Source: Terriglobia bacterium
GTDB taxonomy: Bacteria > Acidobacteriota > Terriglobia > Bryobacterales > Bryobacteraceae
NCBI GenBank assembly: GCA_020073345.1
Contig: JAIQFI010000004.1
Span: forward strand, 1-64,000
DNA: 64,000 bases
Direction: 5' to 3'
In this document: in pieces, positions 1 through 64,000 of the stretch
How positions within the stretch are numbered: the first letter of the stretch is position 1
Layout: every line of letters starts with the position of its first letter
The notes under the pieces: model-generated
What the model was told of the DNA's origin: nothing
Databases searched by the model: none
What the model saw: the letters and a program-made list of their open reading frames with translations, nothing else
Position numbers and translations under genes: made by a program

Positions 1-63
1 GGAAACAGGGCGTCCTGGTGTCGCACTCCAGAGACGCCGTAAACGCTATATACTTGAATTCAC

Positions 64-120
64 AAGCGGGTGCCGATCTTCCAAGCTGTTGGTCGCGGGT
101 TCGATTCCCGTCTCCCGCTT
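64..120 (+). pseudogene. tRNA-Gly(TCC)-like remnant lacking the D arm
   Basis: The 3' part reads like a tRNA: a T arm with the TTCGATT loop, then CCCGCTT, which can pair with AAGCGGG at the 5' edge. Before it lies CTTCCAA, as in a TCC anticodon loop. No D arm is present and the anticodon stem is degenerate, so a functional tRNA is unlikely. It is best read as a damaged or duplicated tRNA-Gly 3' end, as left at integration sites. It could instead be a tRNA-Gly with a D-arm deletion. Confidence 0.5.
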
Positions 121-158
121 AGGAAGGTAAATCCCGGCGGATTTCGTGCCTTGAGGGG

Positions 159-1514
159 CTACGGAATACCCCACGAACCAAGCCCGCTATCCGTTTTCCT
201 GTAGCGCTCGGCGATAGCTCGCATATCAGTAGGAGCCAGCGAGGAGTCGATCAGAACTCCGGCGTGGACGAAATGGAGCGCCTCGTTGAGGTATTGGGCG
301 AGTTGCAGTGACCTCGGATGCAACTGCGTGTCGGCGGTGGCCGCGATCAGGTCACACCAACTTTTTGCTTTCTCTAGTTGGTTTAACTGGGCGGCGTTGG
401 CGTTAGTCCAAGGTTTGAAGGTCAGACGAACTTCCGCCTCGTCACCATAGTGTTTTTCGCAGGCAACACCGGCGTCATCAGTAGCCAGCAGATATGTGAT
501 CGAAGGGGGCAAACGGAGAGTTCGCCCCTGGATTTCCGAAACATCGACACGCGCGCCGCCAACGATAAGCAGTCGCGGCGTGCGATCCCAGGAAATCTTG
601 GCTGGCTGAATGTTCCACCCCGAGTAGGTGTCCGGCATCACCTGTTCTACGTCGAGGTCGAGCGAGTCGGCGAGTTTCTCTATCTGGTCGATTCGACCCT
701 TGATTGCTTTTGTTGCGGCGGGCGAGGCCGAGGCACCGGACTGATATGCGTACCAGAGGGGAGCTTCCGCGCTTGCCGCGAAGACAAGGTCATAAAAACG
801 ATTGCTCTTCGGGTCGGCAGCGGTGTGCCATGACTTGGCGATGGCCATCAGCGTATCGAAAGCGTATGCGTCCGCAGCCAACTCCTGGTTCGCGTCCCGA
901 TTGATTCCGTGTTTCAGAATATAGTGACCAGATTCGTGGGCAATCAAAAATAGCTGCATCCCAATTACAGAAAGCGCCTGTGCGGCGGCACAGCCGCCTT
1001 GTTGCGGTGTGCATAGTATAAGCGTCATGTTCGCGTCTACAAAAAGCGAGACAGAATTGATCGACGGGTCAATCGCCTCCGTGAGTCGCCCCGCCGAAAA
1101 AGGATTTCGCGTGAGGGGATGCGGTTCGGGAAGTCGCCGCCATGCTCGATTGTATACATCGCGCCCGAGCACCAGGCCGAGTTGGGAAATATCATGGGCA
1201 TAGCTGACGGGATAGCGAATTGTTTGGCCGAGCCACTCGGGAGGGTTGCGAGGAGCTGAAATCCGGCTTTCGACCTGCAGCTTGGGCAGGCTCGGACGCC
1301 GATATTCCCAGACGAGATCTACGAGAAGAGACGCGAACCGCTGGTTGTAGTCGTTATATTGTGTCTTCGTCCAGCTGTTCTCATCTGCCGGAAAGCGCTG
1401 CCGCAGCGCTGTGAATCGGTCGAGTGGGAAATCCTGCGCGGTCGCGATGCCCGCGCAGAGTACGACCCAAAAGAGGTGCTTACTGAAAAACACGCTGCAA
1501 TTCTTGCCCATCAT
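159..1514 (-). CDS. secreted HExxH zinc metalloprotease-like protein
   Basis: A 451-residue protein with an N-terminal Sec signal (hydrophobic residues about 14-26, ending ATAQD). HESGH at residues 193-197 is an HExxH zinc motif. It is followed by ELAADAYA at 211-218, where a downstream Glu/Asp pair resembles the third zinc ligand of M48-type peptidases. The 190-residue C-terminal part has no domain I recognise. The start overlaps the end of the upstream gene by 35 bp, so it is probably the last gene of a four-gene operon. It likely cleaves proteins in the periplasm or outside the cell; the substrate cannot be inferred. The motif makes the protease call fair, but the family assignment is loose. 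Confidence 0.7.
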   Translation of the reverse strand: MMGKNCSVFFSKHLFWVVLCAGIATAQDFPLDRFTALRQRFPADENSWTKTQYNDYNQRFASLLVDLVWEYRRPSLPKLQVESRISAPRNPPEWLGQTIRYPVSYAHDISQLGLVLGRDVYNRAWRRLPEPHPLTRNPFSAGRLTEAIDPSINSVSLFVDANMTLILCTPQQGGCAAAQALSVIGMQLFLIAHESGHYILKHGINRDANQELAADAYAFDTLMAIAKSWHTAADPKSNRFYDLVFAASAEAPLWYAYQSGASASPAATKAIKGRIDQIEKLADSLDLDVEQVMPDTYSGWNIQPAKISWDRTPRLLIVGGARVDVSEIQGRTLRLPPSITYLLATDDAGVACEKHYGDEAEVRLTFKPWTNANAAQLNQLEKAKSWCDLIAATADTQLHPRSLQLAQYLNEALHFVHAGVLIDSSLAPTDMRAIAERYRKTDSGLGSWGIP

Positions 1515-2586
1515 TCACCTCGATTTGCTCATAGCCGATAGTGCGTCCCATCCGGCTGACGCGAAGCTCGTATTTCCCCGGTTTGATGCCGCAAGTAAGG
1601 GGCGTAAGCCCCACGCGTGTGCCGTCAACCGAGACCTCGTCTCCGGCGGTCGCCGAGCGGACTCGCAAGACACCGCGCTTCTGGTGCCAGATTTCCACGG
1701 CCGCCCAGAGGGCATTCTGAAAAGGGGTATCGGAAAAATGGTGACTGGAGATCGCGTTCGCAAGATCATCCGCGAACTCCATCAAATCCATGTAGTCGCG
1801 GTTATCGTTGAGTCCGTAGGAGCCGTTCGCAACATAGTCGAGAACGGATTCTGAAAACGAGCATCCGGCCTGCGCATCCGCCGAAATATTCTTCTCCTGG
1901 GCCGTACCGTTGACGATGGTCGCCAGAATCTTCCTCTCGCTCGTGGTGGGTTTGCGAGAGTACCGCGAACCCACCCAGCTTTCGATGCAGTTTTGCGAGA
2001 CCGTCGCGGGCTTCGTTTTATCTTGTCCGTGGGCGTAAGGTGAAGCGAACAAAACGAGGCCCACTGCTGCGGCCGCCGCGCTGTTACGATGGTGACTTCG
2101 CGGGATGGAGAGTACACGCGCTGCGAGCAGCCCAATCGCAAGCGCAAGAAACCAGAACTGGAACGCTACGATTAGGCGCGAACTCGTCGTCGCCAGCAAC
2201 TGGGGCGTATGCGTCTGGAGGGCCTGCAGAATCTGGTCATGCGCCCGGTAGCCATTGAAGAGCGAGACCGTTAGGCAGCCTGCGGCGATGGCAATAGTCG
2301 CATGACGCACTAGGTTTTCGCGGCTCCAGCGCAGGCCAACGAGGCCCGCTAGAGCGCCATAGGCAATCGTTTCCAGCCACTTGGTTCGATCCGCGAACTG
2401 TTCGACATATTGCTTGTCGATCTCGGCGCGGGCCGAGGCCGAAGGCGTCTCGGCCGAACCGGTCGCGACCTCAACCGGTGAACTAGCTATAGGCTCAACT
2501 GCGGGCGAGGCAAAGTAAACAACGCCAAGGCTCACAATTACGCCGAATATGGTGGTTCCAACGAACCACCAAAGCATGCGTTTCAC
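1480..2586 (-). CDS. polytopic membrane protein with C-terminal PEGA domain
   Basis: A 368-residue protein. It has an N-terminal transmembrane segment (about 5-26), then three more hydrophobic segments (about 70-90, 95-115, 135-158) and another near 170-187 ending in AHGQ. The last 65 residues carry a PEGA-type beta domain (VDGTRVGLTPL ... GKYELRV). PEGA domains usually sit outside the membrane on surface or signalling proteins. It overlaps the upstream gene by 4 bp and the downstream protease gene by 35 bp, so the products are likely made together. The near-170 hydrophobic stretch could be an internal signal-like cleavage site. Function is unknown; a membrane anchor for the secreted protease is inference. 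Confidence 0.65.
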   Translation of the reverse strand: MKRMLWWFVGTTIFGVIVSLGVVYFASPAVEPIASSPVEVATGSAETPSASARAEIDKQYVEQFADRTKWLETIAYGALAGLVGLRWSRENLVRHATIAIAAGCLTVSLFNGYRAHDQILQALQTHTPQLLATTSSRLIVAFQFWFLALAIGLLAARVLSIPRSHHRNSAAAAAVGLVLFASPYAHGQDKTKPATVSQNCIESWVGSRYSRKPTTSERKILATIVNGTAQEKNISADAQAGCSFSESVLDYVANGSYGLNDNRDYMDLMEFADDLANAISSHHFSDTPFQNALWAAVEIWHQKRGVLRVRSATAGDEVSVDGTRVGLTPLTCGIKPGKYELRVSRMGRTIGYEQIEVNDGQELQRVFQ

Positions 2587-3419
2587 TGGAGCTCTTTCCG
2601 GGCCTGCTCAACGGCAGAAGCGTATCGCTGATAACGCAGCCGGTTCTCAGGCACATTGGGAGTCGAATAGGCCTTGGCCGCCGCTTGAAGGAATCGAAGA
2701 CGAAGATTAGGATCAAGCTCCATCTCCCCCACATCTGTGTCGATGTCACGGGTTAGAATCCGAGCATCGGCGTATCGGCCACCTTCCAGGAGCAATTCGA
2801 GATAGAGGATGGACCCCCTTAGGCGAATCTGAACGGACCGTGGTTTGGAGAGATATTGCTCCATAGCCGTTAGTCCCTGCTCAAGGTGTCCGGTTCTGAT
2901 GTCGTGCAGGGCAAGATGGGCTACGGCGTCTGCGGACTGACCTGAAGGATCTTCAAGGGATCCCATTTGGGTCAGTTCGGCCGCCAGGAATTGCCATTCA
3001 GGGGCAGCCGGTTGGGAATCGAGCAAACTTGTCAAATCCGCGAGGGCGCGGAGATAGACGGGCCATTCTTGATAATCCCTTGTGATGGCGCGCAGGGCCG
3101 CCGGGGAACGATCGCCGCGCAAGACGGCCCGGCGGGCTGCGATCAAGGCGAGCATGCCGCTTGCAAGGTGCTTTTGGCGGTCGTCATCGGTCACAGCAAG
3201 ACTACGATAAATAGCCTCCGCCGCATCAAGGCACGAAGAGACATCGACTTCCGCCATGCCAATCTGTAGGTTCGCCTCGGCTGGAGTAGCGATCTTCCTC
3301 AAGAGCTCAAATTGCTGATTAAGAGCCGTCAGCAGTGCACAATCTGCTGCGACCAGGTGAATATCGGCGATCAGCACAAAAATGACTAGCAATGTTCCCT
3401 TGAAGAAAAAACGAAACAT
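2583..3419 (-). CDS. exported helical (TPR-like) protein
   Basis: A 278-residue protein with a clear signal peptide (FFFKGTLLVIFVLIADIHLVAAD). The mature part is rich in alternating helices with Ala/Leu/Arg spacing (for example LAALIAARRAVLRGD-type stretches near residues 95-105 and EGGRYADARILTRDI near 210-225), as in tetratricopeptide-like helical repeats. No catalytic motif is visible. The stop overlaps the start of the PEGA gene by 4 bp, a normal translational coupling. It is probably an exported scaffold for the neighbouring membrane and protease proteins; this is inference. Confidence 0.6.
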   Translation of the reverse strand: MFRFFFKGTLLVIFVLIADIHLVAADCALLTALNQQFELLRKIATPAEANLQIGMAEVDVSSCLDAAEAIYRSLAVTDDDRQKHLASGMLALIAARRAVLRGDRSPAALRAITRDYQEWPVYLRALADLTSLLDSQPAAPEWQFLAAELTQMGSLEDPSGQSADAVAHLALHDIRTGHLEQGLTAMEQYLSKPRSVQIRLRGSILYLELLLEGGRYADARILTRDIDTDVGEMELDPNLRLRFLQAAAKAYSTPNVPENRLRYQRYASAVEQARKELQ

Positions 3420-3733
3420 ACCTTTTTACCGAGAACTTCTTCCAGATCGTTCGCACGGTTGCTGACTATTGTCGAAGTATATAGTATTCGCACGTCGGCG
3501 TGGGACCCGTCAGGGAGGGTGATTGTTGGTCCGACTTTGTTTTGGTCGGCGTCTACCTTCAACGTCTTTTTCCTGCAGTCCAGGCGACTGCCGATTGCGG
3601 CTTTGGAGAGAAGTGATCGCGGAACGCGAGCCGCCGTGTGACATGGTACATCATCCCGACTTCCCGGGAAGTGCAGATAAGCTAAGTCAGCTCTCCGTGA
3701 GTTTTGCCTTCTCAGTTTCAGCGGCTTGTGCAA
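3386..3733 (-). CDS. hypothetical protein, possible first gene of the operon
   Basis: A 115-residue frame overlapping the next gene by 34 bp. The C-terminal 65 residues (from about TLKVDADQNKV to the end) have balanced amino-acid use and look coding. The first 50 residues are Arg-rich and could be untranslated, so the true start may be internal. No domain is recognised. Its position suggests it leads the operon. It may be spurious. Confidence 0.35.
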   Translation of the reverse strand: MHKPLKLRRQNSRRADLAYLHFPGSRDDVPCHTAARVPRSLLSKAAIGSRLDCRKKTLKVDADQNKVGPTITLPDGSHADVRILYTSTIVSNRANDLEEVLGKKVCFVFSSREHC

Positions 3734-4141
3734 AAATCCCAGAGACCCAACGGTGAAGTCGAAATGTAGCTACAGTTCCCTCAAGGCTCCACGAGCTCTA
3801 AGCTATTGAATCTAAATATCACCCGGAGGAAGCGGACCTATGCCAAAGGCATCGGAACATCCGTTAATCGGATTTTGATAAGCCTTCGTATATTCGATGG
3901 CGCGGCCTAACATCGTCTGCCCAGATCGAGCTGTTGACTCCTTCAGAGCTCAATGGCCTGCAAGAGGTTGCAACTACCTAGAACTTTTCGTTCCAGATTG
4001 GCCGGGCCGATCCATCGGGGAATCTCGCGTAGAGTTTTCATATGCCATTGGGCCGGATAGCGGACCGGGTCTTGTCATCGTTGCCAGTTTCCGAAATGTA
4101 CCTACTTGCAGCCCGTAACCTGCTGGCCAGTTCCAGCCGGA
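3734..4141. other. gene-poor interval
   Basis: About 400 bp between the protease operon and the repeat protein. The only notable item is a good Shine-Dalgarno (CCGGAGGAAG) before an ATG at 3841 that opens just 12 codons. I see no recognisable gene, tRNA or terminator. The operon to the left presumably has its promoter here. Confidence 0.5.
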
Positions 4142-4714
4142 TTAGTTCCTGGGTGCGATCACTCTGCCCGTGCTCCCGGCCCCATCGTTGCACGCACTTC
4201 CGACAGGGATGGGATCTCTGGGGGCATAGTCTTGAGTCTCGCCCTTTCGCGGGCCCGCCGTGAACTGGCACAGCGTGCTTTTCTGGCCGGAACCATTTCC
4301 CCCGGAACCACCGCCTTTGGCCGCAATGACTCTGCCAGTGCTGCCCGCCCCATCGTTGCACGCACTTCCGACGGGAATGGGATCTCGCGGGGCGTAGTCC
4401 TGAGTCTCACCTCTTCGGGGGCCGGCCGTGAACTGGCACAGTGTGCTTTTCTGGGAGGAATCATTTCCACCGGAACCCGCGATGACTTTACCAGTGCTGC
4501 CCGCCCCATCGTTGCACGCACTTCCGACAGGGATCGGATCCCTCGGGGCATAGTCCTGAGTCTCACCCCTTCGGGGGCCTGCCGTGAACTGGCAAAGTGT
4601 GCTCTTCTGCGTAGGCTGAGCATCTAAGGGCATCGCCGCTATCACAGTCAGCCCGACAATACTCAGCGAAAAGGCGGCGCATATGAATCTTTGATTGGTG
4701 AACAGGCAAAACAT
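4142..4714 (-). CDS. secreted protein with three tandem Cys-containing repeats
   Basis: The start at 4714 is chosen because GAGGAG lies 5 nt upstream and the product then begins with a signal peptide (MFCLF...IAAMPLDAQ). An in-frame ATG at 4750 lacks such a site. The mature protein is almost only three copies of a 44-residue unit (QKSTLCQFTAGP...RDPIPVGSACNDGAGSTG), joined by Gly/Ser/Asn linkers. Each unit has two Cys, probably one disulfide per unit after export. Units of this kind occur in other bacterial exported proteins, but I know of no function. It is transcribed alone between two gene-poor stretches. Likely a surface or periplasmic protein. Confidence 0.7.
   Translation of the reverse strand: MFCLFTNQRFICAAFSLSIVGLTVIAAMPLDAQPTQKSTLCQFTAGPRRGETQDYAPRDPIPVGSACNDGAGSTGKVIAGSGGNDSSQKSTLCQFTAGPRRGETQDYAPRDPIPVGSACNDGAGSTGRVIAAKGGGSGGNGSGQKSTLCQFTAGPRKGETQDYAPRDPIPVGSACNDGAGSTGRVIAPRN
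4154..4609 (-). repeat. three 132-bp coding repeats
   Basis: Units lie at 4478-4609, 4322-4453 and 4154-4285, separated by linkers of 24 and 36 bp. The nucleotide sequences have diverged (for example ACAGGGAT versus ACGGGAAT), mostly at silent sites, while the protein units are nearly identical. This points to selection on the protein rather than very recent duplication. Confidence 0.85.
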
Positions 4715-4819
4715 ATTACTCCTCGCGTGCACAACTTCCTTCCGAAGCATTCTATCAGAATGATCCGGCCTTTGCTCAATATTGACCCGCTACCCCTCCT
4801 ATCTCACAAACTCCATTCT

Positions 4820-5893
4820 CTAACCAGCAAAGAACGTCGAGGTGTGTCTAGGTAGAAAGATTTCAGCGGCGCCCTTTTCCCCGAGCGTCTTCAGGAACTC
4901 CTCTTTTTGATCGGGACTCAAGGGGCTGTTGTTAAGTTGCATTCTGAGCATGTCGATGTGTTGCGGTCGGCTTGGCGACGGGTGGGAAAGCAATGAGCCA
5001 GAGAGCCAAGTCACCACTGTGCCATCTTCCAGCAAGTGGGCGCCTAATGTTACGCCGGCTCCTTTCATCTCCTCGGTCAATCCCAACCCAACTAGGGTGT
5101 CTTCCGGGACTGACAAAGGACAGAGCCCTGTCATTCCTCCGAGTTGAATTGGTCCGCGGACGGATGGAGAAGAGAAACTCCTCCGCAATGAGCCCACCTG
5201 CTGAGCAGACAAGGCCAAAGTTGTTTCGAGGGCGCGCAATAAATCTTCTGCGGCGAAGACCCCGCGCCAGGGTTTTCCGCTGCTGCCAACTGTGGGGCTT
5301 GCCATTGCTTGAATCTTTGGCTCTTCATCAATCTCTTCGATTACCGGCAACGTTGTGAACGAGAGATCGTAACGCCGCCGTGCCTCGATCACTTGAAGGG
5401 CACGCGACACATCAGGTCCAACATCGAACACCGCGGCATTCGTTTTCATTTGAGTAAATTGCCGAACACCCCGTGCTGCGACCCCCGCTTCCATTGGCTC
5501 ATTAATCGTTATGAGAAGTCGGGCGAGCTGTTCAGGATCGTTGCCCACGTAGATTGTTACAACGTCTGTGCCGTCAACGAACAAATGAATGTGATTAGCG
5601 GTGTGCTGGATGGCGCTGCGCCAGCTAGCGGACGTTTGTGGGCTACGTTCCAACCGAAGGGCAATCTGGCCCGCTGCGCTGGTGGACAGGCCGCGCGCGA
5701 TCAGGCTTTTGACGACTGCTATCCGGGCGGCGTCTAATCGGCTGTAGAGGCGTTTCTGGCCGGGGCCGGGGTTCTTTTGTGCTTCGGAAAGAGCCAGCAT
5801 GCCCCTGTTGGCCCACGTTTGAAGAGTCGTCGCGCTCACGCCAGTAGCGGCCAAAATATCCGCGTTGTCGAGGTTGATCCGTTCAGTATTCAT
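4820..5893 (-). CDS. MerR-like helix-turn-helix regulator with unknown C-terminal domain
   Basis: A 357-residue protein. The N-terminal 75 residues match a MerR-type winged helix (VSATTLQTWANRGML ... GQKRLYSRLDAARIAVVKSLI), including the RxY-type turn that precedes the second helix. The remaining 280 residues are not a ligand domain I recognise. The MerR family usually acts by bending promoter DNA between widely spaced -35 and -10 boxes. A TGTCA/TGACA inverted repeat lies 13-24 bp before the start and more half-sites follow upstream, so autoregulation is plausible. There is no operon partner. It sits next to the truncated tRNA-Ser, as regulators of integrated elements often do. Confidence 0.65.
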   Translation of the reverse strand: MNTERINLDNADILAATGVSATTLQTWANRGMLALSEAQKNPGPGQKRLYSRLDAARIAVVKSLIARGLSTSAAGQIALRLERSPQTSASWRSAIQHTANHIHLFVDGTDVVTIYVGNDPEQLARLLITINEPMEAGVAARGVRQFTQMKTNAAVFDVGPDVSRALQVIEARRRYDLSFTTLPVIEEIDEEPKIQAMASPTVGSSGKPWRGVFAAEDLLRALETTLALSAQQVGSLRRSFSSPSVRGPIQLGGMTGLCPLSVPEDTLVGLGLTEEMKGAGVTLGAHLLEDGTVVTWLSGSLLSHPSPSRPQHIDMLRMQLNNSPLSPDQKEEFLKTLGEKGAAEIFLPRHTSTFFAG

Positions 5894-5905
5894 CGGTTAC
5901 AAGAG

Positions 5906-5917
5906 TGTCAAATGACA
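5906..5917. promoter_or_regulatory. candidate operator TGTCA-N2-TGACA
   Basis: TGTCAAATGACA is an inverted repeat of two 5-bp arms just upstream of the MerR-like gene. Further TGTCA/TGACA half-sites occur at 5951, 5999, 6165, 6201 and 6212. The regulator itself is the natural candidate to bind them. Confidence 0.45.
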
Positions 5918-6337
5918 AGTGCCATTGGCAATCGGACGGCCTTTAGGGCGTGTCAACGAAGCAGTGCCGGAGAGATACGGCTAAGAAAGTAGGAGTCCTG
6001 ACACCGCCAGCTCAGGCCAACTGCCAACTTAGATCACACCTGGCTCGGTTCACCTGGCTGGCGAATATACCACATGAGGGGAAATGAGACAGCAGCAGCC
6101 TTGTATGGATGCAAAGAAATCCTTCGTAAGCCGCTGATAGAAAGACAGTAATGAAACGGCATAGTGACACTCCATATGGAAGAGTGCTTTGCGGGTCAAG
6201 TGTCACTATTTTGTCACTACAGACGGTCAAAACCGGGTGAAAATGCGGGAAATCAGGTGAAGCTCGAAATCTGGCTAAGCCGTTGGCTGGCAAGAGGATT
6301 TCTTGGATTTTGTACGGCTTGCGAAATGGCGCGAATT
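5918..6337. other. non-coding interval between regulator and tRNA-Ser fragment
   Basis: About 420 bp with no credible gene. It contains five scattered TGTCA/TGACA half-sites and one 10-bp inverted repeat. An open frame running through the tRNA-Ser fragment is the usual false translation of that tRNA. Confidence 0.55.
6161..6209. repeat. inverted repeat with 10-bp arms
   Basis: ATAGTGACAC (6161-6170) and GTGTCACTAT (6200-6209) are exact reverse complements separated by 29 bp. A further TTGTCAC follows at 6211. This close to a tRNA junction, such repeats may be recombinase or excisionase arm sites, or operator sites for the adjacent regulator. Confidence 0.5.
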
Positions 6338-6380
6338 CGGTTTTCAAGACCGCCGCCTTCAACCACTCGGCCATTCCTCC
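6338..6380 (-). pseudogene. tRNA-Ser(TGA) 5' half, truncated in the anticodon stem
   Basis: Read on the minus strand from 6380, the sequence has the class II tRNA-Ser start: GGAGGAA acceptor strand, GGCCGAGTGGTTGAAGGC D arm region, then GCGGT-CTTGAAA-ACCG with anticodon TGA (6344-6346). The match stops within the 3' anticodon stem. No variable arm, T arm or 3' acceptor strand follows. This is what remains when an element integrates at the anticodon stem-loop and the displaced half is lost or carried elsewhere. Confidence 0.75.
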
Positions 6381-6398
6381 AATACCATCGTACATGCT

Positions 6399-6968
6399 TC
6401 AGGCGCCTTTCCCGCCAGCAAGCGCCGCCAGGCGGGTGTCGATGCTCTCCAGCCGCCGGACCAGTTCCGCATACTGAATATCGTCTTGCGCCGGTACTTT
6501 CCTTTTGACGGCGAACGTCCCGCTGGGCTCCAGGACACACTGCTCCACCTCATCCACGTCGTCAAATCCCTGCCGGTGCAGTACCGTCAGCAGCTCGGAA
6601 TGCGTCAAAAGCTCCCGCGCGAGGTTCTTGTGCTGGACCTTGCCGCGCTCGATCAGCGTCGTCGGTTTCCCTTCGACGATCTGGTCCAGCCGGCGGTGCC
6701 GGAACAGGAACCGCACTACAAGGTAGTTGGTCGCCATCAGAGTAACGGCCTCGAGCACACCGCCACTGATCGTATTGTCGTTCCCGATGATGGCATTCTG
6801 CACCGTATTCGACAGGGTCAGCAGCACCACCAGATCGAACGGGTTGAGCTGCGCGAGTTCGCGTTTCCCGAAGATCCGCAACAGGATCACCAGCGCCAGA
6901 TACACGATAATCGGACGCAGCACCTTCTCCGCTATAGGCACCACAAGGGCGAACATATCATTCCACAT
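6399..6968 (-). CDS. DUF421 (YetF/YcaP-like) membrane protein
   Basis: A 189-residue protein with three N-terminal hydrophobic segments (about 5-30, 42-60, 68-90). These are followed by the family-typical cytoplasmic part (RLDQIVEGKPTTLIERGKV ... ARELLTHSELLTVL). The role of DUF421 proteins is poorly known. The start ATG is only 6 nt after GATAAT and has no Shine-Dalgarno, which suggests a leaderless transcript. It lies downstream of ligD on the same strand with only 7 bp between the two. Confidence 0.85.
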   Translation of the reverse strand: MWNDMFALVVPIAEKVLRPIIVYLALVILLRIFGKRELAQLNPFDLVVLLTLSNTVQNAIIGNDNTISGGVLEAVTLMATNYLVVRFLFRHRRLDQIVEGKPTTLIERGKVQHKNLARELLTHSELLTVLHRQGFDDVDEVEQCVLEPSGTFAVKRKVPAQDDIQYAELVRRLESIDTRLAALAGGKGA

Positions 6969-6974
6969 GGAATG

Positions 6975-6980
6975 ATTATC
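6975..6980 (-). promoter_or_regulatory. -10-like GATAAT six bases before the DUF421 start
   Basis: GATAAT on the minus strand is followed by CATTCC and then ATG. A start point 6-7 nt after the hexamer would coincide with the ATG, giving a leaderless mRNA. Confidence 0.45.
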
Positions 6981-9459
6981 GTCTGTTGGTGGTACTCAGT
7001 TTGTCGACGGCATCCTCCATCCGCTGCGGACGCTTCAGAACGCCTTCGAACAAATCTCCCACCCGGTCGAACCGAGCCAGCGCGTTGCCCAAGTGGAACT
7101 GCTCGGGCCGGAGCCTCGGCGTGACCTCGCGCCAGGCCAGCGGGGTTGCCACCGGAGCGCCCGCATACGCGCGCACCGCATACGGAGCGGAAATCGTCTT
7201 ACCTTCGCCGATCTGCATCCAGTCGAAATATACTTTCCCTTTTTCGCGCTTCGAAACCGCCCGCGGCGTTGTGAACAGATCCGGACGCTCGTGCGCCACC
7301 ATCCTCGCCAGCACCTCCGCCAGCGACCGGACCTGATCGTACGTGTAGCGTGGGGCCAACGGCACGAAGATGTGCATCCCGTCGCCACCGGTGGTCTTGG
7401 GAAAACTCTCCAGCTCGGCGCGGTCGAGCTTCTTCCGCACCACCAGCGCAGCCTCCACGATCTTCTCGTAGCCGCACTCCTGTGGGTCCAGATCGATGAG
7501 CAGATAATCCGGGTGTTCCAGCGATCCCATCCGGCTCATCCAGGGATTGTGATCGATGCAGCCCAGGTTTACCAGAAACAGCAGCGTCGCGCGATTATCG
7601 CCGATCACGGAACGAATGCCGTCGGCCATACCGGTGCGCAGCCACTTGGGAAAACTCGCGGCGACTTCCTTCTGGAAGAAGAACGGCTCGTCGATACCGT
7701 TCGGATAGCGCTTGAGGGACAACGGCCGGTCTTTCAGATGCGGCAGGATCAGCGGCGCGACGGCATCATAGTAATTCAGCAGATCCCGCTTGCGGTAGCC
7801 GTCCATGGGATAGAAGACTTTGTTGAGATTCGTGAATTTCAAGCGGTGGCCGTCAATGGTCAGGTTGGCCTCGGCCAGGGACGGGTCCAGCAGCGTCGCG
7901 CGCTTCGCTGGAGGATCGTCGCCGTTCTGGCGAACGACCTCGGATGGATCGATGTCGGGACGAAAGCCCTTCCACACCGGCGCGCGCAGGCGTCCGTCCT
8001 CGGTCCAGTTGGCGAATTCAACTTCGCAGACCAGCTCGGGACGCACCCAGGTGACATCCTTCTTCGGCAGGTTCTTGTCCTGCTCCAGCGGGCATTTCTC
8101 GATGGCCAGGGGCGCGAGCTTTTCATAGATCGCCTTCATAGTCTTGCGATCGAATCCCGTGCCCACGTTCCCGGCCCACTTCAGCTTGCCGCCATCGTGG
8201 ATTCCAAGCACCAGCGCTCCGAAGTGATCGCGTTCGCCCTCGGTGAATCCGCACAGAAGGAACGATTCGGACGAATGAACCTTGTATTTCACCCAGTCAC
8301 CGGAGCGCCGCGATTCATAGAAACTCGAGGCCTTCTTCCCTACGATCCCTTCCACGCCTTGTTGCTTCGCCGCTTCGAGCAGGGCCTTTCCGTCGCTGAA
8401 GTGCTCGGAGTAGCGGACCACGTCGTTGGGCCTCAGGACTTCCTTCAGCAGGCGTTTGCGCTCCGTGAGCGCCAGACCCCGCAAATCGCGCCCGTTCAGA
8501 TACAGCAGATCAAAAGCATAGAAAACAACCGGATGATGCCTGGAGAGAAGCGCCACCGAGCTCGCGTCGGCTACGTTGATGCGGCACTGCAGCAGTTCGA
8601 AACTGGGTACGCCGCGTTCATTCAGGGCGGCGATCTCGCCATCCACGATCGCTGTCTGCGCCGTGACGTGGTGCGGTAGGATCGACAGTTCGGGGTACTG
8701 CCGGTCGATCACATTGCCGTTTCGAGAGACCATCCGAACCTGGCCGCCCTCGATGTAGCAAAGGGCGCGGACACCGTCCCACTTCACCTCGTAGATCCAC
8801 TTGGGATCACTAGGAGGAATGCCGGTGCCGATCTGCGCAAGCATGGGCGCGCCAATATCGGGCAGCGGCTCCGCAGTCTCTTTCCGTTGCATCGCTTCCA
8901 GCCCGCGAGCGATCTCCTCCTGTGTACGGCCCGTGAGAACGCTGACCGCATGGTCTTCGGTGTTCCAGCCCGGCTGCGCCGCGGCGTCCTTTTTCTTCAG
9001 CAGCAGCCATTCGTTCCCTTTGCCGCGCTTCATGCGCACGATGGCAAACTCGCCGGTGATCTTCTCGCCATGCAGGCGGAACTTGAAGTCGCCGCGCGCA
9101 AGTTGTTCCTCCGCCGAAGCGTCGCCCAGAAGCTCGTAGGAACCTCGATCCCACAGCATGACGCTTCCCGCGCCGTAGTTCCCCTTGGGAATGACGCCCT
9201 CGAAGCTTCCGTACTCGATGGGATGGTCCTCGACCATCATCGCGAGCCGTTTTTCGGCCGGATCCAGGGTCGGGCCCTTGGGCACCGCCCAGGACTTGAG
9301 CGCGCCCCCGACTTCCAGGCGCAGGTCGTAATGCAAATGGGTGGCGTGATGGCGCTGGACACAATACTGAAGCGGTCCGCCTGACTTGGGATGCGCGGAC
9401 GCGGCCGGCTCCGGCGTCCGGTCGAAGTGGCGTTTTTCGCTGTATTTCTTGAGTGACAA
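6976..9459 (-). CDS. ligD: ATP-dependent DNA ligase LigD (phosphoesterase-ligase-polymerase)
   Basis: The multifunctional end-joining ligase, 827 residues. An N-terminal 3'-phosphoesterase domain (about 25-165) has HLHYDLR at 41-47 and EDH at 77-79. The ligase domain (about 205-510) has EVKWDG with the adenylated Lys226, EGIVGKK and DWVKYK. The C-terminal primase-polymerase domain (about 535-810) has DLD at 656-658 and GGDGMHIF at 692-699. The order PE-LIG-POL is the Pseudomonas arrangement, not the mycobacterial one. The start is a TTG at 9459, since no ATG precedes the conserved N-terminus. It is divergent from ku, its partner in non-homologous end joining. Confidence 0.96.
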   Translation of the reverse strand: MSLKKYSEKRHFDRTPEPAASAHPKSGGPLQYCVQRHHATHLHYDLRLEVGGALKSWAVPKGPTLDPAEKRLAMMVEDHPIEYGSFEGVIPKGNYGAGSVMLWDRGSYELLGDASAEEQLARGDFKFRLHGEKITGEFAIVRMKRGKGNEWLLLKKKDAAAQPGWNTEDHAVSVLTGRTQEEIARGLEAMQRKETAEPLPDIGAPMLAQIGTGIPPSDPKWIYEVKWDGVRALCYIEGGQVRMVSRNGNVIDRQYPELSILPHHVTAQTAIVDGEIAALNERGVPSFELLQCRINVADASSVALLSRHHPVVFYAFDLLYLNGRDLRGLALTERKRLLKEVLRPNDVVRYSEHFSDGKALLEAAKQQGVEGIVGKKASSFYESRRSGDWVKYKVHSSESFLLCGFTEGERDHFGALVLGIHDGGKLKWAGNVGTGFDRKTMKAIYEKLAPLAIEKCPLEQDKNLPKKDVTWVRPELVCEVEFANWTEDGRLRAPVWKGFRPDIDPSEVVRQNGDDPPAKRATLLDPSLAEANLTIDGHRLKFTNLNKVFYPMDGYRKRDLLNYYDAVAPLILPHLKDRPLSLKRYPNGIDEPFFFQKEVAASFPKWLRTGMADGIRSVIGDNRATLLFLVNLGCIDHNPWMSRMGSLEHPDYLLIDLDPQECGYEKIVEAALVVRKKLDRAELESFPKTTGGDGMHIFVPLAPRYTYDQVRSLAEVLARMVAHERPDLFTTPRAVSKREKGKVYFDWMQIGEGKTISAPYAVRAYAGAPVATPLAWREVTPRLRPEQFHLGNALARFDRVGDLFEGVLKRPQRMEDAVDKLSTTNRR

Positions 9460-9535
9460 GGCTCGTTACAAAACTGCCCTAGAATGTTTGCGCTATAGTA
9501 GAAAACGATTCTTTCAGACGAGGTATCTACCTAGT

Positions 9536-10375
9536 ATGGCGTCAACCGTTTGGAAAGGGCATCTCACCTTCGGGCTCGTTTCGTTCCCTGTCAGATTGTA
9601 CAGCGCGGCCCGCGGCGAAAGCATCAGTTTCAACCAGCTCCACAAGGCCGACGGCTCGCGGATCAAGCAGATGATCTACTGTGCCGCCGAGGACAAACCG
9701 ATCCCGCGCAGCGAGATCGTCAAGGGCTACGAGTACGAGAAAGACCGCTACGTCGTGATCGAGGACGAAGAGATCAAGAAGGTCGCCCCGGCGACGGCCA
9801 AAGTCATGGAGATCCAGGAATTCGTCAAGTCCGAGCAGGTGGACCCGATCTTCCTTGAGACCTCGTACTACATGGCACCCGATGAGGCAGGCGAAAAGCC
9901 GTACGCGCTACTGTTCGACGCCCTGAAGAAGACCGGTTACGTGGGCGTGGCCAAGATCGCGATGCACAACCGCGAGCATGTGGTGATCCTGCGCCCGGGG
10001 CAAAACGGCGTGCTGATGCACACCATGTATTACAGCCACGAGATCCGCAAGGTCGACGAGTTCCGCACCGACCTGAGCTTGGTGAAGGAGAAAGAGCTGG
10101 CGCTGGCCACCAGCCTGATCGAAGCCTTGGCAGCGGACTTCGAGCCAGAAAAGTATAAAGACGACTACCGCGACAATCTGCTGAAGATGATCGAGGCCAA
10201 GAAGCAGGGCGAAGAAGTGGTCGCGACGCCGGAGCCGAAGGAATCGAAGGTCGTGGATATCATGGAGGCCCTCAAGGCGAGCTTAGCTGCCGCCAAGAAG
10301 CCCGCGGCGTCGGCCCAGACTTCGGAACCCGCTGCCGAAGAGGCTCGTCCGGCACGTAAACGCGCGAGGGGATAA
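9536..10375 (+). CDS. ku: Ku protein, non-homologous end joining
   Basis: A bacterial Ku homodimer protein of 279 residues that threads onto broken DNA ends and recruits LigD. The start at 9536 gives the typical N-terminus MASTVWKGHLTFGLVSFPVR; the longer upstream frame is not conserved. The body contains the Ku core with KGYEYEKDRYVVIEDEEI. The last 40 residues are an Ala/Lys/Pro-rich basic tail (ending ARPARKRARG), which in other Ku proteins aids DNA binding or LigD contact. It is divergently transcribed from ligD across 76 bp. Confidence 0.96.
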   Translation: MASTVWKGHLTFGLVSFPVRLYSAARGESISFNQLHKADGSRIKQMIYCAAEDKPIPRSEIVKGYEYEKDRYVVIEDEEIKKVAPATAKVMEIQEFVKSEQVDPIFLETSYYMAPDEAGEKPYALLFDALKKTGYVGVAKIAMHNREHVVILRPGQNGVLMHTMYYSHEIRKVDEFRTDLSLVKEKELALATSLIEALAADFEPEKYKDDYRDNLLKMIEAKKQGEEVVATPEPKESKVVDIMEALKASLAAAKKPAASAQTSEPAAEEARPARKRARG

Positions 10376-10391
10376 TAGTCTTAAGGCGTGA

Positions 10392-10694
10392 ATGACTCTC
10401 GGAACCGTTCAGATCGACGAAGCTTGGCTTGCCAGTATTTGCCGGCGTTATGGAGTGCGGGAGCTCTCCGTGTTCGGATCCGCGGCTCACGATTCCATGC
10501 GTCCGGACAGCGATATTGACTTGTTAGTCGACTTCCTGCCAAGTGCGGAGCCTGGACTTTTGGATCATGCCGGACTGATGCTGGACTTGTCAGAGTTATT
10601 TGGTCGTAAAGTTGACCTCGTGTCCAAGAACGGACTCAAACCGCTGATTCGCGACTCCGTGATACGGGAATCGCGGCGCCTGTATGCGGCGTGA
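10392..10694 (+). CDS. minimal nucleotidyltransferase (MNT) antitoxin-like protein
   Basis: A 100-residue protein of the pol-beta nucleotidyltransferase superfamily: VFGSAAHDSMRPDSDIDLLVDF at about 27-48 carries the GS and the D-x-D metal motif. Such short proteins usually pair with a HEPN ribonuclease as its antitoxin, sometimes by AMPylating it. No HEPN gene follows. Instead a 27-codon frame starts by GTGA overlap, then a HicB-like gene. It begins 16 bp after ku, with AAGG upstream. Confidence 0.85.
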   Translation: MTLGTVQIDEAWLASICRRYGVRELSVFGSAAHDSMRPDSDIDLLVDFLPSAEPGLLDHAGLMLDLSELFGRKVDLVSKNGLKPLIRDSVIRESRRLYAA

Positions 10695-10774
10695 GAACGG
10701 CTCGCAAGCGGACAACCGGAACCTGCCATGCGATCTTGAAAGCGGCCGGATTAAAGCCTACTAAGGATGATTGA
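10691..10774 (+). CDS. possible 27-residue microprotein
   Basis: A GTG start overlaps the MNT stop as GTGA, and the frame ends 8 bp inside the HicB gene. The product is basic at the N-terminus (VRTARKRTTG) and ends ILKAAGLKPTKDD. Coupling on both sides favours translation, but the size makes this uncertain. It could be the relic of a larger toxin gene. No known domain. Confidence 0.35.
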   Translation: MRTARKRTTGTCHAILKAAGLKPTKDD

Positions 10775-11009
10775 TCTCAGCTACTCCCTGACCATCGAAG
10801 CCACGGAAGACCCGAGCTTCTTCAGTTTCTATTCGCCAGAGCTCGAAGGCTTTACCGGCATCGGAACATCCGTGGAGGATTGCCTCTACAAGGCCAAATG
10901 GGGAATGATCGAGCACATCGAGCTTCTCAAGGAACAAGCCCTGCCCGTTCCCGCCGCTAATCCGAACCCGCGAGTGATTATTCAGAACGCCGCTCTGAGC
11001 GCTGCTTAG
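10767..11009 (+). CDS. HicB-family antitoxin-like protein without HicA
   Basis: An 80-residue protein with the partial RNase H-like HicB fold: YSLTIEATEDPSFFSFYSPELEGFTGIGTSVEDCLYKAKWGM-type core, with the typical pattern of a beta hairpin followed by a helix. The usual partner, a small double-stranded-RNA-binding HicA toxin, is not encoded beside it. It lacks the C-terminal DNA-binding domain of classic HicB. Its stop shares TTAG with the stop of the convergent DUF72 gene. Confidence 0.7.
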   Translation: MIDLSYSLTIEATEDPSFFSFYSPELEGFTGIGTSVEDCLYKAKWGMIEHIELLKEQALPVPAANPNPRVIIQNAALSAA

Positions 11010-11713
11010 CCCGCGGCTTTCAACAACTCCCCCGCATATACCGCCCCGGCGGGAGTATCTTCGTGCTTGAAGAACACGTACACGTCGCGGCCGCCCGCGA
11101 GCATCCCCCGTACCCGTTTCGCCACCTCGGCACGCTCCTCCGCCGAATAATCCTCTTTCCGCAGCCGGACGTAGACGAACCCGGCCGTCACCACCTCGGG
11201 CACCTCGAATTTGTCCGATTCAGCCAGGCATAGAGCGATCCCATGTTTTTCAAACAAGCGATACACATCATCCACCAGCCAGGACTTGTTGCGGAACTCA
11301 AAAGCGCAGCGGATATCCTTCGGCAGCTTCTCGACGAAGGCCGTCAGCAAAGGCAGATCGGCTTTGAGGTTGGGCGCCAGTTGAAATAACACGGGCCCTA
11401 AACGGCGTGTGGCCCGCAGCGGATCGATCGCCTTGAAGAAGACCTCCGTAAACTCCGACTCGCGTAAGCGCATGATGTGCGTGATTTTCTGGTGTGCCTT
11501 GCAGGCAAAGCTGAATCCTTCCGGCGTGGCGGTAATCCAATTCTCCAGGGTTGTGGCCTTCGGCAACTGGCGGAAGGTGTAGTTGATTTCCACGGCATTC
11601 AGCCGGGTTGCGTAGTGCTTGAGGAAGTCCTTGGCCGGAAGCTTGGGCGGGTAGAAGTCCGGTTTCCAGCTGGGATAGGCGAAGCCTGAAGTGCCTGCGA
11701 ATAAAGTAGCCAT
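11006..11713 (-). CDS. DUF72 (YecE-like) TIM-barrel protein
   Basis: A 235-residue protein of the DUF72 family, recognised from FAGTSGFAYPSWKPDFYP at the N-terminus, NAVEINYTFRQLP, and FEFRNKSWLVDDVYRLF in the middle. Members are TIM barrels of unknown biochemical role. It is monocistronic. Its 3' end overlaps the convergent hicB-like gene by 4 bp. A divergent ABC transporter gene starts 24 bp away, so both promoters must lie in this tiny gap. Confidence 0.88.
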   Translation of the reverse strand: MATLFAGTSGFAYPSWKPDFYPPKLPAKDFLKHYATRLNAVEINYTFRQLPKATTLENWITATPEGFSFACKAHQKITHIMRLRESEFTEVFFKAIDPLRATRRLGPVLFQLAPNLKADLPLLTAFVEKLPKDIRCAFEFRNKSWLVDDVYRLFEKHGIALCLAESDKFEVPEVVTAGFVYVRLRKEDYSAEERAEVAKRVRGMLAGGRDVYVFFKHEDTPAGAVYAGELLKAAG

Positions 11714-11724
11714 CTATCGCAGGC

Positions 11725-11730
11725 TACACT
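11725..11730 (+). promoter_or_regulatory. -10-like TACACT six bases before the ABC transporter start
   Basis: TACACT, then GAATTG, then ATG at 11737. There is no Shine-Dalgarno. The spacing fits transcription starting at the ATG. It also argues for 11737 rather than the TTG at 11734 as the start. Confidence 0.4.
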
Positions 11731-11736
11731 GAATTG

Positions 11737-13698
11737 ATGGCAGCAAGAGGAATGGGAATGCCGGGGATGGGACATGGTGATCGTCCGCGCCGGTCGGGTG
11801 ACTCTGGCGGCCCACCCGCCCCGACAGGTCCCGGCGGTAAGAAGCGCCAACCCACTCTGCGCGACGTGTGGCCGCAACTCCGCGAGCTGGTTCTGCCACG
11901 GCGCAAGATCCTGGCGTTGGGCTTCCTGCTGATGATCGTGAACCGCCTCAGCGGCCTGGTGCTGCCCTTCTCCACCCGGTACTTGATCGACAACGTCATC
12001 GGCAAGAAGCAAATGGCCTTGCTGACTCCGCTGGTGCTGGGGATCCTGGGAGCAACGCTGCTACAAGGTGTGACTTCGTTTTCTCTCACGCAGATTCTTT
12101 CCAAGGCTGGACAGCGTTTGATCGCCGAACTGCGCCAGAAAGTCCAGCGGCACATCGGTCTGCTGCCGGTCTCCTATTACGACACCAACAAGAGCGGCGT
12201 GCTGGTCTCGCGCATCATGAATGACGTCGAAGGTGTGCGCAACTTAATCGGCACAGGACTCGTGGACTTTGTTGGCGGTCTGATGACGGCCGTCATCTCT
12301 CTGGTGGTCCTGCTGACCATCAGTCCGACCATGACACTGGTCACGGCGGCGGCGGTGGGCTCCTTCGCTTTCGTTCTGAGCAAAGCGTTTGTCAAAATCC
12401 GGCCAGTGTTCCGCGAACGTGGGAAGATTACCGCGGAAGTGACCGGCCGACTGACCGAGTCGCTCGGGGGGGTGCGCGTCGTCAAGGGCTATCACGCCGA
12501 GGAGCGCGAAGCGGAAGTTTTCGGCAAGGGTGTCCAAAAGCTGCTCGACAACGTGTTCAAATCCCTCACCATGATGTCGATCATGGGTCTTTCCTCGACG
12601 GTGCTGATGGGAATCGTCAGCGCGTCAATTATGTGGGTCGGCGCCCGCCAGATCGGCGCCGGACACATCTCATTGGGCGATTTCGTGATGTTCACGACGT
12701 TTCTGGCGTTCCTGATCGCGCCGGTGTTCCAGGCGGTGGGAATCGGGACGCAATTAACCGAGGCGTTCGCGGGACTCGACCGCACCCGCGAAGTGCTGGA
12801 GGAGCGCCCAGAGGATCGCGATCCGCACCGCACGGCGGTCATCGGCCCCATTCAGGGGACGGTCGAGTTCAAGGACGTCAACTTTTCGTATGAGGCCGGC
12901 AAGCCAGTGCTGTTCGATGTGAGCTTTTACGCCGAACCGGGCAAGGTCACCGCGCTGGTTGGCTCATCCGGCTCGGGGAAATCGACCATCATCAGCCTGG
13001 TGGCGGCGTTTCACACGCCAACGTCCGGGACCGTTACCGTAGATGGCATCGACCTCTCCACCGTGCGCCTGGACACCTACCGGACCCAATTGGGCGTGGT
13101 GCTGCAGGACACCTTCCTGTTCGACGGAACCATCGAGGAAAACATCGCCTTCGCGCGTCCGGGCGCGACCAAGGAACAGATCCTGGAAGCCTGCCATATC
13201 GCGCGCGTGGACGAGTTCGCCGAAAAATTCGAGAAGCAGTACGACACCGTCGTCGGCGAACGTGGAGTCAAGCTGTCCGGCGGGCAGCGCCAGCGTGTCT
13301 CGATCGCCCGCGCCATTCTGGCCGACCCGCGCATCCTGATTCTGGACGAAGCCACGTCGAGCCTCGATTCGGAATCCGAGGCGCTCATCCAGGAAGGCCT
13401 GCGCTATCTGATGCAGGGGCGGACCACCTTCGTCATCGCCCACCGTCTTTCAACCATCAGGCGCGCCGACCAGATTCTAGTGGTCGAGAATGGGAAGATC
13501 GTGGAGCACGGGACGCACGAATCACTGTACGCGCAGCAGGGCCGTTACTGGGATCTCTACACGCGGCAGCACGGGCTCGAAGCGAATCTCTTTCTCGCAC
13601 CGGGCGAGGGCGACAAGGTTCCCGAGGATGCGGGCGGCGGACAGGCTCGCGAAGCCGCGGCAATGGCAGAGGCGATGCGGTTACTGCGCGGCCGCTAG
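11737..13698 (+). CDS. ABC transporter, fused permease/ATPase (MsbA-like)
   Basis: A 653-residue half-transporter. A Gly/Pro-rich N-terminal leader (first 35 residues) is followed by a six-segment type I exporter domain (about 55-340). The nucleotide-binding domain (about 370-610) has Walker A GSSGSGKST (about 409), the LSGGQRQR signature (about 512) and Walker B ILILDEATSSLD. It probably works as a homodimer in lipid or drug export; the sequence does not reveal the substrate. It is alone on its strand and overlaps the convergent outer-membrane gene at a shared CTAG. Confidence 0.93.
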   Translation: MAARGMGMPGMGHGDRPRRSGDSGGPPAPTGPGGKKRQPTLRDVWPQLRELVLPRRKILALGFLLMIVNRLSGLVLPFSTRYLIDNVIGKKQMALLTPLVLGILGATLLQGVTSFSLTQILSKAGQRLIAELRQKVQRHIGLLPVSYYDTNKSGVLVSRIMNDVEGVRNLIGTGLVDFVGGLMTAVISLVVLLTISPTMTLVTAAAVGSFAFVLSKAFVKIRPVFRERGKITAEVTGRLTESLGGVRVVKGYHAEEREAEVFGKGVQKLLDNVFKSLTMMSIMGLSSTVLMGIVSASIMWVGARQIGAGHISLGDFVMFTTFLAFLIAPVFQAVGIGTQLTEAFAGLDRTREVLEERPEDRDPHRTAVIGPIQGTVEFKDVNFSYEAGKPVLFDVSFYAEPGKVTALVGSSGSGKSTIISLVAAFHTPTSGTVTVDGIDLSTVRLDTYRTQLGVVLQDTFLFDGTIEENIAFARPGATKEQILEACHIARVDEFAEKFEKQYDTVVGERGVKLSGGQRQRVSIARAILADPRILILDEATSSLDSESEALIQEGLRYLMQGRTTFVIAHRLSTIRRADQILVVENGKIVEHGTHESLYAQQGRYWDLYTRQHGLEANLFLAPGEGDKVPEDAGGGQAREAAAMAEAMRLLRGR

Positions 13699-14252
13699 AA
13701 TCCGAACCCGACGAGTACCGCAAGCTGGTTGCGATTAGACTGGACCTGCGACCCGTCGAAATTCCGGAACGCCCAACCGGTATAGCGGACCTCGGGCGAG
13801 ACCTTGACTAGGAATAAGTTGAACTCCAGCCCGCCGCCCACCACGATTCCATAGTTCGACCGGTGGTTCAGCGAACTCAGCTTGATATCGGAAAGCTGGC
13901 TGAAACTCACGCCCGCGTCGAAGTACGGCCGCACCAAACCGGCCGCGAACCGGTGCTTGATCAGCACCGGGAATTCCCACGAGCTGCCTGACGCGCCCAC
14001 CCCGGCGCTTCGAAAGTCATAGCTGCGATACAGCGCATCCACCTCGACGGCCATCCGGGCGGGCAGTCTGAGCTCGACATATGGTCCAACGGTGTAACGC
14101 GGCGATTCACCGGAGAACACCCCGAGGGTCGGGTCGGGAAACACTTTGAATGCATCGGTAGCCGGCACACCGATTTTCACGCCGGCACCCAAAGGCTGCG
14201 CCGAGGCGACTGCGGCAACTAGAAGAATGAACAAAACAGTTTTCGTCAGCAT
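13695..14252 (-). CDS. outer-membrane beta-barrel protein
   Basis: A 185-residue protein with a signal peptide (LFILLVAAVASAQ) and alternating amphipathic strands typical of small eight-stranded barrels (for example RYTVGPYVELRLP, YGIVVGGGLEFNLFLVKVSPEVRYTG split across two strands). It ends in the aromatic GFGF expected for BAM recognition. Similar to porin/OmpA-barrel-like proteins common in Acidobacteriota; no enzymatic motif. Confidence 0.75.
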   Translation of the reverse strand: MLTKTVLFILLVAAVASAQPLGAGVKIGVPATDAFKVFPDPTLGVFSGESPRYTVGPYVELRLPARMAVEVDALYRSYDFRSAGVGASGSSWEFPVLIKHRFAAGLVRPYFDAGVSFSQLSDIKLSSLNHRSNYGIVVGGGLEFNLFLVKVSPEVRYTGWAFRNFDGSQVQSNRNQLAVLVGFGF

Positions 14253-14312
14253 TCTATTTCCACTGTAGCCTGTTCAAAATCGTGCGAACCCGGCAAGGCG
14301 AGATGGAAGTGA

Positions 14313-14507
14313 TCAAATCCAGTAAACTCGGCCTCGATCAGCGCTCGGGGCGCGGCGCACCGGCAGCCGCGGCGCGCGCAACGGCGGCTCGAACCGGATG
14401 ATCGCCGGCGATGCCCGTTTCGTATGATGCGCCATCGCGCCCAGCAGGAACAACAGCAGGGCGCTGGCGTAGATCGCCAAAGTACCGACCAGGCCGTGTT
14501 TGCGCAT
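14313..14507 (-). CDS. small single-pass membrane protein
   Basis: From ATG 14507 the frame gives 64 residues: one transmembrane segment (about 6-26, GTLAIYASALLLFLLGAM) and a basic, Pro/Arg-rich tail. The upstream extension of this frame lacks coding character. No Shine-Dalgarno is visible, so the start and the gene itself are uncertain. Confidence 0.4.
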   Translation of the reverse strand: MRKHGLVGTLAIYASALLLFLLGAMAHHTKRASPAIIRFEPPLRAPRLPVRRAPSADRGRVYWI

Positions 14508-14614
14508 GCCAGCAGTCAGAGCACGCGGTCTTCCACGGCTAACCTGCTGATTCCCGGAGCGGCACGCTGCGCTCGCGCGGCACATCTGTGCCCCCAAGGC
14601 TACAGGGAAGCACT

Positions 14615-15049
14615 CTACAACTGCTCGCGCGCAGCCTGCGTAGCCAGCTCGTCGGCGCGATTGTTGTCCTCGTGGTCGGCGTGGCCCTTGGTCCAGGTCC
14701 AGTGGACGTGATGCCGCGCGACCTGCTCATCGAGCTCCTCCCAAAGGTCCTGGTTCAGCACCGGCTTTTTCGAGCTGGTCTTCCAGCCGTTTTTCTTCCA
14801 GCCGTGGATCCACTGGGTGATCCCATTCTTGACGTATTGAGAATCCGTGACCACTTCCGTGGAGCACGGTTCGCGCACGGCCTTCAGTCCCTCGATGACA
14901 GCCGTCAGCTCCATGCGGTTATTGGTGGTGTGCGGCTCGGATCCCACCAGCTCGCGTTTGTGGTGGTTATAGCGCAGCAGGCAGGCCCATCCTCCCGGGC
15001 CGGGATTGCCCAGGCAGGCCCCGTCTGTAATGAGCTGAACGTGTTTCAA
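14615..15049 (-). CDS. rnhA: ribonuclease HI
   Basis: Degrades the RNA strand of RNA-DNA hybrids in the cytoplasm. The 144-residue protein has all catalytic residues: D9 (TDGACLGNPG), E47 (NRMEL), D69 (TDSQYV), H123 and D133 (NRADELA), plus the basic handle region WKKNGWKTSSKKP. The start is TTG at 15049; GGCGGCGG lies just upstream. It follows the dus gene by 12 bp on the same strand, so the two are probably cotranscribed. Confidence 0.95.
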   Translation of the reverse strand: MKHVQLITDGACLGNPGPGGWACLLRYNHHKRELVGSEPHTTNNRMELTAVIEGLKAVREPCSTEVVTDSQYVKNGITQWIHGWKKNGWKTSSKKPVLNQDLWEELDEQVARHHVHWTWTKGHADHEDNNRADELATQAAREQL

Positions 15050-15061
15050 TCCGCCGCCGCC

Positions 15062-16066
15062 CTATTGGACCACCATCAATTCGCGCTCGAAGAAGGCGTC
15101 CACGGTATCCAGGATTCCGGCCGCATCGTGAAGATGATAGATGTCGGCACGAAGCTTGGAGCCGTTGCGAACGCCGTGGGTGAAATACGTGGCGAACTGT
15201 TTCATCTTCCCGACCGCATCCGGAGACTGGTGATCGAGCAGCATGGAATAATAGCGCCGCATGATCTCGTAGCGGGCGTTTTCCGAGGGTGTTTCGTAAC
15301 TGCCGGTGGCGATGTAATCGGAAATCTGGCGAAAGATCCAAGGATTAGACGACGCCGCGCGGCCGATCATCACCGCGTCGCAGCCGGTTACCTCCACCAT
15401 CCGCATCGCGTCCTGGGGCGTGAGGATATCGCCGTTGCCAATCACCGGGATCTTCACCGCGGCCTTTACTTCGGCGATGCGGGTCCAATCGGCGTGACCG
15501 CTATAGCCCTGCTCGCGCGTACGCGGGTGCAGCGCGATGGCCGACAGCCCGCAATCTTCGGCCAGCTTGGCCATCTGCACATTGACCAGTTCCTTGTCAT
15601 TCCAACCGGCGCGGAATTTCATGGTTAGCGGGATGGAAATAGCCGACTTGACGGAGCGCAGAAGTTGTTCAACCAAGGGAAGGTCGCGCAGCAGCCCTGA
15701 TCCTCCGTTGCACCGGACCACTTTCTTAACCGGGCACCCGAAGTTGATATCGACGTGGTCGAAGCCCAGATCCTGGCAATAGCGCGCGGCGTCGGCCATC
15801 ACCTGCGGATCGGAGCCGAACAATTGCGCGGAGATGGGATGTTCGTCGGGTTCGAAGTACAGATAGCGAAACGCGCGCGTCGGCCTGCTGGATTTGGCGG
15901 TCGCCAGAACGCCGTGCGAGCTGGTGAACTCGGTCATGATGAGACCGCATCCGCCCTGCGAGCGGATCAGGCGGCGAAATACGGTATCGGTCACGCCGAC
16001 CATGGGCGCAAGCACGGTCGCCGGCTGTATTTGGGTGCCTCCGATGTGAAAGCCGCGCGGAAACAT
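15062..16066 (-). CDS. dusB: tRNA-dihydrouridine synthase, DusB type
   Basis: An FMN enzyme that reduces uridines in the D loop of tRNA. The 334-residue protein has the TIM-barrel signature APMVGVTDTVFR, the catalytic Cys in INFGCPVKKVV (about residue 110), KFRAGW, HPRTREQGYSG for phosphate binding and IGNGDI/IGRAA near the flavin. Length and motifs fit the DusB/Dus family. It is followed by rnhA, and its promoter lies in the 60 bp shared with the divergent ferredoxin gene. Confidence 0.93.
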   Translation of the reverse strand: MFPRGFHIGGTQIQPATVLAPMVGVTDTVFRRLIRSQGGCGLIMTEFTSSHGVLATAKSSRPTRAFRYLYFEPDEHPISAQLFGSDPQVMADAARYCQDLGFDHVDINFGCPVKKVVRCNGGSGLLRDLPLVEQLLRSVKSAISIPLTMKFRAGWNDKELVNVQMAKLAEDCGLSAIALHPRTREQGYSGHADWTRIAEVKAAVKIPVIGNGDILTPQDAMRMVEVTGCDAVMIGRAASSNPWIFRQISDYIATGSYETPSENARYEIMRRYYSMLLDHQSPDAVGKMKQFATYFTHGVRNGSKLRADIYHLHDAAGILDTVDAFFERELMVVQ

Positions 16067-16115
16067 TATGCATCTATTTTAGCGTGGGAGGCCAATCCAT
16101 GCGTCACCCGGCTTG

Positions 16116-16121
16116 TATAAT
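16116..16121 (+). promoter_or_regulatory. consensus -10 TATAAT five bases before the ferredoxin GTG
   Basis: A perfect TATAAT is followed by CAAGT and then the GTG start at 16127. No Shine-Dalgarno can fit between them. This is the clearest leaderless-type arrangement on the plus strand. Confidence 0.5.
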
Positions 16122-16126
16122 CAAGT

Positions 16127-16549
16127 GTGTCTTCCGATGACCCGCGAGCTCGATTGCCGGAAATCGCCCGCAACCTGGGCATCGGTAAAATCCAGCGCCA
16201 TATTTTCCTGTGCGCCGAGCAGACCAAACCCAAGTGCGCTCCCCCCGAAATCACGGGCCCGTCCTGGGATTACCTCAAGAGACGTCTCACCGAGACTAAA
16301 CTGACCGGCGCCGAGGGCTGTGTCTACCGGACCAAGGCCAACTGCCTGCGGATCTGCGAGCAAGGACCCATCGCCGTGGTCTATCCCGACGGCGTTTGGT
16401 ACCGCTCGGCTACTCCGGAAGTGCTCGAACGCATCCTGCAGGAGCACCTGATTGGCGGCCAACCGGTCGAGGAATTCGTTTTAGCTGTGAACCCCCTTAC
16501 ACCTGCTATAAATGTTCCGTTAACCTTGCAGAAGGAGCCAAACCTGTGA
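16127..16549 (+). CDS. thioredoxin-like [2Fe-2S] ferredoxin
   Basis: A 140-residue electron carrier. The Cys pattern [11 protein letters not shown] ... [13 protein letters not shown], followed by [13 protein letters not shown], is that of the thioredoxin-fold [2Fe-2S] ferredoxins (NuoE-like, Shethna type). The start is GTG. Its stop overlaps the GTG of the next gene as GTGA, and a strong GAAGGAG lies inside its 3' end, so the exported hydrolase is cotranslated from the same mRNA. A shared physiological role is not obvious. Confidence 0.85.
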
Positions 16550-18894
16550 GATCGAAACCCAGCGCATCATTCCAAAACACTGGCCAAAACACTGGCCAAA
16601 ACACTGGCCAAAACACTGGCCAAAACACTGGCCAGTTCAGCCGCCGCGACTTTATGGCGACCAGCCTGGCCGTCCCGGCGGGACTCGCGGGGTTGATGGC
16701 CAGTCCCGAAGCCGTGGCTGCCACGACGGGCGGTCCCGTGCTCGAGATCGCCGAGTGGAGCTTTTTCTGGGTGGGCGTCGAGCGCGCGACACTGCCCGCT
16801 GCCGCGAATGCCAAGGGCGAACCCAGCCCCATCGTCAACGGCAAACAGATGTACATCGAGTATCAGATTCCCGCCAAGGTGAAGCATCCCTATCCGATCG
16901 TGCTGGTGCACGGCGGCGGCGGGCAGGGTCTGGATTGGATGGGCACGCCGGATGGCCGTCGTGGCTGGGCCACCATACTGCTTGAGGAAGGCTACAAGGT
17001 TTACGTGGTCGATCGCCCCGGTCACGGACGTTCGCCGTATCATCCCGATCTGCACGGCGGCTGGCCCGGTGCGCAGACGCTCGAATCCATCTCCAATCTG
17101 TTTACTCCTCAAAGAGCCAAGCTTCCCCCTGGCGGCCGCGGGTTTGGAAATTCGCCGAACGCCAAGCTGCACAATCAGTGGCCGGGAACGGGCGCCGGTG
17201 CGGTCGGCACACCCGAGCTGGCCCAGTTGGTCGCCTCGCAAGGCGGGTCCTTCGGCAACGGTATGGGCTTGATCAAGGATTCGCAGGTCGCCGTGTGGCA
17301 GAAAAACGGCGCGGAAATGCTGGATAAGATCGGACCCGCCGTCATCATGACCCACTCGGCCGGCGGACCGTTCGGCTTCTACGTTCTCGAAGCGCGTCCC
17401 AAGCTGGTGAAGGGAATCGTGGTGGTCGAAGGCGCGCAGGGCTCGGCCGCGTTCGGACCGAATCGCTGGGGCTTGATCAACCTGCCAGTGGAGCTCGATC
17501 CACCGGTGACGGATCCCTCACAAGTCAAGATGAAACAGGTCCAGCCTACGGAGGCCGACGCCAAGCTGGGCATCGGTCCCTACAATATCCAGGAAGAACC
17601 GGCCCGCAAGCTCAAGAACTGGAGAGATTGCGCCATCTGCGTATACACCTCCGAAGCGTCTTTCATTACTCCCAATCCCGGCGCGGTCGCCTTTCTGAAG
17701 CAGGCGGGAGTTCACGCCGAGGAAATCCGGCTGGCCGACCTCGGCATCCACGGCAACGGCCACTTGATGATGGGCGAAAAGAACAACCGCGAGACGCTGA
17801 AGCCGATCCTGACCTGGCTCGACAAGAACGTCAACCATTTGGCTCCGCTGCCCAAATACATCCCCAAGAAGGGCGACGATTCCACCGCCATGAAGCTCGC
17901 CGACCAGGGATTCTTCTGGGTCGGCATGGAAGAGAAGAAGATTCAAGCCGGCACGATCCTGGTGGGCCAGACCTTCGTGCAATACCTGAAGCCGCAGCAG
18001 AAGCGGCATCGCTTCCCGGTGGTGCTGGTGCACGGCGGCGCGGGCCAGGGCACGCACTATATGGGCATCGGAGGGAATGCCGGCTGGGCGCATTACTTCG
18101 TGCAGGCCGGCTACGACACCTACATTATGGATCGCGTCGGCCACGGCCGGGCGATTTATCATCCGGACGCGCTGGGTGCGATCAGTCCGGTGTTCAACTA
18201 CGCCAGCATCACGGCCGACTTCAAGCGCGCCGCCGTCGATCCCAATCGCCGCTGGGCGGGAACCGGCGACGTCGGCGATCCTCTCATCGATCAATTCCAG
18301 GCCGGGCAGAACTCGACGCCCACCGACAATGCTCTGGCGCAGAGGCTGTGGGCTCGAGCGGGCGGCGAGCTGCTGGATAAGATCGGGCCCGCGATTGTCA
18401 TGGTCCACTCCGCGGGCGGACCATTCAGCTGGCTGATCGCCAACGAGCGCCCCGGCATGGTCAAAGCGATTCTGAACGTCGAGGGCGCAACTCCGCTATT
18501 TCCGCCTGCCGGCAAGGGCGGACCCGCGTGGCCGCTGACTGCGATCCCGTTACAGTACGATCCGCCGGTGACGGATCCCGCGCAATTTGCGACCAAAGAA
18601 GTTACGGCTTCAGACGGCGGTGCTGCTTATCGCATCCAAGCCGATGGGTCGGTAAAGAAGCTCAAGAACCTGCAGGGTGTGCCTATCGCCTACATCGTCG
18701 CGGAGCGCTCCACGCGCCGCGCCGAGCCCGTCGTCGCATTCCTCAAGCAGGCCGGCTGCGATGCCGAAGCCTTGAACCTGAAGGACAAGGGCATCTTCGG
18801 GAATGGCCACTTCATGATGCTCGAGAGCAATCGCAAGCAGGTATTCGAGGCGATCCGCGGGTGGCTGGAAGCCAAGGTCCCGCCCAAGGCGTAA
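16546..18894 (+). CDS. Tat-exported protein of two fused alpha/beta hydrolase domains
   Basis: A 782-residue protein. The GTG start at 16546 has GAAGGAG 9 nt before it. The N-terminus has five QNTG repeats, then a twin-arginine signal ([15 protein letters not shown]). Two homologous hydrolase domains follow. Domain 1 (about 45-435) has [23 protein letters not shown] and [10 protein letters not shown]. Domain 2 (about 445-780) has [23 protein letters not shown] and [10 protein letters not shown]. The nucleophile would be the Ser in HSAGG, with late His in GNGH (both halves). Probably a periplasmic esterase or lactonase-type enzyme; substrate unknown. Confidence 0.88.
16573..16632 (+). repeat. 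five exact 12-bp tandem repeats (QNTG codons)
   Basis: CAAAACACTGGC is repeated five times without a change, in frame, between the start codon and the twin-arginine signal. Copy changes would lengthen the leader by four residues each without breaking the frame. Confidence 0.95.
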
Positions 18895-18933
18895 ATTCCA
18901 AAAGGCGAAAAAACGTCAGACGAAATTGTAGCG

Positions 18934-18960
18934 GTCGGGAGCCCGACTCTTTAATTCTTT
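18934..18960 (+). terminator. possible rho-independent terminator
   Basis: GTCGGG (18934-18939) pairs with CCCGAC (18942-18947), followed by TCTTTAATTCTTT. It lies 40 bp after the hydrolase stop. The stem is short and the tail is interrupted, so it is only moderately convincing. Confidence 0.45.
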
Positions 18961-19448
18961 AATCCCGGCAACCCCGACACTGGACCTACGTACGCCAGCA
19001 GCCGACCCGCGGTGATCGCGCCGAGCCAGCAGATCAAAGAGATGCAGGCCAAACCCTTGGCCGTGCCCGAAACCGGACCCTGGTCCAGCTGCGGATCGCC
19101 GAACACCTTCTTCCGCATGATCTTCAGGACCACGATTCCGGAGAAGACGAACACCATCTTCACCCAAAAGTCCGGATTCGTACCCTTGGTGGTGGCATCC
19201 CCCATCAGTAAGCTGGTGCCGGTGACTGCGTTAATCGCAAATCCCCACCACATCCACGGATACAGCCGCTCCATCGGCTTGATAGGAATCTTGGGTGAAA
19301 GGCCCAGAAGCCGAAGGTCGATGACCGCGTTGAACCCCGCCACTAGCGCCATTCCTATGCTGTGCATGAACAGAATTGTAGAATAGGGAGACTGCAGCAC
19401 CCACATGCTGAAAGGCAACTGCTCGATCTTTGAAAGAAACTCCGTCAT
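18951..19448 (-). CDS. four-segment membrane protein, DUF6644-like
   Basis: A 165-residue membrane protein with about four transmembrane helices. The pattern HSIGMALVAGFNAVIDLRLLGLSP, then YPWMWWGFAINAVTGTSLL, resembles the small DUF6644 membrane family. The conserved His in the second helix would suit heme or quinone contact, but this is inference. The same pattern occurs in the C-terminal half of the 320-residue protein two genes upstream, so they are paralogous. Third gene of a three-gene operon. Confidence 0.7.
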   Translation of the reverse strand: MTEFLSKIEQLPFSMWVLQSPYSTILFMHSIGMALVAGFNAVIDLRLLGLSPKIPIKPMERLYPWMWWGFAINAVTGTSLLMGDATTKGTNPDFWVKMVFVFSGIVVLKIMRKKVFGDPQLDQGPVSGTAKGLACISLICWLGAITAGRLLAYVGPVSGLPGLKN

Positions 19449-19453
19449 GCGCT

Positions 19454-19558
19454 TTAGTCCCTTTTCTCGTCCGCGCTTTTGTCGATCAAGTAGCCTACGA
19501 GACCCATGGCCAGGACAGTTCCAATGACGATGCTCACTACCATCACAGGGAGGAGCAT
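19454..19558 (-). CDS. 34-residue single-pass membrane protein
   Basis: Its ATG overlaps the upstream stop as TAATG, and its stop lies 5 bp before the next start, with AGGGA inside its 3' end serving that gene. The product is one hydrophobic helix (LLPVMVVSIVIGTVLAMGLV) followed by a charged tail (IDKSADEKRD). GGAGCATTA-type sequence within the upstream gene's end offers a ribosome site. Such small helices are often subunits of membrane complexes. Good context, but the size limits certainty. Confidence 0.6.
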   Translation of the reverse strand: MLLPVMVVSIVIGTVLAMGLVGYLIDKSADEKRD

Positions 19559-20520
19559 TAGAAGGCTTTCCCGAGGAACGGCAGCATGCGGCCGCAGAAG
19601 ATCACGCCGATCACCAGAACGAATGCCGAGGCCGCGACGAACTTGGCCGTGAGAGGCGCATCGTCTCCCGGCCCCAGCTCCCAGGGCTCGTCAAAAATCG
19701 TGAAGTACAGCACGTTGAGTCCGGCCAGCATCATCAACACCAGCTTCCATTGGAAAACGGTATTGGTGGTGTATTGATCGTAAGCCGCCACAAAGAAAAA
19801 CATACCCGTGATCATGTTGATTCCGAATCCCAGGACCCCCCATGGCAGCAGCCGGTGCAGGGCGTTGAAGGAGATGCTTTTCATCATGCCCAGCATTCGC
19901 AGATCGACGAAGGAAGCGATGCCGAAAAGCAGGCACAGCCCGACAAAATGCAGCGTCTCGCAGGTTGCCCATACCCACGTTTTGGCGATCACGAACGATC
20001 CCACCGCGCGCGCCAGCGGTTGTTCCCCGGCGGCCTGAGCCGCGGTGGCTTCCTGGGCCGACATGATCTCCGGATGCCGGATCTCGCCGCCGATGTTGGC
20101 GGCCTGCGACATCAGTCCGAATGTCACCAGCGAAAACAGCGCGACTGCCGCCAGGCTCCAGCGCGGAAAACGCGAAAGTCGCCGGGACTGCCACAGCCCG
20201 AGCCAAGCGAAGGCCCCCGTGATTTCCATGAAGACCAGCGCCAGCAGCGCCGCACCCTCATGTTTCTCGATCAAGGCTTTCGACACGCCGGGATCGGTGC
20301 AAGGACCCTTGGGCTGCCCCTTGCAAATCATCTCCTGGGCGGCATTTCCACTCATGTACGTGGGAAGCGCCAGCAGAGCGATTCCCAGGAATACCACCAG
20401 ACTGGCGCGCTTCAGGTCCTCGCTTTTTCCAGCCAGACCGAGCAGGAACAGGCCGATTCCAATGATCATGCCGACCGTCGGGAAATGATTCAGCAAAAGA
20501 TGGATGTGGGCAAGGTTCAT
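19558..20520 (-). CDS. polytopic membrane protein, DUF2231-like plus DUF6644-like halves
   Basis: A 320-residue protein with about eight hydrophobic segments. The N-terminal half has HLLLNHFPTVGMIIGIGLFLLG, IEKHEGAALLAL and GGEIRHPE, with His positions reminiscent of DUF2231/cytochrome b561-like membrane proteins. The C-terminal half (from about 165: ETLHFVGLCLLFGIASFVDLRML in pattern) matches the 165-residue paralog downstream. TAGAGT lies 5 nt before the ATG. Probably a membrane electron-transfer or sensor component; function unproven. Confidence 0.65.
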   Translation of the reverse strand: MNLAHIHLLLNHFPTVGMIIGIGLFLLGLAGKSEDLKRASLVVFLGIALLALPTYMSGNAAQEMICKGQPKGPCTDPGVSKALIEKHEGAALLALVFMEITGAFAWLGLWQSRRLSRFPRWSLAAVALFSLVTFGLMSQAANIGGEIRHPEIMSAQEATAAQAAGEQPLARAVGSFVIAKTWVWATCETLHFVGLCLLFGIASFVDLRMLGMMKSISFNALHRLLPWGVLGFGINMITGMFFFVAAYDQYTTNTVFQWKLVLMMLAGLNVLYFTIFDEPWELGPGDDAPLTAKFVAASAFVLVIGVIFCGRMLPFLGKAF

Positions 20521-20566
20521 ACGTGACTCTAAAAACGCACCTCAGTCTCGCCTGTTGATTTTCGGG

Positions 20567-21457
20567 CTATCGTGCTGTGCAGACCGACGGGCTCCACTTG
20601 GATCCATCCGGTTCTTTCTTGAAATGAGTACTCGTGAGAAACTCCTGCGTCAGATATTGCGGATCGTTTACGATCGTGCTGACGATCAGCAATGTCTCGC
20701 CATCCGGCTCCGTGACTTTGTCGAAATTTTCCGTGAGCACGGTATTGGCGCTGTACGGCACTCCGTTCTTGCGCAGATATCCGGGCTTCATATGCGTCGT
20801 GACAACGTGGAGCGAACCAGGCCGGACCGGCTGGGGACCTGCTTTGGTCGGCTCGGGAGGCCCCCCCGTGAGTCCGGCGCCGCCGCCCGGCAATCCGAAC
20901 ACGCCCCGGCCGCGTGGAAGCCCTTCCCAGGACGCGACTGAATAGCCCTGATACCCCGCATCGCCCGAGGCCGGCGGAGTCCCGCCGAAGTGCAACAGCC
21001 GGGTCTGGGTCCCCGCGTCGAAATCGATCTTCAGGGTGTTGTCGTCCTGCCAGTCGATGTGCAAGCGTCCCGGCACGCGCACGATTGCGGCTGCTCCGTA
21101 GGATTTGCACTGCTCGCCTGCCGCCTCGTCCTTGGCTGGATCCCAGTTGTTAGCCGCCTGCTTGCCTTGATTGTTGACCGGGACACTCGCGGTGTCGCCC
21201 TTGGCGGGGGTCACCATGCGATAGAGCCAATCTTCCGTCACCAGCGAAACCCAATAACCGGTGATGTCGATGGGAGCGGCCGCGCGAGGTACCGCGGGAG
21301 CCGCGGGTGCGCCACCGCCTCGACCGCCTCCGCCGCCGCCCTTACCTTGGCCTCCGCCACCGCCGCCGCCTTGCGCGAGCATGTACACCGGTATCGCGAG
21401 TGAAAGCAGCAACGCCATCACCGACAGCCAAGGTCTCGTACGAGTTGTCTGGTTCAT
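20567..21457 (-). CDS. exported protein with Gly-rich tract and conserved C-terminal domain
   Basis: A 296-residue protein. Signal peptide (VMALLLSLAIPVYMLAQ), then a Gly/Arg/Lys-rich tract (residues about 30-50), then DITGYWVSLVTEDWLYRM. The C-terminal half (LHVVTTHMKPGYLRKNGVPYS ... ENF ... DPQYL in pattern) is shared with the 23.1 kb and 55.3 kb proteins. No catalytic motif seen. GAGGA lies 8 nt before the start. It heads a string of exported proteins on this strand. Confidence 0.6.
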   Translation of the reverse strand: MNQTTRTRPWLSVMALLLSLAIPVYMLAQGGGGGGGQGKGGGGGGRGGGAPAAPAVPRAAAPIDITGYWVSLVTEDWLYRMVTPAKGDTASVPVNNQGKQAANNWDPAKDEAAGEQCKSYGAAAIVRVPGRLHIDWQDDNTLKIDFDAGTQTRLLHFGGTPPASGDAGYQGYSVASWEGLPRGRGVFGLPGGGAGLTGGPPEPTKAGPQPVRPGSLHVVTTHMKPGYLRKNGVPYSANTVLTENFDKVTEPDGETLLIVSTIVNDPQYLTQEFLTSTHFKKEPDGSKWSPSVCTAR

Positions 21458-21506
21458 TCCTTGTGTCCTCAGGCTTGGTTCCCTCGCGAATCCGGAAGGC
21501 CAGCGT

Positions 21507-21920
21507 CTAGTTGAACGTCTGGTTCCCCACCGGCCAGGTCCATCCGTCCGACGGCCGGGTGATGCTGCGCATCCGCAGCCGGTAATCGTCCGCGTTGCGT
21601 CCCGGGCTGCCGACGACCTTGACTTTGTCGCCGACTTTCAGCGATCCGGTGCGCACACCCTGCTGCGCCAGCTGCCCGGCGGCGCCCCACTCGATAGACC
21701 ACCGGATGGCCTCGCCCGTCTTGGGATCCTTTTTCGTCGCGTCTTCCACGTGCACGAAGGAGTGCGGATTCCGGACCAGAAACGCCACCAGCGTGCCCTC
21801 AATCGTTACCGGCGCGGCGTCTTCCAGGTAGGTTCCCGCAAAGGAATGATGCGCCGACATGGGCGTTGCGATAAACATGAGACCAGCCGCCGCTGCGATG
21901 ATCGCGAGCTTCGTTTTCAT
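21507..21920 (-). CDS. DUF6152-type exported protein
   Basis: A 137-residue protein: signal peptide ending SAHHSFAGTY, then VTIEGTLVAFLVRNPHSFVHVE and KVGDKVKVVGSPGR, the OB-like beta pattern of DUF6152 proteins. The His pair at the mature N-terminus is typical and may bind metal. Strong GGAGGG nine bases before the start. Function of the family is unknown. A homologous module forms the N-terminus of the 55.3 kb protein. Confidence 0.72.
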   Translation of the reverse strand: MKTKLAIIAAAAGLMFIATPMSAHHSFAGTYLEDAAPVTIEGTLVAFLVRNPHSFVHVEDATKKDPKTGEAIRWSIEWGAAGQLAQQGVRTGSLKVGDKVKVVGSPGRNADDYRLRMRSITRPSDGWTWPVGNQTFN

Positions 21921-22021
21921 TTAAGATAACCCTCCAACTCTCAATTTCGATACAACAAACCGCCTGACCCTGCCACCTGAAGCCTATCACGGGAGCGCCG
22001 CAGCCTAACGATCCGCTGACC

Positions 22022-22041
22022 GTCAGTGACCGGTCACTGAC
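22022..22041. repeat. perfect 20-bp palindrome
   Basis: GTCAGTGACCGGTCACTGAC is its own reverse complement. It lies 16 bp after the MBL-fold gene on the minus strand and about 100 bp before the DUF6152 gene. No T-run follows on the minus strand, so it is not a normal terminator for the MBL-fold gene. It may be an operator or a REP-like element. Confidence 0.85.
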
Positions 22042-22056
22042 CCCGTCTATTTCTTC

Positions 22057-23115
22057 TCACTTCTTAGGTGTCAGGCTCCTAAATACCGCCTCTACAAACA
22101 TATCCGTCGTCCAGGGACCCGTGGTCGAGCCCCACCGTCCATCGTACTCAAAAGTCGGCTTCGCTTCCTTCACCTGGGCCAGCGTCTTCCCCTGCTTGAT
22201 CATGTTCTGCACCCGGTCCCGGATGATGGTCACCATGTCGCGATACTCCAGCACGTCATGCTCGTCGGTAAGGCGCCCATGGCCGGGGATCACGTAGGTT
22301 CCTCCCTCTTGCTCGTGCTTGGGGATGGTAATGTCCAGCACCACGTTCAGCGCCTTGATCACGCCCTGAATGTTTCCGCCCTTATCCACGTTGATCACCG
22401 GATAACTGTCCATGTTGAAGATGTCGCCGGTGGCAATCACGTCGGAGCGGCGGAAAAAGACCATGCTGTCGCCGTTGGTGTGGGCTGCCGGTTCGAACAT
22501 CACGATCACCGGCTCCTCGTTGAAAAAGATCTCTTTCTGTCCCTGGAAATAGGTCGTTGTGGGCAGCTTGTCGGCATTCGTATCGGCCTTGCCCTCGGCT
22601 GCCTCGCTCATCATGCGCAAGACGTTTTCCTGCGCCACGATGGTGGCTCCGTTCTCAAACGCCACGGCGCCGAGGTTCCCACCGATTACAGGCGCTCCAG
22701 CGCGCGATATCTTCGCATTGCCGTCCGTGTGATCCATGTCGGCGCTGGTGTTGATGATATAGCGAATCGGCTTGCTGGTCAGCTTCCGGATTTCCGCCAC
22801 GATCTTGTCGGAGGCTTCCTCGTATTGCGTGTCCACCACCAGAGCGCCCGAATCGCCGACCTGCACCGCGGTGTTTCCGCCCGGGCCGACGATCATATAC
22901 ACATTTCCCTGAACCTTGAGCGTATGGACTTCCGCGTTTGCCCAAGCAGGATTGGGTGGCCGGATCGCGGCTGGTGCGGGCGCTGCTTGCTTCCCGCCGC
23001 CTTTCCCCTTGCCTTGCGCATGGGCGACATCCGCCGAGCCGAACAGGATTAATACCGCGGCGAGAACGGCGGATGCGGCCAGCATGATTCTTGGCATCGC
23101 TTTACAGGTGGTCAT
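22057..23115 (-). CDS. exported MBL-fold hydrolase-like protein with altered metal motif
   Basis: A 352-residue protein: signal peptide to about residue 33, a Gly/Lys-rich stretch (GKGKGGGKQ), then a metallo-beta-lactamase fold. The canonical HxHxDH motif is here S124-A-D126-M-D128-H129, so the first two His are replaced. Later candidate ligands remain: His in EPAAHTNGD, Asp in ATGDIFN, His in IPGHGRL. It may bind one metal only, use a different metal, or be non-catalytic. The start overlaps the end of the upstream gene by 4 bp. Confidence 0.8.
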   Translation of the reverse strand: MTTCKAMPRIMLAASAVLAAVLILFGSADVAHAQGKGKGGGKQAAPAPAAIRPPNPAWANAEVHTLKVQGNVYMIVGPGGNTAVQVGDSGALVVDTQYEEASDKIVAEIRKLTSKPIRYIINTSADMDHTDGNAKISRAGAPVIGGNLGAVAFENGATIVAQENVLRMMSEAAEGKADTNADKLPTTTYFQGQKEIFFNEEPVIVMFEPAAHTNGDSMVFFRRSDVIATGDIFNMDSYPVINVDKGGNIQGVIKALNVVLDITIPKHEQEGGTYVIPGHGRLTDEHDVLEYRDMVTIIRDRVQNMIKQGKTLAQVKEAKPTFEYDGRWGSTTGPWTTDMFVEAVFRSLTPKK

Positions 23116-23975
23116 TTGGCTGCGCTCTTCAGCTTCTTCATGTATTCCGGATACATCGTCTGGGCGCCGCCCAAGGCCGCGTCCACCGGAATATGATACT
23201 TGTCCGCGAATTCATGCTCGAACGGATTATGTCCCGGCATAAAACTGGGGACCTTGGTAAGGTCCGCATTGGGCAGTTCCTCGACGTACTCGCAAGGCCA
23301 CAGCCAGTTTCCGCCTGAATTATTGTTGAGCACGTAGTCTTCGCTCTTGATCAGCGGCTCGGTGAGATACACCGGATCGGTCACCACGCTCACGTGCGTC
23401 AGGTGATTGTCGTGGCGGATGAAATGCTCCACCAGCGTGATCTTATCGCTCGACGGGATTCCGTTTCGCCGGTGCCAGCCCTGCTTGATGTGCGTCGTAT
23501 ACACCGTCAGGATATTGCCTTCCCACTTACCCGTGGAGAATCCCATCCAGGTGTGCGCGGCGTATTCCGGCGGATGCGGGCGGCCGTCCATGTAGATGGT
23601 GCGGTTCTGCTCGTAGGTGCTGGTGTATTGCCGAATCGCGACTAAGTCCTGCGTCTGCGGATCGCGCTCCTCCCAGACGCGAAGCTGCAGCGGCCCGCGA
23701 TAAATGTATGCCGCGGTGTGGACCTGGCACTGGTGCTCGGGCAGGCCCAGCCGGTCGGGATCCCAGCTCAAGGCCCATTGCCGGGCTGCCGCGTTGATCG
23801 GAATGCCAAGGTAATCCACCAGCGCCGGACCGGGAATACGCTCGTCCACGTCCTCCAGGTACTGGGGATTCCAGGTGCCCGATAAATCCACCTGGGCGAA
23901 TGCCGGGCCTGTCATCAGCGCCGAACAGAAAAGAATAAAAGAACCTGAGATCTTGGCACGATCGACGATGCCCAC
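23112..23975 (-). CDS. exported protein sharing a domain with the 20.6 and 55.3 kb proteins
   Basis: Start taken at GTG 23975, because GGAGGT lies just upstream and the signal peptide (SGSFILFCSALMTGPAFAQ) then begins the protein. An ATG at 24023 gives 16 more residues. The mature part begins VDLSGTWNPQ. The C-terminal part (GKWEGNILTVYTTHIKQGW ... GIPSSD ... TDPVYL in pattern) is the shared domain. No enzyme family recognised. First gene of the exported set, coupled by 4 bp to the MBL-fold gene. Confidence 0.65.
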   Translation of the reverse strand: MGIVDRAKISGSFILFCSALMTGPAFAQVDLSGTWNPQYLEDVDERIPGPALVDYLGIPINAAARQWALSWDPDRLGLPEHQCQVHTAAYIYRGPLQLRVWEERDPQTQDLVAIRQYTSTYEQNRTIYMDGRPHPPEYAAHTWMGFSTGKWEGNILTVYTTHIKQGWHRRNGIPSSDKITLVEHFIRHDNHLTHVSVVTDPVYLTEPLIKSEDYVLNNNSGGNWLWPCEYVEELPNADLTKVPSFMPGHNPFEHEFADKYHIPVDAALGGAQTMYPEYMKKLKSAAK

Positions 23976-24169
23976 CTTACCTCCAACCAACCTTGTTGAA
24001 TCGGTACACAGTAACACTACCATTCTATCGTAGTCAAGTTCCGTGCTTTCAGCGTAGTGGATACAGTACTGGATGCAAAAATTTGCCGCTGTTTAGCCGC
24101 CGTTGGAGGTAACCTTTGACGACGTCGGCTAGTCGAAAGCGGATGATCTTGCGCTAGAATTGTTGTGAC

Positions 24170-24187
24170 ATGCGTTACATTACGCAT
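24170..24187. promoter_or_regulatory. candidate HigA operator ATGCGT-N6-ACGCAT
   Basis: An inverted repeat of 6-bp arms sits just after a possible -10 (TAGAAT, 24155-24160) and 11 bp before the higB start. HigA proteins normally repress their own operon from such sites. Confidence 0.5.
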
Positions 24188-24198
24188 TACGGATCGGG

Positions 24199-24475
24199 AT
24201 GATCTGCTCGATACGCTACAAGGGACTGAAACCTTCACGAAGACAACGACGCACGTGGTGTGATGGCCGAGCATGTTATTAAGCTTCGCGATATTCTCGC
24301 GAGGCTCGAAGCGGCCAGGACTGTGACCGATATGGATATGCCCGGCTTCCGTCTGCATCCGCTCAAGGGCGAATTCAAAGGATTGTGGACGGTGACGGTT
24401 CGTGCAAACTGGCGGGTGATTTTCCGTTTTGCGGACTCCGATGCGTTCGTCGTGGATTATATGGACTACCACTGA
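24199..24475 (+). pseudogene. higB: HigB/RelE-type toxin, frameshifted near the N-terminus
   Basis: The ATG at 24199 opens MICSIRYKGLK, the usual HigB start, then runs out of frame at 24232. One base further the frame continues LHEDNDARGVMAEHVIKLRD, and on to the family end (GFRLHPLKGEFKGLW, VRANWRVIFRF, DYMDYH). Together they form a full-length HigB of about 92 residues. HigB is a ribosome-dependent mRNA endonuclease. The break is most easily a 2-bp deletion or a sequencing error. The downstream 71-codon frame has its own GTG/ATG but lacks the first strand. The intact higA follows 15 bp later. Confidence 0.75.
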
Positions 24476-24490
24476 TAGGAGCTTGAACAA

Positions 24491-24772
24491 ATGTCGATGA
24501 AGAACCCACCCCACCCCGGAGGCTTTGTACTCCGCCAGTGCATCGAGCCTTTGGGCTTGAGCATCACGGACGCCGCCGCCGCCCTGGGAGTCACGCGCAC
24601 GACGTTGTCAGAACTCGTGAACGAGAAGCGCGGCATATCACCTGAAATGGCTGTGAGGCTGTCGAAGGTCTTCGGCGGCAGCGCCGAAAGTTGGCTCGTG
24701 CAACAGGCGCAATATGATCTTGCCCACGTTCGGGCTGACCGGTTGAAGCTGAAAAGGCTGGAACTGGTTTAG
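24491..24772 (+). CDS. higA: HigA antitoxin (XRE family)
   Basis: A 93-residue antitoxin with the HigA start [20 protein letters not shown], the helix-turn-helix [26 protein letters not shown] and the family end [16 protein letters not shown]. It would neutralise HigB and repress the operon. GGAGCTT lies upstream of the ATG. Intact although the toxin frame is broken, as expected if loss of the antitoxin was harmful first. Confidence 0.92.
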
Positions 24773-24829
24773 AAACCCGGCGGTCCGCGGCGCTTGCTCC
24801 TGGCAAGGCTTTCCCGTACTCTGAAGGCG

Positions 24830-25084
24830 ATGGAAGTGCACTTTAAGCCCGACCTGCAAGCCAAGCTGGATGAGCTGGCAACGGAGACCGGCCGCCCATC
24901 GGATGAGTTGGTTGAGGATGTTGTTGCCGGATACTTCGACGAGCTGGCCCGGACGCGGGACATGCTCAATAGCCGCTATGACGACCTGAAGAGTGGTAGG
25001 GTGAAGCCCATTTCTCGCGACGAGGTTGTTGCCCACTTCCGCGAAAAGAGCGCGGCCGCTCGCCGGAACCCGCCTGGGTCATGA
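24830..25084 (+). CDS. antitoxin of a ParDE-like pair
   Basis: An 84-residue protein from ATG 24830. MEVHFKPDLQAKLDELATETGRP looks like a short beta strand followed by ribbon-helix-helix helices. The acidic middle (DELVEDVVAGYFDEL) and basic tail suit toxin binding. TACTCT lies 7 nt before the ATG. The toxin gene overlaps by ATGA. Confidence 0.75.
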   Translation: MEVHFKPDLQAKLDELATETGRPSDELVEDVVAGYFDELARTRDMLNSRYDDLKSGRVKPISRDEVVAHFREKSAAARRNPPGS

Positions 25085-25392
25085 TCGCCTATGACTTCCA
25101 CCCGGAAGTCCTCTTTGACCCTGACGAGATTTGGGAATTCATTCGCGGGGATAATCTTGACGCCGCCGACCGCGTGATTGCGGAAATCCTGGCCGCTATT
25201 GATGCTCTTGTGCCTTTTCCCGATCGCGGCCATAGCCGCCCGGACCTCACCTCACGGCCTCTGCGCTTCATTTTGGTTCGTGAATACCTGATCGCCTACG
25301 CGCCAGACGAAAAGCCTTTGTGGATCGTCGCGGTGATGCACGGCCGCCGCAACCCCCGCATTATGGCGGCGATCCTGAGAGGCAGGGAGTAA
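25081..25392 (+). CDS. ParE/RelE-superfamily toxin
   Basis: A 103-residue protein with the ParE/RelE pattern: FHPEVLFDPDEIWEFI, an helical hairpin ADRVIAEILAAIDALVPFPDRGHSRPDL, then strands LRFILVREYLIAYAPDEKP, WIVAVMHGRRN and a C-terminal helix. The GRRN segment near the end is typical. ParE members poison DNA gyrase; RelE members cut mRNA; the sequence favours ParE. Coupled to its antitoxin by 4 bp. Confidence 0.85.
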   Translation: MIAYDFHPEVLFDPDEIWEFIRGDNLDAADRVIAEILAAIDALVPFPDRGHSRPDLTSRPLRFILVREYLIAYAPDEKPLWIVAVMHGRRNPRIMAAILRGRE

Positions 25393-25489
25393 GATTTCAG
25401 TCGCCTTTGTAGTGGCCATACCTGCGCGATTCGTGCATGATAGCGTTCTTTATCGTATATTTACGTTCAGGCAGGAAGGAGAATGAAAA

Positions 25490-26224
25490 GTGCTGCGAGT
25501 CATCCTCTCTGCGGGTTTTGCCCTTCTGACGTGGAGCTGCCTTTACGGCCAGGCTACGTTCGAAGTGGCGTCGATTAAGCTTTCTCCTCCTCAAGCCCCC
25601 GGCCACACATCCTCGCGGATGTCTGTTGACACCGGACGACTGAACTACACGAACGTCACCTTGAAGGACGTTGTAGGCCAAGCGTACAAAGTTCAGGCAT
25701 ATCAAATCGCCGGACCGGACTGGATCGAGACCGAGCGCTTCGACATCGCCGCGAAAATCCCAGCATTAGCCGCGCGAGATCAGGTCCCGCTCATGCTCCA
25801 GGTTCTGTTGGCGGACCGATTCAACATGGTCTTCCATCGAGAAGTCAAGGAACTGCCGGTATATGCGCTGAACGTTGTAAAGAACGTGCCCAAGCTCAAA
25901 ACAGCCGAGTCTGAAAGTGGCATCACCAGCAATTCGAACCGAACCAGTTGGCACGTAGTCGCGAAAATCCCGATGCGCCGCTTTGCCGAGTTCTTGTCGG
26001 AAAGAGTGAACCGTCCTGTGCTGGATCAGACCGGATTAAACGGCTCCTTCGAATTCACGCTCGATTGGGCTATCGACGACGCGTCGGCAACGAATGACGG
26101 GTTAGCCGGGCCGTCCATTTTTACGGCTTTGCAGGAACAACTCGGGCTGAAGCTCAACTCCACCAAGGGTCCGGTAGAGACATTTGTCATCGATCACGCC
26201 GACAGGGCGCCCTCGGACAACTAA
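25490..26224 (+). CDS. TIGR03435-family soil Acidobacteria protein
   Basis: A 244-residue exported protein. GTG start with GGAAGGAG 8 nt upstream. Signal peptide to about GQATFEVASIKLS, which is the hallmark beginning of TIGR03435 proteins. The family middle DVVGQAYKVQAYQIAGPDWI, RFDIAAKIP and LLADRFNMVFHRE is present, and the C-terminus has VLDQTGLNGSFEFTLDW. The family is strongly expanded in Solibacter-like soil bacteria; function unknown. Often found with regulators of the BlaR/M56 type, but none is next to it here. Confidence 0.9.
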   Translation: MLRVILSAGFALLTWSCLYGQATFEVASIKLSPPQAPGHTSSRMSVDTGRLNYTNVTLKDVVGQAYKVQAYQIAGPDWIETERFDIAAKIPALAARDQVPLMLQVLLADRFNMVFHREVKELPVYALNVVKNVPKLKTAESESGITSNSNRTSWHVVAKIPMRRFAEFLSERVNRPVLDQTGLNGSFEFTLDWAIDDASATNDGLAGPSIFTALQEQLGLKLNSTKGPVETFVIDHADRAPSDN

Positions 26225-26238
26225 ACCACGCGCGAAGC

Positions 26239-28377
26239 CTATTCCGGCTTGAGAACCACCACGCCCAAGGGCGGCAGAGTGACGCGTGCGCTGGCCGGTT
26301 GGCCGTGCGAGGCCTTGTCCTCGGCCTGCACCCATCCTCCATTTCCCCTGTTGGTGCCGCCGAACATCTCCGCATCGCTGTTGAAAATCTCCCGGTATCC
26401 GCAAAAGCTCGGAAGACCGATGCGGTAGCCTGCGCGCGGAACCGGCGTGAAGTTGCAGCAGAAGACCAGAAAGTTCTCGCGATTCTGCGCGTAGCGCGCG
26501 AAACAAATCACGCTCGCTTCGGCGTCGCGGAAATCGATCCACTCAAACCCGCGAAAATCGTCATCCACCTGGTAGAGCGCGGGCTCCGCGCGATACAAGC
26601 GGTTGAGCTCCCGCACCATGATCTGAAGTTTCTGGTGCACCGGAAACTGCAGCAGCCACCACGGCAGACCTTCGTTGTGATTCCATTCCGAGGTCTGACC
26701 GAATTCCGAGCCCATGAACAGGAGCTTCTTTCCGGGATGGCCGAACATGTAGCTCAGGAATGCGCGCACGTTGGCGAAGCGCTGCCACTCGTCGCCGGGC
26801 ATCTTCGAAAGCAGCGCGCCCTTGCCGTGCACCACCTCGTCGTGCGAAATCGGCAGCAGGAAATTCTCGGTGAAGGCGTACAGCATGCTGAACGTGATGT
26901 CGTTCTGGTGAAACTTGCGAAACACTGGCTGCTTGGAAAAGTAATCCAGCATGTCGTGCATCCAGCCCATGTTCCACTTCATGGTGAAACCCAGACCATT
27001 CAGGTAGGTGGGCTTCGACACACCCCCCCAGGCCGTGGATTCCTCGGCCACGGTGATCGCCCCCGGGACCTGGTGCGCGAGCTCATTGAAGCGTCTCAGA
27101 AAATCGATCGCCTCCAGATTCTCGCGCCCGCCGTAACGGTTGGGGATCCAGTCGCCCGCATTGCGCGAATAGTCCAGATACAGCATGGACGCGACGGCGT
27201 CCACGCGCAGCCCGTCGATGTGAAATTCCTTCAGCCAGTACAGCGCGTTCGAGAGTAGAAACTCCCGGACCTCGTTGCGGCCGTAGTTGAAGATCAGCGT
27301 GCCCCAGTCGCGATGCTCGCCCAGTCGCGGGTCCTCATGTTCGTAGAGAGCCGTGCCGTCGAAACGCGCCAGCCCATGCGGATCCTTTGGAAAATGGCCG
27401 GGGACCCAATCCAGAACCACGCCGAGTCCCGCCTGATGACAACGATCGACGAAATACCGGAAATCATCGGGCGTGCCGAATCGCGACGTGGGCGCGAAAT
27501 AGCCCGTCACCTGGTAGCCCCACGACCCGGAAAACGGATGTTCCATCACGGGCAGCAGTTCCAGATGCGTAAAGCCGTTCTCCACCGCGTATTTCGGCAG
27601 CTTCTCGGCCAGTTCGCGATAGGTCAGCCACTCGTTCAACGGTCCGCGCAGCCAGGATTCCAGATGCACTTCGTACATCGACACCGGCTCGCGCAGCCAA
27701 TTCCGATGCGCGCGAGTCTCCATCCAGGCCGCGTCGCCCCACTCATGGTTCGTGAGCGGCCAGACGATCGACGCCGTCTTGGGCGGCACTTCGGCAAAGA
27801 ATCCGTACGGATCGCTGTGATCCTGTTCGTGGCCGTTCGGAAACATCACCGAATACTTGTAGTGCGCGCCCGCGGCGAGACCGGGCAGAAAAATCTCCCA
27901 CAGGCCTCCGTCGCGCAAACGCATGGGATGGCGCGTTCGATCCCAACTGTTGTGATCGCCGGTCACGCTGACCACTTCGGCATTGGGAGCCCACACCGCG
28001 AAACGAACGCCCTCCACACCTTCGCAGGTGATCGCGTGCGCCCCCAGCGTGCCGTAGCTTTCGTAGTTGGTGCCCTCTCCATGCAAGTGCAATTCGAACG
28101 GAGTCAGCAGAGGAGGGAAACGATAGGGATCCAGCAGTTCTTCCGACTCGTCGGAGTAAAGCGTGATGCGGAAGCTGTATTCCGTGGCTTCCGTCTTCGC
28201 TACAAAGAGTCCCGCCGGATGCGCGCGCTTCATCGCGATGACCTGGCCGCCGGCCAGCACGGCGGCGTCTTTCGCCTGCGGAAGCCAGGCTCGGATCTGC
28301 CCTTTGTGTGGACCCAGGTAAGAGAAAGGATCGCGATGGCGGCCCTGTACGATCAGCTCAGTCTGAGCTGCGGACAT
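26239..28377 (-). CDS. glgB: 1,4-alpha-glucan branching enzyme
   Basis: Makes the alpha-1,6 branches of glycogen. The 712-residue protein has an N-terminal GlgB domain and a CBM48 ([24 protein letters not shown] in pattern, about 120-145). The GH13 barrel follows, with catalytic Asp in [10 protein letters not shown] (about 394), Glu in VAEEST (about 446) and the HD of [11 protein letters not shown] (about 509). The all-beta C-terminal domain ends [11 protein letters not shown]. Length fits the family. No other glycogen gene is adjacent. It is divergent from the deaminase gene. Confidence 0.96.
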
Positions 28378-28398
28378 GTGTCATAAGTTCCTGGCCGC

Positions 28399-28404
28399 TA
28401 TTAT
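28399..28404 (+). promoter_or_regulatory. -10-like TATTAT seven bases before the deaminase ATG
   Basis: TATTAT, TACAGGA, ATG. The AGGA touches the ATG and is too close to act as a Shine-Dalgarno, so a leaderless transcript is likely. Confidence 0.45.
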
Positions 28405-28411
28405 TACAGGA

Positions 28412-29320
28412 ATGAGGCGGGCCGAACTGCATCTTCACCTGGAAGGCTCGGTCGAACCGGAGACGCTGAAGGAACTCGATCCGGCTCTCAGCGACGATGA
28501 ACTCCGTGCTGCGCTCAAGTATTCCGACTTCGCGGGGTTCATCCAGAGCTACATCTGGGTGAACCGGAAGCTGCGCGGGCCGGCGGACTACGCCCTCATC
28601 GCCCGGCGTCTGTTCGAGCGGCTCGCCGCTCAAGACATCTGCTACGCAGAAGTGACGCTTTCCGTTGGCGTGATTCTGTGGAAGAAGCAGGACCTCGACG
28701 CGATCTTCGACGCGCTGGCGAACGAAGCCGCGCGAAGTCCTGTCCCGATCCGCTGGATCCTCGACGCCGTCCGGCAGTTCGGAGCCGAAGCTGCGGCGCC
28801 GGTATTCGACTTCGCCGCCGGACGCATGCGTGATGGCGTCGTCGCCATCGGTATCGGAGGTATTGAGTCGGAAGGTCCCGCTCTGTGGTTTAAGGATCTC
28901 TATGCGAAAGCGCGCGATCGAGGGCTGCGTCTGACTTGCCATGCGGGCGAGACCACCGATGCGCAAAGCGTCTGGGATGCCCTCGCGATCGGAGCGGAGC
29001 GAATCGGCCACGGCATCCGCGCGGTCCACGATCGAAAGCTGCTGACGCAGCTTCGGGATCAGGACATCCCTCTCGAAATCTGCATCACCAGCAACGTCCG
29101 TACCGGCGCGGTGGCATCGCTGGCCGAACACCCCGTGCGCACATTGTTCGACGCGGGAGTGCCGGTCATCCTAAATACGGACGATCCGGCGCTGTTCGAG
29201 TGCACGCTCGAATCGGAGTACAATCTGGCGTCGAGCGCCTTGGGGTTCACGCCCGGCGAACTCAGCGCGCTCGCCGCCAACAGCTTGCAGTATGCCTTTA
29301 GCCCTTCTGCAAAGACTTGA
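28412..29320 (+). CDS. adenosine deaminase-family amidohydrolase
   Basis: A 302-residue zinc hydrolase. The start at 28412 places the metal motif [12 protein letters not shown] at the N-terminus. Other family signatures are the His in [31 protein letters not shown] and NTDDPALFE with the metal Asp. These fit adenosine/aminofutalosine deaminases. The specific base cannot be told from sequence. A role in purine salvage or in menaquinone (futalosine) synthesis are the main options. The 3' end overlaps cysE by 23 bp, tail to tail. Confidence 0.87.
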
Positions 29321-29939
29321 CAGTCGCTTCCAGCTCCGCAACCCGCCGGGCAAGCTCATCGATCAACTGCCCCTCCGGATCGGGAAGATTCCCATGCTCC
29401 AGTGCATCGGTCGGGTCCATGCCGCTCACCACGCGCCCGGGAATTCCGACCACGGTCGATTGATCCGGCACCGGACGCACCACCACCGACCCCGCGCCCA
29501 CTTTGGAATAGTCGCCGATCCTGATGTTGCCGAGAATCTTCGCGCCGGTGCCGACCACCACGCCGTTGCCAAGCGTCGGATGCCGCTTGCCGGTGTCCTT
29601 GCCCGTGCCGCCCAGCGTCACGCCCTGATACAGCAGCACGTCGTCGCCAATCTCGGCCGTCTCGCCGATCACCACGCCCATCCCATGATCGATGAAGAAT
29701 CGCTTTCCGATCTTCGCGCCTGGATGGATTTCGATGCCGGTCACGGTCCGCGAGAACTGGCTGACCATGCGGGCCGGGGTGAACCATCCGGCGCCATACA
29801 GGCGATGCGCCACGCGATGCAGCAGCACAGCGTGAAACCCCGGGTAGCACAGCACGATTTCCAGCACACTCCGGGCCGCCGGATCGCGCCGGAACACGGT
29901 GTCGATCTGCTCGCGAATCGTTTTCAGCATGTCCGTCAA
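29298..29939 (-). CDS. cysE: serine O-acetyltransferase
   Basis: Catalyses the first step of cysteine synthesis, acetyl-CoA plus serine to O-acetylserine. The 213-residue protein has the short N-terminal helical domain of the EpsC/SrpH type. The left-handed beta-helix has [25 protein letters not shown]-type hexapeptide repeats, [20 protein letters not shown] and KVGAGSVV. It ends in a coiled helix ([19 protein letters not shown]). The start is TTG 29939 or ATG 29930; neither has a clear ribosome site. Confidence 0.93.
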
Positions 29940-29960
29940 CAGCCCCGGAACACTTAACAG

Positions 29961-29966
29961 TATTAT
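29961..29966 (+). promoter_or_regulatory. -10-like TATTAT six bases before the lipoprotein GTG
   Basis: TATTAT, GCTGGA, GTG at 29973. Compatible with a start point on the GTG. Confidence 0.42.
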
Positions 29967-29972
29967 GCTGGA

Positions 29973-30413
29973 GTGGTGCGTCCAACGTTAGCCGTACTTC
30001 TACTTGCACTGGGCGGATGCTCCTCGCCCGCGCCCCAAGCTACCAGCAAACAAGGCACCATCGAGATCACTGGAGCAGCTACCACCGCCAGCAAGCATCC
30101 CTACGCCAAGTACATCGAGCTCGCGGGCTTCCGTTTGGCCGAATCCAAACCGGGGCAACTGGAGGTGAAGTTCGTCGCCGTGAATCATTCGGAAGCCGAT
30201 CTGGGCGAGATGGATGTCAACGTCCGCCTTAGAACCACCGCGGCCAAGCCCGAAGATCCGCCCGTGGCGCAATTCCAGGTTAAGGTTCCGGCGTTGGGCT
30301 CGCTCGAAATCCACGACGTGTCCGCCAAAGTAAATACCAAGTTGCGGATCTACGAACTCCCGGACTGGCAGTTCATGCGCGCCGAGTTCGATATCACCTC
30401 TCCAGCACCGTAG
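29973..30413 (+). CDS. predicted lipoprotein
   Basis: A 146-residue protein with a lipobox ([10 protein letters not shown], Cys16). The mature part is a beta-sandwich-like region ([24 protein letters not shown]) of the kind seen in small periplasmic proteins with extracellular Ig-like fold. No family name assigned. The stop is 3 bp before the AlaX-type gene, so the two share an mRNA, although their functions look unrelated. Confidence 0.65.
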
Positions 30414-30416
30414 TCG

Positions 30417-31583
30417 ATGACGGAACGCCTGTACTATCAGGACTCCTACCTTCGCGAGTTCAGAGCCCGCGTCGTTGAGGTTGCCGATGACGGCCATCGT
30501 GTGTACCTCGACCGCACGGCGTTCTATCCCACTTCCGGCGGGCAGCCCTTCGACCTGGGATCGCTAGGAGGCGTGGCCGTGCGAGAAGTGATCGATGAAG
30601 AGGACCGCATCGCGCATCTCATGCAGGCGCCTCTCGGCGCCACAGAAGTCGAAGGCATCGTCGATTGGGACCGCCGCTACGACCACATGCAGCAACACAC
30701 CGGGCAGCACCTGCTTTCCGCCGTGCTCGAAGAACTGTTCAAGATCCGCACGGTGAGCTTTCATCTTGGTGCGGAGACCTCGACCATCGATGTGGACGCC
30801 GCCTCGCTCACGCCGGAGCAGCTCGAACGCTCAGAGGAGCGTTGCGCGCAGGTCGTCGCCCAGGCCCGTCCGGTCGAGATCACGTTTGAAGACGCCTCTA
30901 CCACGCTGGAACTGCGCAAAGCCTCGGAGCGGAGCGGAACTCTGCGGATCATCACTATCGAGGGGATCGATCGGAGCGCCTGCGGCGGGAGTCATGTCCG
31001 ATCCACAGCGGAGATAGGGATGGTACTCACGGGTAAAACGGAAAAGATTCGCGGAACGACGCGGATCGAGTTCGTGTGCGGCAAGCGCGCGCTGCGCCGC
31101 GCCCGTGCTGACAACCGCCTGGTGGCTTCGATAGGCCGCGCGCTGTCGGTGCCGCCGGAGCAGAGTCCCGAGCTGCTCGCGGGGCTGATCGAGAAGAACA
31201 AATCGCTCGAAAAGACCACCCAGCGCCTGGCGACCGAGCTCGCTCGGCGCGAAGGGAAAGACTTGTTCCTGGCAGCCGAGCCCGGCCCGGATGGTATCCG
31301 CCGCGTCATCCAACGCGGCCCCATCGACGACGCCATGCGCGCCCGCGCACAAGCTTTCGTGTCGCCTTCTGGGGCTGGGGAGAAAGCCGTGTTCCTGGCC
31401 GTCTGCGATCAGCCTCCCTCGCTGCTCCTGGCAGCCTCCGCCGATTCCGGTGTCCATGCCGGCGACCGCGTCAAAGCGGCTGTGGCTGCGTTTGGCGGAC
31501 GAGGTGGCGGGAATGCGCAGCTTGCGCAAGGCAGCGTTCCGGATGCGGCGGTGCTCGCCGATGCGGAGGCTTTGCTACGCTGA
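30417..31583 (+). CDS. AlaX-type alanyl-tRNA editing protein with DHHA1 domain
   Basis: Hydrolyses mischarged Ser- or Gly-tRNA(Ala). The 388-residue protein has the editing core of alanyl-tRNA synthetase: FYPTSGGQPFD, the zinc ligands H94 and H98 (QQHTGQHLLSA), C189 and H193 (ACGGSHV). A C-terminal DHHA1-like domain ends in GGRGGGNAQLAQG. The length fits the long AlaX-L class. No aminoacylation domain is present. Directly after the lipoprotein gene, and 5 bp before the next gene. Confidence 0.92.
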   Translation: MTERLYYQDSYLREFRARVVEVADDGHRVYLDRTAFYPTSGGQPFDLGSLGGVAVREVIDEEDRIAHLMQAPLGATEVEGIVDWDRRYDHMQQHTGQHLLSAVLEELFKIRTVSFHLGAETSTIDVDAASLTPEQLERSEERCAQVVAQARPVEITFEDASTTLELRKASERSGTLRIITIEGIDRSACGGSHVRSTAEIGMVLTGKTEKIRGTTRIEFVCGKRALRRARADNRLVASIGRALSVPPEQSPELLAGLIEKNKSLEKTTQRLATELARREGKDLFLAAEPGPDGIRRVIQRGPIDDAMRARAQAFVSPSGAGEKAVFLAVCDQPPSLLLAASADSGVHAGDRVKAAVAAFGGRGGGNAQLAQGSVPDAAVLADAEALLR

Positions 31584-31588
31584 AGCTT

Positions 31589-31948
31589 ATGGTAGAGAAC
31601 ACGCGCCGGTTTGAGGCCGGTCCCGATCCGTTTGGCCGCGTTTGGGAAGTGGAATTCCGGTGGCTCCAAACGGGCATCTCCATCCGCCACGCGGATACGG
31701 TCGACGTGAAGTTCGTATTGTGGACGGAAGGCGAGGAGAAACAGGAGAAAGTGATCGCTTTGCCACACCCGCATCTGTTGACGCTCAGCGCGGAAACCGG
31801 TCATCCTCTGACCGACCCGTGGTGCATGCGTCTGGCCGCCCGGCACTTGAAATATATGATTGAATCAGGCGAGGATCTGGAGAAAACCCTGGTGACGCTC
31901 TCGCTTCCGGCGCTTCAGCGAGTGGCCGGGGATCTGCAGCCCGCCTGA
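31589..31948 (+). CDS. hypothetical protein
   Basis: A 119-residue soluble protein without signal or transmembrane segment (VWEVEFRWLQTGISIRHADTVDVKF ... SGEDLEKTLVTLSLPALQRVAG). Charge-balanced and credible as coding. Conserved-looking but not recognised. It follows the AlaX gene by 5 bp; TACGCT overlapping the AlaX stop lies 7 nt before the ATG. Confidence 0.6.
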   Translation: MVENTRRFEAGPDPFGRVWEVEFRWLQTGISIRHADTVDVKFVLWTEGEEKQEKVIALPHPHLLTLSAETGHPLTDPWCMRLAARHLKYMIESGEDLEKTLVTLSLPALQRVAGDLQPA

Positions 31949-32044
31949 ACACATTCTCATGCGCTACCCGGCGCTCCCCGGGTGCCATCCTGCGTGGTAA
32001 AACAAAACTCATAAGATGCAAACGCGAACGAGGGGAGATCGGAA

Positions 32045-32281
32045 ATGATCCACTGTCCGCTGTGTAATGCGGCAATCGATGTCGACGAGGAAGAACTGGA
32101 CGAAGGCGATTCCCTCATCTGCGAGGAATGCGGGAAGAACCTGAATGTCAGCGGCGTGTCCCCGCTGGAGCTGACTCCGGACGACGACGACGATGACGAC
32201 GACGATGAGGACGAAGACGGGGAATACGACGATTACGACGAGGATGACGAGGACGAAGACGACGATGAGGAGGAAGCCTAG
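32045..32281 (+). CDS. LysW-like zinc-ribbon protein with hyperacidic tail
   Basis: A 78-residue protein. HCPLCNAAIDV ... ICEECGKNL is a CxxC-CxxC zinc ribbon like that of LysW/ArgW carrier proteins. The last 33 residues are almost entirely Asp and Glu. LysW carriers hold the growing amino acid on a C-terminal Glu, but here the tail ends EEEA and no lysine or arginine genes are near. It may act as an acidic adaptor or nucleic-acid mimic. GGGGAG lies upstream. Its 3' end overlaps the next gene by 17 bp. Confidence 0.7.
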   Translation: MIHCPLCNAAIDVDEEELDEGDSLICEECGKNLNVSGVSPLELTPDDDDDDDDDEDEDGEYDDYDEDDEDEDDDEEEA

Positions 32282-32666
32282 AGCGAGGCCCGGCAGGAAA
32301 CTTAGCCTCTGGGTCCTACTCCCGGCATTGTTCTGGGCGCACAGCCTGCCCGCTCAGAAAGCGAAGCAGAAAGCGGCGCCCTATGGGATCGTCGCCGGCA
32401 CTGTGTTCCGCGACCCGGGATTCGCCCAGCCTGGCGCGTCGGTGGTTCTGGCGCTGAAGAGCGCACCCACGAAGAAATTGCAGCAGCAGGTCAGCTCGCC
32501 GCGTGGCGAATTCGCCTTCCGGGTCCCCCCCGGCCCCAATACCTACTTGGTAACGGCTACATTAAAGGGGTTTCAGACGGCTCGCGAAGAGATTGAGATT
32601 CAAGGCGAGGAAGAGATCAATGCAACTCTTTTGCTGGTCCCCGAATCCAAGAGTAAAGGGAGGTGA
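32265..32666 (+). CDS. exported carboxypeptidase-regulatory-like (CnaB-type) protein
   Basis: A 133-residue protein from ATG 32265 (MRRKPRARPGRKLSLWVLL), which gives a proper basic n-region and signal ending LPAQKAKQ. The mature part (GIVAGTVFRDPGFAQPGASVVL ... GEFAFRVPPGPNTYLVTATLKGF in pattern) is the beta-sandwich repeat found in carboxypeptidase-regulatory/CnaB-like domains of Acidobacteriota. It begins inside the acidic tract of the previous gene. Confidence 0.68.
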   Translation: MRRKPRARPGRKLSLWVLLPALFWAHSLPAQKAKQKAAPYGIVAGTVFRDPGFAQPGASVVLALKSAPTKKLQQQVSSPRGEFAFRVPPGPNTYLVTATLKGFQTAREEIEIQGEEEINATLLLVPESKSKGR

Positions 32667-32673
32667 CCGGACG

Positions 32674-33057
32674 ATGCAACGCATTTCGCGCACCCTGTTG
32701 GCGACGGTTTTGGCGCTGGCATGCGCCGGACTCCTGCTAGCGCAGAAGAATAAGGACAAAGACGATCCCACTATCCGCAGTCTGCAGGGTCAAGTTAACG
32801 ATCCCGATGACAAGCCGGTGGCCGGCGCTGTAGTCCAGCTGAAAGACACTCGCACACTCCAGGTTCGTTCCTTCATCACCCAGGCGAACGGAGAGTACCG
32901 CTTCTCCAGCCTGCGGACCGATACGGACTACGAGGTCAAGGCTGACTACAACGGTATGAGCAGCGACAACAAGCGGCTGAGCAATTTCGACAGCCGCAAA
33001 ATCGCCACAGTCAACCTGAAGTTGAACAAAAAAGCTGAACAAGAAAAGTCGAAATAG
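32674..33057 (+). CDS. second CnaB/carboxypeptidase-regulatory-like exported protein
   Basis: A 127-residue protein. GGGAGGTGA lies before ATG 32674. Signal peptide (LLATVLALACAGLLLAQ), then LQGQVNDPDDKPVAGAVVQLKD, ANGEYRFSSLRTDTDYEVKA, the same sandwich fold as its neighbour. It ends in a Lys-rich tail. Seven bp from the previous gene; overlaps the amidohydrolase coding region by about 20 bp. Paralog pair likely from duplication. Confidence 0.75.
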   Translation: MQRISRTLLATVLALACAGLLLAQKNKDKDDPTIRSLQGQVNDPDDKPVAGAVVQLKDTRTLQVRSFITQANGEYRFSSLRTDTDYEVKADYNGMSSDNKRLSNFDSRKIATVNLKLNKKAEQEKSK

Positions 33058-34378
33058 TCTGCGTTCTCTGCTGCTCGCTTTCGCGGCCCTGGTTCCCGCC
33101 GGTCTGGCGCAAGGCATCGTATTCGAGCACGCGACCGTAATAGACGCAACTGGCGCCGCGCCGCGCCAGGAGGTTTCCGTAGTCGTAGCCGATGGGCGCA
33201 TTGCCGCAATCGCGAAGACCATCCAGCCCCCGCCCGGCGCCCGTGTCATCGATGCCACGGGCAAGTTTCTGATCCCCGGGCTGTGGGACATGCATTTCCA
33301 TCTGGATCCCCAGGGAAACGCGCTTCGCGTACTCGTGGCCAACGGCATCACGGGCATTCGCGAGATGTATTCGGGGATCCCGATCGCGACTTTGACGGCG
33401 TGGCGCGCGCGTCCCGAGAATCCCCGCATCGCCGTGGCGGGATTTCTCGACGGACCGCTCATGGTTACTTCCGCTTCGACCCCCGACGCCTATGCGGTCG
33501 GCAGCGCCGATGAAGCCCGGGTCGCGGTCGCGCTGCTGGCGGCTCGAGGCGCGGATTTCCTGAAGGTCTATAACAGTCTACCGCGCGAGGCGTATTTTGA
33601 GATCGCGCAGGAATCCAAGAGACTCGGTATCCCATTCGCCGGTCACGTACCTGAAGCCGTCAGCCCGGCTGAGGCCTCGGAGGCGGGCCAGCACAGCGAG
33701 GAACATCTGATCAACATTTTGCTGGCATGTTCCACCCGTGAAGAGGAATTGCGCCGCCAGCGCATCGCTACCATGACCGACCCGGCCATTCCCGGCCTGG
33801 AGCGCGGGCTGCAGCTCGGATTTCCCGATCCGACGGGACTGTTCGACACTTATGACGAAGCGAAGGCCGCCGCGCTGTTCAAGATGTTCGTGAAAAACGG
33901 CACATGGCAGACGCCTACGCTCGCGTTGCTCCAGAGCTTCGCGGCGGATAAGGCCCGCGCCCGCCGCCTGCTGTACATGCAGGATCTCTCCGCGGAGCAA
34001 TTCGACGCATGGATCGCTCGCATCGGTGTGTTACTCGAGCGCTATAAGAAACTGGTTGAGGCGATGCACCGCGCCGGCGTCGAGTTTCTCGCCGGAACCG
34101 ATACGGGACCCAATAACCCCGTGCCCGTCGGAACCGGCTTGCATGACGAACTGGAATTGCTGGTCGACTCCGGGTTCACGCCCATGGAAGCCCTGCAGAC
34201 AGCGACGCGCAACCCGGCGCGCTATTTCGGCACGCTCAAGGATATGGGAACCATCGAGCCCGGCAAACTTGCCGACCTCGTGCTGCTGGACGCGAATCCG
34301 CTGGAGGACATCCGCAATACGCGAAAGATCAGCCTGGTGGTCCTGCGCGGATCGCCCGTAGCGCCGGCGATCCCATAA
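33035..34378 (+). CDS. exported amidohydrolase with non-canonical start
   Basis: An imidazolonepropionase/prolidase-like amidohydrolase. The frame has a clear signal peptide (NKKSRN, then LRSLLLAFAALVPAGLAQG) and the N-terminal family part VIDATGAAPRQEVSVVVADGRI, all upstream of the first ATG (33290). No ATG, GTG or TTG exists between the stop at 33023 and this region; CTG 33035 is the best candidate. Metal motif is DMHFHLD (HxH), with FAGHVPEAVS, HSEEHL and FLAGTDTG downstream. Typical end GTIEPGKLADLVLLDANPLEDI. Exported peptidase/lactamase-like activity is inferred. Confidence 0.85.
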   Translation: MNKKSRNSLRSLLLAFAALVPAGLAQGIVFEHATVIDATGAAPRQEVSVVVADGRIAAIAKTIQPPPGARVIDATGKFLIPGLWDMHFHLDPQGNALRVLVANGITGIREMYSGIPIATLTAWRARPENPRIAVAGFLDGPLMVTSASTPDAYAVGSADEARVAVALLAARGADFLKVYNSLPREAYFEIAQESKRLGIPFAGHVPEAVSPAEASEAGQHSEEHLINILLACSTREEELRRQRIATMTDPAIPGLERGLQLGFPDPTGLFDTYDEAKAAALFKMFVKNGTWQTPTLALLQSFAADKARARRLLYMQDLSAEQFDAWIARIGVLLERYKKLVEAMHRAGVEFLAGTDTGPNNPVPVGTGLHDELELLVDSGFTPMEALQTATRNPARYFGTLKDMGTIEPGKLADLVLLDANPLEDIRNTRKISLVVLRGSPVAPAIP

Positions 34379-34398
34379 CCGCCAGTCGCGGCAGCGCT

Positions 34399-36447
34399 TT
34401 AATCGCCGCAGCGCTCCACTTGAACCAAGCAACTATAGAACGTCGGGCCGCCGCCCATGTCCGTGAGCCGGTCCGAAGTGAGCGCGTTCGCATTGCGGCC
34501 GTCGGAAGCGCGCTTGAGCCAGCGCGTGGAAGGGGCACGGGCGACTCCTGGCTGCACCACGCCATTCACTTGGGCCTTCAGGAGCAGGCTGCCGCGATCG
34601 TTGAAGACGCGCACGCGGTCGCCTGTGCGGATCTCGCGCGGCCCGGCGTCGGCGGGATGAAGGTGCAGAACGGAAGTCTCTTCGTCCACGCCGGCCCGGT
34701 TGCCGAAGGTCGAATTCATGCTGTCGTCGTGCTTGGAGGAGATCAGCTCCAGCGGATACTTGCCGCGCAGTGCTGCATCGCCGAAGCGCGATTCGACCGG
34801 CGGCGTGTATTCGAGGGTCTCGGCTCCGAACTCGCATTTGCCTGACGGAGTTCCGAACCCGCCCTGAGCGAAGGGTAAGAAAGGCTCACCCTCCGGCGCC
34901 ACATTGAGCCGGACGAAATGCTCGCGCTCCAAGCGGTCCAACGTGATCCCATCGAGAAACGGATGCCCGGAACTTAAGAGGGTCCGGATCATGTCGTCTT
35001 CTGTATCGCGGAAACAGGCGTCATCGAAACCCATCCGGATCGCCAGCGCGCGGAAAGTGTCCACATTGGAGCGGGCCTCTCCGGGAGGCGCCACCACTGG
35101 CCGCGCGAGCGGCATGTAATAGTGGCCGTATGCGAAATAGATGTCGGTGTGCTCCAGGAAGGTCGTGGCCGGCAGGAGAATGTCGGCGTAGTCGGCCGTG
35201 TCGGTCTGAAGTTGCTCCAGAACTACGGTGAACAGATCCTCGCGGCGAAGCCCTCGCAAGACGACGTTCTGATCCGGTGCGACCGCGGCGGGGTTCGAGT
35301 TGTAAACCACCATCGCCTTGACCGGCGGGTCGGCCATTTCCGTGAGCGCCTTGCCAAGCAGGCTCATATTCACGATTCGCGCCTCACGTCCCAGCGCCGA
35401 ACGATTCTGTAATTCCGGCATCTCCAAGCCCGCACGATTGAATTGGAACGCCTGCGATGTCGAAAGCTGGAGCCCTCCGCCTGGCTCGCGCCATGATCCC
35501 ACCAGCGCAGGAAGAGCCGCGATCGCCCGCGTCGCCGCGCCGCCCTGTTCGCTGCGCTGCACACCATAGTTCACACGGATGGCCGCGGGATGCGTCGTCG
35601 CGTATTCGCGAGCAAGCTGGACGATGTCTGGGGCCGCGATGCCCGTGAGCGCGGCTACGCGCTCGGGCGGATAGCTCGCAACACGCTTATGCAGAGCGTC
35701 AAAGCCGTTAGTGTAGCGGTCCACGTAATCGGCGTCGTACAGTTTTTCGCCGATGATCACGTGCATCAATCCGAGCGCCAGCGCCAGATCGCTTCCCGGG
35801 TTGATGGCGAAGTGGCGATCGGCCAGCGCCGCCGTGCGTGTACGAATGGGATCGATCACGACGAGCTTTGCGCCGTTGCGCCGCGCCTCCACGATAAACG
35901 GCCACAGGTGGACATTCGCGCCGTGAATGTTGGCGCTCCACGCGATGATCAGCTTGGATTGACGGAACTGCTCGGGTTCGGTCGCGTAGCGCAATCCGTT
36001 TGCGGCGGTCAGTCCCGCGGCGCCGGCCGTCGCGCAAATAGTCCGGTCCAGCCGAGACGCTCCCAGGCGGTGGAAAAAGCGCCGGTCCATGCCTGCGCCG
36101 TTCAGCATCCCCAGCGTGCCGCCATAGCTGTAGGGCAGAATCGCCTCGGGACCATATTGGCGCGACACGTTTGTTAGCTGCGTTGCAATTGTGGCGAGGG
36201 CTTCGTCCCAGGAAATCCGCGTGAAGCGTCCTTCACCTTTAGCGCCAACGCGCTTTTGCGGATATAGCAGGCGGTCGGGCGAGTACTCACGCTCCAGGTA
36301 TTGCGCGACTTTGCCGCAAAGAAACCCCCGGGTGACCGGGTGATCTGGGTCGCCGCGCAGGCGGGTGGCCCGCCCGTTCTCCACCTGGACCAGCATGGAG
36401 CAGCAATCCGGGCAATCTAGCGCACAGACCGAGTGCACGATTTCCAT
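34399..36447 (-). CDS. molybdopterin oxidoreductase (DMSO reductase family)
   Basis: A 682-residue enzyme with an N-terminal [4Fe-4S] ligand set (C8, C12, C15 or C16, C44), the bis-MGD domains (WDEALATIATQL, ICATAGAAG, IIAWSANIHGANVH, VVIDPIRTRTA) and the C-terminal beta-barrel (ISSKHDDSMNSTFGN ... HPADAGPREIRTGDRVRVFNDRGS in pattern). There is no Tat signal, so it is cytoplasmic. No partner subunits are encoded nearby, which fits single-subunit members of this family. The substrate cannot be told. Confidence 0.88.
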   Translation of the reverse strand: MEIVHSVCALDCPDCCSMLVQVENGRATRLRGDPDHPVTRGFLCGKVAQYLEREYSPDRLLYPQKRVGAKGEGRFTRISWDEALATIATQLTNVSRQYGPEAILPYSYGGTLGMLNGAGMDRRFFHRLGASRLDRTICATAGAAGLTAANGLRYATEPEQFRQSKLIIAWSANIHGANVHLWPFIVEARRNGAKLVVIDPIRTRTAALADRHFAINPGSDLALALGLMHVIIGEKLYDADYVDRYTNGFDALHKRVASYPPERVAALTGIAAPDIVQLAREYATTHPAAIRVNYGVQRSEQGGAATRAIAALPALVGSWREPGGGLQLSTSQAFQFNRAGLEMPELQNRSALGREARIVNMSLLGKALTEMADPPVKAMVVYNSNPAAVAPDQNVVLRGLRREDLFTVVLEQLQTDTADYADILLPATTFLEHTDIYFAYGHYYMPLARPVVAPPGEARSNVDTFRALAIRMGFDDACFRDTEDDMIRTLLSSGHPFLDGITLDRLEREHFVRLNVAPEGEPFLPFAQGGFGTPSGKCEFGAETLEYTPPVESRFGDAALRGKYPLELISSKHDDSMNSTFGNRAGVDEETSVLHLHPADAGPREIRTGDRVRVFNDRGSLLLKAQVNGVVQPGVARAPSTRWLKRASDGRNANALTSDRLTDMGGGPTFYSCLVQVERCGD

Positions 36448-36452
36448 ATCTC

Positions 36453-36458
36453 AGAATA
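36453..36458 (-). promoter_or_regulatory. -10-like TATTCT five bases before the molybdoenzyme ATG
   Basis: On the minus strand TATTCT, GAGAT, ATG. No Shine-Dalgarno. The nuclease gene upstream ends 20 bp away. Confidence 0.38.
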
Positions 36459-36467
36459 CCGCGCTCG

Positions 36468-37388
36468 TTACGGGAAAGTCGTTCTCAGAAAGTCGGCGAG
36501 CCGGTACCCTGCGAGCGTCACACGACGCTCCGCTGTGCGTTCCGCCACAGCATGATAATCGCGAGGCAGGGGAGCGCCCTGATTCCGGTCCGCGCCGGCC
36601 TTCAACTTGCCATTGCGATACGCTGTCGAAACCGCCAGAGCGAAACTTTCCATCTTCGTCCACGTTTCGAGTTTTCCCGATCCAGCGAGCTCTCGAAGCG
36701 ATCTTCGGGGATTGGCGCTCTCCAGTGCACTGGCGCGCGCCCGAGCCGCGTCGTAGTGCTCGTCCATCAGCAGGATGTTGTCCCAGTAGGCATGCAGGTT
36801 TTGGGTCGCCGAGGCTGGATCGGGCCGGATGAAAAACAGGTTTCCGCCGCGGTCTCCATCAGGGAATTGAGTCGTGAACAAAGACACCGCGTGCAGCGGT
36901 TGGTGCGAATCACCGAGCAGATGGAAGACCCAGCACAGCGCGACGGCCTTTTCCGCATCCGCCGCTGAGCTCCGCACCACTGCGACATTCCGCTGAAACG
37001 CCTCGACAAGATTCTCACCGGGCGGAGCAGGCGCCGGAATCGAAGCCGGCTGGCCGGGCGGCTTGTAGGGATAGTCGATGTAGTGCCACAGAGGATGATC
37101 GAAGGATTTGTCGCCGCGAACATCGTCAGGCCAGCGCGCGGCCAGCATGAACAGGACCCTGGCTTGATCCTCTTCGCTCATACCCACCAACTGCAGCTTC
37201 CAGCGCGACTCGTACTGGGGGTGTCGCCGCAGGATCGCGACCACACGAGTGATCGTGGATGGAGCGGCGCGCTGAAGCTCGTCATACGCGATCGCGCCCG
37301 TGACCATGTGCCCTGCCCGATTCCATGCGAGGCCCGGCCCGGCGGCGAGCAACGCAGCCGAGGCGACGATCAACAACTTTCGGAACAT
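36468..37388 (-). CDS. S1/P1-type nuclease, exported
   Basis: A zinc-dependent single-strand nuclease of the phospholipase C/P1 fold. Signal peptide to LA, so mature protein begins with W22 (AWNRAGH), whose amino group binds zinc in this family; H27 follows. DHPLWHYIDYP and CWVFHLLGDSHQPLHA, GGNLFF and NLHAYWDNILL are the other zinc-binding segments. 306 residues. It probably scavenges nucleotides or phosphate outside the inner membrane. 24 bp after the acyltransferase gene. Confidence 0.92.
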   Translation of the reverse strand: MFRKLLIVASAALLAAGPGLAWNRAGHMVTGAIAYDELQRAAPSTITRVVAILRRHPQYESRWKLQLVGMSEEDQARVLFMLAARWPDDVRGDKSFDHPLWHYIDYPYKPPGQPASIPAPAPPGENLVEAFQRNVAVVRSSAADAEKAVALCWVFHLLGDSHQPLHAVSLFTTQFPDGDRGGNLFFIRPDPASATQNLHAYWDNILLMDEHYDAARARASALESANPRRSLRELAGSGKLETWTKMESFALAVSTAYRNGKLKAGADRNQGAPLPRDYHAVAERTAERRVTLAGYRLADFLRTTFP

Positions 37389-37412
37389 TTGAAAACCATT
37401 CTCACACGCGCT

Positions 37413-38219
37413 CTAGTACAGGGGAGCTTCTCCCGGCGGACGCGTCTTCCAGCGCCGGTGAATCCACAACCACTGATCGGGATGCTCCCGAATCACGCGC
37501 TCGAGCGCGGCGTGCACGCGTTGCGTGTCGGCCTGCACATCGTTGGTCATTTCGATCTCAGGATCAAATCGAAGAACATAACGCTTCTCATTCTCCGACC
37601 AGAGGGCGTACCCGGGCACCACGGCGGCTCCGGTGTGATGCGCGAGCTTGACGAAGGCTGTCCCGGCGCAGGCTTTCCGTCCAAAGAAATCGATGAAGAC
37701 GCCTTCCGCGGGCGTGGTGTTCTGGTCGATCAGAATACCGACCGCATCGCCCGCCGCCAGGGCCTTCAGTATTTGACGCGCGGCATCTTTTTTTTGGATG
37801 ATGTGGTTCCCGGAAAGAGCGCGACGCTTTTCGACAAACGCATCCAGACGAGGATTATCGAGCGGGCGCACTACGATGTGCATGGGAGCCGTCATCAGCG
37901 CATGCGAAAACGCGCTCAGTTCCCAGTTTCCGAGGTGAGCGGTAGCCACGAGCACGCCTTTACGCTTGGCCTGCGCGGCGCCGAAATTCTCCAAGCCGTC
38001 ATACCGGATCCACTGGTCAACGTTGGCGCGCGTAATCGTTGGAAACTTCGCGACGCTCGCCATAATGCGCCCCACGGACAGGAACACGCCATCGGCGATC
38101 TTGTTCGGATTGGCGAGTCCCGCCAGTTCCAGATTGCGGATCGCAACGCGCCGTAGCCGCGGCACGCCCCAGTCGAGCGCCTTGGCATAAGCGCGCGCCT
38201 TGAGCTCGAAGGCGGTCAC
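37413..38219 (-). CDS. LpxL/HtrB-family acyltransferase
   Basis: Adds secondary acyl chains to lipid A or related lipids at the inner membrane. 268 residues, with HLGNWE (H95-E100, the HX4E catalytic motif), VRPLDNPRLDAFVEKRR, GILIDQNTTPAEGVFIDFFGR and WLWIHRRWKTRP at the end. The transmembrane anchor of typical LpxL is weak. Overlaps mnmA by 4 bp. Confidence 0.88.
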   Translation of the reverse strand: MTAFELKARAYAKALDWGVPRLRRVAIRNLELAGLANPNKIADGVFLSVGRIMASVAKFPTITRANVDQWIRYDGLENFGAAQAKRKGVLVATAHLGNWELSAFSHALMTAPMHIVVRPLDNPRLDAFVEKRRALSGNHIIQKKDAARQILKALAAGDAVGILIDQNTTPAEGVFIDFFGRKACAGTAFVKLAHHTGAAVVPGYALWSENEKRYVLRFDPEIEMTNDVQADTQRVHAALERVIREHPDQWLWIHRRWKTRPPGEAPLY

Positions 38220-39322
38220 TCGATCCAGCCGCCGCCTAATACAAGATCGTCGGAATAAAATACCGCCCCCTGGCCGGGAGTTACGGCGCGCTGCGGCTCG
38301 TCGAAGCGAATCTCGACGCGCTCGGGATCTGAGGTGGGCAGGACAATCGCGGGCGCAGCCGCGTGCTTGTTGCGGATCTTCACTTCCGCCCGCACCGGTT
38401 CAGAGGGGACCGCGATCGAGATCCAGTTCACACCGCTGGCGTGAGCTCGATCGCTCAGCAATTCTCGATCGCGTCCTATCGTTACCCGGCGGCTGGCCGG
38501 ATCGGTCGCGATGACGTAGAGCGGCTCGCCTGCGGCCACCCGGAGTCCTCGCCGCTGGCCGACGGTGAAATGGTGAACACCGGCATGCTCGCCGACGACC
38601 TGGCCGTCCGCCGTCACCAGCTCGCCTGCGACTTCTTGGGGCGCGATTCCCTGCTCCCGAAAATAAGCGTCGATAAATCCCGCGTAATCGCCATTGGGGA
38701 CGAAGCAAATCTCCTGGCTGTCCGGTTTCGCGGCAGTGGGGATGCCCAGCTCGCGTGCGAGCCCGCGGACGGCGCTCTTCTCCATGGCGCCCAGCGGAAA
38801 CATCGATCGCGCGAGCTGATCCTGTTTCAGGCCGAACAGGAAATAGGTCTGGTCCTTGGCGCGATCCACGCTGCGCAGCATTTCCCAGCGGCCGTTGTCC
38901 GGATTCCAGCGGATCTGCGCGTAGTGACCCGTGGCAATGCGGTCGGCGCCCACGCCCTCGGCCATTTCGAGGAACCGGTCGAACTTGATGAAGTTGTTGC
39001 ACAGGGTGCAAGGGATCGGCGTGCGGCCGGCGAGGTACTCGTCGACGAACGGCTTGACCACCTGATCTTCGAAATCGCGCTCGAAGTTGACCACGTAGTA
39101 GGGAATCCCGAGGTGCTGCGCGACGGCGCGGGCATCGTAGACATCGTCGAGCGAGCAGCAGCGGCCCGTGGCCTTGTCGCTCTGGATCTCCGGCAGCCGG
39201 CGCTGGTTCCAGAGCTGCATCGTCAAACCGATGACGTTTTCGCCGCGCGCACGCAGCATGCCGGCGACGACGGAGCTATCCACTCCGCCCGACATGGCGA
39301 CGGCCAATGGATTTTCAGGCAT
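38216..39322 (-). CDS. mnmA: tRNA-specific 2-thiouridylase MnmA
   Basis: Thiolates U34 of Lys, Glu and Gln tRNAs with sulfur delivered from a cysteine desulfurase. The 368-residue protein has the PP-loop SGGVDSS (11-17), the catalytic Cys108 (LCNNFIKFDRF) and persulfide Cys206 (EICFVPNGDYAGFI). The end shows the OB-like domain (RVEIRFDEPQRAVTPGQGAVFY). The start overlaps the iscS stop by 8 bp, so the sulfur donor and acceptor are coexpressed. Confidence 0.96.
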   Translation of the reverse strand: MPENPLAVAMSGGVDSSVVAGMLRARGENVIGLTMQLWNQRRLPEIQSDKATGRCCSLDDVYDARAVAQHLGIPYYVVNFERDFEDQVVKPFVDEYLAGRTPIPCTLCNNFIKFDRFLEMAEGVGADRIATGHYAQIRWNPDNGRWEMLRSVDRAKDQTYFLFGLKQDQLARSMFPLGAMEKSAVRGLARELGIPTAAKPDSQEICFVPNGDYAGFIDAYFREQGIAPQEVAGELVTADGQVVGEHAGVHHFTVGQRRGLRVAAGEPLYVIATDPASRRVTIGRDRELLSDRAHASGVNWISIAVPSEPVRAEVKIRNKHAAAPAIVLPTSDPERVEIRFDEPQRAVTPGQGAVFYSDDLVLGGGWIE

Positions 39323-40460
39323 ACGCGGGAGCCAGCTTTCGCAAGTGCGTAACCGAGTCGACCAGCGCCTCCACCAGCGCGTCCACTTGCTCGATGGTGT
39401 TGGATCGGCCCAGCGAAAAACGGATGCTGGACCGGGCCTCCAAGCGGCTCAAGCCCATGGCGAGTAGGACGTGCGATGGCTCGGGCGCACCGCTGGAGCA
39501 GGCGGCGCCGCTCGATACAGCGAATCCCTTGAGATCGAGCGCGATCAGCAGCGCGTCGCTATCGATGCCATCGAAACGAATGTTTGTTGTGTTTGCAACT
39601 CGCGTCGCACCTGCGCCGTTCACGCGCGTATCGGGAATGCGGTCGAGAATGCTCTGTTCCAAGCGATCGCGCAAGATACCTTGGCGCCGATTCTCGGCGT
39701 CTCCATGTTGTGTAATCCATTCCGCGGCCCGCCCCAGCGCCACGGCGCCGGCGACATTTTCCGTGCCCGCGCGCCGCTCGCGCTCATGGCGTCCGCCATA
39801 CATCATCGGCTTGAGCGCCGTCCCCTTGCGGACGTACAGCGCTCCGACACCCTTGGGAGCGCCGATCTTATGCCCGCTGATGGAATACAGCGCCACGCCG
39901 AGTTTTCCAGCGTTCACGGGGATTTTTCCTGCAGCTTGCACGCCATCACAGTGAAGGGCGATGCCCGCCTCGGCGGCGATGCGCGCGATCTCCGGGATCG
40001 GCTGGATCGTGCCGACCTCGTTGTTGGCGTGCATCACGCTGATCACTTTGGTGTTCGGGCGAAGGGCGCGACGGATTGCCTCGGGATCGATCATCCCGCG
40101 GCCGTCCACAGGCACGAGTGTGTGATCCAGTTGCGCAGCCGCCGCTAGCACGGCCGGATGTTCGAACGTCGTCGTCACCACGCGACCGGCTTTGCTCCCG
40201 ATGGCGACGCCGAAGATCGCGAGGTTATCAGCCTCGGTTCCGCCGCTGGTGAAGACGATCTCCTGCGGCTCGGCTCCCAATAGGTCGGCGACCTGCTTGC
40301 GTGACGAGTCCAAACGTTGCCGCGCAAGCTGCCCAAAATGATGAATACTCGACGCGTTGCCATAGACTTCGGTCAGCACCGGAAGCATGGCTTCCAGCAC
40401 CTCCGGCGAAACCGGAGTCGTGGCGTTGTGATCGAAGTAAAATCGCTGCACGGCTTTCAC
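39315..40460 (-). CDS. iscS: cysteine desulfurase (IscS/NifS)
   Basis: A PLP enzyme that removes sulfur from cysteine as a persulfide. 381 residues, with FDHNATTPV at the N-terminus, TSGGTEADNLA, HANNEVGTIQP, PLP-binding K198 (SISGHKIGAPKG) and active-site Cys321 (SSGAACSSG). GTG start. Probably supplies sulfur to the downstream MnmA. Divergent from the SAM hydrolase gene with only 17 bp between the starts. Confidence 0.95.
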   Translation of the reverse strand: MKAVQRFYFDHNATTPVSPEVLEAMLPVLTEVYGNASSIHHFGQLARQRLDSSRKQVADLLGAEPQEIVFTSGGTEADNLAIFGVAIGSKAGRVVTTTFEHPAVLAAAAQLDHTLVPVDGRGMIDPEAIRRALRPNTKVISVMHANNEVGTIQPIPEIARIAAEAGIALHCDGVQAAGKIPVNAGKLGVALYSISGHKIGAPKGVGALYVRKGTALKPMMYGGRHERERRAGTENVAGAVALGRAAEWITQHGDAENRRQGILRDRLEQSILDRIPDTRVNGAGATRVANTTNIRFDGIDSDALLIALDLKGFAVSSGAACSSGAPEPSHVLLAMGLSRLEARSSIRFSLGRSNTIEQVDALVEALVDSVTHLRKLAPAYA

Positions 40461-40477
40461 TACAATCTTATCAAGAC

Positions 40478-41239
40478 ATGTCGAATGGCCTGATTACACT
40501 CACCACTGACTTCGGCACGGCGGACCACTTCGTTGCCGCCATGAAGGGCGTGATCCTGACGCTCGCCCCGCGCGCCCGCATGGTCGATATTACCCACGAA
40601 ATCACCCCTTACGACGTCAACGAGGCGGGTTTCGTGATCGCCCAGGCGTGGAGCTGGTTCCCGAAAGGCACAGTACACGTAGTGGTCGTCGATCCGGGCG
40701 TCGGCAGCTCGCGCCAGCCGATCCTGGTCGAAGCCGCCGGGCATTATTTCGTCGGGCCGGACAACGGCGTCTTTTCCATGATCTATGCGGGCGCGAAACA
40801 TAAAGTGCGGGTGATCTCGAACCCCAAGATGATGCTCAGCGAGATCAGCAGGACGTTCCACGGCCGCGATATTTTCGCCCCCGCGGCCGGGCACCTGGTC
40901 CGGAAAGTCCCGCCAGTCCGGTTCGGAAAGGCGATCACCGACTACGTAAGCAGCCCGCTCGATCAGCCAGGAGTGGTCTTGAAGGTCGACCGCTTCGGCA
41001 ACCTCATCACCAACCTTCACATCACCCATTACTCCGGCATCAAGACGCGGCCCTTCGAGCTGCGGATCGGCAGAGAGAAGATTCATCGCCTGGCTTTAAC
41101 CTACTCGGAAACGGAGATTGGCGAGGTGTCGGTGATCGTCGGAAGTTCGGGATATCTGGAGATCGCCGCCAATCAGGAGAATGCCGCGAAGAAGCTCGGC
41201 TGCGGCAACGGCACACCGGTCGAGCTGAAGCTTTACTGA
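40478..41239 (+). CDS. SAM hydrolase (SAM hydroxide adenosyltransferase, DUF62)
   Basis: A 253-residue protein of the fluorinase/chlorinase superfamily: [21 protein letters not shown] at the start, [32 protein letters not shown] and [14 protein letters not shown]. The family uses water to split SAM to adenosine and methionine. The start at 40478 is set by the family N-terminus ([13 protein letters not shown]); the longer frame is not conserved. Tail-to-tail overlap with hemL of 7 bp. Confidence 0.93.
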
Positions 41240-42495
41240 AAGAACTCGCGGGCAGCCTTCACCGTCGTCCGAATATCCTCTTCGCTGTGCGCCGCCGAAA
41301 CAAATCCAGCTTCGAATTGCGAAGGTGCGATATATACACCGCGCTCCAGCAGGAAGTGAAAGAACTTTCCGAATCGAGCCGTATCGCACTTCTTGGCCGA
41401 TTCCCAGTCCGTAACGCGATCCGGTGAAAAGAAGAAGGTAAACATGGAACCGACGCGATTCACCGTGACACCGGGAGGCGTCCACGCCGTCAGCTCCGCG
41501 GCGCGAGCCTCCAGCGTGGCGTAGATTTCCGCATGCGCGATCAGATAGCGCAGCATGGCCAGACCCGCCGCGACAGCCAGCGGATTCCCGGACAATGTTC
41601 CCGCCTGATAAACCGGACCGAGCGGCGCGACCTTCTTCATGATGTCCGCGCGGCCGCCGTAAGCCGCCATCGGCAATCCTCCGCCGATGATTTTGCCGAG
41701 CGTGGTCAGATCCGGCTGGATCCCGAAGCGCTGCTGCGCGCCGCCCAGGGCGACCCGGAATCCGGTCATCACTTCATCAAAGATGAGGAGCGATCCATAA
41801 CGCGCCGTCAGTTCCCGCAAAGCTTCCAGGAATCCAGGCGCCGGAGGCACGCAACCCATGTTTCCGACCACGGGCTCGACGATCACCGCGGCGATCTGCC
41901 CGCCTCGTTCCGCGAAAGCCTTCTCCACCGCGGAGATCGAGTTGAACGGAAGCGAGATGGTGGTCTCCGCAAAGGCCTTCGGAACACCGGCAGAATCGGC
42001 GATGCCGAGCGTGGCCATCCCCGAGCCGCCCTTCACCAGCAGGGAATCCACGTGCCCGTGATAGCAGCCTTCGAACTTGATGACCAGATCGCGGCTGGTG
42101 AAACCACGAGCCAGACGCAGCGCGCTCATGGTCGCTTCCGTGCCTGAGTTCACCAGGCGCACCATTTCCATCGAGGGGACGGTCTGGGCGATCAGTTCGG
42201 CGAGCTCCACTTCGCGCTCGGTGGGCGCGCCGAAGCTAGTCCCGGCCTCGAGAACCTCTCTCAATGCATTAATGACCGGCTCTGGACGATGCCCCAGAAG
42301 CAGCGGTCCCCAGGAGCCGACGTAGTCGATGTAGGAATTCCCGTCGGTGTCGAAGATGCGCGAGCCTTGGCCGCGCTCGATGAATCGCGGGATACCGCCC
42401 ACGCCGCGAAACGCACGCACGGGGGAGTTCACGCCGCCTGGGATCACCGCCTGGGCGCGTGTGAACCAGGCTTCCGACCGCTCGGACTTCATCAC
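41233..42495 (-). CDS. hemL: glutamate-1-semialdehyde 2,1-aminomutase
   Basis: Forms 5-aminolevulinate, the first committed tetrapyrrole precursor, in the C5 pathway. 420 residues, with [35 protein letters not shown]240 (FDEVMTGFR), PLP-lysine K268 ([10 protein letters not shown]) and GTLSGNPLA. The start overlaps the reductase stop by 4 bp. Length fits the family. Confidence 0.96.
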
Positions 42496-43679
42496 GGGGA
42501 AACGCGCGACTGTCCCGGAATCACGCGTTCCAGGAAAAACTGCATGAAGACTTCCTGCAGCGTCACGTTGATATTCTTCTTCAGGCGGTCGCGCAGGCTC
42601 AGGTAGGGCTGGGTACCGGCGAACAGATCCTGCATCAAGTCCCGGAACCGCGGGCTCCGCCGCATGAATTCCACCATCATGTGCGGGACACTGCGAAACA
42701 GGTACCTTCCGAGGTACACGCGCCTGGCCAGCGTCGCGGCGTACTCGAGATCGCGCGCGAATTCACGCGTCAGCGCTTCCCGGTAAGCCGCTGCCTTTCC
42801 CGCGATATCATGCGCGTCATTGAGAACCACCTGGCTCGCCAGATCGCCTGAACGAATCGCATAATACAAACCCTCACCCGTGATCGGATCCACCAGGCCG
42901 CCCGCGTCGCCCACCGCCATCCAGCCGCGCCCCGACACGCGATTCCGGCTCCAACTCGGCGTCTCGAGCGAAGGCAACATGTGGCTATAGAAAGTCGCGT
43001 CCTGGCGCGAAATGCTTTGCTGGGTCATATACGTTTCCAGCCGCGCCCGCATGGCTTGCGCAGGTTCGCCTCTCCCGGCGATACCTACGGAAAGATGCCC
43101 GCAGCGTGGAAATACCCAGATGTAGCCTTCGAACTTCGGTAGAAACTGAATGTCGATGCGCTCGCGCGCCCCGGGAACGAAATAGCCCAGCGCGGTTATG
43201 GTGTCGCCGGCGGACCACTCCGTGCCGACCTCGCGCAGCGGATTCCGAGCGCCCGTGGCCACGATTAGGAAGTCGGCTTCCGCCGTGCCATTGCGCGTGC
43301 GCAGCCGCCAGCCTTTCTCCCGCTGCTCAATTCCCAGCACGCGGGTCTGTTCCATGGCCGCGCCGGCGCGCTCGGCACGGTGCAGCAGCATGCGGTTCAG
43401 GTCGAGGCGCGAGTAGATGAGCAGAGGCTGGGTCAGCGTCATCTTCGCTTCGCCCGCCCCCTGAGAGTTGACCACGGTCTCATGGATCAGCTTCTTGGGA
43501 GTGTCGTTGTCGATCAGATACGGATACTGCTCGTACGCTTTGTACGTGAGTCCTCCGCCGCAGGGCTTTTCCCAGGCGAGCTTCTCATCGAACACGATGG
43601 TGTTCAGGCCGGCGCGCGCCAGGCGCTCCGCCGCCGATGCCCCCGCGGGGCCGCCTCCAAGAACTGCCACGGTCTTCAT
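42492..43679 (-). CDS. geranylgeranyl reductase family FAD protein
   Basis: A 395-residue flavoprotein: [21 protein letters not shown] (dinucleotide fold), [18 protein letters not shown], and [19 protein letters not shown]-type C-terminal FAD motif. The family (ChlP/BchP, archaeal GGR, and many others) reduces isoprenoid double bonds. No chlorophyll genes are near, so a quinone side chain or carotenoid/isoprenoid substrate is more likely. Coupled by 4-bp overlaps to the genes on both sides. Confidence 0.85.
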
Positions 43680-44122
43680 TGTTTGGGACTCGACGGTAAC
43701 GGAATCGGAATCGGGGGTGGCGTTGCAGGGATGGACGGATGACCGGGCGGGAGCTGGCCCGCTCCTGGACTGGTTGTGCCGCTGCCGGGCGCGACGACGC
43801 CATGCCCCTGACCGCTATCCTGTCGCGCTTGTACTACCCACTTGTCGCCCTTCCTATCAAGCGTGTAGTTAATCTGCATTCCGCCGTCGCCGTTCTTGAC
43901 GCGGAATTCTACCGTGGCCCGGGCAGTGTCGCGCTCGAAAGTCATGGCCATGACGTTCACGTCCATGGTCGATACATCCAACCCGGTTTGGGCCTGGCGC
44001 GCGGTCAGGTATTCGATCACGGCCTGCCGGATCGCCTCTTTATTCTCGATGTTCTTCTGGCCGCACGCCGCCAGCAACAGCGCGACCACGATAAATGGCG
44101 CCGCCAGCACAATTCGTTTCAC
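43676..44122 (-). CDS. predicted lipoprotein with proline-rich tail
   Basis: A 148-residue protein: lipobox LLLAAC (Cys20), an alpha/beta region with EAIRQAVIEYLTARQ and FRVKNGDGGMQINYTLDRKGDKWVV (NTF2/DUF4878-like pattern), and a Gly/Pro-rich C-terminus (GSGTTSPGAGQLPPGHPS). GTG start, seven bp after a perfect TATAAT. Leads the reductase-hemL operon through a 4-bp overlap. Confidence 0.65.
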   Translation of the reverse strand: MKRIVLAAPFIVVALLLAACGQKNIENKEAIRQAVIEYLTARQAQTGLDVSTMDVNVMAMTFERDTARATVEFRVKNGDGGMQINYTLDRKGDKWVVQARQDSGQGHGVVAPGSGTTSPGAGQLPPGHPSIPATPPPIPIPLPSSPKQ

Positions 44123-44129
44123 TTCATCG

Positions 44130-44135
44130 ATTATA
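44130..44135 (-). promoter_or_regulatory. consensus -10 TATAAT seven bases before the lipoprotein GTG
   Basis: On the minus strand TATAAT, CGATGAA, GTG. The best leaderless-type arrangement on the minus strand. It would drive lipoprotein, reductase and hemL together. Confidence 0.5.
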
Positions 44136-44170
44136 CATGCCCGCTTCGGTTTGCCGTATCATAGTCGCTT

Positions 44171-44881
44171 ATGACCATTCGAGTCCCCGTATCGGGCGGC
44201 GAGATGTCCGCCTACATGGCTCTGCCCAAGAAGGGCAAGGGCGCCGGAGTCGTCGTGCTCCAGGAAATCTTCGGCGTCAATGAGAGCATGCGCAAGGTTT
44301 GCGACTTTTTTGCGTCACGGCAATTCACCGCCATCTGCCCCGATCTGTTCTGGCGCGCCGAGCCCGGCGTCGAGCTCAAGGAATCCGAATTCGAGAAAGC
44401 TCGCGCCCTCCGCGGCAAGATGAATGACGACCAGGTCACGGACGACATCTCGTCGGCGATCGATTTTCTCCGCAAGCATCCCGCCTGCAGCAACGGCACG
44501 GTCGGCGTAGTGGGCTACTGCTGGGGCGGCATGCTGGCGTACCTGACCGCGGTCCGCCACAAGCCCGACGCGGCCGTGGGCTATTACGGGGTCGGCATCG
44601 AAAAGCGGCTGGATATCGCCAAGAATCTTTCCTGCCCGTTACTGCTGCACTACGCGGAACTCGACCAGTTCGCCTCGCCGGAGGTGGCCGCGCAGGTGCG
44701 CGCGACCTACAAAGGCGATCCTCGCGTGACGGTTTATGAATACCCCAAGGTCGGGCACGCCTTCGCGCGTCCGGGCGGAGGCCATTTCGACGCCAAGGCC
44801 GCCGATCTGGCGGACATGCGCACGCTGTCATTCCTGGTGGAGAAGATCATCGGGCACAATAAAACCGGGCTACTGAAGTAG
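44171..44881 (+). CDS. dienelactone hydrolase family protein
   Basis: A 236-residue alpha/beta hydrolase with the DLH triad: C117 in GYCWGG, D165 in AELDQF and H196 in VGHAF, and the supporting E32 (LQEIFGVN). Members hydrolyse dienelactones in aromatic catabolism, or other esters. No signal peptide. TATCAT lies 8 nt before the ATG. Overlaps the convergent threonine synthase by 12 bp. Confidence 0.92.
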   Translation: MTIRVPVSGGEMSAYMALPKKGKGAGVVVLQEIFGVNESMRKVCDFFASRQFTAICPDLFWRAEPGVELKESEFEKARALRGKMNDDQVTDDISSAIDFLRKHPACSNGTVGVVGYCWGGMLAYLTAVRHKPDAAVGYYGVGIEKRLDIAKNLSCPLLLHYAELDQFASPEVAAQVRATYKGDPRVTVYEYPKVGHAFARPGGGHFDAKAADLADMRTLSFLVEKIIGHNKTGLLK

Positions 44882-46204
44882 TTCCGCGATCTTGTCGGCA
44901 TCGTTCGGGACAACGAGTGCCTTGTTGCCGAACGTCGCCGCAATCTTCACTCCGCCGGGCGCTTCGAGCTGACCCGTGTGATAGCGATAAATGTAGTCGG
45001 GATCCTTCAGTAGATTACCCGTCAGGACCGCGACTACGTCCGCGCCGCGATCGATGACCCCGCTGGCCGTGAGTTTGCGAATTCCCGCCAGGGTCGCGGC
45101 CGATGCCGGCTCGCAGCCGATGCCGCACAGTCCGATCTGAGCTTTGGCATCCGCGATTTCCTGTTCGGTGACTTTTTCGACCGTGCCGCCCGACGTGCGC
45201 ACCTCGTGTAATGCTTTGGGCCAGGAGACCGGATCGCCGATACGGATCGCGGTCGCTAGGGTCTCGGGCTTCGTCACCGGGCACAATGTGCCGCCTCTTC
45301 CGCTAACCTCGCGCGTCCACAGCTCATAAAACGGCGCCGAACCTTCGGCCTGGATCACCGCCAGCCGTGGCAGTTTGTCGATGAGTCCCGCTTCCTTGGC
45401 TTCGCGCAAACCTTTCCCGAACGCGGACGTATTGCCTAAGTTCCCGCCCGGCAGCACCACCCAATCCGGCACGCGCCAGTCGCGCTGGTCGAGCATCTCG
45501 AACATGATGCTCTTTTGCCCTTCGATGCGGAACGGATTCATCGAGTTCAGCAGATAGATGCCCAGGCGTTCCGCGAGCACTCGCACCAGCTTCAGAATCT
45601 GGTCGAAGTTCGCCTCCACCTGCAGCGTTTTCGCGCCGTATTCGAGCGCCTGCGCCAATTTCCCGAAGGAAATGTTTCCGTGCGGCAGAAAGATCAGGGC
45701 TTCGAGGTCCGCCGCTGCCGCGTAGGCCGCCATCGATGCCGACGTGTTCCCGGTCGATACGCAGGCAACGCGACGCATGCCTAAGCGGCGCGCCTGAGAG
45801 GCCCCGCAGGTCATTCCGTTGTCCTTGAACGATCCGGTCGGGTTGAATCCCTGGTGCTTGAACGTGATCCGGTCGAGTCCTCCGTATTTCGCCGCGATCG
45901 GCCCGTCGAGCAGCGGCGTGTTGCCTTCCCGCAGCGTGACTACGTGGCGGTAGTCGTCCAGAAATGGAAACAATTCGCGATATCGCCAGACGCCGCTCTG
46001 ATCGAGCGGAGCATTACTGGTGCGCCGCTCGCGAAACGTGCGTTTGAGAACATCCGGGTCCGCGCCAAGACGGGCGTAGCCCGCCTCAATGAGCCCGCCG
46101 CACTTCGGGCAGTTGTACAGGACCTCCGTGATTGCGAACCGGGCGCGGCATCCTTCGTTGAAACACACCAGCTCCGCGGCGCCGGTTTGCGTTGCTGAAG
46201 CCAT
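44870..46204 (-). CDS. thrC: threonine synthase
   Basis: A PLP enzyme turning O-phosphohomoserine into threonine. Start at ATG 46204 gives 444 residues. The N-terminal zinc ribbon has C14, C19, C32 and C35 (LVCFNEGC ... YNCPKCGG), as in class I/II bacterial threonine synthases. PLP lysine K127 in NPTGSFKDNG; VSTGNTSASMAAYA, GGNLGNTSAFGKG and CGIGCEPASAA follow. Divergent from the alcohol dehydrogenase across 18 bp. Confidence 0.94.
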   Translation of the reverse strand: MASATQTGAAELVCFNEGCRARFAITEVLYNCPKCGGLIEAGYARLGADPDVLKRTFRERRTSNAPLDQSGVWRYRELFPFLDDYRHVVTLREGNTPLLDGPIAAKYGGLDRITFKHQGFNPTGSFKDNGMTCGASQARRLGMRRVACVSTGNTSASMAAYAAAADLEALIFLPHGNISFGKLAQALEYGAKTLQVEANFDQILKLVRVLAERLGIYLLNSMNPFRIEGQKSIMFEMLDQRDWRVPDWVVLPGGNLGNTSAFGKGLREAKEAGLIDKLPRLAVIQAEGSAPFYELWTREVSGRGGTLCPVTKPETLATAIRIGDPVSWPKALHEVRTSGGTVEKVTEQEIADAKAQIGLCGIGCEPASAATLAGIRKLTASGVIDRGADVVAVLTGNLLKDPDYIYRYHTGQLEAPGGVKIAATFGNKALVVPNDADKIAELLQ

Positions 46205-46222
46205 ATCTCTTAACTTTAAACG

Positions 46223-47182
46223 ATGCTTGCCGTTCACCTGGAATCGGGCCGAGTGCAGCTCCGCCGCGTGCCTCTGCCGCGTGTACCAGAGGGATTTGCG
46301 CGGATCCGTCTGCTCGCCGCAGGAATCTGTTCCACCGATCTGGAACTTCAGCGAGGTTACTACGGTTTTTCCGGCACACCTGGGCACGAATTCGTCGGCG
46401 AGGTAACAGATGCGGCCGACAAAGCGTGGATTGGGAAGAGAGTGGTTGGCGAGATTAATTTAGCGTGTGGGCACTGTGATTGGTGCAAACGCGGATTGGG
46501 TCGCCACTGTCCGACGCGCACCGTTCTGGGCATCGTCAAACATCCGGGGGCGTTTCGCGAGTTCCTGACGCTGCCGATCCGCAATCTGCATCGCGTGCCC
46601 GCGTCGATTCCCACGGACCACGCCATCTTCATCGAACCGATTGCGGCTGCGTGCGAGATTCTGGACCAGGTGAAGATTCCCAAAGGCCAGCGCGTGGCTG
46701 TACTGGGCGATGGCAAGCTCGGCCTGCTGGTATCGCAAGTGCTGCAGGGGCACGGCGCGCACGTGCATCTGTTCGGAAGGCATCGGGACAAGATGCGTAT
46801 CGTCGAGTCAACCGGCGTGACCACAGAAATCGCGCCCAAGAAATTGCCAGTAGCGGCCTGGCCGTTGGTGGTCGACGCGACCGGTTCCTCCGAAGGCTTG
46901 CGAGCCGCAGTCTCGATGTGCATCCCGCGCGGGACGGTCATTATGAAGTCCACGGTTCACGGCCCGGTGTCGATCGACACCGCGCCGGCTATCGTGAACG
47001 AGATCACTCTGGTCGGGTCCCGCTGCGGGCGATTCGAGGCGGCCCTGCCGCTACTGTCTTCCGGTAAAGTGCAGGTCGGGAGCATGATCTCCGAGGAATT
47101 CCCGCTCGACCGCGCTCCCGAAGCCTTCGCGATTGCCGCGAAGAAGGGCGTTCTCAAGGTTCTGCTGCGTCCGCCAGCCTAG
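46223..47182 (+). CDS. zinc-type alcohol dehydrogenase family protein
   Basis: A 319-residue medium-chain dehydrogenase. It has GICSTDLEL and TPGHEFVGEV (catalytic zinc), a structural zinc cluster CGHCDWCKRGLGRHC, IEPIAAACEILDQV, and the nucleotide fold RVAVLGDGKLGLLV. Slightly shorter than the usual 340-350 residues, mainly in the C-terminal half. Substrate unknown; related to sorbitol/threonine dehydrogenase-like MDRs. TAACTT lies 6 nt before the ATG. Confidence 0.9.
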   Translation: MLAVHLESGRVQLRRVPLPRVPEGFARIRLLAAGICSTDLELQRGYYGFSGTPGHEFVGEVTDAADKAWIGKRVVGEINLACGHCDWCKRGLGRHCPTRTVLGIVKHPGAFREFLTLPIRNLHRVPASIPTDHAIFIEPIAAACEILDQVKIPKGQRVAVLGDGKLGLLVSQVLQGHGAHVHLFGRHRDKMRIVESTGVTTEIAPKKLPVAAWPLVVDATGSSEGLRAAVSMCIPRGTVIMKSTVHGPVSIDTAPAIVNEITLVGSRCGRFEAALPLLSSGKVQVGSMISEEFPLDRAPEAFAIAAKKGVLKVLLRPPA

Positions 47183-47208
47183 CGCGAGTCATCTTAGTTT
47201 GAATCTGC

Positions 47209-48627
47209 TTACTTCGAATCTGGAAACTTTACGCGCGCGCCCTCCAGCGGAAGGGCGTTGGTCTTGGGCCCCGGCGCGACAGCCCCTACGATCTCGAACG
47301 ACTCCAGCACATACGGCACGCCTTCCGATCCCAACGCAGAATTCCCGTCGGTCACGTGAAAATGCAGGTGCGGCTCGGTGCTGTTCCCGGAGTTACCGAC
47401 CAGTCCAAGCACTTGACCGCGCTTCACCTTGTCGCCGACTTTCACCTTGAGGCTGCCGGGCTGGAAATGGGCATAGAACGCGAATCGGCCGCCCCCCAGA
47501 TCCAGAACCACGTGGTTGCCACCGATGGTTTCGAGCGTGATCGGCACGGCGCGGGAAGTTGGGCCCGGAACATTTTGCGGTATATCATCTTTAATCTCGG
47601 ATACAGTTGCGTCCGCAACGGCCAGAGCCTCACTCCCGTATGCGTGATAACTCTTGTTGTCCTTCTGGTCGCCCGTGAAGGTCCTGCCGTCCGCGCCCAT
47701 CTGGACCCAGTCGATGGCGAATCGCTGCGCGTCGTGCAGCCTGCCGTCGATGGGCATCAACGCCCGGCGGTGAGCAGAAGTGTTCGACGGTCCATTCGCC
47801 GCCACCCAATCCGATCCGCGCAACGGCGGACCCAGCACGATCGGCTTGACTGCGGATACGGTGACAGTACTCTCGACGGGGTATCCGTCGACGGTAATCC
47901 GATTCCGGAGGGTTTGCGGAACCGGCGCGCCTGGAGCAAGCCTCACCCATACGTATGCCACCGCACGCAATCCCGAACCAAGCGCGCGCCGATCCGGCGG
48001 GTCGCCACCAAAGCGCTGCAGGATTCCATTCAGATCCGTGCCTTCGTAAGCCACCAGTGAGGCACCTCCGTTCAGCACCTCGATCTTGCTCAAGTGAAGC
48101 TCCACTGGCGATGCGTTCGTCAGGTGGAGTTCGTACGCCATGTTGATACCGCCGCCCTGGCCGGGAAATGGCGTAGGCGCCAGTGGGATTTCGATGTCCA
48201 TCGGTACGCCGATGGCCTTGATCATGTTCGCCAAAAAGTCCGGTGGAGGAACCGGTTTCGCCGCAGCGGCGGCCGCCGGCGACATGCGTGTTAGCTCAAG
48301 AGGCAGCGGCGCACCTTGGGTCCAGGTGCCTTTGATCAAGGACTTGTCGGCATTCAGGGTTCCGTCGAAAGTCCCCCGCACCGCCTTGGCTTCGATGCGC
48401 ACGCTATCGCCGGTGAGCTGCACGCTATCCATCGGAAACCTGGATCCCTGATCCAGGCTATCGATCTGGCCGAGATACAGGCCGTCGGAGCCCTTGTTGA
48501 TATGGAACACCACACGCAGAGAATTCGGACCAACGGTCAGAGTTCCCTGCCAATCGCCTTCGACCCCCAGGGGCGCTTGCGCCCACGAAACGGCTGCCGC
48601 GAGAATAAGCAGAAGACTTCGTTTCAT
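47209..48627 (-). CDS. exported M23 metallopeptidase with N-terminal beta domain
   Basis: A 472-residue protein: signal peptide (LLLILAAAVSWAQA), a beta-rich N-terminal region (GDWQGTLTVGPNSLRVVFHI), a middle beta domain and a C-terminal LytM/M23 domain with HDAQRFAIDW, GRFAFYAHFQPGSLKV, GDKVKRGQVLGLVGNSGNS and HLHFHVTDG (about 418-426). Such proteins cut peptidoglycan cross-links or act on other peptides. AAGGAGG precedes the start. The start overlaps the membrane gene by 4 bp in an ECF-sigma operon. Confidence 0.9.
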   Translation of the reverse strand: MKRSLLLILAAAVSWAQAPLGVEGDWQGTLTVGPNSLRVVFHINKGSDGLYLGQIDSLDQGSRFPMDSVQLTGDSVRIEAKAVRGTFDGTLNADKSLIKGTWTQGAPLPLELTRMSPAAAAAAKPVPPPDFLANMIKAIGVPMDIEIPLAPTPFPGQGGGINMAYELHLTNASPVELHLSKIEVLNGGASLVAYEGTDLNGILQRFGGDPPDRRALGSGLRAVAYVWVRLAPGAPVPQTLRNRITVDGYPVESTVTVSAVKPIVLGPPLRGSDWVAANGPSNTSAHRRALMPIDGRLHDAQRFAIDWVQMGADGRTFTGDQKDNKSYHAYGSEALAVADATVSEIKDDIPQNVPGPTSRAVPITLETIGGNHVVLDLGGGRFAFYAHFQPGSLKVKVGDKVKRGQVLGLVGNSGNSTEPHLHFHVTDGNSALGSEGVPYVLESFEIVGAVAPGPKTNALPLEGARVKFPDSK

Positions 48628-49256
48628 TTCGCCTCCTTTATAAACTTATCTACCTCTCCGATTTCTTTTTGAACTGCGCTCACTTTTCGCCCCACCGCGA
48701 CGAAAACCGAACTCACCCAGACCACCGTCATTGTCAGGAATGGCGCCAGACTGGACAACAAAAAGTATCGAAGCTCTGTTGTCTTGTACGTAACCGGCTT
48801 CCCCAACGCTCCCCTTACGAGGGGCGTCAGAAACAATGCCGCGCTAAGTAGAGCTGGCCAGATCGTATTCCGTCCGGCTCGTAAATAGGAAATCTGGCGC
48901 TCCAGTTCCTGCCGATAATAGTCAAGGCTCACGCGGAGCGTTGCATCAAGCGGTAGTCGCCCGGGCGAAACTGCCTTACGAGCCCGGTATATCAGGCTCA
49001 CGGCCAACAGGATCAATGCACCAGCGCCCATCCGGAAAAATATTTCGTCAAGCTGCCAGGAAATGTACAGAGCAATTAAGACAATTATCAGCGCGACAAC
49101 ATAGGTCGTCACAACCCGTTGGTGCACGGCTTCCTCGAGCCGACGGGCTTTACGACGAATCAGTTCCAGGGATACGCTGGATGGCTCTTTTCTCTGGCTT
49201 TGCCACACGGATCTGATGTCATTTGACATTGGATTATTCCGGGGATCATCCGGCAT
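48624..49256 (-). CDS. membrane protein, candidate anti-sigma partner
   Basis: Start at ATG 49256 because GGAGGTGAA lies 4-8 nt upstream; the longer frame has no such site. 210 residues: a charged cytoplasmic N-terminus (RSVWQSQRKEPSSVSLELIRRKARRLEEAVHQR in pattern) and four transmembrane helices. No classic zinc anti-sigma motif is seen. The gene overlaps the sigma gene by 11 bp and the M23 gene by 4 bp. A cytoplasmic domain plus membrane helices next to an ECF sigma suggests it controls it; inference. Confidence 0.65.
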   Translation of the reverse strand: MPDDPRNNPMSNDIRSVWQSQRKEPSSVSLELIRRKARRLEEAVHQRVVTTYVVALIIVLIALYISWQLDEIFFRMGAGALILLAVSLIYRARKAVSPGRLPLDATLRVSLDYYRQELERQISYLRAGRNTIWPALLSAALFLTPLVRGALGKPVTYKTTELRYFLLSSLAPFLTMTVVWVSSVFVAVGRKVSAVQKEIGEVDKFIKEAK

Positions 49257-49770
49257 CGCGTTCACCTCCATGAAAGCGGCGAGCCAGAATATTCTTGATC
49301 CGGTGAATCTTGGTCGCCACGCTTCCCGCCGAAACTCCCATAACCTCTCCAATCGAAGCCGCGTCCATGCCTTCCAGATACAGCAGCGTCATTTGCCGAT
49401 CCAAAGGCTTCAACTGATGGATCAGCGCCATAAGCCGTCCCAGGTTCGCGCGCTGGTCACAGTGATCCTGAACGTCCGGCATCGCCTCGATGGCCTCCAA
49501 TGTCACTAGCACGCTGTTCTTTCGCTTTTGCCGGATCACGTGCGAAGTTGCAACGTTGTGTGCCACGCGATACACCCAGGTTCGAAGGGAACACCGGCCG
49601 TCGAAACCGATGAAACTTCGCCATAGCGCCACGTGAATATCCTGGAGCAGATCGCGACGTTCTTCCGGGTTGGCTTCATAAGCGCTCGCCAGGCGGTCCA
49701 GCGCCGCGCCATAGCCGGCGGCTGCCTCCTCGTATAAGTCGTCTTGCCTGGCGTTCGTATCTATGCTCAG
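49246..49770 (-). CDS. ECF-type sigma-70 factor, start codon unclear
   Basis: Region 2: EERRDLLQDIHVALWRSFIGFDGRCSLRTWVYRVAHNVA in pattern; region 4: LDRQMTLLYLEGMDAASIGEVMGVSAGSVATKIHR. The first canonical start is a GTG at 49632 (the V in IHVALWRS), but region 2.1 lies before it. In-frame coding continues upstream (LYEEAAAGYGAALDRLASAYEANP) to a stop at 49799, with no ATG, GTG or TTG; CTG 49770 or ATA 49764 are left. It should direct transcription of its own operon and perhaps others. Confidence 0.82.
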   Translation of the reverse strand: MSIDTNARQDDLYEEAAAGYGAALDRLASAYEANPEERRDLLQDIHVALWRSFIGFDGRCSLRTWVYRVAHNVATSHVIRQKRKNSVLVTLEAIEAMPDVQDHCDQRANLGRLMALIHQLKPLDRQMTLLYLEGMDAASIGEVMGVSAGSVATKIHRIKNILARRFHGGERDAG

Positions 49771-49817
49771 ATAGTCGCTCGCGCGCGAACTTTCTTACAA
49801 GGATTCCGGCTAGGCCG

Positions 49818-50618
49818 TCAATGTGCCCTGAGCACCTGGGCCCACAGCGCGATGGCCAGGCCCGCGGCGCCTATGAAGCTGCCGTACGGCAGTTCGTAGG
49901 TAGACCAGTCTTTCTTGGCGGCGACAATGTAAATCACTCCCACCAGGGAACCCACGAAGCCCGCCACGCACAGAATCAGCAAGGCTTCTTCGAGTCCCAG
50001 AAACGCCCCGAGCATAGCGATCATTTTGACGTCGCCCAGTCCCAGGACTTCGCGCTTGCGAATCTTGCCGTACAACCAAGCGAACCCCCAGATCAGTCCC
50101 GAAGCAACGAACGCTCCCGTGAGCGATTCTACGACTGACAACCAACGCTGACCGATCGTGCCGAACAGCAGAAAGCTCGCGATTCCCGGATCCAGCGGGA
50201 CCACACCCGACAGCGCGATTCCCAGCACGGTCCCGCCCAGCGTGAATTCGTCGGGCAGAATTCGTTCCTCGAGATCCGTGGCGATCAGCGTGATCAGGAT
50301 CGCGCTCAGGATCGAGAATTTTGCCGCGGGCCAGGTTAGTCCCAGCTTCGTCACGCACAGCGCAAAGGCTGAAGCGGTGGCCAACTCCACGACTGGATAA
50401 CGCAGCGAAATTCGTTCGCGGCAATGCCGGCAGCGGCCACCAAGGATCAAGTAGCTTAGCACCGGAATATTGTCGTACCAGTCGATTTGGTTCTCGCACG
50501 CCGGACAGTGCGAACGCGGGCGCACCACCGAAAGATCGCGCGGCAGACGGTAGACGCACACGTTCAGGAAGCTCCCGATCAGTAACCCCGCCAGAAAAGC
50601 CAGCACTGCTTCCAGCAT
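49818..50618 (-). CDS. pilD: prepilin peptidase (A24 family)
   Basis: Cleaves and methylates type IV pilin or pseudopilin leaders at the inner membrane. 266 residues from ATG 50618. N-terminal domain with LIGSFLNVCVYRLP and the zinc pairs C38/C41 and C63/C66. The catalytic Asp are D115 (ATDLEERILPDEFT) and D196 (GLGDVKMIAMLG). About eight hydrophobic segments. The longer frame upstream is within the glycosyltransferase gene. No pilin genes are in this window. Confidence 0.93.
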   Translation of the reverse strand: MLEAVLAFLAGLLIGSFLNVCVYRLPRDLSVVRPRSHCPACENQIDWYDNIPVLSYLILGGRCRHCRERISLRYPVVELATASAFALCVTKLGLTWPAAKFSILSAILITLIATDLEERILPDEFTLGGTVLGIALSGVVPLDPGIASFLLFGTIGQRWLSVVESLTGAFVASGLIWGFAWLYGKIRKREVLGLGDVKMIAMLGAFLGLEEALLILCVAGFVGSLVGVIYIVAAKKDWSTYELPYGSFIGAAGLAIALWAQVLRAH

Positions 50619-50632
50619 CGTTAGAAGATCCT

Positions 50633-51382
50633 TTACTCTCTCCCCGGGGACATAAACCGGGCCTTCGCGTACTTGACGAAATTGTAGAGCGCGGCCATAT
50701 TGGCAATCGCCAGACCTTCGACGCCGTCCAGGAACCCTGCCTTCAGAACGTAGGTCTGGAAGAAGGTCCAAGGTGGCTCGAAAATAAGACGTCCCCAGGT
50801 TACCTTCTGGCCGGTGGCCAGAAGTTGTTCGGCCGCCAGCGTGGTGTAGCGGTCCATTACCTTGAGGTGCTCCGACAGCGAATCGCAGGTAAAATGCAGC
50901 AGATTCGATTCCAAGTGCCCGATCCGTCCGTCCACTTTTACCGATTCGTGCACGAATTCGCCTTGCCACCGGGCCTTTTGACGGTTATACAGCCGGATCT
51001 TGCGATCCGGGTACCAGCCCGAGTGGCGAATCCAGCGCCCCAGGTATTGCGCCATGCGCGGCATCGTGTAGGCATCGAACTCCGGGCCGTTTTTCTTGAG
51101 CCGCCAGATCTCGCCCTCCAGGGCTTCGCTCAGCGATTCGTCTGCATCGAGCGACAGGATCCAATCGTAAGCGGCATTCTCAGCCGCCACGTTCTTCTGC
51201 TTGGCGTAGCCCGGCCAGGGGCTTTCCATCACGCGCGCCCCCAGCTTTTCGGCGATCTCCACGGTGCGGTCGGTGGATCCGCAATCCACCACCAGAATCT
51301 CGTCGGCGCAGCGCAGGCTTTCGATCGAGCGCGGCAGGTTGCGCTCTTCGTTAAAGGTAATGATGGTGGCGGAGATCTTCAC
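50633..51382 (-). CDS. family 2 glycosyltransferase
   Basis: A 249-residue GT-A enzyme: ISATIITFNEERNLPRSIESL, ILVVDCGSTDRTVEIAEKLGARV, DWILSLDADESLSEAL (DxD) and YPDRKIRLYNRQKARW. This is the WaaE/KdtX-like set that adds sugars to the LPS core. GTG start. The start is 10 bp after the M50 stop and the prepilin peptidase starts 14 bp later, so they form one unit. Confidence 0.9.
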   Translation of the reverse strand: MKISATIITFNEERNLPRSIESLRCADEILVVDCGSTDRTVEIAEKLGARVMESPWPGYAKQKNVAAENAAYDWILSLDADESLSEALEGEIWRLKKNGPEFDAYTMPRMAQYLGRWIRHSGWYPDRKIRLYNRQKARWQGEFVHESVKVDGRIGHLESNLLHFTCDSLSEHLKVMDRYTTLAAEQLLATGQKVTWGRLIFEPPWTFFQTYVLKAGFLDGVEGLAIANMAALYNFVKYAKARFMSPGRE

Positions 51383-51392
51383 GGCGGCAGAT

Positions 51393-52379
51393 TTACGACA
51401 CCGGGGCCGCGGTAAAGGAGAGTAAGAGAATGGCCAGCGCGAGCACCGCCAGCCGCGTGCGAAGGCGGCCCAGCGGATGGGGATCGACGATCGCCGGGTG
51501 CCGCATGCCGAAGAAGAACAACAACGCCGCCCACACCAGCCAGCTATAGGCGATAAAAGCGCCCATCAGGACCAAGATGAAGATGAACAAGCGCGAAAGA
51601 TACCGGGTTCGTTCCCCCAGGAACGCGTAGAGAATATGCCCTCCGTCCAACTGCCCGATTGGCAGCAGATTCAGCGCCGTCGCCAGCAGGCCCACCCATG
51701 CGGCGCGCGCCACTGGATGAAGGTAGATATCACCTACCGGCACCCCAGGGAATCTCACCCACTCTATCAGCCTCAAGATGAGTGGCGTGCCAAACACCAG
51801 GTCGCCGCTGTGGCCGATGCCCGGTACCACTTTCGACAGGGCCACTCCGGCGACCAGCGGCGACACGAGCGCCACAAAACCCGCCAGCGGACCCGCGATG
51901 CCGATATCGAACAGAATGCGCTTGGAGAGTATCGCGGAGCGGATCCGGATAAACGCGCCCATCGTCCCGATCAAGCTGGGAAACGGAATGAAAAACGGCA
52001 GCGAGGCGTCCACCAGGTAGTATCGGGCCGTCAGAAAATGCCCGAACTCATGCGCCAGCAGGATGGTCAGCAGCGTCAGCGAAAAGGGCAAACCCGGGAG
52101 CAAATAGGAAGGCTCGTGCCACATGCGTTGATATCCCGTGAGGCTCTCCCAAAAATCGATGGGTCGATTCTGGGCAAAGCTCCGAGCCATCCCCGCGCCC
52201 ACAACAGTCGTGCTGAGCAGCGTCGCCACCAGCAGCAATGCATGGAGCCAATAACGGTGGCGAGGCCGCGCGCGAAATTCTTCGGCGAATGCGTATAGAC
52301 CGGCTTCCGGTGAGGAGTCCGTCATCCGGAAGGGTGGCTGAAACGGGGGGCCGTTAGTGGACACAGAGCCCGCAGACAA
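51393..52379 (-). CDS. M50 site-2 protease family membrane protein
   Basis: An intramembrane zinc protease-like protein, 328 residues if the TTG directly after the HU stop is used; GTG 52364 or ATG 52325 are alternatives. HEFGH at 110-114 and LDGG at 244-247 supply the zinc ligands within transmembrane segments; about seven segments in total. No PDZ domain, unlike RseP. Likely regulates or processes membrane proteins. Adjacent to HU without spacing. Confidence 0.88.
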   Translation of the reverse strand: MSAGSVSTNGPPFQPPFRMTDSSPEAGLYAFAEEFRARPRHRYWLHALLLVATLLSTTVVGAGMARSFAQNRPIDFWESLTGYQRMWHEPSYLLPGLPFSLTLLTILLAHEFGHFLTARYYLVDASLPFFIPFPSLIGTMGAFIRIRSAILSKRILFDIGIAGPLAGFVALVSPLVAGVALSKVVPGIGHSGDLVFGTPLILRLIEWVRFPGVPVGDIYLHPVARAAWVGLLATALNLLPIGQLDGGHILYAFLGERTRYLSRLFIFILVLMGAFIAYSWLVWAALLFFFGMRHPAIVDPHPLGRLRTRLAVLALAILLLSFTAAPVS

Positions 52380-52649
52380 CTACTGGAGCGTCTGCAGCTC
52401 CTTGCCGGGCTTGAACCGAACGGCTTTCCCTGGCGGAATCGCGACTTCGGCGCCTGTGCGCGGGTTGCGGCCTATCCCGGTCTTGCGCGGACGCACGTTG
52501 AAGATCCCGAAGCCGCGCAGTTCGATGCGCTCGCCGCGGCCCAGAGCGCGCTTCATGCTCTCGAACACGGTTTCCACGGCCATCTCGGCCTTGGTTTTGG
52601 TGATGCCGGTCCGGTTGACCACTTCGTTGATGATGTCCAGTTTAATCAA
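52380..52649 (-). CDS. HU/IHF-family DNA-binding protein
   Basis: A nucleoid protein that bends DNA. TTG start at 52649, because GGGGAG lies 7 nt upstream and the product then begins with the family sequence IKLDIINEVVNRTG. RGFGIFNVRPRKTGIGRNPRTG is the beta-arm with the intercalating proline. 89 residues. First gene of an HU-M50-GT2-prepilin peptidase unit. Confidence 0.94.
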   Translation of the reverse strand: MIKLDIINEVVNRTGITKTKAEMAVETVFESMKRALGRGERIELRGFGIFNVRPRKTGIGRNPRTGAEVAIPPGKAVRFKPGKELQTLQ

Positions 52650-52701
52650 AGCCGTTCTCCCCGTTTCACCCAGCAAACCTCATGATAGGATTAGGGTTAT
52701 C

Positions 52702-53085
52702 GTGTTGTCAAGTCACCCTTATCTGTTCGTTTACGGAACTTTGAAGAGTGGCTTCCGGAATCGCTTCGCGCGACGGCTGCGACGCGAAGCGAGACTGCTC
52801 GGCCGTGCGTATATGCCAGGAAGGCTATACCGCATCCGATGGTACCCCGGGATGCGGCTTCCGCGAGGTCCCGAGGACCTGGTGACGGGCGAATTGTACA
52901 AGCTCCACCAGCCATCGAAGACGCTTGAGGTTCTAGACGCCTATGAAGGCCCGCATCATTATCGCCGCGAACTTCATCGCGCGACCCTGGAAACCGGCCA
53001 GGCGTACCGGGCTTGGGTTTACATGTACCGGCAGCCCCGTCCCGAGCACTGCCATGTCGTTTCGGGCGACTGGCCTGCTTCTTGA
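52702..53085 (+). CDS. gamma-glutamylcyclotransferase-like (YtfP/AIG2) protein
   Basis: A 127-residue protein. YLFVYGTLKSGFRNR is the substrate-binding loop of the family; GRAYMPGRLYRI, YPGMRLP, VTGELYKL and LDAYEG (catalytic Glu) follow. The start is GTG 52702 or TTG 52705. Divergent from HU. Family members open or close gamma-glutamyl amines; the exact substrate is open. Confidence 0.87.
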   Translation: MLSSHPYLFVYGTLKSGFRNRFARRLRREARLLGRAYMPGRLYRIRWYPGMRLPRGPEDLVTGELYKLHQPSKTLEVLDAYEGPHHYRRELHRATLETGQAYRAWVYMYRQPRPEHCHVVSGDWPAS

Positions 53086-53136
53086 CCTCCTTCTTGACTG
53101 CGGTGTGATAGATTCGTAGATCACTTGGAGGTTCCC

Positions 53137-54195
53137 ATGAGTCGATTGTTGACGTATTGTTTGGTCGTCCCGGTGTTGCTGCTGTTCGGCAGCCCTGTCT
53201 TTGCGCAGGCCACCAAGGCCAAAGCGCAAAACGTACCCGAAATCCCGTACGAGTCGGTGCCGAACTTCCTGAAGTTCCCGGCGGGCTTGTATTTGGGCGA
53301 GGCCATGGGCGTGGCGACCAACTCTAAGGGACATATCTTCGTCTTTACGCGCAGCGCCAACACCCGCCTGTTCGAGTTCGATCAGAACGGCAAATACGTC
53401 CGCGAGCTTGGCGAGGGAAACTATGGCTTCGAGTTCGCCCACTCGGTGCGTGTCGATCCGGAGGACAACGTCTGGGCCGTCGATGAGGGCACGAATATGG
53501 TGATCAAGTTCAATCCCGCGGGACGGATCGTCATGGTGCTCGGCCACAGACCGGATGCTGTCGCGGGCCTGGTAGCGCAGTCGCCGGGGCCGGGAGTGCC
53601 CGCCGAGAAGTATATACTCGGGCGTCCGACGGATGTCGCCTGGGACCCGCAGGGCAACATCTTTGTATCCGACGGATACATTAATCACAGGGTCGTGAAG
53701 TACGACAAGAACGGCAGGTTCCTCAAGCAGGTCGGTAGCGAGAGGCCCGGCTCGGAACCCAGCCAGTTCAACACGCCGCACGGGATCGCGGTGGATGCGC
53801 AAGGCAACGTGTACGTGGCGGACCGCGCCAATCACCGGATGCAAGTGTTCGATAACAACCTGGAGCGCAAGGCCATCTACGACAACATTGGCGATTCCTG
53901 GACGGTCTGCATCTCGCCGGGCCCGCACCAGTACCTGTTCACGTCCAATTCGAACCCCAACGGGAACCCTAAGGGTTCGTGGGACATCACTGGCGAGATC
54001 TACAAGATGGAATTGGACGGGACCATCCTCGGCCGATTCGGCCATGCCGGCAAGGAATTTGGAGGATTCCAGGTGGTTCACATGATGGATTGCCGCAACC
54101 CCAACGAGATCATCGTGGCGGAAATCGAATCCTGGCGGGTACAGAAGCTCATTTTGAAGCCCCAGTCCGGGAAACTTTCAGCGGCGACGAAATAG
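53137..54195 (+). CDS. exported NHL-repeat beta-propeller protein
   Basis: Strong GGAGGT 4 nt before ATG 53137. 352 residues: signal peptide (LVVPVLLLFGSPVFAQA) then a six-bladed propeller with repeats such as FAHSVRVDPEDNVWAVDEGTNMVIKF, RPTDVAWDPQGNIFVSDGY and PHGIAVDAQGNVYVADRANHRMQVF in pattern. Such propellers bind ligands or act as lactonase/lyase-like scaffolds. First gene of the plus-strand exported cluster; a paralog follows 8 bp later. Confidence 0.87.
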   Translation: MSRLLTYCLVVPVLLLFGSPVFAQATKAKAQNVPEIPYESVPNFLKFPAGLYLGEAMGVATNSKGHIFVFTRSANTRLFEFDQNGKYVRELGEGNYGFEFAHSVRVDPEDNVWAVDEGTNMVIKFNPAGRIVMVLGHRPDAVAGLVAQSPGPGVPAEKYILGRPTDVAWDPQGNIFVSDGYINHRVVKYDKNGRFLKQVGSERPGSEPSQFNTPHGIAVDAQGNVYVADRANHRMQVFDNNLERKAIYDNIGDSWTVCISPGPHQYLFTSNSNPNGNPKGSWDITGEIYKMELDGTILGRFGHAGKEFGGFQVVHMMDCRNPNEIIVAEIESWRVQKLILKPQSGKLSAATK

Positions 54196-54203
54196 GAGAT
54201 CTC

Positions 54204-55310
54204 ATGAGACACAAATTGCAAGCGCTTTTGGCCGCCACTCTCTTTTCGTGTTTGCCCGCCGGCGCCCAGTCGTCCGTGCCTGAAATCTCCTTCGATTCGT
54301 CAGCCGATCCGTTAAAGTTTCCAGCCAACATCCATCCGGGTGAAGTAGCCGGCGTGGCGACCAACTCCAAAGGCGATGTTTTCGTCTATACCCGCACCGG
54401 CCATCCGACTATCACAATCGGTACGGCGCGGCCGTTCGCCCATGGAGGCTCGCGGCTGTTCCAGTTCGATAAGACCGGTAAGTTCCTTCGCGAAATCGGG
54501 CAGGATTCGTACGGATTCCTGGTGGCTCAACAGGTGCGAATCGATCCGCAGGACAACATCTGGGTCGTCGATCAAATGTCCAGCATGGTGATCAAGTTCG
54601 ACCCCAACGGACAAGTGCAACTATTGCTGGGTAGAAAGTCCGAGTCAGAACGGCTGCCGGCGGCGCCTGCTCCCGGTGGACGCGGCCCGGGCGCCCCTGC
54701 CCCCGCTGCTGCGGCTGCTCCCGGTGGACGCGGTGGACGCGGCGGACCTCCCGGCGCAGGTCAGGACAGTGACGTCTTTCAGCGGCCGACGGACGTGGCG
54801 TGGGACGCGGCTGGCAATATCTACGTGGCCGATGGCTACGGTAACGCCCGGGTGGCGAAGTTCGATAAGAGCGGCAAGTTCATCAAGTCCTGGGGCTCAA
54901 GAGGCAGCGAGACGGGTCAGTTCAACACCGTCCACGGCATCGCCATCGATGCGCAAGGGAATGTGTACGTTGCCGATAGTGGGAATAAGAGAATTCAGGT
55001 TTTCGACAGCGAAGGAACTTTCAAGACGCAAATTCTCAACGTGGGTACTCCCGCGGCGATTTGCATCACGCCCGGACCCCGCCAATACCTCTACAGCTCA
55101 AGTTCCAACCCGCCCGAGAATATCGATGTGGACGGCGAGATTTACAAGATGGAGTTGAGCGGCAAGATCGTCGGCAAGTTCGGCAGAGCCGGCAAGCTGC
55201 CGAAAGAGTTCGGCACCGTCAATGCCATCAGTTGCCGCAGCGACACCGAGTTGTTTGTTGGGGAGATCGGCAACTGGAGAGTGCAGAAGCTCTCGCTCCA
55301 CACGAATTAG
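54204..55310 (+). CDS. second exported NHL-repeat propeller protein
   Basis: AGGAGA precedes ATG 54204. 368 residues with signal peptide (LLAATLFSCLPAGAQ). The sequence is co-linear with the previous protein (VPEISFDSSADPLKFPANIHPGEVAGVATNSKG) but carries a Pro/Gly/Ala/Arg-rich insert (about residues 155-190) between blades. Tandem duplication is clear. Probably both are secreted partners of the enzymes downstream; inference. Confidence 0.87.
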   Translation: MRHKLQALLAATLFSCLPAGAQSSVPEISFDSSADPLKFPANIHPGEVAGVATNSKGDVFVYTRTGHPTITIGTARPFAHGGSRLFQFDKTGKFLREIGQDSYGFLVAQQVRIDPQDNIWVVDQMSSMVIKFDPNGQVQLLLGRKSESERLPAAPAPGGRGPGAPAPAAAAAPGGRGGRGGPPGAGQDSDVFQRPTDVAWDAAGNIYVADGYGNARVAKFDKSGKFIKSWGSRGSETGQFNTVHGIAIDAQGNVYVADSGNKRIQVFDSEGTFKTQILNVGTPAAICITPGPRQYLYSSSSNPPENIDVDGEIYKMELSGKIVGKFGRAGKLPKEFGTVNAISCRSDTELFVGEIGNWRVQKLSLHTN

Positions 55311-55326
55311 CGGGAGGAGAACGATT

Positions 55327-56505
55327 ATGTCTCGGGCCATCGTGTCCTTTGTCGTATTTGGCTTTGCCGCATTTCTCCGGCCCGAGATGACACTCGCTCA
55401 TCACGGCGGAGCCGAATACGACCTGGGCAAGACGGTCGAGTTTAAGGCCAAGCTCACGAAGGTCGACTTGATCAATCCACACGCATGGCTGTATTTCGAC
55501 GTCACCGAGAATGACGGGAAAGTCAGCCACCATCGGTGTGAGATGAGGTCCGTGCACGTGCTGCGGCGCTCCGGCTGGACCAAAGAGCTGTTTCCGGTTG
55601 GCCAGCAGATCACCATCGAAGCTTCGCCGAACCGTACCGATCCCGCTTCGTGCTACCTGCAAACGATTCTGACGGCGGACGGAACCCGGATGGACCGGTA
55701 TGGGCAATACGTGAAGGCGCCACAAGGTGGCGTCCAGGAGGTCCGGGGTCCTATCGTTAAGCCGAAAAACAACCGGCCGGCGCGGCGCCCCTCGGGCGAG
55801 CCGAACATAGCGGGTGATTGGGCGCCGGTACAACAAGTGATGGTCAACGCGCGCGGCACCGGCGGCGGCCTGGTTCCGCTCAATACGCTCGATCAATATA
55901 AATCCGGCGAACGCCCCGCTGGCGCGGCTAAGGGGAAAGGCGGCGGCGCCCCCAAAGGGCCGCGGCTCTATGGCGGGACCGAGCTGACCGAGGCCGGCGA
56001 AAAGGCGGCTGCGGATTTCAAGCGCGAGGATACTCCGCGTTTCAAGTGTGAGACGACCAGCGTCATCTTTGACTGGACCTTCGACGGACCGGTGGACCGG
56101 ATCACGCAGAACAAAGACACGATCGTGCTGGAGTACGGGCAGTTCGGGTTGAAACGCACGATCTACATGAACCAGAAGGAGCACGCGAACAACATCAAGC
56201 CGAGCCGCGCCGGGCACTCGATTGGGCACTGGGAAGGCGACACTCTGGTGGTCGATACCGTGGGATTCCTGCCAGGGTTTCTAAATACGCCCGTGCGGAA
56301 TAGCGACAAGCTGCACGTGGTCGAGCGGTTTTCCCTGGACACGGACAAGATGGCGCTGACGCGCAGCTATTCCGCCGAAGACCCCGTGTACTTGAAAGGC
56401 AAGTACACAGGCTCGGACACAATCTTTGTCGCGGATGCTCCGTATAATCCCGGTAAGTGCCAGGAGTTGAATTTCATCGACTACTCGAAGCAGCAAAAGC
56501 AATAG
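55327..56505 (+). CDS. exported fusion: DUF6152-like domain plus shared C-terminal domain
   Basis: GGGAGGAG precedes ATG 55327. 392 residues. Signal peptide, then AHHGGAEYDLGKTVEFKAKLTKVDLINPHAWLYFDV in pattern (DUF6152 type). A middle linker contains GAAKGKGGGAPKGP. The C-terminal 200 residues (RFKCETTSVIFDWTFDGP, GHWEGDTLVVDTVGFLPGF, DPVYLKGKY) match the domain of the 20.6 and 23.1 kb proteins. So modules that are separate genes there are fused here. Function unknown. Confidence 0.78.
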   Translation: MSRAIVSFVVFGFAAFLRPEMTLAHHGGAEYDLGKTVEFKAKLTKVDLINPHAWLYFDVTENDGKVSHHRCEMRSVHVLRRSGWTKELFPVGQQITIEASPNRTDPASCYLQTILTADGTRMDRYGQYVKAPQGGVQEVRGPIVKPKNNRPARRPSGEPNIAGDWAPVQQVMVNARGTGGGLVPLNTLDQYKSGERPAGAAKGKGGGAPKGPRLYGGTELTEAGEKAAADFKREDTPRFKCETTSVIFDWTFDGPVDRITQNKDTIVLEYGQFGLKRTIYMNQKEHANNIKPSRAGHSIGHWEGDTLVVDTVGFLPGFLNTPVRNSDKLHVVERFSLDTDKMALTRSYSAEDPVYLKGKYTGSDTIFVADAPYNPGKCQELNFIDYSKQQKQ

Positions 56506-56628
56506 CTCCCCATCCCTTCCTCCCACGGAGTAGAAGGCGATCCCTAGCCAATAAAGACTGATATCATGGTGCTTAAATCAAGGTTTTGAAGTGCTCGCGT
56601 CCGTGCAGAAAGGACCTAAAGGCAGATC

Positions 56629-58569
56629 ATGGCCAAATCACAGAAGACTTCCGTTGGCCGTCGCGGCTTCCTGAGGAACGCAGCGGCCGGAGCAGCCGCC
56701 GGAGCAGCTGCGCTGGTAACACCCACGCTGGCGGAAGCTCAGGCACAAGGAACGGGAACCGGCGCTGCACCAGCGGCGGGCGTACCGGCTCCAACACAGG
56801 CCCAGGTTGAGCGCGAGACAGGAAATGTCCGGCCCCCGGCGGCTGTGCGCGCGATCACACGGCCTGGCTCGGATCTGATGGTCCAGACGATTCGCGACCT
56901 CGGTATCGAATACGTCGCTGCCAACCCGGGATCAAGTTTCGAAGGCCTGCAGGAGTCGTTCATCAACTACGGCAATCCGCCCAATCGGATGCCGGAGTTC
57001 ATCACCGCGCTGCATGAAGAGTCGGCGGTGACCATGGCTCACGGCTATGCCAAAGCCGAAGGCAAGCCTATGCTGGCATTGCTGCACGGGACGATCGGAA
57101 TTCAACACGGGGCCATGTCGGTTTACCAGGCCTACTATGACCGCGTGCCGGTCCTGATGATCGCCGGCAATGATCCCGACTTCATCGCCGCGCATACCGC
57201 CCACGATATGGCCGGGATGGTCCGGAGCTATACGAAATGGGACGCCGAGCCAAAAACCATCGATGAAGCGCTGGTAGCAATTCAGCGTGCCTACAATGAG
57301 GCCATCACGCCGCCCATGGGACCGACGCTGGTGGTGCTGGGGAGCGAGATTCAAAAGGACAACGCCCCGAATGCCAAGGTTCCGGCCTACAAGCCACCCG
57401 TGTTTGTAACCATCGACGCCACGCGCGCAAAGGAGATCGCCAAAGGTCTGCTGGACGCTCAGAACCCCAGAATCGCGGTCGGGCGGTTGCGAACACCGGA
57501 AGGCGTGAAGCGGACAGTGGAGCTCGCCGAACTGGTGGGAGCGTCGACCAGCACGGCGGCGACGGGCGGGCCCATGAGCTTCCCGCAGCGCCATTCTCTT
57601 TGCGGACCGGGCGCGGACACAACTTACGACTACACCCTGGGTCTTGAAACGGGAGCCGCACAGGCTTCCATCACCGGTCCAGCGCTGGCGAGAACAGCTG
57701 CATCGCGAGACACGGTGAACATCGGCTTCGGCGGCACGGTGCCGGGTGCCGGCGGCAGAGGTGGAGGCGGCGGCAGAGGTGGCAGGGGCGGTGCAAATGC
57801 GCCTCCCATTGAGGCCGATGCCGAGGCGAGCCTTCCGCTCCTGATCGAAGAAGTGAAGCGCCAACTGACCGCGGATCAAAAGACACGGATTCAGGCGCGA
57901 ATCGCCAAGCACGCCAGCGCCAATCACGAAGCTCGCGTGACTGCCATTACGCAGGCGGTCGAAGGCAAGAGGGCGGGTTGGAATGGGACTCCGATCAGCA
58001 CCGCGAGGATCTATGCGGAACTCTGGCCGCTGATCATGAATGAAGACTGGTGCCTGGCGTCTCCGAGCAATTTCTCCGGAGGCCATCACGCGCAGCTGTG
58101 GGATCACAACAAGCCGTATAGCTACTTGGGAGGCCAAGGGGCCGGCGGTATGGGCTACGGCGCGCCGGCATCGGTCGGCGCCGCGCTCGCGGCGAAGGCC
58201 CGCAATCGAATCGTCGTCAACATCCAGACCGATGGCGATCTCAACTACGCTCCGGGCGTTCTGTGGACGGCCGCCCATCACAAGCTGCCTATGCTCACCG
58301 TGATGCACAACAATCGCGCATGGCATCAGGAATATATGTTCGTGGAATACATGGCCGGCGTGCGCGGTCGCGGCGATGACCGCGCACACATCGGCAGCAC
58401 GCTGCGGGATCCCTACCTCGACTACGCCAAGATGGCCGCGGGCTACGGGATGGCTGGTGAGGGACCCATTACCGATCCGACGAAATTATCGGCGGCATTG
58501 AAACGGGGTGTGGCCTCGGCGAAACGCGGCGAGCCCTATTTGATCGACGTGATCACCCAGCCGCGGTAA
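56629..58569 (+). CDS. Tat-exported thiamine-diphosphate-dependent enzyme (acetolactate synthase-like)
   Basis: A 646-residue protein. Twin-arginine signal (RR at 11-12, GRRGFLRNAAAGAAAG). ThDP fold: PYR domain with NPGSSFEG and the catalytic Glu130 (LHEESAVTMAHGYAKAEGKP); middle domain; PP domain with QTDGDLNYAPGV (about 532-543) and MHNNRAWHQEY for Mg-ThDP. A Gly/Arg tract (about 368-388) interrupts the middle. This fold is normally cytoplasmic, so export with bound cofactor is notable. Substrate is likely a 2-oxo acid. Next gene is a cytochrome c, 10 bp away. Confidence 0.9.
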   Translation: MAKSQKTSVGRRGFLRNAAAGAAAGAAALVTPTLAEAQAQGTGTGAAPAAGVPAPTQAQVERETGNVRPPAAVRAITRPGSDLMVQTIRDLGIEYVAANPGSSFEGLQESFINYGNPPNRMPEFITALHEESAVTMAHGYAKAEGKPMLALLHGTIGIQHGAMSVYQAYYDRVPVLMIAGNDPDFIAAHTAHDMAGMVRSYTKWDAEPKTIDEALVAIQRAYNEAITPPMGPTLVVLGSEIQKDNAPNAKVPAYKPPVFVTIDATRAKEIAKGLLDAQNPRIAVGRLRTPEGVKRTVELAELVGASTSTAATGGPMSFPQRHSLCGPGADTTYDYTLGLETGAAQASITGPALARTAASRDTVNIGFGGTVPGAGGRGGGGGRGGRGGANAPPIEADAEASLPLLIEEVKRQLTADQKTRIQARIAKHASANHEARVTAITQAVEGKRAGWNGTPISTARIYAELWPLIMNEDWCLASPSNFSGGHHAQLWDHNKPYSYLGGQGAGGMGYGAPASVGAALAAKARNRIVVNIQTDGDLNYAPGVLWTAAHHKLPMLTVMHNNRAWHQEYMFVEYMAGVRGRGDDRAHIGSTLRDPYLDYAKMAAGYGMAGEGPITDPTKLSAALKRGVASAKRGEPYLIDVITQPR

Positions 58570-58579
58570 GGTGTTACCC

Positions 58580-59056
58580 ATGAAGAAATACTATGTGATG
58601 CTAGCGCTGGTCGCGCTAACGGTGCCGGCTGCGATCTTGAACGCTCAAGGCGGCGGACGCGCCGGTGGTGGTCGTGGCGGCGCGCCAGTTACCAACGTCC
58701 CTGCGCCGACCAGCCCGGTCAGCGGGAACGCGGCGGCTGGCAAGGCTTTGTATTCCACATACGGCTGCTATGCCTGCCACGGCTACAACGGGGAGACCGG
58801 AGCGCGGGCCTTCGTGGGGCGCTGGGGAAACCTCGCTACCGAGCAGGGTTTCATCACATTCCTGCGCGGCCGTGCGAACGTCGCGCCACTGCCTCCCTCA
58901 ACGTCCATGCCGAGTTTCGCCGAAGGCGCCCTGTCCGATAAGCAGGCGAAGGATATTTATGCCTACATCCGGACCTTCAAAAGCTCGGCTCCCGAACTGA
59001 AGGACATTCCAACGCTGAACGCCATCGTCGACGCGGCGAAACAGGACAAGAAATGA
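58580..59056 (+). CDS. exported c-type cytochrome
   Basis: A 158-residue protein from ATG 58580 (AAGGTG upstream; GTG 58571 is the alternative). Signal peptide ending NAQ, Gly/Arg-rich tract (GGGRAGGGRGGAP), then one heme site C63-Y-A-C66-H67 (YGCYACHGYNG). The sixth ligand is probably the Met in STSMPSF. Single-domain class I cytochrome c. Could accept electrons from the ThDP enzyme encoded before it; inference from position. Confidence 0.9.
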   Translation: MKKYYVMLALVALTVPAAILNAQGGGRAGGGRGGAPVTNVPAPTSPVSGNAAAGKALYSTYGCYACHGYNGETGARAFVGRWGNLATEQGFITFLRGRANVAPLPPSTSMPSFAEGALSDKQAKDIYAYIRTFKSSAPELKDIPTLNAIVDAAKQDKK

Positions 59057-59122
59057 TCGTCTTTGTGCGGTATTTACCAAATCGTACGCAGACGAGTTTC
59101 GTTTCGCCGGAGGGAATAACCA

Positions 59123-60319
59123 ATGTCATACTCTAGCGGTCGCCAGTTTCTTCAACTTCCCGGTCCCACCAACGTGCCCGAACGTGTGCTGCGCGCAATG
59201 TCGCGGCCGACCATCGATCATCGGGGTCCGGAGTGTGGGCGCCTGGGACTCGAAGTCTTAGAAGGGATGAAAGAGGTTTTCCAAACCTCGGGGAAAGTGG
59301 TGATCTTCCCGTCCTCCGGATCCGGAGCCTGGGAGGGCGCCCTGACGAATACTCTTTCGCCCGGCGACAAGATCCTGATGTTCGAGGTCGGCCAGTTCGC
59401 CGCCTTGTGGATCCAGGTAGCCGTCAAGCTGGGCTTGGATGTCGAGGTCGTGCAGACTGATTGGCGCCACGGCGTCGATCCGCATGTGGTCGAAACCAAA
59501 CTCCGCGAAGATCGCGATCACAAGGTGAAAGCCGTCGGTGTCGTGCACAATGAAACCTCCTCCGGCGTCACCAGCCAGGTAAACGCCGTTCGCGCCGCCA
59601 TGAATCGCGCGCGGCATCCCGCACTGTTGCTGGTCGACGTCATCTCGTCGCTCGGATCCATAGATTACCGGCACGATGAATGGGGAGTCGACGTATCGAT
59701 CGGCGGATCGCAAAAAGGCCTGATGCTGCCGCCGGGCCTCGGATTTAACGCCATCAGCGAAAAGGCGCTGGCGGCATCCAAATCGGCGCGGCTTCCAAGA
59801 GCGTACTGGGACTGGCAGCCGATGCTGGCGCAGAACATCCACGGCTTCTTTCCCTACACGCCCGCTACCAATCTGCTCTTCGGATTGCAAGAGTCGCTCA
59901 ATATGTTGCGTGAGGAAGGGTTACAAAATGTCTTGAGCAGGCACGAACGTCATGGCGAGGCCACGCGGCGAGCCGTGCGCGCTTGGGGCCTTGAGAACGT
60001 GGCGCTCAATCCAAAGGAATACAGTAACTCGGTGACTGCAATTTACACACCGGCTGGTCACTCGGCAGACGAGCTTCGCAAAGTGATTTTGGAGCGCTTC
60101 AATATGCCCCTGGGCACCGGCCTCGGCAAGTTACAGGACAGAGTTTTCCGTATCGGCCACCTGGGAGACTTCAACGACCTGATGCTCGCCGGAACCCTCG
60201 CCGGTGTCGAGATGGGGTTGGACATCGCCGGCGTTCCCCATCGCAAAGGCGGGCTCACGGCAGCACTCGACTACCTGACGGAATCGCTCAGAGAGGTAGC
60301 CTCACCGGCTCAGGTTTGA
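59123..60319 (+). CDS. class V aminotransferase (serine/alanine-glyoxylate type)
   Basis: A 398-residue PLP enzyme: LQLPGPTNVPERVLRAM at the start, HNETSSGVTSQV, LLLVDVISSLGSIDY and PLP-lysine K198 (GGSQKGLMLPPGL). It transfers the amino group of serine or alanine to glyoxylate. No signal peptide, so cytoplasmic. GGAGGG lies 7-9 nt before the ATG. The 3' end overlaps the convergent ATP-grasp gene by 18 bp. It follows the exported enzymes in one direction, so linked 2-oxo acid metabolism is possible. Confidence 0.9.
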   Translation: MSYSSGRQFLQLPGPTNVPERVLRAMSRPTIDHRGPECGRLGLEVLEGMKEVFQTSGKVVIFPSSGSGAWEGALTNTLSPGDKILMFEVGQFAALWIQVAVKLGLDVEVVQTDWRHGVDPHVVETKLREDRDHKVKAVGVVHNETSSGVTSQVNAVRAAMNRARHPALLLVDVISSLGSIDYRHDEWGVDVSIGGSQKGLMLPPGLGFNAISEKALAASKSARLPRAYWDWQPMLAQNIHGFFPYTPATNLLFGLQESLNMLREEGLQNVLSRHERHGEATRRAVRAWGLENVALNPKEYSNSVTAIYTPAGHSADELRKVILERFNMPLGTGLGKLQDRVFRIGHLGDFNDLMLAGTLAGVEMGLDIAGVPHRKGGLTAALDYLTESLREVASPAQV

Positions 60320-61270
60320 GCTGCCGGGCGCGGCAGAAATCTGTGCAAGGAGGAAATCGACCACTCGTTCGAACGGATCGAAGCCGAAGGCTTGTCCGAT
60401 GGGGGTCCGCAGATTGGAATTTGCGTTGATGTCGTAGAACACCAGGCGGCCGTCCACGGCCTCCAGGTACTCGATACCGCCGACGTCCAGTTGGCCGGCA
60501 GCTATCAATCTCTTGCCGGCCTCAACGGCGGACGCAGGCACTTCCGGATACGGATGGAACTCCACCGGACGAGAGGGTTTGGTCTCAGGCACTTCACAGT
60601 GCGACTCGCCCGTCAAAGGATTGCACACTTCGGACGGACAAAGGTTGAAGGAGCCGTGAGAGATGACTCGCATGGCGTAAAGCAATTCGCCTCCAAGAAA
60701 CTCCATCCGGACGATGCCCTGCGACGGAGGGACCGGATAGTACTCTTGAAGCGTGAGCAGATGATCGGGGAGCCAGAGATCGGGCCGGTCGCGCAGCAGG
60801 CGGACGAGCTCGTCGGCGGAATTGAGCAAGTACATCCGCGCGCCGCTCCCGCCCTGTTCCGGCTTCAATAGGGCGTGCCACGGGCCTTCCCACTGGGCCA
60901 GCGCCGCATCCACATCGTTAAACGCGAGAGTTCGCGGATGCGGGATGTGCAGATGCTGCATGAGCGCGGCTTGCGTGGACTTGCTCAGCTCAAGTGAAAA
61001 TGCTCGCGATCCATTGAGAACCCTGGCTCCACCGAGTTCGAGCGAGCGAATCAGGGACAGGGCCAGCGGTACAGCCCGCGTGTTGCCCCGGACATAGGCA
61101 CTGGGGCTGGCCTGGTTGAAGTAAACCCGCGCGTCCGGGGCACGATCAGGGTCAAAGGCTCCGCCCTTGAGGTCGAATGTCCCGTAGCGTACCGCACGAC
61201 GCTCCAGCGCGGAGAATAATGGCTTTTGCCACTCGGGGTGCTCAAAGAGGACGACAAGATCGTAATCCAT
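60302..61270 (-). CDS. RimK-like ATP-grasp protein
   Basis: Start at ATG 61270, with GAGGAG 6 nt upstream. 322 residues: an N-terminal fold (LVVLFEHPEWQKPLFSALERR), then an ATP-grasp domain (ALLKPEQGGSGARMYLL, EYYPVPPSQGIVRMEFLGGELLYAMRV in pattern, and metal residues in DINANSNLR). ATP-grasp ligases join carboxylates to amines. Substrate not evident; possibly a modification of a peptide or small molecule. Confidence 0.8.
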   Translation of the reverse strand: MDYDLVVLFEHPEWQKPLFSALERRAVRYGTFDLKGGAFDPDRAPDARVYFNQASPSAYVRGNTRAVPLALSLIRSLELGGARVLNGSRAFSLELSKSTQAALMQHLHIPHPRTLAFNDVDAALAQWEGPWHALLKPEQGGSGARMYLLNSADELVRLLRDRPDLWLPDHLLTLQEYYPVPPSQGIVRMEFLGGELLYAMRVISHGSFNLCPSEVCNPLTGESHCEVPETKPSRPVEFHPYPEVPASAVEAGKRLIAAGQLDVGGIEYLEAVDGRLVFYDINANSNLRTPIGQAFGFDPFERVVDFLLAQISAAPGSSNLSR

Positions 61271-61381
61271 GCTCGTCTCCTCACTATAAATGAGATGGGC
61301 ATCCCTGCCTTGGCTGGGCCAGGGCGGCATGGAGTGCAGGAGTTTCCGTGAACCGCGCCATATCAACCCACCGCGAGTGGC

Positions 61382-63992
61382 CTATTTCTTAACCCCGGCG
61401 AGCCAGTTCACCACCACGGTGAGCGGTGGCGGCTCCGCAGCCGCGCCCGGGGCAGCGGAGATCAGGAACTTCTTGCCGTCGGCGCTGGGCTGGTAACCAT
61501 AGTGAAGCAGGTCCGTCCCAGAGACCTCCGATCGGGATTCAAACAACGCTTGCGGCGCGCCATGGTCGAAGCTCTGCGCCGTGGCTCTGATTTCCACGGC
61601 CCTCAACTTCCGGTCGGGCGCCATATAGAACAACTCTTTGCCGTCCCGGCGCCAGTGGGCCTGCGTTCCACCCGAAGTCAAAGAGACCTGCCACTTCCCT
61701 GTCACTGGTTTCGCCCATCCCGGTGCGAAGGGCTGAACATAAACCTGGTACCGGCCCGATTCATCGGATGTGTAGGCAAGCCAGCGGCCGTCCGGCGAAA
61801 GCTGGCCCTGGGTCTCCCGAAACTTAGTCGCCACCAACGGTATAGGTCTTTTTTCGCCCGTCAGCGGGAGCGCAAACAGATCCTCCTGAGTGCTGGCGTT
61901 TCGACTCGAGTAAATGAGAAATTTGCCGTCGCGCGACCAGTCCCAAGGAAATTTGTTTTCCTTGGATTCAAACAGGAGTTCATCTTGGCCGGTGCCGTTG
62001 GATGCTCTTTGGTACAGATTCATGACCGCACCGTTCCCCCGGTTGGATCCGTAAACTACCTTGGCGCGATCCGGAGACCAAACGGGGAAGCTATTTAACC
62101 CTGGTTCGAAAGTGAAGCGCGACTCGGTGTTGCCGTGTTCCAAGTCTGTGATCCATAAGTCGCGGTTCGACCCGGTCTCCCGCTCGACCACCATCCGTTT
62201 TGCGTCGAGCGAAAGGGCGAAATCCCGGCTTTGCACGACCCCTCCGACTGCGTCCATCTCTTTTCCGGAACGGTCGAACCAGAAGTGCTGTGTGCCGCCC
62301 CCTCCCGCTCCGGGCTGGTAGATCAGCATTCCCTGAGTGGAGATCGAGTAAAAGAAATCGCCGGGGTTTGCTCCGTGCGACACTTGTTCGGCGACTGGAA
62401 AAAGATCGCCCTTCGCAGCGAAGTCGTGGGGATCCACTGGTTGGGCCATCAGCGTCTGCTCCCGGACAAAGAGCAGGTGGCCCTCAAAGTATGCTGGTTT
62501 GGACTCGTCGAGCACCAAGCGACGACTCTCCTTGGAATCGAGCGACGCGAGGTAGATCCCGTTTTCCTTGCCGCCGATAGCCACGTACAGAAAACGCCGG
62601 CCATCGGGCAGGAATACAGGCATACGGTGGGCGCCGGCTTCTGCCTTGGTGATCAGCGTCGAGAGACCGCCCGTCTGCAACACGCGGTAGAGCCCGGTAT
62701 TGGGAGGCTTGAAATCGGCATAGACGATCACGCCGTCGCGGTTCCACGCGCCTCCTTGACCGGCGCCCGTTTCGCACAGCACCTGCGCGGGCCCTCCATT
62801 GACCGGAAATCTTCTTCAGTTTGCCATCAACAAAGAAGGCGATATAACGGCTGTCCGGGGACCAGAACGGATAGCTCGCCCCGCTGGTTCCTGCCAGGGG
62901 TTGCGCTTGCAGGGAATCGAGAGCGCGCACCCAGAGCTGGTTTCCGCCTTCCCCTTGAGCGCGCAGGACCACGTAATGGCCGTCGGGCGACACAGCAAAA
63001 TCCCGGACGCTTCGGGCTTTTTCCGGACCTGGCAGTGTGTACTGGAGCACCTGCCGCTCAGGCGGCTGCTCGCGGAAGTGCAGGAACGCGAGACCTGCTG
63101 CTCCCATCGCCAGCACGCCCGCCACTGCCCAGGGAATCCATGTGGGGCGGGCTTCAGCCCGCGGTAGGCGTTCAGCCTGCCCTTCGTCCTCGAGCAGAAA
63201 CCGCGCTTCACCGATGTCCTTCAGCCGCAGCTTCAGGTCCCTCTGCAAACAGCGCCGGAGCAATTTGCGAACTCTCGGAGGAACCCGCTCCAAATCGGGG
63301 TTTTTCGTGAGCACGTGCGCCAGCGTATCCGAGACGGTGTCTCCTTCGAACAGCCGTGTCCCCGTAAGGATTTCGTACAGCACTACGCCGAAGGCCCACA
63401 CGTCGGCGCGCTTATCCACGCGCTGCCCGCGAGCCTGCTCCGGACTCATATAGCCGGCGGTGCCCATCAACATTCCGGCCTGCGTCGCTCGCATCGTCAG
63501 CGTGGGTGATAGCTCGGAGTCGCGTGGACTGTCATCCGCGGCAGCCGTGGCGAGGCCGAAATCGAGAACTTTGAGCACGCCCTCGGGAGTGATCTTGATG
63601 TTGGCCGGTTTCAGATCGCGGTGGACGATACCCTTTTCGTGCGCGGCTTCGAGCGCATCGATCATCTGGGCGGCGTACTTCAGCGTGGTGTCGAGCGGCA
63701 GAGGACCGGCCAGCGTCTCGCCTTCGACCAGCTCCATGATCAGCGCGCGGACATTGTTATCCTGCTCGACTCCGTAAATCGCGGCGATGTTGGGATGGTT
63801 CAGAGACGCCAGCACCTGCGCTTCGCGCGTGAAGCGGGCCATGCGGTCGGGATCGTTGGCGAAAGCCGCCGGAAGCACCTTGATCGCAACCTCGCGGCCG
63901 AGCTTGGTGTCGATGCCGCGATAGACTTCGCCCATGCCGCCCTCGCCCAGCTTGGCGGTGATGCGGTAATGCGCGATGGTGGAGCCGATCAT
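61382..63992 (-). CDS. Ser/Thr protein kinase with TolB-like propeller, interrupted by a frameshift
   Basis: Two frames make one protein of about 870 residues. The first (from ATG 63992) is a Hanks-type kinase: [13 protein letters not shown]38, HRDLKPAN (D126, N131), DFG (144-146), [10 protein letters not shown], then one transmembrane segment (about 288-308) and the first propeller blades. At 62803-62804 the reading shifts by one base (an extra G in GGTCAA). Propeller repeats then continue in the other frame ([17 protein letters not shown] to the end VNWLAGV). This kinase-propeller architecture is common in Acidobacteriota. A sequencing error or recent inactivation are the likely causes. Confidence 0.87.
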
Positions 63993-64000
63993 GCGTCTCC

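Follow-up and report, generated by a model that had tools for sequence, protein, structure and literature searches.

The small gene occupies positions 19454 to 19558 on the minus strand of the window, the 64,000-nucleotide stretch of DNA that was analysed. Its 34-amino-acid product is MLLPVMVVSIVIGTVLAMGLVGYLIDKSADEKRD, with the motif [GA]-x2-[GA]-[YF]-[LF]-I-[DE]-[KR]-[SN] at the end of its helix. The ATG of the small gene shares one base with the TAA stop codon of the upstream gene A (19558 to 20520, minus strand), giving the sequence TAATG, and a gap of 5 bases (19449 to 19453) separates its own stop codon from the ATG of gene B (18951 to 19448, minus strand). The preliminary description had pointed out this junction and this spacing, and both are seen in the window sequence. 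It had also named one hydrophobic helix, and the product contains one hydrophobic stretch with a mean Kyte-Doolittle hydropathy of 2.49 over 19 residues. The product matched no Pfam or NCBIfam model at its cut-off and no PHROGs family at E ≤ 0.01. PDB sequence-profile searches with the small protein and with A returned nothing significant.

Gene A encodes a two-domain membrane protein of 320 amino acids with a DUF2231-like N-terminal half and a DUF6644/DUF2214-like C-terminal half. Gene B, the third gene of the A–small gene–B set, encodes a DUF6644-like membrane protein of 165 amino acids that scored 24.1 bits against DUF6644, under the curated cut-off of 27. Similarity between A and B was confined to the C-terminal half of A (31% over 132 amino acids), and the N-terminal half of A matched DUF2231 in 6 of 28 orthologues at E ≤ 1 (best 2.8e-4). 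The small gene had been placed between two paralogous DUF6644-like membrane proteins. Its position in the window is as described, but simple paralogy does not hold, since the N-terminal half of A is DUF2231-like.

The conserved operon begins with a gene for a putative secreted protein (23112 to 24023), followed by genes for a metallo-beta-lactamase-fold protein (22057 to 23115), a DUF6152 protein (21507 to 21920) and another putative secreted protein (20567 to 21457), all on the minus strand. The latter has an N terminus that we read as signal-like and is weakly related to the product of 23112 to 24023. The closest NCBIfam models for the metallo-hydrolase belonged to a SoxH-related quinoprotein relay, with 84.5 bits against a cut-off of 280 bits. 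The block of two secreted proteins, metallo-beta-lactamase-fold protein, DUF6152 protein, A, small protein and B was kept in loci L004, L005, L006, L007 and L013. A second A–small gene–B copy in the window's genome (L119:5767-7881) is immediately preceded by a gene for a PQQ-dependent dehydrogenase (PF01011, E 7.8e-174). Such a dehydrogenase beside A was rejected as a general rule, as it was found in two places only among the fetched loci. On the plus strand of the window, a long frame at 16396 to 18894 encodes two alpha/beta-hydrolase domains in one protein and carries a short NTGQ repeat early in its sequence.

When the order was searched for homologues of A, 27 of 257 genomes gave matches (E ≤ 1e-20), some through the C-terminal half only, and full-length or nearly full-length copies of A in the order numbered 33 by manual count. 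Downstream of A, most loci contained a short frame encoding a single hydrophobic helix, with a GY(L/F)IDKS-like motif at its end. A profile built from an alignment of 31 of these short frames, run against this same set of genomes, gave 29 matches at E < 1e-11, the next match being at 2.8e-5. All 29 strong matches were located directly downstream of a full-length A homologue on the same strand, 2 to 105 bases from the match to A. A conserved short frame between orthologues, whose absence the preliminary description had named as a refutation, was thus present at 29 of the 33 full-length A genes. As the frames behind the profile were hand-picked, a leave-one-out test was run for each. The row of the member itself and all rows at least 60% identical to it were removed from the profile, and the member was compared with 300 dinucleotide shuffles of its own DNA. 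Every member (31/31) outscored all 300 of its shuffles. The copy in the window scored 38.2 bits and its best shuffle 4.5, which bears out the earlier view that the frame is a convincing gene.

Compared with its closest relative, the window's copy differed at 17 of 24.7 synonymous sites (pS 0.69) and at 7 of 77.3 nonsynonymous sites (pN 0.09). The differences in this pair lay mostly at third codon positions (6, 2 and 16 at the first, second and third positions, respectively). Across all pairs of 24 rows, pS was 0.68 and pN was 0.43; at these values distant pairs approach saturation, and the information comes from close pairs only.

The members were 30 to 48 amino acids long in 30 of 31 cases, the remaining one having 54, and their best mean hydropathy over 19 residues ranged from 2.42 to 3.14. 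Of the 31 members, 30 had lysine or arginine behind the helix and 4 had it in front. By the positive-inside rule, this distribution suggests an N-out, C-in arrangement, so that the small protein probably has its N terminus outside and its C terminus in the cytoplasm. A stripe of conserved positions along the helix was not significant (p 0.13 to 0.59, depending on the choice of columns).

The survey also covered 399 genomes of the wider class. A–small gene–B was the commonest order, seen at 30 of 68 distinct full-length A genes. The order B–A–small gene was found in loci L111, L156, L157 and L158, and in L164 and L165 A and the small gene were present while B was not found nearby. In L112, L113 and L114, from outside the window's family, the small gene was inverted relative to A, the two genes lying tail to tail; in L112 the small gene lay directly behind a metallo-beta-lactamase-fold gene instead. 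By the coordinates, its stop codon overlaps that of A in L112 and L114. This variation links the small gene to A. The place between two membrane genes stressed in the preliminary description is therefore true of the window and is not an essential feature. The small gene was not seen in six loci having only the N-terminal half of A (L105 to L109 and L121), which spoke against a tie to that half alone. The window's genome has 20 places that match A, most of them to the DUF6644-like half, and its strong matches to the small-gene profile were found only at its two full-length A genes.

The arrangement in the window, with its TAATG overlap and 5-base gap, would also suit a leader or coupling element, in which the short frame carries ribosomes from A to B and the peptide is irrelevant; the predominance of the A–small gene–B order agrees with this. 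We regard this explanation as unlikely. The amino acids are constrained, as the contrast between pN and pS in the closest pair indicates, and the motif is conserved. Moreover, the small gene also follows A where B is upstream or not found, and the inverted copies together with the B–A–small gene order argue against its being a leader or a mere by-product of the A–B junction.

A quick tree was built from the 68 A genes of the fetched loci, with identical sequences merged and internal stops written as X. By profile, 39 of these genes were accompanied by the small gene, 28 were not, and one (L058, where the contig ends) was not scorable. Clade I comprised 50 rows, 39 with the small gene, 10 without and one unknown, and clade II comprised 18 rows, none of which had it (0/18; SH-aLRT of the branch, 100). 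Presence and absence required 7 changes on the tree, and the mean of shuffled assignments was 22.2, with none of 500 shuffles as low. Presence of the small gene thus follows the clade of A. The 18 clade II loci, the 10 clade I loci lacking the gene and three loci known to have it were scanned mechanically for hydrophobic short frames up to 400 bases from the end of A. The scan recovered two diverged clade I copies missed by the profile (L151 and L152, each with a 36-amino-acid frame), both scored as absences on the tree. Scorable clade I genes with a small gene were therefore 39 of 49 by profile and 41 of 49 including these copies. Among the eight clade I genes without an intact copy, six had no frame in the scan; the small frame was internally deleted in L032/L179, and in L062/L159 its conserved end was lost. 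With 8 of 49 clade I genes lacking an intact copy, the small gene is not indispensable. At L015:5965-8426 the operon is otherwise like that of the window, but A is followed by three DUF6644-like genes and the small gene is missing; these extra genes are possibly a natural replacement for it. Judged from these sequence comparisons, the 34-codon frame is a real gene, conserved as a frame under purifying selection and tied to one clade of A.

Toxin-like and signalling membrane peptides are of similar length and also consist of a single helix, and one could be merely hitchhiking beside A. One relative does lie away from A, a lone copy on a 6.9 kb contig without A (L154:3218-3310). Near it we noted by eye a frame with a cytochrome c-like CxxCH motif. 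Yet the window's copy reached threshold with none of the toxin models of Pfam, NCBIfam and PHROGs, all 29 strong matches in the order adjoin A, and presence follows the clade of A, which leaves this explanation unlikely as well. Short frames are common in this DNA (121 ORFs of at least 25 amino acids overlap positions 15000 to 25000), and the frame might be no more than leftover hydrophobic codons at an operon junction, kept only through the flanking genes. This is very improbable given the leave-one-out scores, the contrast between synonymous and nonsynonymous sites and the persistence of the frame across variable gaps to A; furthermore, the scan found a hydrophobic short frame in just 1 of the 18 clade II loci. 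Equally improbable is an origin as a helix that was duplicated from one of the two neighbours and split off, to which the location between them and the hydrophobicity might point, as profile-profile comparison rejected a piece of either protein (probability 0.4% for A, 0.1% for B) and a fused form was not seen in the loci read.

The small gene stays beside A in many Acidobacteriota of soil. Relatives of A in titled records belonged to Bryobacteraceae, a family within Acidobacteriota, to Bryobacterales and to other Terriglobia, with one record titled Acidobacteria. An out-of-sample search of 396 genomes across the phylum found A-type genes beyond the class in four of them, with six full-length copies. 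The unchanged profile detected the small gene at three of these six A genes, all in another class, in the order A–small gene–B (L180 and L183) or B–A–small gene (L181); it detected none at L182, L185 and L186.

H87, H149 and H191 of A are invariant across the 67 labelled sequences of the tree, and H5, H7 and H12 occur in nearly all rows covering them. From the predicted helices and charged loops, we read H5, H7, H12, H87 and H149 as lying at one face, which is probably periplasmic. Such a conserved histidine face would suit a heme or metal site, although PDB searches gave no fold or sequence match supporting one. The AlphaFold2 model of A (mean pLDDT 84.1) had no Foldseek match in the PDB at E ≤ 0.001. 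A further comparison of A by VIA-align listed designed helical bundles, chains of cytochrome bd (Z 8.0 to 7.2) and other structures, all in a range that the tool treats as uninformative for helical bundles. The model of B (mean pLDDT 88.7) likewise matched nothing in the PDB at E ≤ 0.001, its best row being a bo3 oxidase chain at E 1.0. The alignment of B contained 22 rows after removal of L030 and L009, whose coordinates included a stop, and of L012, in which the contig end cuts B; L014, L035 and L036 were left out by our choice.

The small protein had been likened to small subunits such as CydX and CcoQ. CydX, CcoQ, CcoS and CcmD are described as small membrane proteins of this kind (PMC10903887). 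According to PMC4325964, CydX is a protein of about 30 to 50 amino acids with one hydrophobic helix, encoded with large membrane subunits; its sequence is variable with few fixed residues, and it is tied to one large-subunit type, the long-Q-loop CydA. The small protein resembles it in all these respects. CydX lies beside cydA and cydB, whereas the small gene lies beside DUF2231/DUF6644-like genes, and the CydX motif YxxWxxGx15E/D (PMC4325964) was found in 0 of 31 members, so the small protein was rejected as a CydX. CydY and CydZ, differing small helices found beside differing cydAB types (PMC4325964), give a precedent for more than one unrelated small subunit; their partner genes differ from those found here, and the likeness is one of description. 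Neither CydX nor FixQ was among the matches listed for the 31 members (25 of 35 Pfam families, E ≤ 10). The CcoQ/FixQ subunit of cbb3 oxidase has a single helix and a charged cytoplasmic tail, features that it has in common with the small protein. No oxidase gene was recognised in the window's operon with Pfam or NCBIfam. KdpF of the Kdp potassium ATPase is a comparable membrane peptide of about 29 amino acids encoded in an operon. Identity with KdpF was rejected, as the window's copy scored 12.7 of 53 bits against PRK14750.1 (E 0.085) and 11.8 of 26.85 bits against TIGR02115.1, and no kdp genes were recognised beside the small gene with Pfam or NCBIfam. Small single-helix accessory subunits are a kind of protein and not a homologous family, and the small protein shows their traits, namely one helix, a length of about 50 amino acids or less, and a conserved link to one large membrane protein (29/29 beside A). 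The earlier likeness therefore fits the linkage, the single helix and the clade of A, and does not extend to the features of CydX and KdpF tested here.

From its conserved linkage, the small protein is probably an accessory single-helix subunit of the DUF2231/DUF6644-like membrane protein A, usually together with B. In this role the small gene would encode a single-helix protein of the inner membrane. Its translation is probably coupled to that of A through shared bases or short gaps, so that the subunits would be produced together. Most likely the helix, with GxxGY(L/F)IDK at its end, would pack against A and stabilise A or its cofactor site, a role like that of CydX in cytochrome bd. We infer translation, membrane insertion, physical binding and stabilisation. 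More speculatively, A may be a b-type cytochrome or another metal protein that passes electrons from periplasmic (quino)proteins into the membrane. It is conceivable, and we put it forward tentatively, that the three proteins together make up an undescribed electron-transfer complex in the membrane of Acidobacteriota, which receives electrons from quinoproteins of the periplasm or from related secreted proteins; the small helix would then be a subunit specific to one clade and required for cofactor insertion or for stability. Since the SoxH-related scores are weak and the PQQ dehydrogenase is limited to its two places, the electron-transfer reading is a lead, and the redox role of the complex is one that we infer.

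The small proteins are a new family of single-helix membrane proteins, whose sequence could be contained in large small-protein catalogues such as PMC11364881. In a search of the open-licence PubMed Central literature on DUF6644, DUF6152, DUF2231, DUF2214 and small proteins of Acidobacteria, no paper among the results listed dealt with the system. The family adds a conserved single-helix member to a class of proteins often missed by gene callers, and it points to DUF2231-like and DUF6644-like domains as belonging to one probable complex. Since the small gene is naturally present or absent across the tree of A, the role of the small subunit can be put to the test, and expressing A or B without it may yield unstable protein.
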